35,128 bases of DNA. It comes from a virus. The stretch covers positions 1-35,128 of the IMG/VR virus record IMGVR_UViG_3300022920_000020; one strand, given 5' to 3'. The notes beneath the pieces were generated by a model, which ran no database searches, was not told the DNA's origin, and was given only the letters and a program-made list of their open reading frames with translations. Made by a program: the position numbers and the translations under genes. Position 1 is the stretch's first letter, and each line of letters opens with the position of its first letter. Positions 1 to 35,128 of the stretch are shown here, piece by piece.

Positions 1-224
1 CAACAAGACCATTTGGCACATTTATTCGCAAATTATTGGTTGACTTTACAAATGACGTTTGTGGCTTTGGATCATTAAAGGTTAGTAAAAAAGGTTGATC
101 TCCAAGGGCAACTCCCCAAGTATCGTTGTTAGCCATGCCAGTTACAGTTACATCTATATAGCCGCTAGAGTTTCCTGTGACAGTACCGAAAGCGACAAAG
201 CGCACAAGTCTATCTGTATAAGAA
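1..224. repeat. Terminal direct repeat, left copy (contig circularity)
   Basis: These 224 bases match 34905-35128 except at three positions: 66 (T here, C at 34970), 96 (T versus G at 35000) and 97 (G versus A at 35001). The simplest reading is that the contig is circular or circularly permuted and the assembler ran past the closing point. The mismatches then reflect co-assembled sibling phages. A physical terminal repeat is possible but would normally be identical in both copies. Confidence 0.9.
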
Positions 225-271
225 ACTATCTTAGTTCCTGACGAATTATAAATCTCTAAGCCATAGGCCAT
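1..271 (-). CDS. Short tail-associated protein spanning the contig join (N-terminal part)
   Basis: ATG lies at 271 on the minus strand and overlaps the TAA of the upstream hub gene (TAATG). The frame runs off base 1 and continues at 34904-34879, giving 98 residues ending KYFVFRT. The protein begins MAYGLEIYNSSG, the same kind of start as the next gene, MSYGLIISNADG. Small proteins with this M-x-YGL-x-I-x-N-x-x-G opening (DUF6453-like) commonly follow the tail hub in marine phages. Function is unknown; a role at the tail tip or fibre base is inferred from position. The alternative copy at the other contig end differs by K/R and Q/S. Confidence 0.75.
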   Translation of the reverse strand, partial: MAYGLEIYNSSGTKIVSYTDRLVRFVAFGTVTGNSSGYIDVTVTGMANNDTWGVALGDQPFLLTFNDPKPQTSFVKSTNNLRINVPNGLV

Positions 272-2808
272 TACGACAAGTTCCCAAGTTTAACTCTTGG
301 TGTAGATAAACTGCCATCGTATATTTCAATTGTGTCATTGGTTAGAACCAACCTAGAACCACTAGCGGCAGATTGCAGGTTAAAATTGCTCTGTGTAGTC
401 CCTGAGATATTGACAAGGGCTACATCCAACGTGCCAGTTTTAATCTTACCGCCATCAATAGTAGTGTTGTTCGCGGCAAGACCAGTATTTAAATTAGTGA
501 AGGTCACTAGGCCGTCAAATTGAGTTGAGGTAAATGGAGTGGAAAACGTAATTGTCTGCGAACCGCCAAAACCATCTTCAGTAATAGTGTAACTACTTGC
601 CCAAAACTTACCATCTGCCCCATTGATAGCTGGCGGGTTCTTCTGCCAATTAGCTGTTAGGTTATTAAAAGTACCTGAGTCGTAGTAGTAATCTGTCGCG
701 CTTGGGGGTGCGGGAGTACCAGACGTTTGCGAAAGAGTGTAATAGACATATCCATTATCTGCTCTTGGCGGTGAAGCGGCGGCACTAGTCGTTGCGGTGA
801 CTATTGCGCTAAATGCTGATTTGTTTCCGCTGTAATCTACTGACTTAATCTTATAAAAATAATCTTCAGAATCAGCAAGTGAGCCATTTACAAACGATGA
901 TGGCAAGCCATGACCACCAGCTACACTGGCTATTGCTGTATATGTCCCGCCTGTAGTATCTGCTCGGTAAATCTCCGCGTTAGAAAAGTCTTTGTCTGCT
1001 GGATTAGTCCACGCCAGAGTTATCGAACCTTGCCCTGCGGTAGCAGAAGGCGAACTAACTACGGCAGGTGCGGTAGTGTCACCAATAGCTGATGCGTTTG
1101 CATTTACGAATGCACTTCTAACGCCTAGATTATTTACGGCTCTAACTCTAATGTAATAAAGCGCACCGCCAACAGTTGGGCTGATCGTAAACTGAGTGCC
1201 TTCTACATCCGCAGAATTCCAGCTGTTATTATCTATTGACCACTGATAGTCGTATTTTTCAACAAACGCATCATCGCTTGCCGTCCATGTTGTCAGTATT
1301 TGGGGTGCTACAGTTCCATCTAGATTGACTGCGGTAGAAGCTGTGCTTGAAACAACAGTCGGTGGATTTACAGTCGTGCCATCATAAAGATCAACTTCAC
1401 CTCCTGACAAATAATCTTCTTCGTCAGATGATTGCCAATCGTAGATCGCTGATGCTGTTTCCATAGCATCTACATTCACAATAATTTCGCCTGATGCGCT
1501 GAAGTCTAGATTGTACCCAGTGACTTCAAATACTTTTGCGGAATAACCTATCTTGGCATTAGTCACCATGATTGTGTCGCCAGCTTTAAATTTTAGAGCG
1601 GTCAGATTGCAAGGCACAGTTATCTGCGTCTGCTGTCTTGATTGCAATAAAATACGCTTGGCTATTCTTTGTGCTCTCACATGATTAGTAGTGAAAGGCA
1701 AAGGCATATCAAGAAAGATAGGGTCGCCATCAGCGGCACTGTAACTGCTAGATATTACAGGCGGGTAGTCGGAAGTAATATAATTGTCTTGCTCACTATT
1801 AAATACGCCCTTCACGCCATTGTATATAGTTCGCCTGCTTTGCTTGGTTTTGACTGATATAGAACCAACCATTACAGACTCATCAATCGTTATTGTAGGC
1901 GTTACATAGGCCGAAGCATTTATAAAATACTCACCGCCCGAATGTATTAGCTTGCCTATCATGCTACTCAGCAATGACTCAATATTATTTTGTCGTGAAT
2001 TTGCGGTATCTAATACGCCATCACAAGTAAATCGTTTCTGTGTGCCGCCAGATTCTAAGGCAACATCTTGATCGCAAATAGTTTGTGCGGTAGATAATGC
2101 GCTAGAATTAATGTTAGATGCCGACTCTGCCAGACCATACTTATCATCTAGTAAATAATCACGAACAATTAAGGCTGGGTTCTGTGACCATGCTGTAGTG
2201 CTAGTAGTTGGGTTGTAGACTTTTTTACCGCGAATCACTGCCGATATATTTGGCAGTCCATTCGCAAATTGCTCTGCTTCATATTCTAGCCTTGCATATA
2301 TATATGCGGTATCGCGCAATATGTGCGCTGAAGTCCACTGGCTTGATTGTGCGGTCAAAGTAGAATCTGATGTTGTTTGTGAGCCATCATGCAAACCAAA
2401 GTGAACGTATGTACCCCAACTGCCTACAAAGCTACCACCATCCCAAACCTTTGTGTCGTTGAAATAAATCTCTTCAAAAGCATCAATTTCATGTCCGGCA
2501 ACAGCAATTACCATATGGAAATATTTATTATCTGTGCCAGTGCTTTTCATGTAGACCATAGCACCGCCAACCCTCGCCCTTCCATAGACTATCTTTCGAC
2601 TTGTAGCTGGTTCCCTGACAGTTGTGGTCAATCCGGTCATCTGCTGACCGACATCAGGGGCTGACATTAAGGCGCGAGATACAATAGAAAGGCCAGCACC
2701 AAGCGCGAATGCTCCAGCTATAGCCATTCCATTTATAAAGGCTAAACCTCCTGCCGCGATTATTGCGCCACCTGCTGATGCTATGCCTGCTATTGCCGCT
2801 ATTGCCAT
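271..2808 (-). CDS. Tail tip / central hub protein, lambda J-like, with two fibronectin III domains
   Basis: An 845-residue protein that should form the host-facing tip of the siphovirus tail. Residues 1-50 are a hydrophobic Ala/Gly-rich stretch. They are followed by the block typical of J/GTA hub proteins: REPATSRKIVYGRARVGG at about 65-82, then H-x-V-I-A-x-AGHE at 98-107. The hub core runs to about 470. Two fibronectin type III-like domains follow, about 481-577 and 579-676. The C-terminus (780-845) has the DUF1983-like pattern of a fibre-connecting region. An AGGA Shine-Dalgarno precedes ATG 2808. It sits after the GNAT gene and before the fibre genes, as expected for the last tail gene before adsorption proteins. 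Confidence 0.9.
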   Translation of the reverse strand: MAIAAIAGIASAGGAIIAAGGLAFINGMAIAGAFALGAGLSIVSRALMSAPDVGQQMTGLTTTVREPATSRKIVYGRARVGGAMVYMKSTGTDNKYFHMVIAVAGHEIDAFEEIYFNDTKVWDGGSFVGSWGTYVHFGLHDGSQTTSDSTLTAQSSQWTSAHILRDTAYIYARLEYEAEQFANGLPNISAVIRGKKVYNPTTSTTAWSQNPALIVRDYLLDDKYGLAESASNINSSALSTAQTICDQDVALESGGTQKRFTCDGVLDTANSRQNNIESLLSSMIGKLIHSGGEYFINASAYVTPTITIDESVMVGSISVKTKQSRRTIYNGVKGVFNSEQDNYITSDYPPVISSSYSAADGDPIFLDMPLPFTTNHVRAQRIAKRILLQSRQQTQITVPCNLTALKFKAGDTIMVTNAKIGYSAKVFEVTGYNLDFSASGEIIVNVDAMETASAIYDWQSSDEEDYLSGGEVDLYDGTTVNPPTVVSSTASTAVNLDGTVAPQILTTWTASDDAFVEKYDYQWSIDNNSWNSADVEGTQFTISPTVGGALYYIRVRAVNNLGVRSAFVNANASAIGDTTAPAVVSSPSATAGQGSITLAWTNPADKDFSNAEIYRADTTGGTYTAIASVAGGHGLPSSFVNGSLADSEDYFYKIKSVDYSGNKSAFSAIVTATTSAAASPPRADNGYVYYTLSQTSGTPAPPSATDYYYDSGTFNNLTANWQKNPPAINGADGKFWASSYTITEDGFGGSQTITFSTPFTSTQFDGLVTFTNLNTGLAANNTTIDGGKIKTGTLDVALVNISGTTQSNFNLQSAASGSRLVLTNDTIEIYDGSLSTPRVKLGNLS

Positions 2809-2809
2809 T

Positions 2810-3265
2810 TCATTTTCCTAAAAATTTGGAATAGACGCGCTCTATTAAATCAAAGCCCATACCTATCATTAGTTTGTCAAAGGGTATATGCACCTTCGTA
2901 TTTACCATCATCAAAGAAACGCCAGACTCTCGACAATAATCTTCTGCGAACTTGATCAACTTATAACCAGTTGCCCCTGCCCTGCTATCAGGCAGAACAA
3001 ATACAACATCATTTGTTGCAAAGAAATGATCTTGATAATGTATGCTTTTATTCACTAGAAGCACAAAATAACCAACAAGCTCACCATCATCACGAGCAGT
3101 GAATATCTTTAATATTCCTGCCGTATATAATTTGGCGTATTCTTTCCAGTTAGGGTTTAATTTTATCGCACCCTTATTTAACGCAACAAGCCGCCAATGC
3201 TCTTCAAGTAGCGGCTTTATATCTTCCTTCACACTAAGAAGGCTTTCATCTTGTATTGTGATCAT
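2810..3265 (-). CDS. GNAT-family N-acetyltransferase in the tail module
   Basis: 151 residues with a GNAT layout: acidic beta strand and GELVGYFVLLV at about 60-71, an acyl-CoA-loop region near VFVLPDSRAGATGYKLIKFAEDYCRE (88-113), then the late strand and helix (SLMMVNTKVH, LMIGMGFDLIERVYSKFL). The Arg/Gly-rich pyrophosphate loop is present but degenerate, RAGATG. Related acyltransferases occur near the tail genes of several marine phages; their substrates are unknown. It lies two bases from its neighbours, between a DUF2163-like tip protein and the hub, so it is a late protein. It may acetylate a virion or host-surface component (inference). Confidence 0.75.
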   Translation of the reverse strand: MITIQDESLLSVKEDIKPLLEEHWRLVALNKGAIKLNPNWKEYAKLYTAGILKIFTARDDGELVGYFVLLVNKSIHYQDHFFATNDVVFVLPDSRAGATGYKLIKFAEDYCRESGVSLMMVNTKVHIPFDKLMIGMGFDLIERVYSKFLGK

Positions 3266-3267
3266 GG

Positions 3268-3882
3268 CTAATACTTATTTGTCACGCCCATACTGTTCAC
3301 TCGTGGACTCATTGACGTTGGTGATGGCCTACCCCAGACTATTTCTTTTTCTTGAATCTTAGCTACAAACTCAAAGCCTTTGTCTGCGGGATGTTCTATT
3401 TTTTGATCTTCTGCGGTGTATCGCCTGACTGCTGTAGTTTGAAATGCTATTAATTTATTTTCTGCGGTAACAGTGATTGTAGATGTTTCACCTGAGTCAG
3501 CAATCGTCATAACGTCCATAAACCCACTAAACATAATCACAGGTGAAGATATAAGATCGCCATTTTCATCAAATGCGCCCAGCCGGATAGTTAATGGCCT
3601 GCCTTGATATGGTTCATCTCTAGCTAACAACAATAGGCTTTGCTTGATGCCGCCCAGTGTTATCTGCGCTCCAGCGGCAGTAAGGTCTGTGCTTTCTTCT
3701 ACTGCGCCGACATTCAACAAATCACCAGCACCAAGATATGTATTTGAATTGTAAGCAAGGTCGCCTAAGCCAGACCAAAGATATATGCTTCCAGAAGCAA
3801 AGTCTAAATCTACTAGATAAATTGGCCGTACTACTTCAGCGGTAGCGACCGCCTGCATAGCTGTTGATAATGTTCTGCTCAT
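3268..3882 (-). CDS. Minor tail protein, DUF2163/BR0599-like tip component
   Basis: 204 residues. The N-terminal part reads like a tip protein whose opening mentions a polar ligand strand (VRPIYLVDLDFASGSIYLWSG). The C-terminal block, AENKLIAFQTTAVRRYTAEDQ then PADKGFEFVAKIQEKEIVWG, matches the DUF2163/BR0599 class found between tape measure and hub in GTA-like and related siphophage tails. ATG 3882 overlaps the upstream stop (TAATG), so it is coupled to the preceding tip protein. Role: probably structural in the baseplate-like tip. Confidence 0.75.
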   Translation of the reverse strand: MSRTLSTAMQAVATAEVVRPIYLVDLDFASGSIYLWSGLGDLAYNSNTYLGAGDLLNVGAVEESTDLTAAGAQITLGGIKQSLLLLARDEPYQGRPLTIRLGAFDENGDLISSPVIMFSGFMDVMTIADSGETSTITVTAENKLIAFQTTAVRRYTAEDQKIEHPADKGFEFVAKIQEKEIVWGRPSPTSMSPRVNSMGVTNKY

Positions 3883-4442
3883 TATATCGCCTCAACGAAC
3901 GCAAAGCTGAATCCATAGATAGAGGCTACATCTGTTGACCAACCGATATCATTTGATGCCATACGCCAAAGGCTTTTAGGCAAAGTAAAATCTAACGATG
4001 TACCGCTAGATGCAGTTTGCCGCAAAGGTGGCTGAAACTTTAGCGTGTTTGATGAAGAAGACTTGGTTTCTGTAACCAAGTATAGGTAGTCACCTAACTG
4101 GAAATATGTACCTGCTGTAACAGCACCTGACGCGCTTGTAGTCGTTAATTGCTCTGCTCTGACAGCAGTTGTACCAGATGTAGTGCAAGTTGCCGAACTT
4201 GTATGCAAAGGATGCCCAAATGTGAACGTGCCAGAACGCCCTTTTAAGCCAACTATAAATGCCTCTACTGATCGTGCCTCTGCATGGCTCAATGGCGGCA
4301 GAGTGACCTCACATTGCCATATAGCACCATTGTGGTCGTAGACTTGTTGGTCATAGGTAAACGGAGACTCGGTAACAGCAACAGTGCGCTTCAATCGCAT
4401 GCTGATATTCTGTATTCCTACCGCTGGAAATGCTAATGGCAT
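3882..4442 (-). CDS. Distal-tail-like minor tail protein
   Basis: 186 residues immediately downstream of the tape measure, with AGGAG six bases before ATG 4442. Residues 15-90 have the pattern RLKR-x-VAV-x-ESPFTYDQQVY, then W-x-CEVTLPPLSHAEARSVEAF and LKGRSGTFTFGHP. That arrangement is seen in distal tail (Dit-like) proteins that cap the tube. The middle (about 100-150) is Ser/Thr rich. The assignment rests on gene order and this motif pattern, not on a named family. Confidence 0.65.
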   Translation of the reverse strand: MPLAFPAVGIQNISMRLKRTVAVTESPFTYDQQVYDHNGAIWQCEVTLPPLSHAEARSVEAFIVGLKGRSGTFTFGHPLHTSSATCTTSGTTAVRAEQLTTTSASGAVTAGTYFQLGDYLYLVTETKSSSSNTLKFQPPLRQTASSGTSLDFTLPKSLWRMASNDIGWSTDVASIYGFSFAFVEAI

Positions 4443-4443
4443 T

Positions 4444-6312
4444 TTATGCTCCTACTAATGCTTTGGAATAACCACCGCCACGTTGTCGGGCATCTACCAC
4501 TGCGCCTTTAGCGGCATTGGCTATCTGTGGCATAAGTGTAGCAATTTCTGCCCTGACTGTCTGCTGTACGCCAGTTGTGACATTGATGGTCTGGTTGACA
4601 ACGACATTGCCGCCACCGCCTCCCATTTTATTATTCGGAATAATGTTACCGCCACTGTTGGGCACGAACAATTCGGGACCTCGCTCACCGACTAGATATG
4701 GAGTGTTACCTTGTACGGGACCTCCTAGTGCTCTTTCACCGACAGCAGGTGCGGCTGTTCTTGCGCCAGGGAACATCATGTCGAAAAGAGGCTGGACTAT
4801 CAGGTACTTCACATACATCTTAATCAGCGAGTCGATAATAGACTTTGCCATATCTTTCATAGCATCTTTGAAACTTTTAGCACCCGTGATCATGTCAGTG
4901 AAGCCTTGAGTCATAGCATCTACAGCACCTGTCACAACTCCATTCAAAGCAGAGTCAAAGTCAAATATCTGGTCTTTGACATTCTTGAAAGCACCGCCAA
5001 GTTTATCTTTAAAATCAAGAGCACCTGAGACTAGCTTTTCAAACCAGTTCTGTGAGCCTAGAGTTACGATTTCATCCATCAGCGGCTTGACCGCTTCATC
5101 TTTAACTTGGCCGACAGAGTCTCTTATTCGTTCTAAACTAGCGACAAGGCCTTTGTCGTCAAATGGAACAGGGGCTTGTCCACCAGCTTGCAATTCAGTC
5201 AGTTCTTTTTCTAGCTGTATTCTGCGGTCTAGCTTATCCTCTAACTCTTTATTGCCTTTACCTCTCGACATTTCACCTGCACCTAGGCGATGCAATTCCA
5301 TGTTCAGGTCTTTGAGTTCTTTCTTTTTCTTTTTGGTTTCCTCAGAGTCAAAGAACTTGCGATATACAGATTGCACTTTAAATGCCATAGTTTGTAGCGC
5401 ATTTGCTATCCCTGCTATGACTTGTACTATCTTTATGAATGCATCTATAGTGCCTTTGGCTATGATGTCACCTATCTTAGAAACATCACCATCAGCGGCT
5501 TTCAGTCCGAGTTCAACTAATTCATCAGAGATAGCTTTGATAGCAGGGGCGAATGAAGCTACAGCTTGACGACTAAACCCAGTTATCAGCGTCTTGAGTC
5601 TACCGAAAGCGTCAACAGATTCTTCAACGCCATTTACTGCATCTTCGGAAAGAACCAAACCAAGCTGTTCGGCATCTGCAAACATCGCTTTCAATGCTTC
5701 AGAGCCAAGCCCTAATGTATTGACCAGCGCGACACCTTCACTGTCAAACAGCTTCATAGCGACACGAACCTTGTCGGCTGGGTCGGTGACTGTCTGGAAT
5801 GCTTTAGAAAGTTCTAGGATTTGATCTTCAAGAGGCATTTTCAATAACGCTTTAGCGTCAAGGTTCAACTCTTTGAGCGCACCTTTCGCCTCACCTGTAC
5901 CTTTGGCGGCTTCAGCAGTTCTTCTTGTGAATCGCTGTAACGCCATATTCATGGTGTTGGTTTCAACGCCAGTTTGCTGTGCGGCGAATTGTAGTTTCGC
6001 CAGTGAGCCAGCACTAGTTCCTATCTTTGATGAAAACTTGCCGAGATCATCTATAGACCTCATTGTCGAGATAGTTATCGCAGTGAATGCGGCACCAAAT
6101 GCGGCACCTAGGCCAAGGACTATTTTGACTACTTTGCCTATAACGGCTTTCATCATACCGAATGTCGCAGAGACTATAGATGTGAGCTTCGGAAACTTTT
6201 TCTTTAAAGCCTCAACAGATTTCCCGACTTGGCCAAGATTGCTCCGAACAGCAAGGAATGCTTTCTTAGTGCTATCTAATCCTTTCAGCGTTATTAGAAT
6301 TGGTTTTATCAT
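4444..6312 (-). CDS. Tail tape measure protein
   Basis: About 622 residues from ATG 6312. A longer TTG start at 6324 exists but has no Shine-Dalgarno. GAGG precedes the ATG, although its spacing is short. The protein has an N-terminal basic segment, a hydrophobic stretch at about 58-90 (VIGKVVKIVLGLGAAFGAAF), alpha-helical central regions with a highly charged Lys/Glu segment, further hydrophobic helices near 500, and a Gly-rich C-terminus (GGGGGNVVVNQTINV). This is the standard tape measure design, and it follows the G/GT chaperone gene as in lambda. At roughly 1.5 angstrom per residue the tail would be about 90-95 nm (rule-of-thumb estimate). Its 5' end overlaps the GT frame. Confidence 0.9.
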   Translation of the reverse strand: MIKPILITLKGLDSTKKAFLAVRSNLGQVGKSVEALKKKFPKLTSIVSATFGMMKAVIGKVVKIVLGLGAAFGAAFTAITISTMRSIDDLGKFSSKIGTSAGSLAKLQFAAQQTGVETNTMNMALQRFTRRTAEAAKGTGEAKGALKELNLDAKALLKMPLEDQILELSKAFQTVTDPADKVRVAMKLFDSEGVALVNTLGLGSEALKAMFADAEQLGLVLSEDAVNGVEESVDAFGRLKTLITGFSRQAVASFAPAIKAISDELVELGLKAADGDVSKIGDIIAKGTIDAFIKIVQVIAGIANALQTMAFKVQSVYRKFFDSEETKKKKKELKDLNMELHRLGAGEMSRGKGNKELEDKLDRRIQLEKELTELQAGGQAPVPFDDKGLVASLERIRDSVGQVKDEAVKPLMDEIVTLGSQNWFEKLVSGALDFKDKLGGAFKNVKDQIFDFDSALNGVVTGAVDAMTQGFTDMITGAKSFKDAMKDMAKSIIDSLIKMYVKYLIVQPLFDMMFPGARTAAPAVGERALGGPVQGNTPYLVGERGPELFVPNSGGNIIPNNKMGGGGGNVVVNQTINVTTGVQQTVRAEIATLMPQIANAAKGAVVDARQRGGGYSKALVGA

Positions 6313-6792
6313 TAGCCTCGCCAACTATGTTGTGATATGCCACCCACTCGTTCAAATGGGTTACAGGGGTCTGCTCTGCTTCAACAATGCTCATGTGAAG
6401 GCGATCAGCCAAAGATAACAGTGTCATCCTTGAGTGATCGCTTCTCAGTTTTTTTCGTGCGCCTCAACCGAGTCCATATCGGCAAACATCTGATTAGCAA
6501 TCTCAGAAATAATGTTGGTTTCTTCACCCATTAAATCCATTCTATCTTCTGCCGAACCGAATAGTTTTTCACCAGACTCGTCTGTAGCTTTCATGCAAAT
6601 CAAATCCACCATAGCACCGATGGTAGTGTTGTTTAGAAAGTTGGGGTGCTTCTTCTGTAGCACATCTAAGTCATAGCAGGTAATAGGCCTGCAATACATC
6701 TTAAAAGCTCCAGAATCGTCACCCCACGCAGGTACAGTAACTTCTTTTGCATCTACCTTTCTTCTGTTTCTTAACTCTTTAGCTAATCCCAT
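6272..6792 (-). CDS. Tail assembly chaperone GT fusion made by -1 frameshift
   Basis: The G-like frame (6445-6792) ends at TGA 6447-6445, straight after the heptamer A-AAA-AAC at 6454-6448. A -1 shift there continues CTG AGA AGC and onward to TAG 6274-6272, adding 58 residues for a fusion of about 173. The added part contains LSLADRLHMSIVEAEQ and HLNEWVAYHNIV, the classic T-domain pattern of siphophage GT chaperones. Gene order (tube, G, GT, tape measure) is that of lambda. The G/GT pair binds the tape measure and recruits tube subunits. The frameshift is inferred from the slip site and the coding extension; its efficiency cannot be read from sequence. Confidence 0.85.
6445..6792 (-). CDS. 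Tail assembly chaperone, G-like (unshifted product)
   Basis: 115 residues from ATG 6792, with GGGG upstream. The central pattern (FKMYCRPITCYDLDVLQKKHPNFL, then VDLICMKATDESGEKLF) resembles the tail chaperone class placed between tube and tape measure genes, which binds the tape measure during assembly. The frame ends AHEKN followed by TGA. The last two codons are the slippery site used for the longer GT product. The alternative, an unrelated small protein, is unlikely given the frameshift and position. Confidence 0.85.
   Translation of the reverse strand: MGLAKELRNRRKVDAKEVTVPAWGDDSGAFKMYCRPITCYDLDVLQKKHPNFLNNTTIGAMVDLICMKATDESGEKLFGSAEDRMDLMGEETNIISEIANQMFADMDSVEAHEKN
6448..6454 (-). other. 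Programmed -1 ribosomal frameshift slippery site, A AAA AAC
   Basis: On the minus strand the zero-frame codons are GAA AAA AAC TGA, an exact X-XXY-YYZ heptamer with the stop directly after it. Sliding back one base opens a 58-codon frame with a T-domain. No strong pseudoknot is obvious downstream by eye; the adjacent stop and the A-rich slip site could be sufficient. Confidence 0.85.
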
Positions 6793-6811
6793 GGCTTATC
6801 CCCTGAGTTAA

Positions 6812-7213
6812 TTAAACTTGCGCTTCGGTAACTGCGCCACTGCACTGAATAGTGAAACTGGCTTCAACCATTCCATCAAACGCGCCAGAAATGTTACGAG
6901 AAGTAACAATGCCGCCACCTGAGAAGAATGTTTCACCACTGCCATTGCCAGTAGGATAGATTTCAAAATCAACGTCAGCACGCTCGTCAAGAATTAATTG
7001 CTGTGCGTCTGCCTCATCCCAATAGCATTCAATGCTAACTGTGTTAGTTGCCAAGCCTTGCTTATAGGTTCTTGCAGTGTCACCCATTACAGAATCTTCG
7101 ATGGTGTCCGCTGAACCTTCAAACGTGAAAGAACGTACTTCGCCTACCGCGGCAACAGAAGTGCCTGAGACTTGTACTTTAACTATGCCTGATGCGCCTG
7201 TTTTAGTCGCCAT
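6812..7213 (-). CDS. Major tail (tube) protein
   Basis: 133 residues, started at ATG 7213 behind GAGGAAATACC. It has the tube-protein pattern: an N-terminal short strand region, then VGEVRSFTFEGSADTIEDSVMGDTARTY, an insert around YWDEADAQQLIL, and C-terminal GGGIVTSRNISGAFDGMVEASFTIQCSG. These are beta strands of a hexameric tube subunit. It sits between the tail terminator and the G/GT chaperone, the standard location. It polymerises around the tape measure to form the non-contractile tail tube. Confidence 0.88.
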   Translation of the reverse strand: MATKTGASGIVKVQVSGTSVAAVGEVRSFTFEGSADTIEDSVMGDTARTYKQGLATNTVSIECYWDEADAQQLILDERADVDFEIYPTGNGSGETFFSGGGIVTSRNISGAFDGMVEASFTIQCSGAVTEAQV

Positions 7214-7231
7214 GGTATTTCCTCAAAAAAG

Positions 7232-7666
7232 TTAGTTTGTACCGCGAGTGTATTGATACAAGACGCGGATTGTAATAATGACCCCACCAATGGGATCAAT
7301 AGAACCTTCATCAACCTCAACTGTTATTACCTGCGTATCTAATGCGTTACCGCCACGATACCTGTCAACGTCAAGGGCTTCTTCTACGACTTCAATTATT
7401 TTGTTTCTGGCTGTATCAATAACAGAGCCTTTCACATAACAGATCAAATCGTAATTAATTGTTCCCATTCTCTGGGTTATAGAACCGCCGATAGTGCTAT
7501 CTTCTCGATTCTCACCTGCGCTTCTCACTAGAATAGCAGGAAACTGCGCGTTAGATAATTTGGCGAAATCGAAGGGCTCGCGAGTGACATAGCTTACATC
7601 AACCGCCGGAACAACATTCCGCAATGTATCGACTATGTTTTCGGCAATCTTTTCCCTTATGCTCAT
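7232..7666 (-). CDS. Tail terminator protein (gpU-like)
   Basis: 144 residues. It opens with an amphipathic helix (MSIREKIAENIVDTLRNV), followed by VTREPFDFAKLSNAQFPAILVRSAGENRED, an arrangement of many tail completion/terminator proteins, and beta-rich segments ending in TIRVLYQYTRG. Its start overlaps the stop of the preceding gene by four bases, so expression is coupled. It should cap the tube and join it to the head. The assignment comes from order (connector, gp10-like, this gene, tube) and fold pattern. Confidence 0.75.
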   Translation of the reverse strand: MSIREKIAENIVDTLRNVVPAVDVSYVTREPFDFAKLSNAQFPAILVRSAGENREDSTIGGSITQRMGTINYDLICYVKGSVIDTARNKIIEVVEEALDVDRYRGGNALDTQVITVEVDEGSIDPIGGVIITIRVLYQYTRGTN

Positions 7667-8085
7667 CTTAATACCTTCAAGAATATATCTGCCAGCTTCC
7701 TTTCTTCTGCTCTACTGAACCCGAAGAATGGTCGTTTCTTGTTATTCTTTGCCGCCTTCTCTGACTCTGTGGCTCTAGTAAAGAATATTTCAGCAGATAC
7801 GCCTTTGACTCTACTGGTGATGCTACCCATCATTTGTCCGGTGAACTCTAAGTCGGGCTGTTTCTGTCTGCCCTTTGACTTTCTAAATGCCGCATAATCT
7901 GAAGTGTAAGGTTTGAATACCCCACCCTTGAAGCCTCGACCCTGCGATGTCCTATCTTGAATAATATTGACACCAGCCATACCGACTATTGACAATGATC
8001 TAAGAGCTTTTTTTCTAAAGTCCTTTTCAGTTTGGCTTAATTTGATTCGGCCTTCTAAGCCGTCCCATTCAAGGTTAATATCCAT
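7663..8085 (-). CDS. Neck / head-tail joining protein (HK97 gp10 or Mu-virion-morphogenesis type)
   Basis: 140 residues, basic. The central motif (RTSQGRGFKGGVFKPYTSDYAAFRKSKGRQ, then PDLEFTGQMMGSITSRV) is characteristic of phage virion morphogenesis/HK97 gp10-like neck proteins. It is followed by a Lys-rich stretch (KAAKNNKKRPFFGFS). It overlaps both neighbours by a base or a few bases, and lies between the head connector and the tail terminator. It probably helps attach the tail to the filled head. Confidence 0.75.
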   Translation of the reverse strand: MDINLEWDGLEGRIKLSQTEKDFRKKALRSLSIVGMAGVNIIQDRTSQGRGFKGGVFKPYTSDYAAFRKSKGRQKQPDLEFTGQMMGSITSRVKGVSAEIFFTRATESEKAAKNNKKRPFFGFSRAEERKLADIFLKVLR

Positions 8086-8495
8086 TATCTACCTAACCAT
8101 TGTCCTACTGGTTGCTTTTCTTCAGTAGTCACAGAGCCGTCACCATCAGCATCGTATTCAATTCCATCGCTTAACACAGCTTCTAGTTCCTCGCCGTATC
8201 TTGCTTTATAGAAATCAATCATATTGCTGAACCTGTCGCCATCAACCCAGTTTGTAAGCTGGGGTAAAGCATAACGCCAAAGCACCAAGTAAGCCGATGC
8301 CATCGTGAACTGATTCGTTGTTAGTTTGGTAGAGTCCATTTCGCCAGATAGACCTTTTCGCGGCCACCACTTGATACGCAACTCGCGCTGAATATCTGCT
8401 TGGGCTTTCGGATGCTCAAGGACAAATGACTCTATACCTAGACTCACGATGTCAGGAACGAGTTTCATCAAATCCGAATCATTACTATACGCCAT
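8085..8495 (-). CDS. Head-tail connector protein with an EF-hand-like loop
   Basis: 136 residues, started at ATG 8495 behind GAGG. The helical core (SDLMKLVPDIVSLGIESF, then LTTNQFTMASAYLVLWRYALPQL) fits the small adaptor proteins that bind the portal. It lies immediately downstream of the capsid gene, behind a terminator. Residues 115-126 read DADGDGSVTTEE, a textbook 12-residue Ca2+ loop with acidic residues at 1, 3 and 5, Gly at 6 and Glu at 12. The calcium loop is seen; its role in connector stability is inference. Confidence 0.7.
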   Translation of the reverse strand: MAYSNDSDLMKLVPDIVSLGIESFVLEHPKAQADIQRELRIKWWPRKGLSGEMDSTKLTTNQFTMASAYLVLWRYALPQLTNWVDGDRFSNMIDFYKARYGEELEAVLSDGIEYDADGDGSVTTEEKQPVGQWLGR

Positions 8496-8508
8496 TGCTT
8501 ATTAACCT

Positions 8509-8537
8509 CAAATAAAAGCCCCCTCCGAAGAAGGGGC
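8509..8537 (-). terminator. Rho-independent terminator after the capsid gene
   Basis: On the minus strand an 8-bp stem, GCCCCTTC / GAGGGGGC (one G-U), closes a TTCG tetraloop and is followed by TTTTATTT. It lies in the 50-base gap between the major capsid stop (8546) and the connector start (8495). Partial termination here would make capsid mRNA more abundant than tail mRNA (inference). Confidence 0.85.
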
Positions 8538-8545
8538 GATTAGTC

Positions 8546-9379
8546 TTAAAGTGCCGCGTCAGCAGTGATCTTAACACCGAAGCTGTCATCCAACTCAGCA
8601 ACACCATATACAGCAGTGGCGTTTAATTCCCAAGCGCGGAGTGACTCGTCACGCTGTGGAGCTAGGTTGAAGTCACGCTTGATAGCGATCATCAGTGCTT
8701 CTGGAGCAAATACAGCCGCAACCGCATCATCGCTTGAGTCAACAGCAATGTTGGCAGACTCGTAAACGTCAATGCCAGCGATAGTTCCAACATAACCATT
8801 ACGCATTGCTTCGTTCTGCAAGTCGCCACCATTCGGGTTAGCGAAGGTATTGGTTAGATTAGCTTTCAGCTGATAGGCTTGGAAAGGATGTACTACTGCG
8901 GCCATAGAGCCAGTCACTTTATTAGCGCGCAAAGTTGCGGCGGCTTTAAAGAGATCAGCAACGGTAAGTTCCGCACCAGCGGCACCAAGTGCGCCAGAGA
9001 ATCCAGCGAACAGTGCAAGCAAATCTTTGTCCATCTTGGTAGCGATAGCGTTACCAAGCAGAGTTCCCATTGCGGTAGCAGGAGAGTCAGCACCGTAAGT
9101 CGCCATGTCAGTAAGCAATACCTGTGCGCCTACTTCACCGATAGTCACTTCAACCTTAGAAGTGGATACAGTAGTAGATGACAGGTCAGTGCCTTCAGCA
9201 ATATCAGCGGCAACGATTGCAGGATACTTAGGCACCTGAATAGTTTTACCAGCTTGGTTCTGAATGTTGTACTGAGTAACAAGACCCATCATTAGGGATT
9301 GCTCTTCAGCGGTGAATCGAGCCTGAGCGATAATATTTACAAACAGGTCGTCAAGAGTTGTACTAGTTGTAACAGCCAT
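8546..9379 (-). CDS. Major capsid protein, HK97-like
   Basis: 277 residues with a strong GAGGAATTATC before ATG 9379. An N-terminal helix region (DDLFVNIIAQARFTAEEQS) is followed by the E-loop/P-domain style segment (KTIQVPKYPAIVAADIAEGTDLS) and the A-domain segment (LRANKVTGSMAAVVHPFQAYQL, then GTIAGIDVYESANIAV, FAPEALMIAIKRDFNLAPQRDESLRAWELNATAVYG). This is a short HK97-fold capsid protein with no protease gene in the window, in keeping with the separate scaffold upstream. A terminator lies directly downstream. Confidence 0.92.
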   Translation of the reverse strand: MAVTTSTTLDDLFVNIIAQARFTAEEQSLMMGLVTQYNIQNQAGKTIQVPKYPAIVAADIAEGTDLSSTTVSTSKVEVTIGEVGAQVLLTDMATYGADSPATAMGTLLGNAIATKMDKDLLALFAGFSGALGAAGAELTVADLFKAAATLRANKVTGSMAAVVHPFQAYQLKANLTNTFANPNGGDLQNEAMRNGYVGTIAGIDVYESANIAVDSSDDAVAAVFAPEALMIAIKRDFNLAPQRDESLRAWELNATAVYGVAELDDSFGVKITADAAL

Positions 9380-9418
9380 GATAATTCCTCAAAATATAAT
9401 TAAATAGTGGTTTGTTGG

Positions 9419-10078
9419 TTACTTTTTCTTCATAGCGGCGAAAGCTTGTTTCCCGCCAGTTTCCCAGTTAGCAACCATATCTGCCACAGATTGAGGCTTC
9501 TGTGTAGAGCCACCAGCGTTACCCATCGAGCCACTGCCACCTTGTGAGGCTTTGACCATGTGTGGGTTTACTGTCAAGAATTCAGTTACCATCTCATTGA
9601 CTGATAACAAATCACCACTGTCATTGTAACGTGGTGAGCCATTATCGTCTAGCACCTCGACATTGCCATTATCAGCTAGTCGAGTATTGCTTTTTAGTAA
9701 CTGTGAAACTTGATTCGGATTTACAGCGTTATTGTTAGATGCCGCTCCCAGTATCGCCCCATCGACTAGGGTTTGCTGTAGCTTGCTCTTATAACTCTGT
9801 ATTTCCATGTCTTTCTTTTCGACAGTCTTTTTAAGGATAGAATCAAACTCGCCTCGCTCTTTCTGTCGCTCCAGTTCTGCGGCTTCTTTTTGTGCCAGCA
9901 ATTCTTTCGCTTCATCAAGATCAATGCCTGATACCTTCTTGTCAAACTTGCGTTGCTCTCTTGCAACACGATCAGCAACAATGCGATCAAGTTCTTCCTG
10001 AGTGAATGTCTTACCTGCCTGAGTTTCTACTGCCGCAGTTTCAGTCTCTGCTTCTGTATCCATGATTTCATCGCTCAT
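9419..10078 (-). CDS. Capsid scaffolding protein
   Basis: 219 residues, acidic and highly helical. Residues 20-45 (AGKTFTQEELDRIVADRVARE) are the signature start of DUF4355-like scaffolds. They are followed by a long Lys/Glu coiled coil to about 100. The C-terminus is Gly/Ser/Asn rich and ends in basic FAAMKKK, as expected of a scaffold that touches capsid subunits. It immediately precedes the capsid gene. AAGAGG lies seven bases or so before ATG 10078. Confidence 0.88.
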   Translation of the reverse strand: MSDEIMDTEAETETAAVETQAGKTFTQEELDRIVADRVAREQRKFDKKVSGIDLDEAKELLAQKEAAELERQKERGEFDSILKKTVEKKDMEIQSYKSKLQQTLVDGAILGAASNNNAVNPNQVSQLLKSNTRLADNGNVEVLDDNGSPRYNDSGDLLSVNEMVTEFLTVNPHMVKASQGGSGSMGNAGGSTQKPQSVADMVANWETGGKQAFAAMKKK

Positions 10079-10129
10079 GTAACGTGCCTCTTAAAGAGTG
10101 TTGGTGAATTCGGAGTGTATCACAAGTGA

Positions 10130-10210
10130 TTACTTTTTAACCACTTTCTTCTTTTTCTTCTTTGCAGGCCTACCGACCTTGCTTCCATATGTTCCTTTAC
10201 CTGATGGCAT
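10130..10210 (-). CDS. Lys-rich 26-residue mini-protein (GKGTYG type)
   Basis: ATG 10210 to TAA 10132-10130 encodes MPSGKGTYGSKVGRPAKKKK followed by KKVVKK. AAGAGG precedes the start by about eight bases, and the start lies four bases after the MuF-like stop. Tiny proteins with the same M-P-x-GKGTYG-x-K-x-GRP-x-KKK pattern are found in many phages next to portal, MuF and scaffold genes; their role is unknown. The high positive charge suggests nucleic-acid or scaffold contact (inference). Confidence 0.7.
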   Translation of the reverse strand: MPSGKGTYGSKVGRPAKKKKKKVVKK

Positions 10211-10213
10211 AAT

Positions 10214-10969
10214 CTATTCCTCTTCAATAAATACAGGTCTAAATCTGTGACCACAGTTGTAGCCACCTCTTACAATGAAAGGATCACCTGCGGCTTTACC
10301 CGCCCAATCACCCGACCAGAGCTCTTCAATCTTTTCGTTTGTCATCACCTCACCCTCATGGTCTCGGCAGAACGGTCTTGATGTCTCAACCAGACGGCCA
10401 ACGTAACGCCACTTTGTAACGCCAGCTTCCTTTCCTATAGCCACATTCACAGATGCGTCAAACTGCATTAGCGTGTCGTGCATTTGCTGGTTAGCATATC
10501 TAGCCAAACGCCCATTTGCGACTTGTTTGATAGTATCCACACTTTCAGAAAACGCTCTGCCAGTTAGGGTATTCTGATACACCTCTTTGGAAATGACATC
10601 TATGTACTCGCTCCCTATATCAGCAAATCCCTGATAAGTTAGATTCTGCAACTGGTTGATTATGCGCGGGTCTAATTTTGTAAACGCGCCATAGGTGGCT
10701 AACATCGTTGTCGCTTGCGCGGCTACAGCAGGGTAGCTTCTGATTATTTCATCAACAGCCGACAGATACTCTTCTTCTACCAACTGCCTGATTTGCGGTC
10801 TTGCGGCTATAGCCCACTCTAGGTCAAACAGTTCGCCATTATCCATCGGGGCTGTAGCGAGTAAATCAACAATCCTTTTTTCTAAAACGACAAGTGCTTC
10901 AGCAAGCCTCTTTTGATGCTGTGCGGCGAGTTTATTCAACCCCTCCCCATGATCAATGTCTGCCGCCAT
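10214..10969 (-). CDS. Minor head protein, MuF-like
   Basis: 251 residues. The C-terminal third contains the Mu F signature: TKWRYVGRLVETSRPFCRDHEGEVM, then GYNCGHRFRPVF with the conserved Cys and His. The N-terminus is helical. ATG 10969 overlaps the portal stop (TAATG). In related phages this protein sits inside or on the head near the portal and is made right after it. No fused effector domain is seen. Confidence 0.85.
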   Translation of the reverse strand: MAADIDHGEGLNKLAAQHQKRLAEALVVLEKRIVDLLATAPMDNGELFDLEWAIAARPQIRQLVEEEYLSAVDEIIRSYPAVAAQATTMLATYGAFTKLDPRIINQLQNLTYQGFADIGSEYIDVISKEVYQNTLTGRAFSESVDTIKQVANGRLARYANQQMHDTLMQFDASVNVAIGKEAGVTKWRYVGRLVETSRPFCRDHEGEVMTNEKIEELWSGDWAGKAAGDPFIVRGGYNCGHRFRPVFIEEE

Positions 10970-12354
10970 TATTCGGTTTCACCAACCTGATCTGTGAAAT
11001 CACCTAGACTGCCAGTGCCAGCTTCTATCTCCGCGTGAGCTTTAGCAAGTTCCTCGTCATCAAGAATTAAGTCGCTTATCTTTTTGTCAATCTCCATTCC
11101 TAGAGTTTTAGACTTCACGCCAGTTGCCCTCATCTGTTGCAGGAACAATAACTCTTTATCGTAGTCGCGCAGGTCAAATGCGTCAGGGTAGAATACTTCA
11201 ATGTCGTTGGTTATATTTTGCCAATCACAGAACAACCCCCACAACTGCTCTTCTGCCAACTCAAGCAAATCAGCCTTTTCAGATAGCTTCGCGTTCAACA
11301 TCTGGAACTCTGTCTGCATGGCTACGCCTGACATGGTCAATGCTTCTGTGCCACGAACAGCACCCATATGACTCATGCGATTAATCGACTGTATCTTGTC
11401 TTGTATAGAAGCGCGAACAGCGTCAAGGTTCTGACCGCTCGGCTGTAACTGGAATGGTTTGAGGCTCGCGTCCATGTCATCAGGCATGTTGATAATAGAA
11501 CCTGCACCAGCGGTAGCGTCTGTTCCAAACGACTTAACTAGCGTTGGGTGATTACTGATACGAATTAACTGCTCTATTTCAGACAGTTCTTGATAGATCG
11601 CTCTCTGCATATATGACGCATCGGATATATCACTGATACCTATGCCGCGCACAACTGAGCGTTGGGCAGGTAGGAATACAGCAGGGATTCTGCCTAGAAC
11701 ATTAACGTCTGTTTCAATCAGCTTGTCTAGGTCATTTGTAGACTTCCATAGCTCTACTTTGTCCTTGTACCAAGCCCTGTAATACGACTCTGTAGTGGTT
11801 TGGTCTACACGAATGACTGACTCCCTGACTTTTAAATAGTCAAGCTCAAATCTACCGCTGGCCGTTCTTTCGTAGTTCCAGTCCAGAACATTCTCTGGGG
11901 TGAACATCGTGACATAGGGTCGTATATCTTGATCTAGCTCTTCTGCTTTAGTTCCCGCAGTGGACTTTGGCTTATCCATCATTATCCAGACATGGCCGTA
12001 AACACTAGACCATATCTGACACTCTCGAATAAATGAATTGAAGCTTCTGCCATCGAGGTCAGCGTCTTTCAAGAAAGGCTCTAGGGCTGGGTTGTTCTGC
12101 AAGCTGTTATAGGCTCTAGTGGGCGGGACTCTCCACAGGAAGCTAGAATAGATATGTACGATGTTCTTGCAGTGGTTGTCTAACGGAGTCAGGTCAATGC
12201 GGCGACCATAATCTTCTTTAGTCTCACTGATGTATCGAGTAAGGTATTGACCGTCTTGATAAGACTGACCGCCCATGTAAGAGCGAACATAGAACTCCCA
12301 CTTGGCCTCGTTGCTATCGTATTCGGGATGTGTTGTATCGGTATTCAATCTCAT
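10969..12354 (-). CDS. Portal protein (DUF4055-like)
   Basis: About 461 residues from ATG 12354, which overlaps the terminase TGA and follows AGGTGG. A GTG start nine bases earlier (12363) is possible but sits too close to the ribosome site. The N-terminal pattern (EAKWEFYVRSYMGGQSY, YLTRYISETKEDYGRRI, NIVHIYSSFLWRVPP) is that of DUF4055 portals. The helical middle (ELSEIEQLIRISNHPTLVKS, GTEALTMSGVAMQTEFQML) corresponds to the stem and wing. The portal forms the dodecameric DNA gate that recruits terminase. Confidence 0.88.
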   Translation of the reverse strand: MRLNTDTTHPEYDSNEAKWEFYVRSYMGGQSYQDGQYLTRYISETKEDYGRRIDLTPLDNHCKNIVHIYSSFLWRVPPTRAYNSLQNNPALEPFLKDADLDGRSFNSFIRECQIWSSVYGHVWIMMDKPKSTAGTKAEELDQDIRPYVTMFTPENVLDWNYERTASGRFELDYLKVRESVIRVDQTTTESYYRAWYKDKVELWKSTNDLDKLIETDVNVLGRIPAVFLPAQRSVVRGIGISDISDASYMQRAIYQELSEIEQLIRISNHPTLVKSFGTDATAGAGSIINMPDDMDASLKPFQLQPSGQNLDAVRASIQDKIQSINRMSHMGAVRGTEALTMSGVAMQTEFQMLNAKLSEKADLLELAEEQLWGLFCDWQNITNDIEVFYPDAFDLRDYDKELLFLQQMRATGVKSKTLGMEIDKKISDLILDDEELAKAHAEIEAGTGSLGDFTDQVGETE

Positions 12355-13574
12355 CAAGTCCACCTAGTCGGTTGTGGTGTATCGTATTCTGTTCGCACTG
12401 GGAATAGGTATTCAACCAAATAGCCAAGGGCATCATTCATATGATCAAACCCATCGTCTTTGTTCGGTATGCTAGTCCCTTCTTTGTACGTCTGTCTTTC
12501 CAAAGATTTTATTGTCTGCTTACATTTCGGGCTGACAAACAAATGCCGCTCACTATCTGCTGACAGTAAACGACTGTTCACCGCATTGATCCTATCCCTA
12601 ATCAGCGCGTGTGACTTTTTCGCCTTAACGCTAAATCCTGCGTTCTGTAAGATCGACAAATCAGTGCGACCACCTGCGGAAGTTTTCCGCTGTCTTGATG
12701 CAGGGTCTGGATAAATAATAATATTTCGATTCGGATAGCGGTCTATTATCTCCGCAACCATTTCGTCTGTGTTTGATCCGTACATGACAATCTCGTCAAC
12801 TGCATACAGCGTCCCGCCTTTACGAATGCAGATAACGGCTGACATGGGGTCAAGGTTAAAATCCATCCCTATGTGCAGTGTACCATTATCGTCAGTCATA
12901 TCAAAGACGCTATGCTCTCTGCTAAACCCATAATAAATCAAGCCTGCATATGTAACAAACTCAGCGCAGTATTCTTGATTAAAAGTTCTGACATCGAGGT
13001 CTAGCCTTGCTTGCTCTATTTCGCTGGCAGGAACATTCCCTCCTTGCAATGTCGTGTATTGGAATGACTCCCACCCATCGAGGCCATTGATACCGGAAGC
13101 CCAGAGGTCATAGAAATGATTCCTTCCTTTCGGTGTACCGATGAATAGCGCAGAGCCTAACCTGTCAGATAGGGATGGTCTTATTACCTCATACCAAGTC
13201 TCTGGCCTCATGTCAGCAAACTCGTCAAGGACAACAAAGTCCAAAGCTCGTCCGCGCAGATTGTTCGGCTTTTCTGCTCCCTTCAAAGATATTGACGAAC
13301 CATTGATCAGCTTCACATTCAAGGCTGATTCGTTTGTTCGGGCAATGTATTCTTCGGGTACGCATTCCATCAGCATATCCCACGCAATCTCTTTAGCAGA
13401 GCCATAGGTTGGGGCTACATACCAGACGTTCTTATTATTGCCTCGTGTGGCGAACCTAAGTATCTCGCCTGTGGACAGGAATGTCTTTCCAAACCTTCTT
13501 CCAGCGACAACCGATCGGAATCTAGCATTGGAGCAGAATATCTCACTCTGCGGGAGCGTTAGTTGCACGACCAT
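12354..13574 (-). CDS. terL: Terminase large subunit
   Basis: 406 residues. Walker A is GRRFGKT at 25-31. Walker B is FVVLDEF at about 113-119, and the coupling motif lies near IGTPKG. The nuclease domain begins about residue 235 with HIGMDFNLDPM, whose first Asp is the expected metal ligand, and has a later acidic residue in KDDGFDHMNDALGYL. It overlaps TerS by 32 bases. The enzyme pumps DNA into the prohead and cuts it. The TerL class (headful or cohesive end) cannot be told without a tree, though contig permutation is compatible with headful packaging. Confidence 0.93.
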   Translation of the reverse strand: MVVQLTLPQSEIFCSNARFRSVVAGRRFGKTFLSTGEILRFATRGNNKNVWYVAPTYGSAKEIAWDMLMECVPEEYIARTNESALNVKLINGSSISLKGAEKPNNLRGRALDFVVLDEFADMRPETWYEVIRPSLSDRLGSALFIGTPKGRNHFYDLWASGINGLDGWESFQYTTLQGGNVPASEIEQARLDLDVRTFNQEYCAEFVTYAGLIYYGFSREHSVFDMTDDNGTLHIGMDFNLDPMSAVICIRKGGTLYAVDEIVMYGSNTDEMVAEIIDRYPNRNIIIYPDPASRQRKTSAGGRTDLSILQNAGFSVKAKKSHALIRDRINAVNSRLLSADSERHLFVSPKCKQTIKSLERQTYKEGTSIPNKDDGFDHMNDALGYLVEYLFPVRTEYDTPQPTRWT

Positions 13575-13914
13575 CCACCACTATGTTGATTTGAGGTATT
13601 TCTTGAGGTTCAGCTTCCTGCTCTTTCCAGCCTGCCTGAGTCTTGAGATAGAATATAGCGGCTGTAACATTACCAGCCATAGCCATCTTGACTAGGTTCT
13701 GTGCCATTCTTACAGTCTGCTTCGCCCTTCCCTTTTTATAAGCCTCAGAAACCTCCGGCTGACGCTCCTCTACTGCGCGGAAAGTATTCTCGCTTATCCC
13801 ATAATAATCAGCCAACTGGCCTTTGGTGAGATAAGAAGCCAACTGCTCAAGGTTTGATATCTGACTTTGCTCAAATACAAACTGAGGTCTGCCACCCTTG
13901 TCTTTTTCACTCAT
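13543..13914 (-). CDS. terS: Terminase small subunit
   Basis: 123 residues. The helix-turn-helix region LTKGQLADYYGISENTFRAVEERQPE (about 29-54) is followed by AYKKGRAKQTVRMAQNLVKMAMAGNVTAAIFYLKTQAGWKE, the standard oligomerisation region of small terminases. The C-terminal tail is acidic/Pro rich. It overlaps the stop of the dioxygenase gene by eight bases and the start of TerL by 32, so modification, recognition and packaging genes are translationally linked. It should bind the packaging start site. Confidence 0.87.
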   Translation of the reverse strand: MSEKDKGGRPQFVFEQSQISNLEQLASYLTKGQLADYYGISENTFRAVEERQPEVSEAYKKGRAKQTVRMAQNLVKMAMAGNVTAAIFYLKTQAGWKEQEAEPQEIPQINIVVDGRATNAPAE

Positions 13915-14716
13915 TTAGAAAACCTTTTAGTGCATAGAAAACCAAGCTGTTCCTGTACCCGCCATCATGGGTCGGAACGATAGGGGTCACTGCGTGGACA
14001 TTCCTCCATGCAGGATATAGCAATAGACTACCTGTCGGCATGTCAAAGCAAGCGTCATAGTCTGGCACATATAGACACCCGCCTTTAGAGTTATGTCTAT
14101 GCGTGTATATACAGTTCAATGTCTTCTTCACGTTTGCTCTATCAATGTGGAATGGCGCAGATATGTTGAAGTTACTGATACTAGAGGTGAACAAGTCTCC
14201 AAATTTATACTTTTCATCAATACTAGAAACGGCGACAGAATGCTCCTTGTGCTGTTCTGGCATATAGTCAGCCATAACCTTTCCCATTTCCCTAGAAGCC
14301 ATCAGCATGGCCTTGAGGAATGGCTTTGCGCTTTCAACAGCATGTACCCGACTTCTGTTGTGATAGTCGCGCCTCATATGGGGCTTCTTGACTATTGAGC
14401 CGATGATTGTGCTTTGCTGTACTGTACCAAGCTTCTTCGCCTGAGCTCGCGTTATCTTCAACTTTCTCTGTATCAGCATAACATCGGAACGCTCTAGCAG
14501 GTCTTTAGGAACTCTGTCAGATAAGAACTCCCTGTTAGCCAGAGCCATCAGGTTTTTGAGTTTTGCGTATTTTTCTGGAACGCTCTGTAAGTATATGCCG
14601 ACCAGATCATCTCCATCGTAAAGATATGCTGATTCACAGACATTAGGCTCTATGTATTCACACCTTGAGCCAGTTCGTCTTTCATGCTCTACCTTTTCCA
14701 GCTGTAGTTTTCTCAA
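13907..14716 (-). CDS. TET/JBP-like 2-oxoglutarate/Fe(II) dioxygenase (DNA base hydroxylase)
   Basis: 269 residues from TTG 14716, with AGGA seven bases ahead; the next in-frame ATG would remove about 55 residues. The C-terminal double-stranded beta-helix has the iron triad H190-x-D192 (FHIDRAN) and H241 (NVHAVTPI), GG at 212-213 (KGGCLYVPDY), and the 2OG-binding Arg about 255 (GYRNSLVFYAL). This matches the TET/JBP subfamily. Residues 96-116 (GTVQQSTIIGSIVKKPHMRR) are a block shared by phage relatives. Family members oxidise the methyl group of 5mC or thymine in DNA. It follows the TAGT-like gene, whose sugar would go onto the new hydroxyl. The target base is not readable from sequence. Confidence 0.8.
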   Translation of the reverse strand: MRKLQLEKVEHERRTGSRCEYIEPNVCESAYLYDGDDLVGIYLQSVPEKYAKLKNLMALANREFLSDRVPKDLLERSDVMLIQRKLKITRAQAKKLGTVQQSTIIGSIVKKPHMRRDYHNRSRVHAVESAKPFLKAMLMASREMGKVMADYMPEQHKEHSVAVSSIDEKYKFGDLFTSSISNFNISAPFHIDRANVKKTLNCIYTHRHNSKGGCLYVPDYDACFDMPTGSLLLYPAWRNVHAVTPIVPTHDGGYRNSLVFYALKGFLNE

Positions 14717-15441
14717 AGCACTTTCCTCATGCAGTGTTTAGCGTAACCTTTAATATCTGCCTTGATATCTAATCTGTCTGGCTTCTGTTTCAGTGTTACC
14801 CAAGGACTCCAAGTCATAGCCATTTTTCTCGCCGCATCATGGTCTTTGTTAGTCTTGTACCAATCATGCAAACCACCTGCATTGCTACCTATCTTTGGAG
14901 TATTGAACCAATAGTGATTAAACCGCAATACACCATTACCCTTCTCAATAGACTGTAACAAGAAGTCCCTATCCTCTTTCGTGTTTTCCCTGTAGTTCCA
15001 ATGTATCTTAGATATGTGGAGCAGAACGCAACCTTCCGCGAACTTGCTGTTGATACTATGACGTTTCTTTTCAGTCCAAGCGAACTGGGCGAAACTCATG
15101 CCTACGATCTCAAAAGGAAGCTTCATCGCTTTTTCTTCTATTTCCTTGAGAATGCTACCATCTTTGCGAACAGTCTTTCCATTGTATATACCGAAAGCAG
15201 TGATATCGTCATCACAAACCCAAGTCCATTCGTGATTCTGCTCGCGGCACCAATCAAGCATAAAGTTTCTAACGAACGTCATACCCATATCATCTTTGCC
15301 GATATTGACTCTATTTGTTACAGCCTCGTAGCTGTCATAGTCCTGCGGCTCAACGAAATGATAGACATCATACCCCGCATCTTCGAATATCTTGTGGGTC
15401 TTTGTCTTAGGCCTTCCCTTGCTAGGGATGCAGACTATCAC
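14713..15441 (-). CDS. TAGT-like glycosyltransferase (TET-associated, GREB1-type)
   Basis: 242 residues from GTG 15441, which overlaps the ParB-like stop (GTGA). Residues 5-12 (IPSKGRPK), FVEPQDYDSY at 29-38, and the metal-binding DDD at 77-79 in TWVCDDDI form the GT-A-fold signature of TET-associated glycosyltransferases. The C-terminal segment GGLHDWYKTNKDHDAARKMA is typical too. The family is predicted to transfer sugar to hydroxymethylated bases made by the adjacent dioxygenase. Stop and start overlap with the dioxygenase gene. The sugar donor is not known. Confidence 0.75.
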   Translation of the reverse strand: MIVCIPSKGRPKTKTHKIFEDAGYDVYHFVEPQDYDSYEAVTNRVNIGKDDMGMTFVRNFMLDWCREQNHEWTWVCDDDITAFGIYNGKTVRKDGSILKEIEEKAMKLPFEIVGMSFAQFAWTEKKRHSINSKFAEGCVLLHISKIHWNYRENTKEDRDFLLQSIEKGNGVLRFNHYWFNTPKIGSNAGGLHDWYKTNKDHDAARKMAMTWSPWVTLKQKPDRLDIKADIKGYAKHCMRKVL

Positions 15442-16043
15442 AATTTGTTCATTTCTTTTCTAAGGTAATCAAGAATAATGCCGCCGACATATGCGTCTTT
15501 CTGTCTCCAGAATTTGATAACTTCTTGCGCTTCCTCGAAATCATCAGAGTTAAACTCTATCTGTATAGCTTTCTTAACATCCCTTGTCATTTCATTAAGT
15601 TCAGCTTCATCTTCATCGTCATCAAGAATAGAGTAATCAAGATCACCAGCAAAATCAGGTATGACATCCCAACCCAATAAGTCGAGGTCTAGCCCTTCTA
15701 GTTTGATAGCCTCTATTTCCTGCTCCAGTATGACATCATCCCAGCTAGAGTTTAGGCTGAGTTTATTGTCAGCAATAATGTAGGCTTTCTTTTCTGCTTC
15801 AGATAAACCCTCTACTGTAACCACTGGCACCTCATCCAACTCAAGCAACTGCGCGGCATACATCCGGCCATGACCAGACAGGATCATCCCTTTCTCATCA
15901 ACTTGTATCGGATTATTGAACCCGAACTTATCAATGCTATTTGCTATCTGCTGTATCTGCTTTTCGCTATGGAATCTTGAGTTGTTTTCATATGGGTGTA
16001 TATCTTCTATGGGTGTAATCTTGAAATCTTCGTCAGCTATCAT
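15438..16043 (-). CDS. ParB-like domain protein of the modification island
   Basis: 201 residues from ATG 16043, which overlaps the upstream TGA (ATGA). A longer open frame to 16127 only runs back into the previous gene. The ParB/sulfiredoxin-type domain covers about 10-110: PIEDIHPYENNSRFH, IQQIANSIDKFGFNNPI, GHGR at 57-60, then ADNKLSLNSSWD. This form occurs in phages, often beside or fused to DNA modification enzymes, where it may read sequence or prepare DNA. The C-terminal half is strongly acidic (DDDEDEAELNE). No methyltransferase domain is fused here. Confidence 0.82.
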   Translation of the reverse strand: MIADEDFKITPIEDIHPYENNSRFHSEKQIQQIANSIDKFGFNNPIQVDEKGMILSGHGRMYAAQLLELDEVPVVTVEGLSEAEKKAYIIADNKLSLNSSWDDVILEQEIEAIKLEGLDLDLLGWDVIPDFAGDLDYSILDDDEDEAELNEMTRDVKKAIQIEFNSDDFEEAQEVIKFWRQKDAYVGGIILDYLRKEMNKL

Positions 16044-16702
16044 TTCACTACCTTTTTGTCGTGGTCTATCCAAGTGTTTGCTTTCAAATCCTTGATGTAA
16101 TAATGCTCTGTGCCATCTTTGCTCCACTTTGTGTGGGCGATGTGCATTGGCTTATATGATGGGGCTACTTTCTTGATAAATCTTGACAGAAACCTGGGAC
16201 CTGTAGTCTGTAGCACAAATCGGCCTTTCCAAATATCGTAGATTTCTATAGATTCTTTTTCTTTGTAGTTCTTCACACACTCCTTCATTGCGCCTTCCCA
16301 GAGATTCGCGCCTTCAATAGAACCAATGAAATCGTTTTCTATCCACGACCATCGTTCTTTGACATGCCGTATATTGTGGAATACAAACTCTTTACCCCGC
16401 AAAGCATCTAGTGGCTTCAATATAAACATATCCATATCTATGTAAAAGCCCCCATAGCGGTGCAATATACAGAACCTCACAAAATCAATTTTCTGTATCT
16501 CATAGCGGAACGCGTCATAGAATTCTAAGTAACTAGGGTAGTGTTCAGATATCAGGTTTCTGCAACTCTCTTCATTCCATAGAGTGTATTCATAGTCGGT
16601 GTAACTCTGGCATATCCCCTTGCTTTTCAAGAACATAGGGAACTGCTCCAACTCTTTTCCTGTCAAGTTGAAATAGATTTGATGTATCTTCTTTGGGATC
16701 AT
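16040..16702 (-). CDS. GT32-like glycosyltransferase with DXD motif (Gly_transf_sug)
   Basis: 220 residues. IPKKIHQIYFN at 2-12 and KIDFVRFCILHRYGGFYIDMDM (71-92, DMD the metal-binding triad) are the hallmark of OCH1/capsule-type GT32 sugar transferases. It overlaps the previous small gene and the ParB-like gene with ATGA junctions. Its placement beside the TAGT-like and dioxygenase genes suggests it extends or supplies a sugar in DNA hypermodification. Modification of a virion or host glycan is an alternative. Confidence 0.82.
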   Translation of the reverse strand: MIPKKIHQIYFNLTGKELEQFPMFLKSKGICQSYTDYEYTLWNEESCRNLISEHYPSYLEFYDAFRYEIQKIDFVRFCILHRYGGFYIDMDMFILKPLDALRGKEFVFHNIRHVKERWSWIENDFIGSIEGANLWEGAMKECVKNYKEKESIEIYDIWKGRFVLQTTGPRFLSRFIKKVAPSYKPMHIAHTKWSKDGTEHYYIKDLKANTWIDHDKKVVK

Positions 16703-16950
16703 TGCTCGATTCCGAATACTTCTTCAGCATTAGGAAGTAAGGCGAGTTTCTGACGGATAGATTCTTCTGTGATTTGCTCTACTTTTTCTTTAACTCTTTC
16801 ACACCAAAGAGCCATGACCTGACGAGTCTGCTCGGCCGGAGCATCTTCCCCTAGAAACGAATTAATGATTCCAGTCAGTTCTGCTTTTTCTGGATCAAGG
16901 TCTAGTTCATAGCAATCAAGAATTAGCTTACAGAAATTAATGTCGCTCAT
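16699..16950 (-). CDS. Small acidic protein of unknown function heading the late operon
   Basis: 83 residues from ATG 16950 (GAGGG seven bases upstream); an ATG at 16956 is too close to that site. It is predicted helical (SDINFCKLILDCYELDLDPEKAEL, then QTRQVMALWCERVKEKVEQITEESIRQKLALL). I do not recognise the family. It is the first gene after the 300-base intergenic region and is coupled to the GT32-like gene, so it belongs to the modification/packaging transcript. Confidence 0.7.
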   Translation of the reverse strand: MSDINFCKLILDCYELDLDPEKAELTGIINSFLGEDAPAEQTRQVMALWCERVKEKVEQITEESIRQKLALLPNAEEVFGIEQ

Positions 16951-16978
16951 TTGCATACCCTCTACATGGATAGTAAAG

Positions 16979-17011
16979 GGTATTGTATATCTTTGTTACG
17001 GAATTGTATAT
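16979..17011 (-). promoter_or_regulatory. Pair of 12-bp direct repeats, 21 bp apart, before the late operon
   Basis: GGTATTGTATAT (16979-16990) and GGAATTGTATAT (17000-17011) on the plus strand differ at one base and are two DNA turns apart. On the minus strand each contains TATACAAT, a -10-like string, but no good -35 is found at 16-18 bp. The layout fits a regulator binding twice on the same face upstream of the first late gene, or a phage-specific late promoter. Confidence 0.45.
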
Positions 17012-17080
17012 TTAATTGAAGTCGTCTACTGCCACAGCAGTCAGAGATATGAGGGTGAAAATGATCATGTAAATTAGCAC
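17012..17080 (-). CDS. Possible 22-residue membrane peptide
   Basis: GTG 17080 to TAA 17014-17012 encodes VLIYMIIFTLISLTAVAVDDFN (Met at the start), one hydrophobic helix with an acidic tail. A perfect AGGAGG (17091-17086) stands five bases before the GTG, stronger than most genes here. The AGGAGG can pair with GCCTCC 11 bases upstream, so translation may be gated by an RNA hairpin. The short length makes it tentative; the site and spacing are the support. Confidence 0.45.
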   Translation of the reverse strand: MLIYMIIFTLISLTAVAVDDFN

Positions 17081-17250
17081 AGTTGCCTCCTAGTTAATTA
17101 GGGAGGCATTGTAATGATAATCAGATATGATCGGAAATGATTGTTTTAGATAGAGGTCATATCACGGATGATATGGGTAGTCCGTTTCGGCTCCCCAGTG
17201 GACTATTCTGGGTCAAAAGGTCAATTAGGAAAACCTTGGCCTTGGGGGAA
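17081..17250. other. Structured intergenic region before the late genes
   Basis: Three inverted repeats lie in 170 bases without a gene. (a) GCCTCC / GGAGGC at 17085-17107 covers the ribosome site of the small peptide. (b) CATATCA-CGGA-TGATATG at 17158-17175 is a perfect 7-bp stem with a 4-base loop. (c) TAGTCC (17178-17183) pairs with GGACTA (17200-17205), and CCCAG (17194-17198) with CTGGG (17208-17212) as an alternative. It could carry the late promoter/leader, an antitermination target or a packaging site. No tRNA or CRISPR pattern is present. Confidence 0.4.
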
Positions 17251-17415
17251 TTAAAATATTACCAATATCGCTATGACTGCGACAGCGATTAAAAGAGCCT
17301 GCCCTCTACTGATATTGACAGGCAAAAGATACCAAGCTGTTGCATTTTTTTGCGCTTCTTTTATCGCCTTATCAGCACTTTCATGCGCTTCTTTTATCAT
17401 TTCTTTAATATCCAT
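17251..17415 (-). CDS. 54-residue membrane protein with charged helix
   Basis: ATG 17415 overlaps the previous TAA (TAATG) and the frame ends at TAA 17253-17251. The first 25 residues are a Lys/Glu/Ala helix (MDIKEMIKEAHESADKAIKE), followed by a membrane segment at about 36-54 (RGQALLIAVAVIAILVIF). It would be a small inner-membrane protein with a cytoplasmic amphipathic N-terminus. It might be holin-like or a host-membrane modulator, but I do not recognise a family. Confidence 0.7.
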   Translation of the reverse strand: MDIKEMIKEAHESADKAIKEAQKNATAWYLLPVNISRGQALLIAVAVIAILVIF

Positions 17416-17774
17416 TACTCACCTCTCTCATAACCCGCAAATGGCTCTGGCTGAACATCGTAAACTATATCATACGCTTCCTGCACAAGCTCGCGCAAGG
17501 TAGTCTCTAGGTATAAATATATGTCAGTCCTAAGCAAACATGATATTTGAGTCTGCATTGAATTCCAGTATAGCTCATCCAAGAACTCAGCTTGATTGAT
17601 TGTCACGGGTGGAAGGCAGTCATCCCACCAGCTAGGCATATTCACTAGAAAATAATAGCAGAACGCATCCTTATGCGTATCGGTTAGGTCAATAACGTCA
17701 CCTTCCCAGCGCACATACTCAGATTCCAGTCCTGCAACCATTTCTTGAAACTTTTCTTCTATTGCTTTTTTCAT
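17415..17774 (-). CDS. Conserved-looking acidic phage protein, function unknown
   Basis: 119 residues, starting at ATG 17774. It is rich in aromatic residues and Asp/Glu (FCYYFLVNMPSWWDDCLPP; DIYLYLETTLRELVQEAYDIVYDVQPEPF). No motif is recognised. It lies downstream of a terminator (17789-17808) and is coupled by TAATG to the 54-residue membrane protein. Confidence 0.65.
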   Translation of the reverse strand: MKKAIEEKFQEMVAGLESEYVRWEGDVIDLTDTHKDAFCYYFLVNMPSWWDDCLPPVTINQAEFLDELYWNSMQTQISCLLRTDIYLYLETTLRELVQEAYDIVYDVQPEPFAGYERGE

Positions 17775-17788
17775 ATTACATTCCCCGA

Positions 17789-17808
17789 TAGAAAGCCCCC
17801 GAAGGGGC
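17789..17808 (-). terminator. UUCG-loop terminator after the 128-residue gene
   Basis: The minus strand reads GCCCC-TTCG-GGGGC then TTTC. The stem is strong but the U tract is short, so termination may be partial; that would let the downstream small genes be read at low level. It lies 11 bases after the stop of the gene at 17819. Confidence 0.7.
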
Positions 17809-17818
17809 GGTTGATTGA

Positions 17819-18205
17819 TTAAAATGAAGGATCGCGGTATGACTCTCTGCGGCCAATGAACGCGCCACCACTACCTTGGACGTAGCGGCCAGTTTCAGGA
17901 TTCTTGTAAACAGCTTTTAGAAAGCCGTCAACGATTCGGAAGGTTGACTCGGAGCCATTAGGGTCACGACTATATTCGTAGGATTCATCACCGAAACCAG
18001 TTCCACCAACCACTTTGGCGCGATCTGCTTGAATGACAACGTATTGGTATTTTCCTTTAGTGAATAGACCAGAAACTGTAGCGGCATCGCGGTCAGTCCA
18101 AAAAGTAAGGGTAGCAGGATCACCAACATTAATTTCTAGTTCTTCGTGATCGTATCTAGAGTACATGTAGTTAACAAGAGAGCCTGTATTAATTCCTAAT
18201 TTCAT
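17819..18205 (-). CDS. Conserved early phage protein, function unknown
   Basis: 128 residues. The opening MKLGINTGSLVNYMYSR, the central ATLTFWTDRDAATVSGLFTKGKYQYVVIQAD, and the ending GGAFIGRRESYRDPSF form a pattern I associate with a widespread uncharacterised phage family. It is a single-gene unit: operator promoter at 18239-18279, this gene, terminator at 17789. That arrangement marks it as a self-contained early cassette. No catalytic motif is evident. Confidence 0.7.
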   Translation of the reverse strand: MKLGINTGSLVNYMYSRYDHEELEINVGDPATLTFWTDRDAATVSGLFTKGKYQYVVIQADRAKVVGGTGFGDESYEYSRDPNGSESTFRIVDGFLKAVYKNPETGRYVQGSGGAFIGRRESYRDPSF

Positions 18206-18238
18206 AATTTATTACCTTTATTTATTGATTGAGGTGTA

Positions 18239-18279
18239 ACCATGCGCTCAATAATCATAAAAGTAAACCTTTTTGTTAA
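18239..18279 (-). promoter_or_regulatory. Early promoter with dyad operator, copy 1
   Basis: The operator 18264-18279 reads TAAAC-CTTTTT-GTTAA (plus strand). On the minus strand TTTACT (18267-18262) serves as -35 and CATGGT (18244-18239) as a weak -10, with 17 bp between. The downstream leader CTCAATCAATAAATAAAGG is nearly the same as in copies 2-4. It drives the 128-residue gene. Confidence 0.75.
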
Positions 18280-18295
18280 AAAAAGATAAAAAAGA

Positions 18296-18727
18296 TTATC
18301 CTTCTCCTATCCTCCATTCTTCCTCTTTTATTTGCTCTTTGAGGTTTCTTGAAAGCTGAAGGACATCATCCCTTTCAAACTTGGGTGACGCTCTCCAAGC
18401 TAGACGCTCCATTGCTTTGATTCTGCGTTCCCCGTATGTATCTACCATGTACTCCCTGTATTTCAAGACATAGTGGGCTTGCTTCATTCCCCAGCAATTA
18501 CAGTGGGGACATTGGGGGTGAATGTTTTCTTCAAAGAGTTTGAATACAGTTCGGCCTCTAGGCATGAAGTGCCCACCCTGCATATTCTTATAATGATCGA
18601 GTTTACCGCAGGTCACGCAGGAACAATACCCATTGTCATCTGACGCTTTCAGTCTTACCAGTCTTTGAAGTAGCTTGGCGGCTTTTTCAACCTCTTGAGC
18701 TACGGTAGACTTCTTCCTCTTGGCCAT
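18296..18727 (-). CDS. ninG: NinG-like (Rap) recombination nuclease
   Basis: 143 residues. The zinc-binding core is C35-S-C-x-x-C40 (CSCVTCGK) with GGHFMPRG at 51-58, and NIHPQCPHCNCWG (C73, C76, C78), the NinG/Rap signature. In lambda this protein resolves branched DNA at recombination. A GGGGG site lies six bases before ATG 18727, inside the DUF3310 gene; the overlap is 41 bases. It ends the NinB-to-NinG recombination transcript. Confidence 0.87.
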   Translation of the reverse strand: MAKRKKSTVAQEVEKAAKLLQRLVRLKASDDNGYCSCVTCGKLDHYKNMQGGHFMPRGRTVFKLFEENIHPQCPHCNCWGMKQAHYVLKYREYMVDTYGERRIKAMERLAWRASPKFERDDVLQLSRNLKEQIKEEEWRIGEG

Positions 18728-18929
18728 CCTTTTCCCCCTCTATCAAGAAATCACAATATTCTTTAATCTTCTGCAAATCTACCACCCCACCTTTTTCTTT
18801 CCATCTGGTGATGTATTTGACGATATTGCCTTCGCAGAAAGGTAATTCATTAGCCATGATGTATTCAATCGGCTGTATCTTCTTGTTGGCGTAATGAGTG
18901 CCGCCAACTTGAGTTCGGGGTATTTCCAT
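18687..18929 (-). CDS. DUF3310 (SaV-like) protein
   Basis: 80 residues from ATG 18929, which shares one base with the upstream TGA. GTHYANKKIQPIEYIMANELPFCEGNIVKYITRWKEKGG is the full DUF3310 signature (nucleotide-kinase-adjacent early phage protein of unknown function). It is commonly found in early operons of tailed phages. It overlaps NinG at its C-terminus. Confidence 0.85.
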   Translation of the reverse strand: MEIPRTQVGGTHYANKKIQPIEYIMANELPFCEGNIVKYITRWKEKGGVVDLQKIKEYCDFLIEGEKDGQEEEVYRSSRG

Positions 18930-19108
18930 CAATGAACCTTTTTAACAGTGAGGATAACTTCGTCAGGTTGATGAAGGTCGCAAGTGTGACAAAGGCCATA
19001 AGAATCCCCGTCATCAGAAACCCAATACTGAAGAGGGCTATTACAGTCATCACAATAAAGACGAACAAGTTTGATACCGCTTTCAGGAAATTTAAAAACA
19101 TTGCTCAT
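18929..19108 (-). CDS. 59-residue zinc-ribbon-like protein
   Basis: ATG 19108 overlaps the metallophosphoesterase TAA (TAATG), and TGA 18931-18929 overlaps the DUF3310 ATG. The protein has two Cys pairs, YCDDC (19-22) and LCHTC (40-43), spaced as in a zinc ribbon, plus polar residues and a final HQPDEVILTVKKVH. An antisense-free but out-of-frame longer reading frame (18865-19101) encodes a hydrophobic peptide and is a shadow. The stop/start junctions at both ends support this frame. Confidence 0.78.
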   Translation of the reverse strand: MSNVFKFPESGIKLVRLYCDDCNSPLQYWVSDDGDSYGLCHTCDLHQPDEVILTVKKVH

Positions 19109-20277
19109 TATCCAACCTTGACTTTGACTCGTGAATCTTCACCGCTATCTTTATGGTAGACAACTGCGGTCATTGATCTTTCTGCCCCATACCCTGAATC
19201 ACTATGCCATTGGTCTGTAGCTGTCAGGCTACCCCAGTGTTCAAAGTGCATAGAGCCTACTTCCCTCGCGGTATGGTGATGGATATGCCCTAGGTGGCAA
19301 TATCTGTTTTTGCTTTGACCCCATTCATCATCCAAGTTCTTGATTACAGCTTGAAGTATCTGCTCATGCTTAATTCTATCACCATGATGGAATACAAACA
19401 GATTATTTTTCCACTGATAGCTTATAAATTTAGAATAGTTCGGTAACACCTCAACCCTGCTTTCTTCCCTATACAGAAGGTCGATACAGCTAGAAAGGTG
19501 ACAGGCCATATCACTATCATGGTTGCCTCTGACATTAATCACCACGACTTTGCTATGAGTCATCAGCATTCGGTCAATAAGAATCTGGAACAATCTACCA
19601 GCGAGCTTAAATGTCTTTCCTATCCTAGTGTCGACATCAACGATTGTGCCAGCAGTTGTCGTATTTTTGCTAGAATCAGCGTGAAAGAAATCACCCACGT
19701 TCAGCAGAACGCCAATCTCCGCAGGACCTACCCTGTCAGAAAGATTGCTAGTCGCGTCCAACAAAATCTGTGTAGCTATTTTCACATCCCAGTCATCATG
19801 ATCCATCTTGGTTTCTGAGTCTGCAAGCATTCCGAAATGGTGGTCTCCTACCATATACATAGCCAAATGATCAGAATCTACAAGTTTAGGGAGTTTGACA
19901 GGCTTCTTGAAATTAGAAAGATTATCAGTGAGCCCTTCAGCGATAGCGTCAACTTTCGCCTTTAGGCTTCTTTTTTCGGGTTCTTGGATCACCCACTGCA
20001 ATGCTACAGAGCCATCTTCTTTGTAAGCAGTCGATATGCGTTTCGCCTCAAATCCTTCTGCTGTTTGATGGGTCAAATCTCTGTGCGGTGATACGCCCTG
20101 ACTTGCCGCCTTTTTTTCTAGCCTTGCAAGCATCTTGTCGATTACTCGCCGACCGCAACCCAGATACTTAGCCGCCTTGTTAGCTGAACCTTCCCTAATG
20201 ACAGCATCTAATACTTCGTGATGCCTATCTGTAGTTGCAAATTCCTTCAACACCCTCGGGTCTACTTTAGACATCAT
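19108..20277 (-). CDS. HTH-metallophosphoesterase
   Basis: 389 residues. The N-terminal 55 residues look like a helix-turn-helix (GSANKAAKYLGCGRRVIDKMLARLEKK). The phosphoesterase domain has GDHHFG (144-149), GDFFH (195-199), RGNHD (250-254), FHHGD (about 293) and GHIHHH (about 327), the complete metal ligand set. Phage enzymes of this kind are predicted to act on DNA ends or nucleotides. It lies between NinB and the zinc-ribbon gene and shares an ATGA junction upstream (alternative ATG 20274). Confidence 0.85.
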   Translation of the reverse strand: MMSKVDPRVLKEFATTDRHHEVLDAVIREGSANKAAKYLGCGRRVIDKMLARLEKKAASQGVSPHRDLTHQTAEGFEAKRISTAYKEDGSVALQWVIQEPEKRSLKAKVDAIAEGLTDNLSNFKKPVKLPKLVDSDHLAMYMVGDHHFGMLADSETKMDHDDWDVKIATQILLDATSNLSDRVGPAEIGVLLNVGDFFHADSSKNTTTAGTIVDVDTRIGKTFKLAGRLFQILIDRMLMTHSKVVVINVRGNHDSDMACHLSSCIDLLYREESRVEVLPNYSKFISYQWKNNLFVFHHGDRIKHEQILQAVIKNLDDEWGQSKNRYCHLGHIHHHTAREVGSMHFEHWGSLTATDQWHSDSGYGAERSMTAVVYHKDSGEDSRVKVKVG

Positions 20278-20720
20278 TCATCCTGTTTTCTTTTTAGCCT
20301 CTGGTATTCGCTATCAGTGCCTGACTCCAGAAACAAATCATGGTTATGCGCCCAATGATACACGTTATCAAGAAAGTGTACCATCTCGCCCTTCGTTAGC
20401 TTAGAACTGTGCTTGACCTGACCTTTGATTATTTCTTTCCCGACTTTGACATCTTCTGTCCCTAGAAACCTATTCTTCATCATAAGCTTCATATTCTCAG
20501 GGGTAGCTGTCGGTATCTTGTCTATGAAATGCTTTGACATTGTTCTGCACCAAGCATGGAACAGGGCATTCTGTGATGTGCTTCTAGGACTCTGGTATCT
20601 TTCTAGTCTGACTACGAGTGGATCTTTATAATCCCAAGATTCTATTCGCTTTAAGATGAAAGGGAGTTTGAGTTCCACCTCCCCCTTGTTGTCAATTTTT
20701 ACATGATCGCCCTGTGTCAC
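20274..20720 (-). CDS. ninB: NinB-like recombination protein
   Basis: 148 residues from GTG 20720 (GTGA overlap). The pattern YQSPRSTSQNALFHAWCRTMSKHF, then MKLMMKNRFLG, and STKLTKGEMVHFLDNVYHWA-like segments (seen as SSKLTKGEM) matches NinB. In lambda this protein (Orf) aids RecA loading and recombination. Together with NinG it forms the phage's late recombination pair. The operon order is NinB, metallophosphoesterase, zinc ribbon, DUF3310, NinG. Confidence 0.75.
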   Translation of the reverse strand: MTQGDHVKIDNKGEVELKLPFILKRIESWDYKDPLVVRLERYQSPRSTSQNALFHAWCRTMSKHFIDKIPTATPENMKLMMKNRFLGTEDVKVGKEIIKGQVKHSSKLTKGEMVHFLDNVYHWAHNHDLFLESGTDSEYQRLKRKQDE

Positions 20721-21049
20721 AGCTTTTTACTCAACCATTTCTGGGAAAGCCTTTCGCAAGCAGTTTCATTTCTCGGCTGTAGCCTGACCGCTTCGCGCCT
20801 TTCTTTAGTGTACCCTTTCTTTGAAATGTCACTATTGAAAGCAAACTCTCGCTTTGGTGCAAGATGCTTCGGCAAACAATAAGCCTGACCATAAAGACGG
20901 CTTTTCATTGTTGCCCTCATTACACCGCCATCAATACAGTTTTCTAAAGTCCAGTCGCTGTATTGCTTAAATGAGTAAGATTGACCATCCATGAAATATT
21001 CATGATCACCCTTAAAAACAACAAGTTTCGGTTTGAATTTACTAGCCAT
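20717..21049 (-). CDS. Small basic early protein, possible DNA-binding
   Basis: 110 residues, basic. The middle (YSFKQYSDWTLENCIDGGVMRATMKSRLYGQAYCLPKHLAPKRE) resembles phage wHTH-like segments, where a helix pair with a Gly turn is followed by an Arg-rich stretch. I do not recognise a family with certainty. It overlaps the preceding gene by eight bases and NinB by four, in the middle of the replication/recombination transcript. Confidence 0.6.
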   Translation of the reverse strand: MASKFKPKLVVFKGDHEYFMDGQSYSFKQYSDWTLENCIDGGVMRATMKSRLYGQAYCLPKHLAPKREFAFNSDISKKGYTKERREAVRLQPRNETACERLSQKWLSKKL

Positions 21050-21413
21050 TTTTTAACTCCCCGTCATAATAAAAGCCAAACTTTTCTAGGTAATGTTGCT
21101 TCATCATTAAATACTGATCGCCAGTTAACCAGCTAATATCAGCCAGTTGCATATCCATAGTCTTAGCACGCAAAGAATCTGCTTTTCCAGAGCGCAAATG
21201 CTGTGGGGAACCGCCACGATCTTGAGCGCGAGTTAACCAAGCATTGACAAATCGCTTGATACCCTTGGCTGTCTTGCGCTTAGATGGATTTGCGTCACAC
21301 CATGATTCCATAGCGGATAATTCTTGATGGACATCTATCTTAGGAAATGCACGCCCCCAAGCGATGATATCTTTCTGTTCTGGTTGCCAGTTGGTTTTGT
21401 CGTTGAGTATCAT
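21042..21413 (-). CDS. Primosome/replisome-organizer-like protein
   Basis: 123 residues from ATG 21413, with AGGAGG upstream. The motif SAMESWCDANPSKRKTAKGIKRFVNAWLTRAQDRGG (33-67) is the pattern seen at the C-terminal end of phage replication O/DnaT-like organizers. The usual N-terminal origin-binding wHTH is missing, so this could be the helicase-recruiting half only. It is the best candidate for a replication initiator in this genome. Confidence 0.65.
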   Translation of the reverse strand: MILNDKTNWQPEQKDIIAWGRAFPKIDVHQELSAMESWCDANPSKRKTAKGIKRFVNAWLTRAQDRGGSPQHLRSGKADSLRAKTMDMQLADISWLTGDQYLMMKQHYLEKFGFYYDGELKNG

Positions 21414-21422
21414 AAATTCCTC

Positions 21423-21929
21423 CTATTGGAATCTGTGTTGTTGTAATCTAGCCCATAAGTTTTCTATCGGCAACAACTCGTCATGTTGCAAGTAGAGCCT
21501 ATTACCATAGCCGAAGTCTGCAGAATGACAAGTTTTCTGGAAGTTGGTTCTATCCATCCAGCCATTAATTCTCATGACGTTGGGGTCTGATGTCTTACCG
21601 ACTAGGACACCTATCTGTGACTTGAACTTTTCCATATTGTCGAATATCAGCTTTCCATATTCATCATTCGTGAATTTAACGTCAATAGTGAAGTCATCAA
21701 ACCAAAGGTCAACACCGCCATCAGTTGCCACGTTAATTGCAGGAAGTTCCATGTGGAACAATCTAGCGACAGCGAACTCAGCCTTGAATCCGTAGACATT
21801 GGCCTCTACTCTGGACTGTCTTTTATTTTCGAGCCTAGGGGCAAAGCCCTGCATCTCACAAAGTTTGACAGTATCTGCTCCCATTAATTGGCAGGTATGA
21901 GCGTCCTGTTTACTTAGACGTATTTTCAA
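21423..21929 (-). CDS. PD-(D/E)XK nuclease-like protein
   Basis: 168 residues from TTG 21929; GGAGG stands six bases ahead, and no earlier ATG fits. Motif order is that of a PD-(D/E)XK nuclease: a helix with Glu (YGFKAEFAVARLF), then DGGVDLWFDD with the key Asp, and TIDVKFT with the D-x-K pair. The substrate is unknown; it may attack host DNA or process phage ends. It opens the second half of the early transcript from the operator at 22463. Confidence 0.72.
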   Translation of the reverse strand: MKIRLSKQDAHTCQLMGADTVKLCEMQGFAPRLENKRQSRVEANVYGFKAEFAVARLFHMELPAINVATDGGVDLWFDDFTIDVKFTNDEYGKLIFDNMEKFKSQIGVLVGKTSDPNVMRINGWMDRTNFQKTCHSADFGYGNRLYLQHDELLPIENLWARLQQHRFQ

Positions 21930-22170
21930 TGAACTCCTCCCCTAGAAACCCTCTAGCATCTTCGTCATCCATTTCGCCTATAGGACTCGCGTGACAATGA
22001 TAAAGACTATCCTCACATCCATAATAAAGATGGTAAGTTGATATGTTAGCCTTTTCCTGACCATCTGAATTTAACACTCTGTCACAAGCTTCTTTTTCGC
22101 TATTAGCCTGAACTATGTATTCTCGAGTTTCAGCAATAACAGCAGTACACTTGATAATGTAGTTTTTCAT
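21910..22170 (-). CDS. Small acidic early protein, unknown
   Basis: 86 residues from ATG 22170. It starts MKNYIIKCTAVIAETREYIVQANSEKEACDRVL, a short beta-alpha pattern seen in small phage proteins, and ends in acidic DEDARGFLGEEF. Function is unknown. It is the first gene of the transcript from the operator at 22463 or from the TATAAT promoter at 22215. Confidence 0.68.
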   Translation of the reverse strand: MKNYIIKCTAVIAETREYIVQANSEKEACDRVLNSDGQEKANISTYHLYYGCEDSLYHCHASPIGEMDDEDARGFLGEEFIENTSK

Positions 22171-22214
22171 AATGTATTCCTATGGTTCGGCAAGCCTCAC
22201 CTGTTGATTGATAA

Positions 22215-22268
22215 ATTATATTTTTTATATTTATTTGAGTTGAACGTAACCCTTTCACATGAGTGAAA
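22215..22268 (-). promoter_or_regulatory. Possible second promoter with TTTCAC-ATGA-GTGAAA palindrome
   Basis: On the minus strand a perfect TATAAT (22220-22215) stands 45 bases before ATG 22170. The -35 is poor (TCAACT, 17 bp). A perfect 6-bp palindrome TTTCAC-ATGA-GTGAAA (22253-22268) lies just upstream of the -35, where an activator or repressor could bind. This dyad is unlike the early operators, so it may serve a different or host regulator. Confidence 0.38.
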
Positions 22269-22437
22269 TAAAATACTGAGGGTTTGAACGACTCAGCGGT
22301 AAATTCGTGACTGTATCGGATATCCAACCTATTCTTTGATAACTACCGAGTTATCGCAGAGGCCATGTCTGGAGGGTCAACCACGCTCTGACGTTTATCT
22401 AAGGAGTTCGTCAGCCCCAAGCCCAATCACTTGTTTT
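22269..22437 (-). other. Long untranslated leader with two further hairpins
   Basis: Between the promoter at 22463 and the first gene are about 270 bases without a convincing gene. Inverted repeats on the minus strand are CTGACG/CGTCAG (22388-22393 with 22409-22414, 15-base loop) and GATAACT-CGGT-AGTTATC (22338-22355, perfect 7-bp stem). A third lies in the palindrome at 22253. A 65-residue frame (22130-22327) overlaps the next gene and lacks a ribosome site. The region may be a regulated leader; no known riboswitch is recognised. Confidence 0.4.
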
Positions 22438-22478
22438 ATGATGCCTGTCTTATTCACAGAAGTAAACTTTTTTGTTTA
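22438..22478 (-). promoter_or_regulatory. Early promoter with dyad operator, copy 5 (next to the XRE gene)
   Basis: The operator 22463-22478 is TAAAC-TTTTTT-GTTTA, a perfect dyad. On the minus strand TTTACT (22466-22461) is the -35 and CATCAT (22443-22438) the -10, 17 bp apart. It starts seven bases after the XRE stop and reads into the replication and NinB/NinG genes. Unlike copies 1-4 it is followed by a long leader. Confidence 0.75.
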
Positions 22479-22484
22479 TCAATG

Positions 22485-22691
22485 TTACAGGGAAGTAAAT
22501 TCTTGTATCGTCATATCTAACGACAAGCATATTACCTGCAAGGTGTGTAGCTTGATATTGGCGTTAGACCTCCACCGGATGACTTGCTGTGGAGATGTAT
22601 TAGCTATTCTAGCGAGTTCCCTGCTAGTTACTGATTTGTTTCTTTGCGCTTTTTTGAGGCAGTCGCCTGCATGAATTAATTCCATCGTCAT
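22485..22691 (-). CDS. Small XRE-family transcriptional regulator
   Basis: 68 residues from ATG 22691 (AGGAAACT before it); a longer open frame to 22865 overlaps SSB and has no support. The helix-turn-helix is VTSRELARIANTSPQQVIRWRSN (21-43), and the C-terminal helices (LHTLQVICLSLDMTIQEF) complete the XRE fold. It is the last gene of the recombination transcript, which itself starts at an operator. It is therefore a likely binder of the TAAAC-N6-GTTTA sites and may regulate itself (inference). Confidence 0.85.
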   Translation of the reverse strand: MTMELIHAGDCLKKAQRNKSVTSRELARIANTSPQQVIRWRSNANIKLHTLQVICLSLDMTIQEFTSL

Positions 22692-22749
22692 AGTTTCCTG
22701 TGCTATATTGGCTTGGCGGGTTCCCCCGATCCGCAACCTCCTATGGTTT

Positions 22750-22776
22750 GCCCCTCGAAAGAGGGGCTTTTTATTT
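22750..22776 (+). terminator. Plus-strand terminator-like hairpin in the XRE leader
   Basis: GCCCCTC-GAAA-GAGGGGC (7-bp perfect stem, GNRA loop) is followed by TTTTTATTT on the plus strand. On the minus strand the T tract lies upstream, so it is not a minus-strand terminator. It directly abuts the SSB stop. A -10-like TATATT at 22704-22709 on the plus strand would give an RNA of about 60 bases antisense to the XRE leader. It is the only plus-strand signal seen in the window. Confidence 0.6.
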
Positions 22777-23088
22777 CTAAAACGGAATATCTTCATCGAA
22801 GTTAATTGGCTCATCTGCTTGCTTTGCAGGAGCCTCAGACTGCGCTGGGGCAGAAGCCTGACCATCGGTATAGAACACCTTGACGTTACCTAGGATCGGA
22901 GTCTGGACATTTTTCTCTCTTTCCTCCTTGGTTGTCGCCTGACTGATAAATCCGTTATTCTCATATTGATCTTGCTGATCGGTATCCACGAAAGTAGTCA
23001 GGTCAAGGTAAGTACCCTTGGCTCCCTTATACAGTCTAGACTTGTCGATCTTTGTGACATCCACACGAACATTGATTCCTACTTTCAT
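22777..23088 (-). CDS. Single-stranded DNA-binding protein (phage type)
   Basis: 103 residues. A compact beta domain (MKVGINVRVDVTKIDKSRLYKGAKGTYLDLTTFVDTDQ) is followed by a low-complexity Ala/Gln/Pro linker and the acidic tip NFDEDIPF, like the C-terminal tail of SSB proteins that binds repair enzymes. It shares an ATGA junction with the exonuclease. It would coat ssDNA during annealing recombination. Confidence 0.8.
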   Translation of the reverse strand: MKVGINVRVDVTKIDKSRLYKGAKGTYLDLTTFVDTDQQDQYENNGFISQATTKEEREKNVQTPILGNVKVFYTDGQASAPAQSEAPAKQADEPINFDEDIPF

Positions 23089-23684
23089 TTTAGCTTCTCC
23101 ACTTGGTTTGCTATCTCTTCAACCGCCGAGTTAACTTCAGCGGCTAGTTTGGCGATGTATTCATCATCGCGTTCAACCCGCACTAGAACATGCGGCATCT
23201 CTGGGTGATAAGCAAAGAAGTCCCACCATTGCCTATCGGTAATCCACATACAGCCCTGAATCTGTTGCCAATATCTTTTCACCCCTTCCTGCGGGTTCAT
23301 CATGTATTCGGCGTGAGTTGTGGGCGCAGGGCATTTGATTTCAAGACCTCCTTGATCGGATATAAGTCCATCAGGCGAGCACCCATATGCAAATTCTGGG
23401 GTAACAATGAAGCCAGTCTCTATGACTTCATTCCCAGATATGTATTCATAAGCTTCGCGCGCTTCTGGCTCTAGGTCATTACCCCTCTGCATCCACTCGT
23501 TCACATAGACAGGCTCACCGCAACCGCGAATAGTTTCCGCTACAAGCTGGGCTACATATTTACGCGACTGAGTAGACGGCTTACCTGTCTGGGTGATAAG
23601 ACGGCCAAAGCCACTGGCTGAAGGCTTGCCCAATCGAGCGGCAAACCATTCATCAGTGCCCTGTTCATGCTCTAAGATAATCAT
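23085..23684 (-). CDS. YqaJ-like recombination exonuclease
   Basis: 199 residues. QGTDEWFAARLGKPSASGFGRLIT (8-31) is the YqaJ N-terminal signature. The catalytic set follows: WMQRGNDLEPEAREAYE (64-80), YGCSPDGLI (about 100-108, Asp), and GGLEIKCPA (112-120, E-x-K). It should chew 5' ends of dsDNA to expose ssDNA for the DUF1071 annealing protein next to it. ATGA overlap with that gene. Confidence 0.9.
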   Translation of the reverse strand: MIILEHEQGTDEWFAARLGKPSASGFGRLITQTGKPSTQSRKYVAQLVAETIRGCGEPVYVNEWMQRGNDLEPEAREAYEYISGNEVIETGFIVTPEFAYGCSPDGLISDQGGLEIKCPAPTTHAEYMMNPQEGVKRYWQQIQGCMWITDRQWWDFFAYHPEMPHVLVRVERDDEYIAKLAAEVNSAVEEIANQVEKLK

Positions 23685-24259
23685 GCTTCAGTCCTTCGCT
23701 TGGTACGCAAAGCGTGCATTGCCCTGTCAAATTGCGAAGCCAGAAGCTTGTTAGGATGTTCGCATTTGAAGTGAGTACAGAATGCCCCAACGTCAGCATC
23801 GCACTCATGGAGCATTTCCTTGAGTTCTTTTGCTTGGAAGTCATTGATTATCGCGTTGGCTACCACTGGGTTGATATCCTCGCCAGCATATATGTGATGG
23901 CCTAGACCGAACATTGCGAAGCACTTAACCAAGCAACGCATTTTGCTAGAATTAATTGCAAACTTGTCAGGGTTGATTATTGCTTTGTTTCTATGATCCA
24001 TGACAGGTAGCCACATATGGCGCATCATGACTTGATCCTGCTCGCCGCCAGTGTGAATGTGAACTACGCAACTGACCTCCACAGTGTCTGTATCTTCGCA
24101 CTTGTCAATTTCAAAGGAATAGTGAAGCTCTGGGTAATGCTCCATCATAGTACCGTAAGCCCAAGCCCACGACAGGTATGATAGGTTTCCTTTTTTTTCT
24201 ATGTGACTAGAAACATCTATAGCAGATAGAGTCTGCCAGACTTCTTTACTTAGTTGCAT
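23681..24259 (-). CDS. DUF1071 single-strand annealing protein (Sak-like)
   Basis: 192 residues; AGGAGG stands before ATG 24259. LSYLSWAWAYGTMMEHYPE at 26-44, then NKAIINPDKFAINSSKMRCLVKCFAMFGLGHHIYAGEDI (118-156), are the DUF1071 core. Family members pair with YqaJ-type exonucleases in phages and anneal complementary ssDNA. The C-terminal 40 residues are basic and variable. Together with the exonuclease and SSB it makes a Red-like recombination set. Confidence 0.82.
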   Translation of the reverse strand: MQLSKEVWQTLSAIDVSSHIEKKGNLSYLSWAWAYGTMMEHYPELHYSFEIDKCEDTDTVEVSCVVHIHTGGEQDQVMMRHMWLPVMDHRNKAIINPDKFAINSSKMRCLVKCFAMFGLGHHIYAGEDINPVVANAIINDFQAKELKEMLHECDADVGAFCTHFKCEHPNKLLASQFDRAMHALRTKRRTEA

Positions 24260-24416
24260 TTGATTGACCTCCTACGGTCTGTTCTAAAGCATATTGCTTA
24301 CCATATCCATCATAGTAAGATTGTGATTGATCTGGCAGTGCACTGTAACCGTAAAGACAGTCAAGTTCACCACGATCAAAATCATTAAGATTATTTATTG
24401 TCTCAGGGTCAATCAT
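24246..24416 (-). CDS. 56-residue early protein with Gly/Tyr repeats
   Basis: ATG 24416 overlaps the upstream TAA; a longer frame to 24461 runs into the neighbour. The motif DFDRGELDCLYGYSALPDQSQS then YYDGYGKQYALEQ resembles small phage and ribosome-modulation-factor-like proteins with a G-x-x-x-x-Y-x-x-GYG pattern. Function is not known. It lies between a DUF7249-like gene and the annealing protein, with AGGAGG for the next gene inside its 3' end. Confidence 0.65.
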   Translation of the reverse strand: MIDPETINNLNDFDRGELDCLYGYSALPDQSQSYYDGYGKQYALEQTVGGQSNATK

Positions 24417-24673
24417 TAAGAAGCCTCCCCATAGAAAACTTCTAAACAATGATGTTCCCATATTTCGCCCCAGTTGATTCCATCGAAGTCCACAAAATCA
24501 CGAAGCATCAAAGAGCATAACTTGATCTCTTCATAGATGATGTCCATGATAATACCTTCTAGCATTTCTGCAGAAGTCGCGGCATCTTCTTCTAACTGTT
24601 CACGAATCATTTCACCAAACCAAAGATTGATGAGCCAAGTATTTCTATTTGTCCAGCCATTGTAATCTGTCAT
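24416..24673 (-). CDS. DUF7249-like small protein
   Basis: 85 residues. YNGWTNRNTWLINLWFGE at 4-21 is the opening of a family (N-G-W-x-N-x-x-T-W-x-x-x-L-W) that is frequent in marine phages; function unknown. The C-terminal half is acidic and helical. It is the first gene behind operator copy 2, so it heads the recombination transcript. Confidence 0.75.
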   Translation of the reverse strand: MTDYNGWTNRNTWLINLWFGEMIREQLEEDAATSAEMLEGIIMDIIYEEIKLCSLMLRDFVDFDGINWGEIWEHHCLEVFYGEAS

Positions 24674-24704
24674 AACTAATACCTTTTTTATTGATTGAGG
24701 TGTA

Positions 24705-24745
24705 ACGATACACCCGATTCACTATAAAGTAAACCTTTTTGTTTA
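24705..24745 (-). promoter_or_regulatory. Early promoter with dyad operator, copy 2
   Basis: Operator 24730-24745 is TAAAC-CTTTTT-GTTTA, a perfect dyad. On the minus strand TTTACT (24733-24728), 17 bp, TATCGT (24710-24705). The leader CTCAATCAATAAAAAAGG then GTATTAGTT leads to ATG 24673. It drives the recombination unit and, at its end, the XRE regulator. Confidence 0.82.
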
Positions 24746-24779
24746 TTTATTTATTAGAATCGTGGATAAATCGGCGATC

Positions 24780-24801
24780 AAAAAAAAGCCCCCGAAGGGG
24801 C
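24780..24801 (-). terminator. Strong UUCG-loop terminator
   Basis: On the minus strand GCCCC-TTCG-GGGGC is followed by eight T. It closes the unit of three small genes at 24809-25349, just before the operator at 24730. Loop and U run make this the best terminator in the window. Confidence 0.9.
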
Positions 24802-24808
24802 ATTGTTG

Positions 24809-24991
24809 CTAGAGGTATTTGGTGTACCTGACAGGAGTAAAAGAATCTTGCTTTTCTATTCGTTCCATTTCAATTTTATTTTCAGGGAATGCAATATGCA
24901 AAGTCTTGGCGGCATCCATTGCTTTTTCCCATGTTGGGTAGTCACCTACTAATCGGCCATCATTCCAAACTGCGAAGTAATCTAAAAGCAT
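24809..24991 (-). CDS. Small early protein, unknown
   Basis: 60 residues from ATG 24991, with GGGGGG seven bases upstream; a TTG at 24997 is less likely. Its opening MLLDYFAVWNDGRLVGDYPTWEKAMDAAKTLHIAF suggests a short beta-alpha protein. It is the third gene of the operator-3 unit; TAATG couples it to the gene before. Confidence 0.62.
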   Translation of the reverse strand: MLLDYFAVWNDGRLVGDYPTWEKAMDAAKTLHIAFPENKIEMERIEKQDSFTPVRYTKYL

Positions 24992-25158
24992 TAGCAAACC
25001 CCCCTTTCTATGCAGTCAACGTAAATCATTTCCCCTGTGAATAACAGGAGTCCAAGAAGTAACATTGCTAGAAGGAACTCTTTTCTAGCAAGCGCGATTT
25101 CCTCACGCTTTTCTAGGTTTCTATCAAGACTTTTAAGACAGCATTGATTAATTTTCAT
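24991..25158 (-). CDS. 55-residue membrane protein, unknown
   Basis: ATG 25158 overlaps the previous TGA (ATGA); an open frame eight codons longer has no ribosome site. The N-terminal half is basic/helical (KSLDRNLEKREEIALARKE) and is followed by one membrane helix (FLLAMLLLGLLLFTGEMIYV) with a short tail holding two Cys. Small membrane proteins in early units may be host-takeover or superinfection factors (inference). Confidence 0.65.
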   Translation of the reverse strand: MKINQCCLKSLDRNLEKREEIALARKEFLLAMLLLGLLLFTGEMIYVDCIERGVC

Positions 25159-25349
25159 TTGTATATCCCCACTACTGTCCACAAACCTTCATTAGCCAAA
25201 GCTTCTTCAAAACAGCCGACAGCACTAGCGCGCATATGTGACTTGATAAATTCGCGGGCAGTCTCGTCTTGAATTAGATTCCGCTTCTGCATATAGAGTT
25301 CAACTTGATGTTCATCAACTTCCACTGAAAAATTTATTGCGACTTTCAT
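25155..25349 (-). CDS. Small early protein, unknown
   Basis: 64 residues from ATG 25349, first gene of the operator-3 unit. It reads MKVAINFSVEVDEHQVELYM then a helical segment with Arg/Lys/Ala (SHMRASAVGCFEEAL). It may be a small beta-alpha protein or a DNA/RNA-binding one; no family recognised. Confidence 0.62.
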   Translation of the reverse strand: MKVAINFSVEVDEHQVELYMQKRNLIQDETAREFIKSHMRASAVGCFEEALANEGLWTVVGIYK

Positions 25350-25381
25350 AACTAATACCTTTATTCATTGATTGAAGTAAT

Positions 25382-25422
25382 ACGATACCCCCAGTCTACA
25401 ATAAAGTAAACCTTTTTGTTTA
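25382..25422 (-). promoter_or_regulatory. Early promoter with dyad operator, copy 3
   Basis: Operator 25407-25422 is TAAAC-CTTTTT-GTTTA, a perfect dyad. On the minus strand TTTACT (25410-25405), 17 bp, TATCGT (25387-25382). It precedes the three-gene unit 25349-24809 with the same leader type as copies 1, 2 and 4. Confidence 0.82.
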
Positions 25423-25432
25423 TTATTATGCA

Positions 25433-25455
25433 ATAAAAAGCCCCAATTAAGGGGC
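25433..25455 (-). terminator. Terminator after the 88-residue gene
   Basis: On the minus strand GCCCC-TTAATT-GGGGC is followed by TTTTTATT. It lies between the gene at 25478 and operator copy 3, separating the first two early units. Confidence 0.85.
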
Positions 25456-25477
25456 GAAGGATTACGAGGCGTTTGAT

Positions 25478-25744
25478 TTATATGATTAATTTGGTGTTGA
25501 TGGTTTTGGTTTCGTGGCCGATACGCTCTAATCGCAACACTAACGCATCGGCTTTATTTTTTGTTAGCCTTCCTTCGTGAGCCAGAGTCCATTCACCAGC
25601 ATCCATGATGCCAAACTCTTTCATTTCTTTACGTTCTTCAGCACACTTTATTCTGCTCCAAATCTGATATTTCTTGACGTTTCCTTTATGACCATGACGT
25701 ACTGCCTTGCGGCTTGTATTTGGTAAGCTTCCTGAACCTAACAT
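25478..25744 (-). CDS. Small basic early protein, unknown
   Basis: 88 residues from ATG 25744. Its first third is basic (SRKAVRHGHKGNVKKYQIW) and the rest reads like a short alpha-beta fold (EFGIMDAGEWTLAHEGRLTKNKADALVLRLE). It is alone in its unit (operator copy 4, gene, terminator), so it is a self-contained early cassette next to the lysis genes. No function can be named. Confidence 0.62.
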   Translation of the reverse strand: MLGSGSLPNTSRKAVRHGHKGNVKKYQIWSRIKCAEERKEMKEFGIMDAGEWTLAHEGRLTKNKADALVLRLERIGHETKTINTKLII

Positions 25745-25776
25745 ATTTATTACCTTTTTTTATTGATTGAGGTAAT

Positions 25777-25817
25777 ACGATACATCCATTTATTGAACAA
25801 GTAAACCTTTTTGTTAA
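25777..25817 (-). promoter_or_regulatory. Early promoter with dyad operator, copy 4
   Basis: Operator 25802-25817 is TAAAC-CTTTTT-GTTAA; it touches the endolysin stop codon. On the minus strand TTTACT (25805-25800), 17 bp, TATCGT (25782-25777). It marks the boundary between the late lysis genes and the early genes. Confidence 0.8.
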
Positions 25818-26219
25818 TTAATATGACCAGATAGCAGGGCAAGGGAAGCCATCTTCTTCAGTGCAGTCATCTAAGTGTATGAATCTGCCACGGCCTTTCT
25901 GCTGTATCCCTATTCTTTGTATACCATGCTTCTGAGCCACTCTAACGATTTCTAAGGCCTTTTCTCCATTGGCTAGTATATCTACCGCCTTTCCTGTTGT
26001 ATGCGCGCCTGGGACCTCTTTACGGGCTTCTATGGGATGCTGTGGACTCCTGTACGCCGATGATAGGGCGAAGCTGAAACCACACTCTTCTCTCATAGCA
26101 TTCAGCTTAGACAAGAACGCTAAATCAAAGCCATGTTCACCAGTGTGCTTGCAAGCCAGTTCTTTCGGCTTGAAGTAGTTCTTAGGTTCTTTAGAATCTT
26201 TCTTAGCATCTTCTGCCAT
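25818..26219 (-). CDS. Endolysin, M15-family (D-Ala-D-Ala carboxypeptidase-like) peptidase
   Basis: 133 residues from ATG 26219 (GAGG eight bases upstream); ATG 26225, which overlaps the holin stop, is the alternative. Motifs of Peptidase_M15_3: SSAYRSPQHP (about 53-62), GAHTTGKAVDI with zinc ligands His and Asp, and RFIHLDD with the third ligand His. It cuts peptidoglycan cross-links in the periplasm. No signal peptide, so it needs the holin upstream for release. It is the last gene of the late transcript. Confidence 0.87.
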   Translation of the reverse strand: MAEDAKKDSKEPKNYFKPKELACKHTGEHGFDLAFLSKLNAMREECGFSFALSSAYRSPQHPIEARKEVPGAHTTGKAVDILANGEKALEIVRVAQKHGIQRIGIQQKGRGRFIHLDDCTEEDGFPCPAIWSY

Positions 26220-26221
26220 TT

Positions 26222-26593
26222 TCATTTCCTCATATTCATCAACTTGCTCGCACCTTTGATACCGAAGCTAGAACTGATAGCTATGAACAGTAAGTATTGA
26301 TACCACTCAGGCAAATCATTCAGTGCGGCGAACGCTTGTTCAACTCTATGTATTACCGACATATCATTTACTATTATTGCATACCCCACCATGAATATGG
26401 GGATCGCTAAAATACAAGTCCAGAATTCGTCTTTCCAAGAGTTCGCAGAAGCATCTACCATCTTCGCTTCCCAGTCAGCGTCATTCTGAATTACATTCAT
26501 CTTGGCTTCATGCTTGGCCTTAGACTGCTCGGCTTTGTTCTTCAAGAACCCGCCAGCAAGATCGGCAATAGGTGCTAGTAATAGCTTCAGCAT
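26222..26593 (-). CDS. Holin, GTA three-transmembrane type
   Basis: 123 residues. The motif WKDEFWTCILAIPIFMVGYAI (52-72), LPEWYQYLLFIAISSSFGIKG (93-113) and the charged N-terminal helix match the 3-TM holin family known from gene-transfer agents. It makes the inner-membrane hole. Overlaps the endolysin start and the upstream XhlA-like gene (TGATG), so the lysis cassette is one coupled unit. Confidence 0.82.
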   Translation of the reverse strand: MLKLLLAPIADLAGGFLKNKAEQSKAKHEAKMNVIQNDADWEAKMVDASANSWKDEFWTCILAIPIFMVGYAIIVNDMSVIHRVEQAFAALNDLPEWYQYLLFIAISSSFGIKGASKLMNMRK

Positions 26594-26775
26594 CAGTACA
26601 ACCTTTCAATTAGAAATAAACCAATAATCAATGGGTACATGCCCCATAGCATCATTTCAGATTTCTTGAATCTTTCAGAGCCATCGTCTAGCCGTTTTTC
26701 TATGTTTGCCATTCGCACAGCGCACTCGCGTTCGTGAGCTTCTAGCTTTAGAAGTGCTTCTTTAACTGTTGCCAC
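26593..26775 (-). CDS. XhlA-like small membrane protein of the lysis cassette
   Basis: 60 residues from GTG 26775; AGGAG stands six bases ahead. A helix predicted to be a coiled coil (LLKLEAHERECAVRMANIEKRL) is followed by a membrane helix (LWGMYPLIIGLFLI). This is the haemolysin/XhlA layout, which works with a holin. It overlaps the previous gene by 14 bases. Confidence 0.68.
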   Translation of the reverse strand: MATVKEALLKLEAHERECAVRMANIEKRLDDGSERFKKSEMMLWGMYPLIIGLFLIERLY

Positions 26776-27247
26776 TAATGGCTCCTAATATTAATGCGAA
26801 TACAAAATACACGGCATAGCCAAGTATAGCTATCCCAGTGATCTGGATGCTATTCCAGAAGAATGCCTTACGCTTTCGTTCTTGGAGATAGATTGTCTTT
26901 TCTCTTTGGGTAGCGATAGACCTGCGTAACTGAACTAACTCGTTGTAGCCTTCTTTCCCGTAGGTATACATCAGCAACTCTCGCAGTTCGCGCTCCATCT
27001 GCTGGGTACGCTTATTTCGAGCGTATGTATTCATCGCTTCTTCATTAACAGACTTAGATGAAATAATCTTCTTGAACAGTGGTGGGTTATCAGCCTGACG
27101 CTTTGCTTCAGAAAGATCAGATACAGCACCATAGAAACGCCCAATCTGTGTCAAGGTATCCTCAACATCTTTGCCAGCAGACACCATACGCTTGATTGTT
27201 CCGAACGCGTTCACCGCTACCGACATTGCTGTTATTGGATCTATCAT
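26762..27247 (-). CDS. Lysis-region membrane-anchored protein
   Basis: 161 residues. The pattern MIDPITAMSVAVNAFGTIKRMVSAGKDVEDTL opens a family I know from many aquatic phages, next to tail or lysis genes. The middle is helical and charged, with one C-terminal membrane helix (about 132-155: ITGIAILGYAVYFVFALILGA). Spanin-like or accessory holin function is inferred from position only. GAGG lies before ATG 27247. Confidence 0.72.
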   Translation of the reverse strand: MIDPITAMSVAVNAFGTIKRMVSAGKDVEDTLTQIGRFYGAVSDLSEAKRQADNPPLFKKIISSKSVNEEAMNTYARNKRTQQMERELRELLMYTYGKEGYNELVQLRRSIATQREKTIYLQERKRKAFFWNSIQITGIAILGYAVYFVFALILGAISGNS

Positions 27248-27249
27248 TA

Positions 27250-27891
27250 TTACGCCTCTAGGCCATATCTTGCGTAACCCTTCGCTACGCTATATTCGAG
27301 TGTGTTCTTGTTAAATACGAATCCCCAAAAAATTATTTCATCAGCATTAATATGCGTTGTCGGTGCGAACGGGTACTGTAGGTCATTTTCTCTACAGAAA
27401 TTAGTGATAGTTGTCACAGATGCTTTGCAATAGACATCAATCCAATCTGAAGAAGTTCCATCCTGTTCGTGCGTGACAGCATAAAAACAGTTGGGTACAG
27501 GCAAAGCAGGTTTATCGCCATCGTATTCCCTTATGACAACTTTCAGCTGGACGGCTTCGGTTACCAAATCAAACTTTAGGCCATACCAATGCTTTAAATT
27601 ACTATTAGGGTAGCTGGTGCCAAACGAAAGTTGTAAAGCCTCTGATGGAAACGCATCAAGACCATACCAACTTATGCTTGGATTTGTATAAGGCTCTCTG
27701 TATCCTTCATAACGACCTACAAGATTATTCCGGCTTAACCCGAAAGGACTATACGCAGGAAACTTTTGTCTAAGTTCTTCTAGTATAGCTTTGCTTCCGT
27801 TTGCACCGACAGTGAAATCTTGTCTGACAACCGAGCCGCCTACATATACATCGTCCCGTAATTCGCGCCTGTGCTGAGAATAAAATGGCAT
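27250..27891 (-). CDS. Late protein of unknown function (possible fibre or adsorption protein)
   Basis: 213 residues, aromatic-rich (SWYGLDAF, HWYGLKFDL, EIIFWGFVFN) and without a signal peptide, transmembrane helix or recognised motif. Globular, beta-rich by composition. It sits between the small 120-residue gene and the lysis genes, so it is a late product. It may be a host-range or tail-linked protein. Confidence 0.65.
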   Translation of the reverse strand: MPFYSQHRRELRDDVYVGGSVVRQDFTVGANGSKAILEELRQKFPAYSPFGLSRNNLVGRYEGYREPYTNPSISWYGLDAFPSEALQLSFGTSYPNSNLKHWYGLKFDLVTEAVQLKVVIREYDGDKPALPVPNCFYAVTHEQDGTSSDWIDVYCKASVTTITNFCRENDLQYPFAPTTHINADEIIFWGFVFNKNTLEYSVAKGYARYGLEA

Positions 27892-27901
27892 AGCTGTATC
27901 T

Positions 27902-28264
27902 CTAATCCGCAGGAATGAGGTCGATGTCTTTTTGTGTGTACTGTAAAACTCTCAGCATATCTTCTACGTTCCTAGCATGGCCTGCCTCTAGCAGGATATC
28001 TAAAAAATCTGTACCGCCTTGCTTGGCTAATCCCCAAGCGACAATGTTCGCTTTGGTCACATCAGAAAACGCTACGAAGGATTCAGCATTAACATCGTCT
28101 ACATCTAGTTCTGTTTTTATCAAAGCTACGCTGTGATGATCTGGCAGGCTAGTCTCAAAAAAATGCACCTCCCACTCAATATACTTCACAATATCAGTAA
28201 AGTTTTCAGTCGTCACGCAACCGACTCGTCTCAGTTCTGTGATGTAATCAATTGTCATGCTCAT
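27902..28264 (-). CDS. Small late protein (DUF7936-like)
   Basis: 120 residues. Residues 5-60 (YITELRRVGCVTTENFTDIVKYIEWEVHFFE) and ALIKTELDVDDVNAESFVAFSDVTKANIVAWGLAKQGG resemble a small marine-phage family found after fibre genes. Function is unknown. ATGA links it to the glycosyltransferase-like gene upstream. Confidence 0.7.
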   Translation of the reverse strand: MSMTIDYITELRRVGCVTTENFTDIVKYIEWEVHFFETSLPDHHSVALIKTELDVDDVNAESFVAFSDVTKANIVAWGLAKQGGTDFLDILLEAGHARNVEDMLRVLQYTQKDIDLIPAD

Positions 28265-28983
28265 TTGCTAACTCCTAATGGTAAATTTTTAGCCAGCCCT
28301 TTTCTTAGCTTGGCGACTCTATGCAATGTTTTCAGTGCCACTGATTCAACCTTTTTACGGGCATCATCAGGTAATCCCTCTGAAAACTCTAATGCTGTTT
28401 CTAATCTATAGGCAAACATCTCGTTGCCATTAGCTGTCCCTTTTTCGTAAACAGAGGTGTAATTCAAAACAGATGCTTGCTCTCCTAACATACCGTAGTC
28501 CATAGCGACTCTTGCGCTGACAGCCTCTGGGATAATCACATCGCACTTATGGTTCATGTGCCTAGGCATTCTTAATCTTTTCACGCGACCAAGGACACCT
28601 GCATCACCGTCTGGTATTCTTACCCACCGACTTGGGTTGATACAGAAAACAGATAAATCCATCGACTTTTTGCTCAGATTGCTACCGATCAGCCCATATA
28701 TATGATTGTTATCAGAGTTATCTGTGAACACTCCTTCCCGACTCACGCATATGTCGTACTGCTCTAGTAACGATTTTTCTGGCAAATCGCCTTCTTGTAT
28801 ATCTAATATTACTCCGCTCTTGACAACCAAGCAAATCTCGTCAGAGTTCATTAGTGCTGTTCTTATAAAACCGCCATTATAATCAACTACATCAAACTCC
28901 CAATCAGGCATATTCTTACGAATGCTATTAAGCGTAAGCCCGCTTAACTGATTGCATTTGATCACCAATATCTTTAGGCGCAA
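28261..28983 (-). CDS. Glycosyltransferase-like protein, partner of the KpsC-like gene
   Basis: 240 residues from TTG 28983, chosen because a perfect AGGAGG (28995-28990) lies six bases ahead; the longer frame to 29058 has no site and overlaps the neighbour by 131 bases. The opening ILVIKCNQLSGLTLNSIRKNMPDWEFDVVDYNGG and the line NSDEICLVVKSGVIL at about 48-62 resemble a GT-A-type nucleotide-sugar fold, but no DXD is certain. It overlaps the KpsC-like gene by 56 bases. Assignment is tentative. Confidence 0.5.
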   Translation of the reverse strand: MRLKILVIKCNQLSGLTLNSIRKNMPDWEFDVVDYNGGFIRTALMNSDEICLVVKSGVILDIQEGDLPEKSLLEQYDICVSREGVFTDNSDNNHIYGLIGSNLSKKSMDLSVFCINPSRWVRIPDGDAGVLGRVKRLRMPRHMNHKCDVIIPEAVSARVAMDYGMLGEQASVLNYTSVYEKGTANGNEMFAYRLETALEFSEGLPDDARKKVESVALKTLHRVAKLRKGLAKNLPLGVSK

Positions 28984-29827
28984 TGTGTTCCTCCTGATCG
29001 TATTGCAGAAAAAATTTCTGTATCCGTTCTTGCGGTTCATCAACGCTCGCTGGAACAAGCCCCGAAGTCTTGCAAGACAGAATCGCCTTCAGCTTTTCCG
29101 CGCTCAACTGTCCGTTATGCAGAAGAGATTTGTAAATAGCACTGTAGGTACACCACTGGTTATCTTTGCCAAACCTATACACTGCCTTTCCTTTTGCGAG
29201 TGCCGCAATACCCATTTCTGAATTATCACAACAACCAACAATTTTTGCTTCTTGCAATAACTGGTGTCCACTAATTTTCTTTGGTATTACAGCGTCACCG
29301 TATTTGTGAACTAAGTGCTGATAAGCAGGTGCGGAGGTAAGAGGGTGACACTTCAGCTTTGCCCCTTGCCTGACAGCGTTATCCACTTTCGCCCAGTCAG
29401 TCACTTTGTTCAGAATATTAGTTCCTGCCAAAAAAATAACAAAATCATGCGCGCTTCTGCTTGGCCTTAGCCGATACTTATCTTCACAATTTTTTGCTAT
29501 CTCAAGGAAAAGCCTTTCGCCTTCTTCAGTCACCTTAGACTCAGCCGCTCTGCTCATGGCTTCACTAGCAAACTTTTCGCTGGCTACTCTCAGGTATATG
29601 AAATTCGTAAGCAAGTCTGTGTAAACATAACCATGTATCTTATTGTCTGGAAAACTGTACCATACGTCATACTCAACCCTCGTACCTTTTTCCCAAGATT
29701 TTGGCAGAAAACTTTTTAAGCCGATCAAGCCGCGATCATCTGCTTTTCGTAGAACATTCCCGCTTTTGAAAAAATGCGCTACAGGATTCCCAAGTTCGTC
29801 ATTGTTTGCTAATTTTTTTAAGCTCAT
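28928..29827 (-). CDS. KpsC/capsule-type GT-B-like protein
   Basis: 299 residues. The C-terminal half has the KpsC/S layout: KCHPLTSAPAYQHL with HP at 161-162, KISGHQLLQEAKIVGCC, and DNSEMGIAALAKGKAVYRFG (201-220), which corresponds to the S-x-x-x-E-A-L-x-x-GK-x-V-x-x-x-G nucleotide-sugar loop. Family members join Kdo or other sugars in capsule lipids. In this place it may add sugars to the neighbouring Thr/Ser-rich protein. ATG 29827 lies inside the coiled-coil mini-gene. Confidence 0.6.
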   Translation of the reverse strand: MSLKKLANNDELGNPVAHFFKSGNVLRKADDRGLIGLKSFLPKSWEKGTRVEYDVWYSFPDNKIHGYVYTDLLTNFIYLRVASEKFASEAMSRAAESKVTEEGERLFLEIAKNCEDKYRLRPSRSAHDFVIFLAGTNILNKVTDWAKVDNAVRQGAKLKCHPLTSAPAYQHLVHKYGDAVIPKKISGHQLLQEAKIVGCCDNSEMGIAALAKGKAVYRFGKDNQWCTYSAIYKSLLHNGQLSAEKLKAILSCKTSGLVPASVDEPQERIQKFFLQYDQEEHIAPKDIGDQMQSVKRAYA

Positions 29828-29945
29828 TTGTCAGCCTTGAAACTTCATCTTCAAGTTCCGTGATTCGATCTTCTGTTTCGCTGAAATGCTCCATGATTAT
29901 TTCCAGAGCATTTTCTAACTTCCCATTGATTTCTTTAAAGTCCAT
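29799..29945 (-). CDS. 48-residue coiled-coil protein
   Basis: ATG 29945 shares one base with the TAA of the Thr-rich gene; TGA 29801-29799. The sequence (DFKEINGKLENALEIIMEHF, SETEDRITELEDEVSRL, TNELKKISKQ) has heptads of Leu/Ile with Glu/Lys, a clear coiled coil. It links the repeat protein to the glycosyltransferase-like gene: the latter starts 29 bases before its stop. It may be a small subunit or chaperone of the enzyme or fibre. Confidence 0.7.
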   Translation of the reverse strand: MDFKEINGKLENALEIIMEHFSETEDRITELEDEVSRLTNELKKISKQ

Positions 29946-31330
29946 TAATCCTCCGTCCACTGAGACCCATCCCAGTAACGACCATTATGCGCGCTCCCGC
30001 TACTTACTTCAGTCTGATTTCCAGTTGCAGTTAGACGCTCGTAAACTACTGTCGCTGTGTCACGGCTCGTTGTTGTTGCGCGACTTGTTCCTGTCAAACT
30101 GTTAGTGGAGCGCGTTGTATTCGTATTAAACGCTGTTGAAGTTGTTTTAGATGTTGATGTTGATGTGCCAAACGTAGTCGTAAAAGAAGTCGTGGTGGAG
30201 CGACTGGCAGGTATATTCGTATTAGTGTCAAACTGTGTGGTAGTGCTTTTACTCGTTGAGTTAGAAGTACCGAAAGTTACAGTTGTGTTGAACGAAGTTG
30301 TCGTAGAATGCGATGTACCGAAAATGGTTGTCGTATTGAACGAGGTTGTCGTAGTCGGGGCGGTAGTGTGCGATGTATTGTAGCTAGTCGTATAGGCTGT
30401 AGTGGTCGCTTTGCTAGTCGTCCTGCTAGTGTTGTAGCTAGTCGTATAGGAAGTCGTTGTGCTTTTGCTGGTACCGCGACTAGTGCTAGTTGTAGACGAT
30501 GACGTAACAGTCCTAGTAATCTTATATTGGCTTATAGTTCCAGTGTATGGATTCCAAGAAGAAGTCTGAATCGCCCCACGATTGTAAGTAGTGTTTCCAT
30601 TTGTAAATGACGTTGCACCAGACGATCCTTGGCCTACAGTTGCACCACCGTAAGTGAAAAGAGCCTGAAAAGCAGAGTCCATCACTTGATTAGAACCGCT
30701 AAATGCTGGCGAACTTGTGCTACTAGATGTCCCTGTCGTGTTGAATGTCGTGGTATAGCTTGTAGTGGTCGCTTTGCTAGTCGTCTTGCTAGTCGCGTAA
30801 GTAGTTGTATAGGACGTTGTAGTACTCTTAGAAGTCCCGCGACTAGTTCCATACGTTGTGGTGTATGAAGTTGTTGTGCTTCGACTTGTGCCTGTCGCAC
30901 GACTCGTATTGTAGCTAGTGGTGGTCGCTCTAGAAGTGCCTCTTACGCTAGTCGTATTGTAGGAAGTTGTGTAGGTCGTTGTCGTTGCCCTAGATGTCCC
31001 AGTAACCGGATAAGTCGTAAAGCTAGTGGTGGTCGATCTAGAAGTACCGCGACTTGTATCGTAAGAAGTCGTGTAAGTAGTTGTAGTGTCGCGGGCTGTG
31101 ACTGTGGCGAACGTAGTTGTAAAAGTGGTTGTGGTATTGAAAGAAGTAGTCGTATTAAACGCTGTTGAAGTGTCTCGACTAGTCACATACACCGCATTCC
31201 AAACAGTCGATAATGTACCGTTGTTGTTAGCTACAACATAATTTACGCCATACAGAGTACCCTGATCTGCTTTAGCAAAAATCTGGGTAGGCTCTTTTAG
31301 AGTTCCACTGTCATTGACTTTTATAGACAT
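29945..31330 (-). CDS. Thr/Ser-rich repeat virion protein (fibre candidate)
   Basis: 461 residues; AAGGAG precedes ATG 31330. After a short N-terminus, residues 50-205 and 286-440 are imperfect repeats of about 11-15 residues, T-S-R-x-TTT-S-Y/F-x-T-x-Y/F, in which Thr and Ser make up roughly half or more of the residues. Between them, about 207-285, is a segment without repeats (NQVMDSAFQALFTYGG, YNRGAIQTSSWNP). The last 30 residues are again unlike the repeats (NGRYWDGSQWTED). The location among fibre genes suggests a surface protein; the repeats are possible O-glycosylation sites. Long open frames on the opposite strand are shadows of the ACN codons. Confidence 0.78.
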   Translation of the reverse strand: MSIKVNDSGTLKEPTQIFAKADQGTLYGVNYVVANNNGTLSTVWNAVYVTSRDTSTAFNTTTSFNTTTTFTTTFATVTARDTTTTYTTSYDTSRGTSRSTTTSFTTYPVTGTSRATTTTYTTSYNTTSVRGTSRATTTSYNTSRATGTSRSTTTSYTTTYGTSRGTSKSTTTSYTTTYATSKTTSKATTTSYTTTFNTTGTSSSTSSPAFSGSNQVMDSAFQALFTYGGATVGQGSSGATSFTNGNTTYNRGAIQTSSWNPYTGTISQYKITRTVTSSSTTSTSRGTSKSTTTSYTTSYNTSRTTSKATTTAYTTSYNTSHTTAPTTTTSFNTTTIFGTSHSTTTSFNTTVTFGTSNSTSKSTTTQFDTNTNIPASRSTTTSFTTTFGTSTSTSKTTSTAFNTNTTRSTNSLTGTSRATTTSRDTATVVYERLTATGNQTEVSSGSAHNGRYWDGSQWTED

Positions 31331-31339
31331 GGCAACTCC

Positions 31340-31855
31340 TTAACTAACTACATACCAAACGTGTCCATTAGCAAAGCCACTGGCACTGGTAGGTGCGGTA
31401 GTGACAACAGATTGTGTGCCAGCATTGTTAAGCTTGGTGTGATCAGCGTCAGTGAAAACATTTGAGTCAGTTGCGCCTTCTACCAACGTCCTGATCTCTG
31501 CGGCTGTCTGGTCAGCGGTGGCACTAGCTTCTATGCCATTCAGCTTTGTGTGATCAGCATCTGTGAAGTTGTTTTGCGTCAGACCGCCATCACCAACAGA
31601 ATAAGTCGTGTTAGTGCTAGTAATAGTAAAGCTGGGGTACGTTCCTGAAATGCTAGTAGCACCCGCACCCGTCAACGCGACAGTTTGATCAGGGGCACTA
31701 TTAGATATTTGCCCGCCCGAAGACAGGCCGATTCCTGTGCCTGCGGACAGATCAGAAAGCTCTAACTTATCTGTATTGAGATTGGTGAAATTAGAATCAA
31801 CCTCGGCATTCGTCAGGGGCGAACCTTTGCCCGATCTTGTTACTATCGTAGACAT
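31340..31855 (-). CDS. Tail-fibre-type protein with FTDADHTKLN repeats
   Basis: 171 residues. MSTIVTRSGKGSPLTNAEVDSNFTNLN opens a family common in marine-phage fibres; it is followed by a Ser/Gly/Thr beta region and two copies of FTDADHTKLN (about 97-106 and 135-144), with ASATADQTAAEIRTLVE between. This block is widespread in cyanophage and other aquatic phage fibres. It should be structural; GGGG-like site before ATG 31855. Confidence 0.78.
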   Translation of the reverse strand: MSTIVTRSGKGSPLTNAEVDSNFTNLNTDKLELSDLSAGTGIGLSSGGQISNSAPDQTVALTGAGATSISGTYPSFTITSTNTTYSVGDGGLTQNNFTDADHTKLNGIEASATADQTAAEIRTLVEGATDSNVFTDADHTKLNNAGTQSVVTTAPTSASGFANGHVWYVVS

Positions 31856-31872
31856 TGGAAGCCCCTTCTAAA

Positions 31873-32322
31873 TTAGGATGCAGTTAGTGTAATAGTCCAA
31901 GTCACTGACATAGTGTCATCAGCTTCTTTGTTGACCACTGAGAATACAGTGCGGCAAAGCATAGTCCCGCCTGACGCGGCATTGAATATACCTGCCTCTG
32001 TGACAGCACCAGTAGCATCGCCAGCCTCAAAAGACGAAATGTAGGTAATGACATTAGCAGATGCAGTAGAACTGTCTAACGCTTCCCTAGAGCCTAGAAT
32101 AGATACTAGATCGGTCTGACCTGCGGCGGCGGCAGTGGTTCCCGACCCTAGAGCCATGTGGGACATAACGCCAGCAGAAGCCGCTGACATGCGCGAACAG
32201 ATAAACTCTAAGCCTGCCGACACAATAAGATTCTCAATTTTACGCTCTTCTTTTACGTTGCCATTCTTGTCTTTTAAGACTAGAGCAACATCGCCACGCA
32301 GTTTCAAATTTTCGTTTACCAT
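31873..32322 (-). CDS. Virion/tail-fibre-associated protein
   Basis: 149 residues, starting at ATG 32322 behind GAGGTG. An N-terminal strand-turn region (LKLRGDVALVLKDKNGNVKEERKIENLIV) is followed by a Ser/Ala/Gly beta region (MALGSGTTAAAAGQTDL, EAGIFNAASGGTMLCRTVF). This layout is seen in small proteins that sit by fibres in many marine phages. Function is unknown but probably structural. Confidence 0.72.
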   Translation of the reverse strand: MVNENLKLRGDVALVLKDKNGNVKEERKIENLIVSAGLEFICSRMSAASAGVMSHMALGSGTTAAAAGQTDLVSILGSREALDSSTASANVITYISSFEAGDATGAVTEAGIFNAASGGTMLCRTVFSVVNKEADDTMSVTWTITLTAS

Positions 32323-32331
32323 TTCACACCT

Positions 32332-33390
32332 CTAAAAAGTTCGGCTGTAGCCGACATAATCCTCTGAAAAATACCCAAACACTGAATACCCTTGCCCACG
32401 AAGAGAACCAGAGTCAGTTGACCCGATTGTATCACTATTTGCTTTACTTTGTGTACTAAAAATAGTATCTGACAAAATAGCCAAATCAGCACGAACTTTG
32501 ACAAATGACATTTCCTGATCGTCTTGTGCTGTTGCTTCACCATCAAGGTCATCAGTAACGAATAGCCTTTCAGTGATAAATTTGCTGAAACTCATGACAT
32601 GATCATCTGACAACGACCCTGCTTCGCTTAATACCTTTTGCCTGATAATATCAATAGACTCAGAAACGCTAGTGGCATCAGTTAATCCTTTAGATACTGC
32701 AATGCCTATTTCATCGCCTATTCCTGCACTGTCGGCCGACAGCTTCGCGTAAGCTAGACTGATTTGCTCTGACAGAACCGCCTGATCCGACTTGTTCAAA
32801 TTGATCAATAATTGAGCAACATCAGATACAGATGGCGATTCAGGGAATGCCTTTAAGAACAATCTCGCTATTAGGAACGAATCTGTAAACCCAGCGGTAT
32901 CGGTAAAAGGCTTAGCTGTACCCTTGCTTGGGCTGTCTGCGACTTGCGCCTGTTCTGCTAGTGTCTTTAATGCCTCCAATGCTACAGAATCCGTGATCTG
33001 CGGTAGCTCATTCAAGGCTTTGCTGACTGCTTGACTTTGTATATCGGTAAGCGATATGGATTCTTGACTGTTCTTACCGTACGCGTTTACGCTCGTTTCA
33101 GTGAATGCCGCGCTATCTTGTTTCAGTTTGGTTACGTTTTTAGGCGATTGTTCAGTTAATGAAACAGTTTCTGATTTTGGCTTGTCTATTTCGTTAGCGG
33201 TATTATCAGATACACTTCCGCTTTCCTGCAAAGACTTGCCTGTTATTTTGGCAAGTACATCAGAAATACCTGTCGCATCAACGAAATCTTTCGCAAGTAT
33301 CCTTAATGAAATGAATATAGCTTTGAATACAGCGCGATTTTGACGCACTTGGGCTTTCGCTCTGTTTAAAGCCGCAGATAATTTGATCAT
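32332..33390 (-). CDS. Repeat-rich fibre-like protein (about 19-residue repeats)
   Basis: 352 residues. After a basic N-terminal helix, residues 60-330 are about a dozen imperfect repeats of roughly 18-20 residues with the core x-S/T-D/E-S/T followed by about eight residues and Lys (examples: ETVSLTEQSPKNVTK, ESISLTDIQSQAVSK, DAGSLSDDHVMSFSK-like). The end (GQGYSVFGYFSEDYVGYSRTF) is aromatic and may fold separately. Such repeats fit a long fibre or spacer. ATGA overlap with the BppU-like gene. Confidence 0.7.
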   Translation of the reverse strand: MIKLSAALNRAKAQVRQNRAVFKAIFISLRILAKDFVDATGISDVLAKITGKSLQESGSVSDNTANEIDKPKSETVSLTEQSPKNVTKLKQDSAAFTETSVNAYGKNSQESISLTDIQSQAVSKALNELPQITDSVALEALKTLAEQAQVADSPSKGTAKPFTDTAGFTDSFLIARLFLKAFPESPSVSDVAQLLINLNKSDQAVLSEQISLAYAKLSADSAGIGDEIGIAVSKGLTDATSVSESIDIIRQKVLSEAGSLSDDHVMSFSKFITERLFVTDDLDGEATAQDDQEMSFVKVRADLAILSDTIFSTQSKANSDTIGSTDSGSLRGQGYSVFGYFSEDYVGYSRTF

Positions 33391-33716
33391 GCGAAATCAG
33401 CGCGAACGTAAAATTCTAAGGTTTCAAATACAGTTTCCACAGTGTTATCGCCAAAGGTGATTTCTATTTCGCCTTCATAGTAACCTTCTTCTAAATCTAA
33501 CTGGCCTGCAACAAACGAAAATATCGCTATTCCATTCTCTAGGTTAGTTCCTGAGTTACCCGCAGTTACAGTAAACAGCGTGGACGTTGCACCTTTGGCT
33601 CTTACCTTCAGCCTTACAGTGCTCGTAGAGCAATTAATTGCACTGCCATCATTCTCTCTAGTTAGAGTCGCCTGTATTGATACGCCTGTATCATCTTTTA
33701 CTAATCGGTAAATCAT
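33387..33716 (-). CDS. BppU-like baseplate/fibre domain protein
   Basis: 109 residues from ATG 33716, with GGAG six to seven bases upstream; a GTG at 33719 is an alternative. The opening MIYRLVKDDTGVSIQATLTRENDG then TVRLKVRAKG, and the end EGEIEITFGDNTVETVFETLEFYV, match the BppU N-terminal domain pattern (a beta sandwich that plugs fibres onto baseplates). It stands between the tail chaperone and the repeat protein. Confidence 0.72.
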   Translation of the reverse strand: MIYRLVKDDTGVSIQATLTRENDGSAINCSTSTVRLKVRAKGATSTLFTVTAGNSGTNLENGIAIFSFVAGQLDLEEGYYEGEIEITFGDNTVETVFETLEFYVRADFA

Positions 33717-33719
33717 CAC

Positions 33720-34163
33720 TTACTCCGGCTTATTCGGCCATATTATATCATTCAGATCATTGACTGACGAATTGTTTGCAGGCACATCACGCAAGGCTTG
33801 CCTGTACGTTACCCATTGTGCTTTTTCCGCATTTGTTAGTTGGTTGTCGGCTACCTGAGTCCAATCGGTTTCTGCCAGCTTACTATTTCGCATAAAGCGA
33901 AGAGTGTCGGCGAAAATCCTGGCATTGAACACCCATTCGTTATCAACCCATTCTTGCCATTGATTTGCTCGCGGCTCGCGGGTAAGCCAAGAGCCGTCAA
34001 CATAGTATTGAGTTGCGATAAGATTTTCTGCGTCAATATCATAAGCTACCTGCACTGCGGTCAACCCATTGTATATCTGGCCGTCAACATAATCATCGTC
34101 CGCGCCCATAGACATAACGTGTTGCACTTCACCATTATCTGCCACTAAAGCATATTGGAACAT
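33720..34163 (-). CDS. Phage tail assembly chaperone, APC type
   Basis: 147 residues. The C-terminal segment, RNSKLAETDWTQVADNQLTNAEKAQWVTYRQALRDVP then NDIIWPNKPE (about 92-147), is the signature of the phage tail assembly chaperone (APC) family, which occurs after fibre genes and is thought to help fibre folding. The N-terminal half is beta rich (FQYALVADNGEVQHV). It lies behind the DUF6453-like gene at 34175. Confidence 0.82.
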   Translation of the reverse strand: MFQYALVADNGEVQHVMSMGADDDYVDGQIYNGLTAVQVAYDIDAENLIATQYYVDGSWLTREPRANQWQEWVDNEWVFNARIFADTLRFMRNSKLAETDWTQVADNQLTNAEKAQWVTYRQALRDVPANNSSVNDLNDIIWPNKPE

Positions 34164-34174
34164 TTTAAACCTCT

Positions 34175-34876
34175 TTAATTGGTATCGTAAACTAGCATGT
34201 ATGGAAACTGTGCGCTGTAATTTGTGACGTATTGGCCTTGCGAAGATATCCGATTACTCATCCTGATAAATGGAGTAGACGCGCCATGGTGAAACGAATA
34301 GGACATATTTGAAGTCCAGTCAGGAAAAACAAATACCGCTGGAAATGCAAACAAAGCAGTGCTATCAACAACTGCATATATTTTAGTGAAAGTCAGGCTA
34401 GATGGTGGCGTGTAATCAATCTCTGAATTAGCCGCCAATACACCTTGCGCTAAAACTCTAACACTGGTTGATCTAGTCGCAGAAAATAAAATTGTACTGC
34501 CATTAGTGCTGTAAACATCCATGCCATGCTCACCGCTCGATGGAGCAGATATATTTCCTGATTGCGTTTTTAATAACGCGGTCACTATTCCTGCGGTGTT
34601 CTGATAGAAATAAAGCGCATTAGAACTAGACCCCCAAAAATGAGTAGGGTTACTACTGAGGCTGGTTCTTGCCACAGCGATAGGCGTAGATGTACCTATC
34701 GGGCTGTTAGCTGGTCTAGCTAGAGTTAAATCTCCTGCCGATGTATTGCTGACAGGAAATGTCATAGAATTATATGATGATGTCGTCACGTTAGAGATAA
34801 ATGTGTTCGGAGCAGTTTCAGTGCTATTGATCTGCTCGCGCCCATCGGCATTAGATATTATCAATCCATACGACAT
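34175..34876 (-). CDS. DUF6453-like tail-associated protein
   Basis: 233 residues, ATG 34876, two bases after the stop of the join-spanning gene. MSYGLIISNADGREQINSTE opens the same type of fold as that gene. The middle is Ser/Thr/Asn rich beta (SSYNSMTFPVSNTSAGDLTLARP, SNPTHFWGSSSNALYFYQ), and the end YVTNYSAQFPYMLVYDTN is aromatic. Two such proteins in a row suggest a tandem duplication or a heteromeric tip. Role: tail tip or fibre base, inferred. Confidence 0.72.
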   Translation of the reverse strand: MSYGLIISNADGREQINSTETAPNTFISNVTTSSYNSMTFPVSNTSAGDLTLARPANSPIGTSTPIAVARTSLSSNPTHFWGSSSNALYFYQNTAGIVTALLKTQSGNISAPSSGEHGMDVYSTNGSTILFSATRSTSVRVLAQGVLAANSEIDYTPPSSLTFTKIYAVVDSTALFAFPAVFVFPDWTSNMSYSFHHGASTPFIRMSNRISSQGQYVTNYSAQFPYMLVYDTN

Positions 34877-34878
34877 GA

Positions 34879-35128
34879 TTACGTCCGAAAAACAAAGTAT
34901 TTAACAACAAGACCATTTGGCACATTTATTCGCAAATTATTGGTTGACTTTACAAATGACGTTTGTGGCCTTGGATCATTAAAGGTTAGTAAAAAAGGTG
35001 AATCTCCAAGGGCAACTCCCCAAGTATCGTTGTTAGCCATGCCAGTTACAGTTACATCTATATAGCCGCTAGAGTTTCCTGTGACAGTACCGAAAGCGAC
35101 AAAGCGCACAAGTCTATCTGTATAAGAA
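34879..35128 (-). CDS. Join-spanning short tail-associated protein (C-terminal part, second copy)
   Basis: The 3' part of the 98-residue gene that begins at 271: the frame enters at 35128 and ends at TAA 34881-34879. From 35128 to 34905 it repeats bases 224-1; three mismatches turn K to R (DPRP versus DPKP) and Q to S (GDSP versus GDQP). An internal ATG at 35109 gives a 76-residue open frame, but the true start lies across the join. It stands two bases before the DUF6453-like gene. Confidence 0.75.
   Translation of the reverse strand, partial: SYTDRLVRFVAFGTVTGNSSGYIDVTVTGMANNDTWGVALGDSPFLLTFNDPRPQTSFVKSTNNLRINVPNGLVVKYFVFRT
34905..35128. repeat. Terminal direct repeat, right copy (contig circularity)
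   Basis: 224 bases identical to 1-224 except at 34970, 35000 and 35001. Removing one copy gives a 34904-bp circle in which the 98-residue gene is intact. All three changes alter amino acids, so they are more likely true population variants than sequencing errors in a single phage. Confidence 0.9.

Follow-up and report, generated by a model that had tools for sequence, protein, structure and literature searches.

We identified in a viral genome (IMG/VR record IMGVR_UViG_3300022920_000020; its 35,128 nucleotides are referred to here as the window) four coupled genes that are probably a cassette by which the phage O-glycosylates a protein of its own, a mucin-like stalk of the tail fibre; in it, an enzyme that we call GT1 would use a CMP-ulosonate donor. 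We give this reading a probability of roughly 70%. The gene set is common in marine and freshwater phages and in environmental viromes. It is labelled just "hypothetical protein" in phages KVP40 and Lullwater, and our analysis provides it with a testable function. Our search of the open-licence literature returned no account of such a system.

Organization of the locus

A sequence-only reading of the window had described a row of coupled genes, and this row is real: it consists of four minus-strand ORFs, with consecutive stops and starts overlapping. The features of the locus are:

31340..31855, minus strand: tail-fibre protein gene, the next one upstream of the repeat gene (tail fiber protein by PHROG 21412, E 1.2e-18, and by PHROG 24456, E 1.8e-14)
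29945..31330, minus strand: Thr/Ser-rich tetrad-repeat protein, 461 aa; proposed glycosylation acceptor
29799..29945, minus strand: coiled-coil mini-protein, 48 aa counted from its ATG (full ORF 29799-29960)
28928..29827, minus strand: GT1, 299 aa; KpsC-fold (modified GT-B) putative CMP-sugar glycosyltransferase (PHROG 26179, E 1.4e-46)
29666..29668, minus strand: D54 of GT1, invariant in 20/20 diverged members; candidate catalytic acid/base
29342..29353, minus strand: motif K159-C-H161-P162 of GT1, the (K/R)xHP CMP-binding motif
28261..28983, minus strand: GT2, 240 aa; GT-A-fold protein, overlapping the stop of GT1
27902..28264, minus strand: DUF7936 protein gene (PF25590, E 1e-6), overlapping GT2 by 4 bp

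The repeat gene stops with TAA, whose last letter is also the first of the ATG (at 29945) that opens the coiled-coil gene (TAATG, preceded by GGAGGA), and the conserved start of GT2 is a TTG at 28983, not 29058. A DNA-level search found no similarity between the window and known phages. Most of 80 viral loci, with identities of 41-98%, kept the gene order of the module; the coiled-coil mini-protein sits between the repeat protein and GT1 in relatives too, and GT2 was directly behind GT1 in 78/78 IMG/VR loci. Among close relatives, the DUF7936 gene is frequently next in line. Genes for a sulfotransferase, a GNAT protein, a methyltransferase and a JmjC protein also adjoin the module, varying between loci.

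The Thr/Ser repeat protein

Ser and Thr make up 51% of the repeat protein (157 Thr and 77 Ser in 461 aa). A conserved N-terminal segment of about 50 aa is followed by Thr/Ser repeats in which roughly every fourth residue is aromatic or basic, and by a conserved C-terminal tail (VVYERLTATGNQTEV..RYWDGSQWTED). The tetrad repeat is beyond chance: we counted 21 [YFRK]xT[ST][YFRK] tetrads, versus 2.0 +/- 1.4 when the composition was kept and the order shuffled 1000 times. Direct counting thus gives a clear signal, unlike autocorrelation, whose period-4 value is modest (z 2.6) because steps of six residues break the period. Searches of Pfam, PHROGs and PDB sequences, with the window proteins or with family profiles, gave nothing informative for the repeat protein or for GT2. 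The sequence-only reading called the repeat protein a virion protein; from its position beside tail-fibre genes, it is a putative one.

Linkage of GT1 to Thr/Ser repeats across phages

A search of related phages revealed that the pairing of enzyme and repeat protein proposed by the sequence-only reading recurs in unrelated phages. A Thr/Ser tetrad-repeat protein is found immediately before GT1 in T4-like (KVP40) and T7-like (Lullwater) phages, in a SAR92 prophage and in dozens of metagenomic phages; carriers of the module include KVP40, QD01, D479, F86, D484, Cr30, Lullwater and BL198 (both Autographiviridae) and the SAR92 prophage. The repeat protein is gp41 in Lullwater and 0254 in KVP40. 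The anchors of the repeat proteins differ between unrelated phages, and the repeat alone is common to them. An ORF rich in Thr/Ser lay immediately upstream of GT1 in 73/85 loci; of the remaining ORFs in these loci, 6/739 were Thr/Ser-rich, and the majority of the six are the module's own repeat protein, located further away. Searching in the opposite direction, from the N-terminus of the repeat protein, we found GT1 in 36/36 loci with enough downstream DNA. Starting from the repeat DNA pattern alone, GT1 was found in 87/93 testable stretches, and 88/89 of the GT1 loci obtained by this search had the Thr/Ser-rich ORF immediately upstream. In both search directions, the link is nearly absolute. 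The counter-examples are DLP_6, with a coiled coil, GT1 and a GT2 homologue (P 6e-5) and no adjoining Thr/Ser repeat protein, and contigs L076-L081, L095, L100, L103 and L109, where the enzymes lie beside a terminase-like gene and the repeat protein is not adjacent; one contig of this group carries it elsewhere.

This linkage bears on two other possible roles of the enzymes. They could extend a glycan on the phage DNA, since positions 13907-16702 of the window encode a TET_JBP-like protein (E 3.9e-8, just under the cut-off), a TET-associated glycosyltransferase (TAGT; E 1.1e-15) and a DXD glycosyltransferase. The presence of a TET-type oxygenase and TAGT suggests that the phage probably carries glycosylated hydroxymethylcytosine; TET also occurs in DLP_6 and Cr30, and TAGT in DLP_6. 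However, TAGT was matched in only 2/28 GT1-bearing records and in none of the other 26 (many records being fragments), TET was found in 2/14, and neither TET nor TAGT was matched in KVP40 and Lullwater, which have GT1. The presence of GT1 goes with the repeat protein rather than with the DNA-modification cluster, from which it is separated by about 12 kb in the window, and we regard a role in DNA glycosylation as very improbable. The enzymes could also alter host surface glycans, leading to serotype conversion or superinfection exclusion, with the repeat protein a mere neighbour. There are precedents for this: KpsC-type enzymes usually make capsule or LPS sugars, and the glycosyltransferases of seroconverting phages are well known. 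Yet a host-glycan role, which appears highly unlikely to us, leaves unexplained why GT1 almost always accompanies Thr/Ser repeats, even in unrelated phages, and the genes overlap inside a tail-fibre operon.

Predicted folds and conserved residues of GT1 and GT2

Both enzyme candidates, described as glycosyltransferase-like from the sequence alone, were predicted to have glycosyltransferase-type folds (AlphaFold2 [AF2] models searched with Foldseek). Far from assigning them to a non-transferase family, the comparisons pointed the opposite way, to a KpsC fold with KxHP for GT1 and to a GT-A fold for GT2. The six best PDB matches of the GT1 model (pLDDT 85, pTM 0.84) were all KpsC (E 1.1e-5 to 1.8e-4, prob 1.00), with TM-scores of only about 0.4. 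The window GT1 alone had no detectable single-sequence match to KpsC-type Kdo transferases, and did not match PF05159 (Capsule_synth) at E<=1; 5/44 of its relatives did match this family (best E 8e-4), and aligning the GT1 family with KpsC modules gave an hhalign P of 0.0019. Across 20 family members so diverged that identity is about 30% or lower, D54, DKY(116-118), K159, H161, P162 and E204 are invariant, which argues for an active enzyme. The QXXXD nucleophile motif is absent: the corresponding segment in the hhalign register is T-N-I-L-x, which contains no Gln, varies at its last position and has no conserved Asp. Since the KpsC literature places the nucleophile in QXXXD, we ruled out D54 as its equivalent and consider it only a candidate catalytic residue.

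The GT2 model (pLDDT 94.4) fell among GT-A glycosyltransferases, with matches to STIV A197 (E 8.9e-4), LH3, GlyE of S. pneumoniae, LARGE1, XXYLT1 and glycogenin. GT2 lacks the DxD metal motif, the window protein reading SGV and the family alignment [SG]-G-[VIL], with G57 invariant across 43 members; GT2 may be a non-catalytic partner. The gene behind GT1 in KVP40 was also considered as a GT2 homologue, and this was unsupported (P 0.09).

The idea of a phage fibre with its own dedicated glycosyltransferases is thus favoured by the folds and the near-absolute linkage, and weakened by the missing DxD of GT2 and QXXXD of GT1. The same two absences would fit GT1 being a catalytically dead KpsC-fold chaperone or assembly factor of the repeat fibre, transferring no sugar, as would the coiled coil with which it is constantly paired; dedicated chaperones are a frequent requirement of phage fibres. 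Nevertheless, Asp54, DKY, KxHP and Glu204 are invariant at about 30% identity or less, as expected of an active site, and a KdsA gene adjoins GT1 in some phages (see below). We therefore judge a dead enzyme to be unlikely.

Proposed sugar donor and mechanism

In L250 and its close relatives, a gene for KdsA (Kdo-8-phosphate synthase; equivalog score 398 bits, cut-off 242) begins about 10 bp behind GT1 and is followed by a GT29 sialyltransferase-like gene. Its location directly after GT1 points to a CMP-Kdo-type donor, although KdsA was found in just four loci of a single clade and no CMP-sugar synthetase was found among the window genes scanned. The donor of GT1 would be an ulosonic acid activated with CMP; the likeliest candidate is CMP-Kdo, which Gram-negative hosts produce for LPS.

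We propose that the repeat protein is anchored to the tail-fibre apparatus through its N-terminal segment and displays dozens of Thr/Ser hydroxyls, regularly spaced in tetrads. With the coiled-coil partner holding it, GT1 would move ulosonic acid from the CMP donor to Thr/Ser of the repeats; this transfer would take place in the cytoplasm while the virion is assembled. GT2 might add a second sugar or serve as an acceptor-binding subunit, and in some phages the glycan could be further modified by sulfo-, acetyl- or methyltransferases encoded nearby. The outcome would be a mucin-like structure on the virion, stiff and negatively charged, that forms a stalk or shield.

If this is true, phages of Gram-negative bacteria make their own glycoprotein fibres, with effects on adsorption, stability and recognition, and GT1 represents a new enzyme family attaching ulosonic acids to Thr/Ser. 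At slightly under even odds, we further suggest a widespread, hitherto unrecognised phage "mucin" system, a dedicated pathway in viruses of Gram-negative bacteria in which a new KpsC-fold family O-links Kdo, or a different ulosonic acid, to the tetrad-repeat stalks of tail fibres; in some phages, a KdsA of their own would supply the sugar. Lullwater (Caulobacter) and KVP40 (Vibrio) allow immediate testing of the proposed system in cultured phages.

Comparison with known systems

The retaining Kdo transferases KpsC, WbbB and KrkA belong to GT107, GT99 and GT140 (PMC10148158, PMC9587256, PMC12887879), and (K/R)xHP is their CMP-binding motif (PMC12887879). The predicted structure of GT1 shares their modified GT-B fold overall; it also has (K/R)xHP, and the SKY/DKY and NS..G..AL regions align. 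Unlike these enzymes, which are found in capsule or LPS loci, GT1 does not conserve QXXXD and lies in a phage cassette with a protein partner.

Ser-rich-repeat adhesins are glycosylated by GtfA/GtfB and added glycosyltransferases, and use accessory Sec (PMC6973325, PMC7948813). The sequence-only reading had seen their plan in this locus; it holds as a good functional analogy and not as a family relationship. In both cases a long S/T-rich repeat protein, the proposed acceptor in the phages, adjoins dedicated glycosyltransferase genes, putative ones in the phages, and GlyE, among the top fold matches of GT2, is itself a pneumococcal glycosyltransferase. In contrast to the adhesins, this is a phage system with Gram-negative hosts, its lead enzyme comes from another fold family, its tetrad repeat has more Thr than Ser, and the repeat protein has no LPXTG-type cell-wall anchor at its C-terminal end. 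A general scan gave no match to GtfA/GtfB or SecA2/SecY2 among the proteins scanned.

Virion glycosylation in mycobacteriophages, as cited in PMC12619734 from Freeman et al. 2023, concerns the C-termini of capsid and tail-tube proteins, in actinobacterial hosts. Like the modification predicted for the present phages, it is a phage-encoded modification of a virion protein; here the target would be a separate Thr/Ser repeat protein, and the enzyme has a predicted KpsC fold. Finally, Maf flagellin glycosyltransferases O-link nonulosonic acids, and experimentally also Kdo, to protein Ser/Thr (PMC11339370). They are a precedent for the proposed ulosonate O-linkage to Ser/Thr; unlike the phage cassette, they act on flagellin within the bacterium that makes them.

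A translationally coupled cassette beside the tail-fibre genes

The 35,128-base IMG/VR virus record comes from a tailed phage. Almost all of its genes run on the minus strand, and it encodes tape measure, portal, terminase, major head and tail-fibre proteins. The sequence-only reading had proposed a Thr/Ser-rich virion protein with its own coupled glycosyltransferase-like genes, and the four open reading frames (ORFs) that it named are indeed present and translationally coupled:

29945-31330 (-): Thr/Ser-rich tetrad-repeat protein, 461 aa (repeat protein)
29799-29945 (-): coiled-coil mini-protein
28928-29827 (-): putative CMP-sugar glycosyltransferase of KpsC fold, 299 aa (GT1)
28261-28983 (-): GT-A-fold protein, 240 aa (GT2)

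The stop codon (TAA) of the repeat gene shares bases with the start codon (ATG) of the coiled-coil gene, and the end of the latter runs into GT1. GT1 in turn overlaps GT2 (start placed at 28983 by comparison with relatives), and GT2 has a 4-bp overlap with the gene behind it. The gene immediately upstream of the repeat gene encodes a tail-fibre protein. Upstream of the fibre genes, 32332-33390 (-) encodes a 352-aa protein with degenerate Ser/Asp-type repeats (PHROG 12240, E 7e-8), and a GNAT acetyltransferase-like gene (2810-3265, -) adjoins a tail J-like protein.

Linkage of the enzymes to the repeat protein

The cassette is real, conserved and widespread, and the strongest evidence for it is linkage. 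Over loci that include near-duplicates, so that the counts are not numbers of independent events, a Thr/Ser-rich ORF lay directly upstream of GT1 in 73 of 85, against 6 of 739 for other ORFs of these loci; GT2 lay directly downstream in all 78 IMG/VR loci with enough sequence; and GT1 was present in 36 of 36 loci located by means of the repeat protein's N-terminal segment (complete repeat gene plus at least 250 bases beyond) and in 87 of 93 testable stretches found from the repeat DNA pattern alone, a search in which 88 of 89 GT1 loci had the Thr/Ser-rich ORF directly upstream. Repeat and GT1 are also paired in KVP40 and its T4-like relatives, in Cr30, in the Autographiviridae Lullwater and BL198, and in a SAR92 prophage; because of these named phages and the bacterial prophage, the linkage was counted as independent. 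A role of the enzymes at the host surface would leave this linkage unexplained. The proposed function of the cassette, by which the phage itself would O-glycosylate a mucin-like component of its tail fibre, is well supported but unproven.

Ser and Thr make up 51% of the repeat protein, which has 21 [YFRK]xT[ST][YFRK] tetrads, against 2.0 +/- 1.4 in shuffles. Judged by eye, the N- and C-terminal parts are unrelated among KVP40, Lullwater and marine siphoviruses, and the repeat alone is common to them; it is thus the likely common substrate. The Cr30 partner, a short Thr/Tyr-rich protein, is a looser match.

GT1 is nearly absent from cellular genomes: when 84,980 of them were scanned with a pattern, the one confirmed match was a prophage, and GT1 occurred in 1 of 369 genomes of the class concerned. 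An apparent prophage of SAR92 clade bacterium H921 (L148, JAOALD010000003.1), whose tail region encodes a collagen-like fibre, a 988-aa Thr/Ser protein, a coiled coil, GT1 and GT2, hints at the host of the module.

There were exceptions. Stenotrophomonas phage DLP_6 has the enzymes and lacks a neighbouring Thr/Ser repeat protein; the ORF before its coiled coil (L002:3-1655), read by eye, ends in a seeming Hint/intein-type domain. In one contig group, coiled coil, GT1 and GT2 adjoin a gene resembling the small terminase, with a repeat protein at the far end in one of two contigs examined. No GT2 homology was detectable for the KVP40 gene behind GT1. Two relatives carry a succinyl-CoA-ligase-like and a DUF6875 gene between repeat protein and coiled coil (L119:3894-4865 and L101:4296-4856).

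GT1 and its probable donor sugar

As a single sequence, GT1 matched unnamed PHROGs only. An AlphaFold2 model built with 44 sequences from viral contigs was good (pLDDT 85, pTM 0.84), and its six top PDB matches were all KpsC, the capsule Kdo transferase (E 1.1e-5 to 1.8e-4 at probability 1.00, though with TM of only about 0.4). The Pfam family matched by the largest number of members was Capsule_synth (5 of 44, best E 8e-4), and a profile alignment with KpsC modules (P 0.0019) brought the HP and NS..G..AL regions into register; both are independent sequence support that agrees with the structural match. The cassette resembles Ser-rich-repeat adhesin glycosylation in its working, by analogy rather than demonstrated homology, and its KpsC-fold enzyme seems to represent a new family.

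Across 20 members from very different phages, the few invariant residues were G23, D54, D116-K117-Y118, L120, G135, N137, K159, H161-P162, E204 and G256. Kdo transferases and sialyltransferases share KxHP as their CMP-binding motif (PMC12887879). Known retaining Kdo transferases have their nucleophile in a QXXXD motif (PMC10148158). This motif was not conserved in the alignment; GT1 was thus kept out of GT99, GT107 and GT140, and may use another mechanism.

In four loci (L250, L319, L331 and L346), the next gene after GT1, at a distance of about 10 bases, encodes KdsA (Kdo-8-phosphate synthase; 398 bits in L250, cut-off 242); a cupin gene and then a GT29-type sialyltransferase-like gene come after it. 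KdsA there has a C-terminal extension (L250:6245-7648), and radical SAM/SPASM genes also follow. Together, the KdsA neighbour, KpsC fold and KxHP point to CMP-Kdo or a similar ulosonate as donor. Known hosts of GT1 phages are Gram-negative, and Gram-negative bacteria make CMP-Kdo. Maf flagellin transferases offer a precedent for linking Kdo to Ser/Thr of a protein (PMC11339370). The most serious rival, a dead enzyme serving as chaperone, is opposed by the invariance of the putative active-site residues and by the KdsA neighbour.

The neighbours of the module include a varying set of sulfotransferase, acetyltransferase, methyltransferase and JmjC genes, which might fit glycan-decorating genes. 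Sulfotransferase-like and cupin-like genes follow GT2 at a distance of two to four genes in several relatives (L008:7925-9234 and L024, L032 and L034).

GT2

The GT2 model was excellent (pLDDT 94) and matched GT-A proteins (STIV A197 protein, lysyl hydroxylase LH3, S. pneumoniae GlyE, LARGE1, XXYLT1, glycogenin and COLGALT1) as well as nucleotidyltransferases of that fold, all weakly (best E 9e-4). In the family alignment, SGV or a similar sequence takes the place of DxD. GT2 could be either a further transferase whose site is unusual or a partner without catalytic activity.

A DNA-hypermodification-like gene cluster

Because genes for a TET-type oxygenase and a TET-associated glycosyltransferase also occur in the window phage, DNA glycosylation by the cassette enzymes had to be considered; most GT1-bearing records, however, lack these genes. 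They lie in a DNA-hypermodification-like cluster (13907-16702, -) that encodes the TET/JBP-like oxygenase (E 3.9e-8, just under the Pfam cut-off; labelled 'queuine tRNA-ribosyltransferase' in PHROG 6059), the TET-associated glycosyltransferase (E 1.1e-15), a ParB_N-like protein (under cut-off) and a DXD sugar-binding glycosyltransferase.
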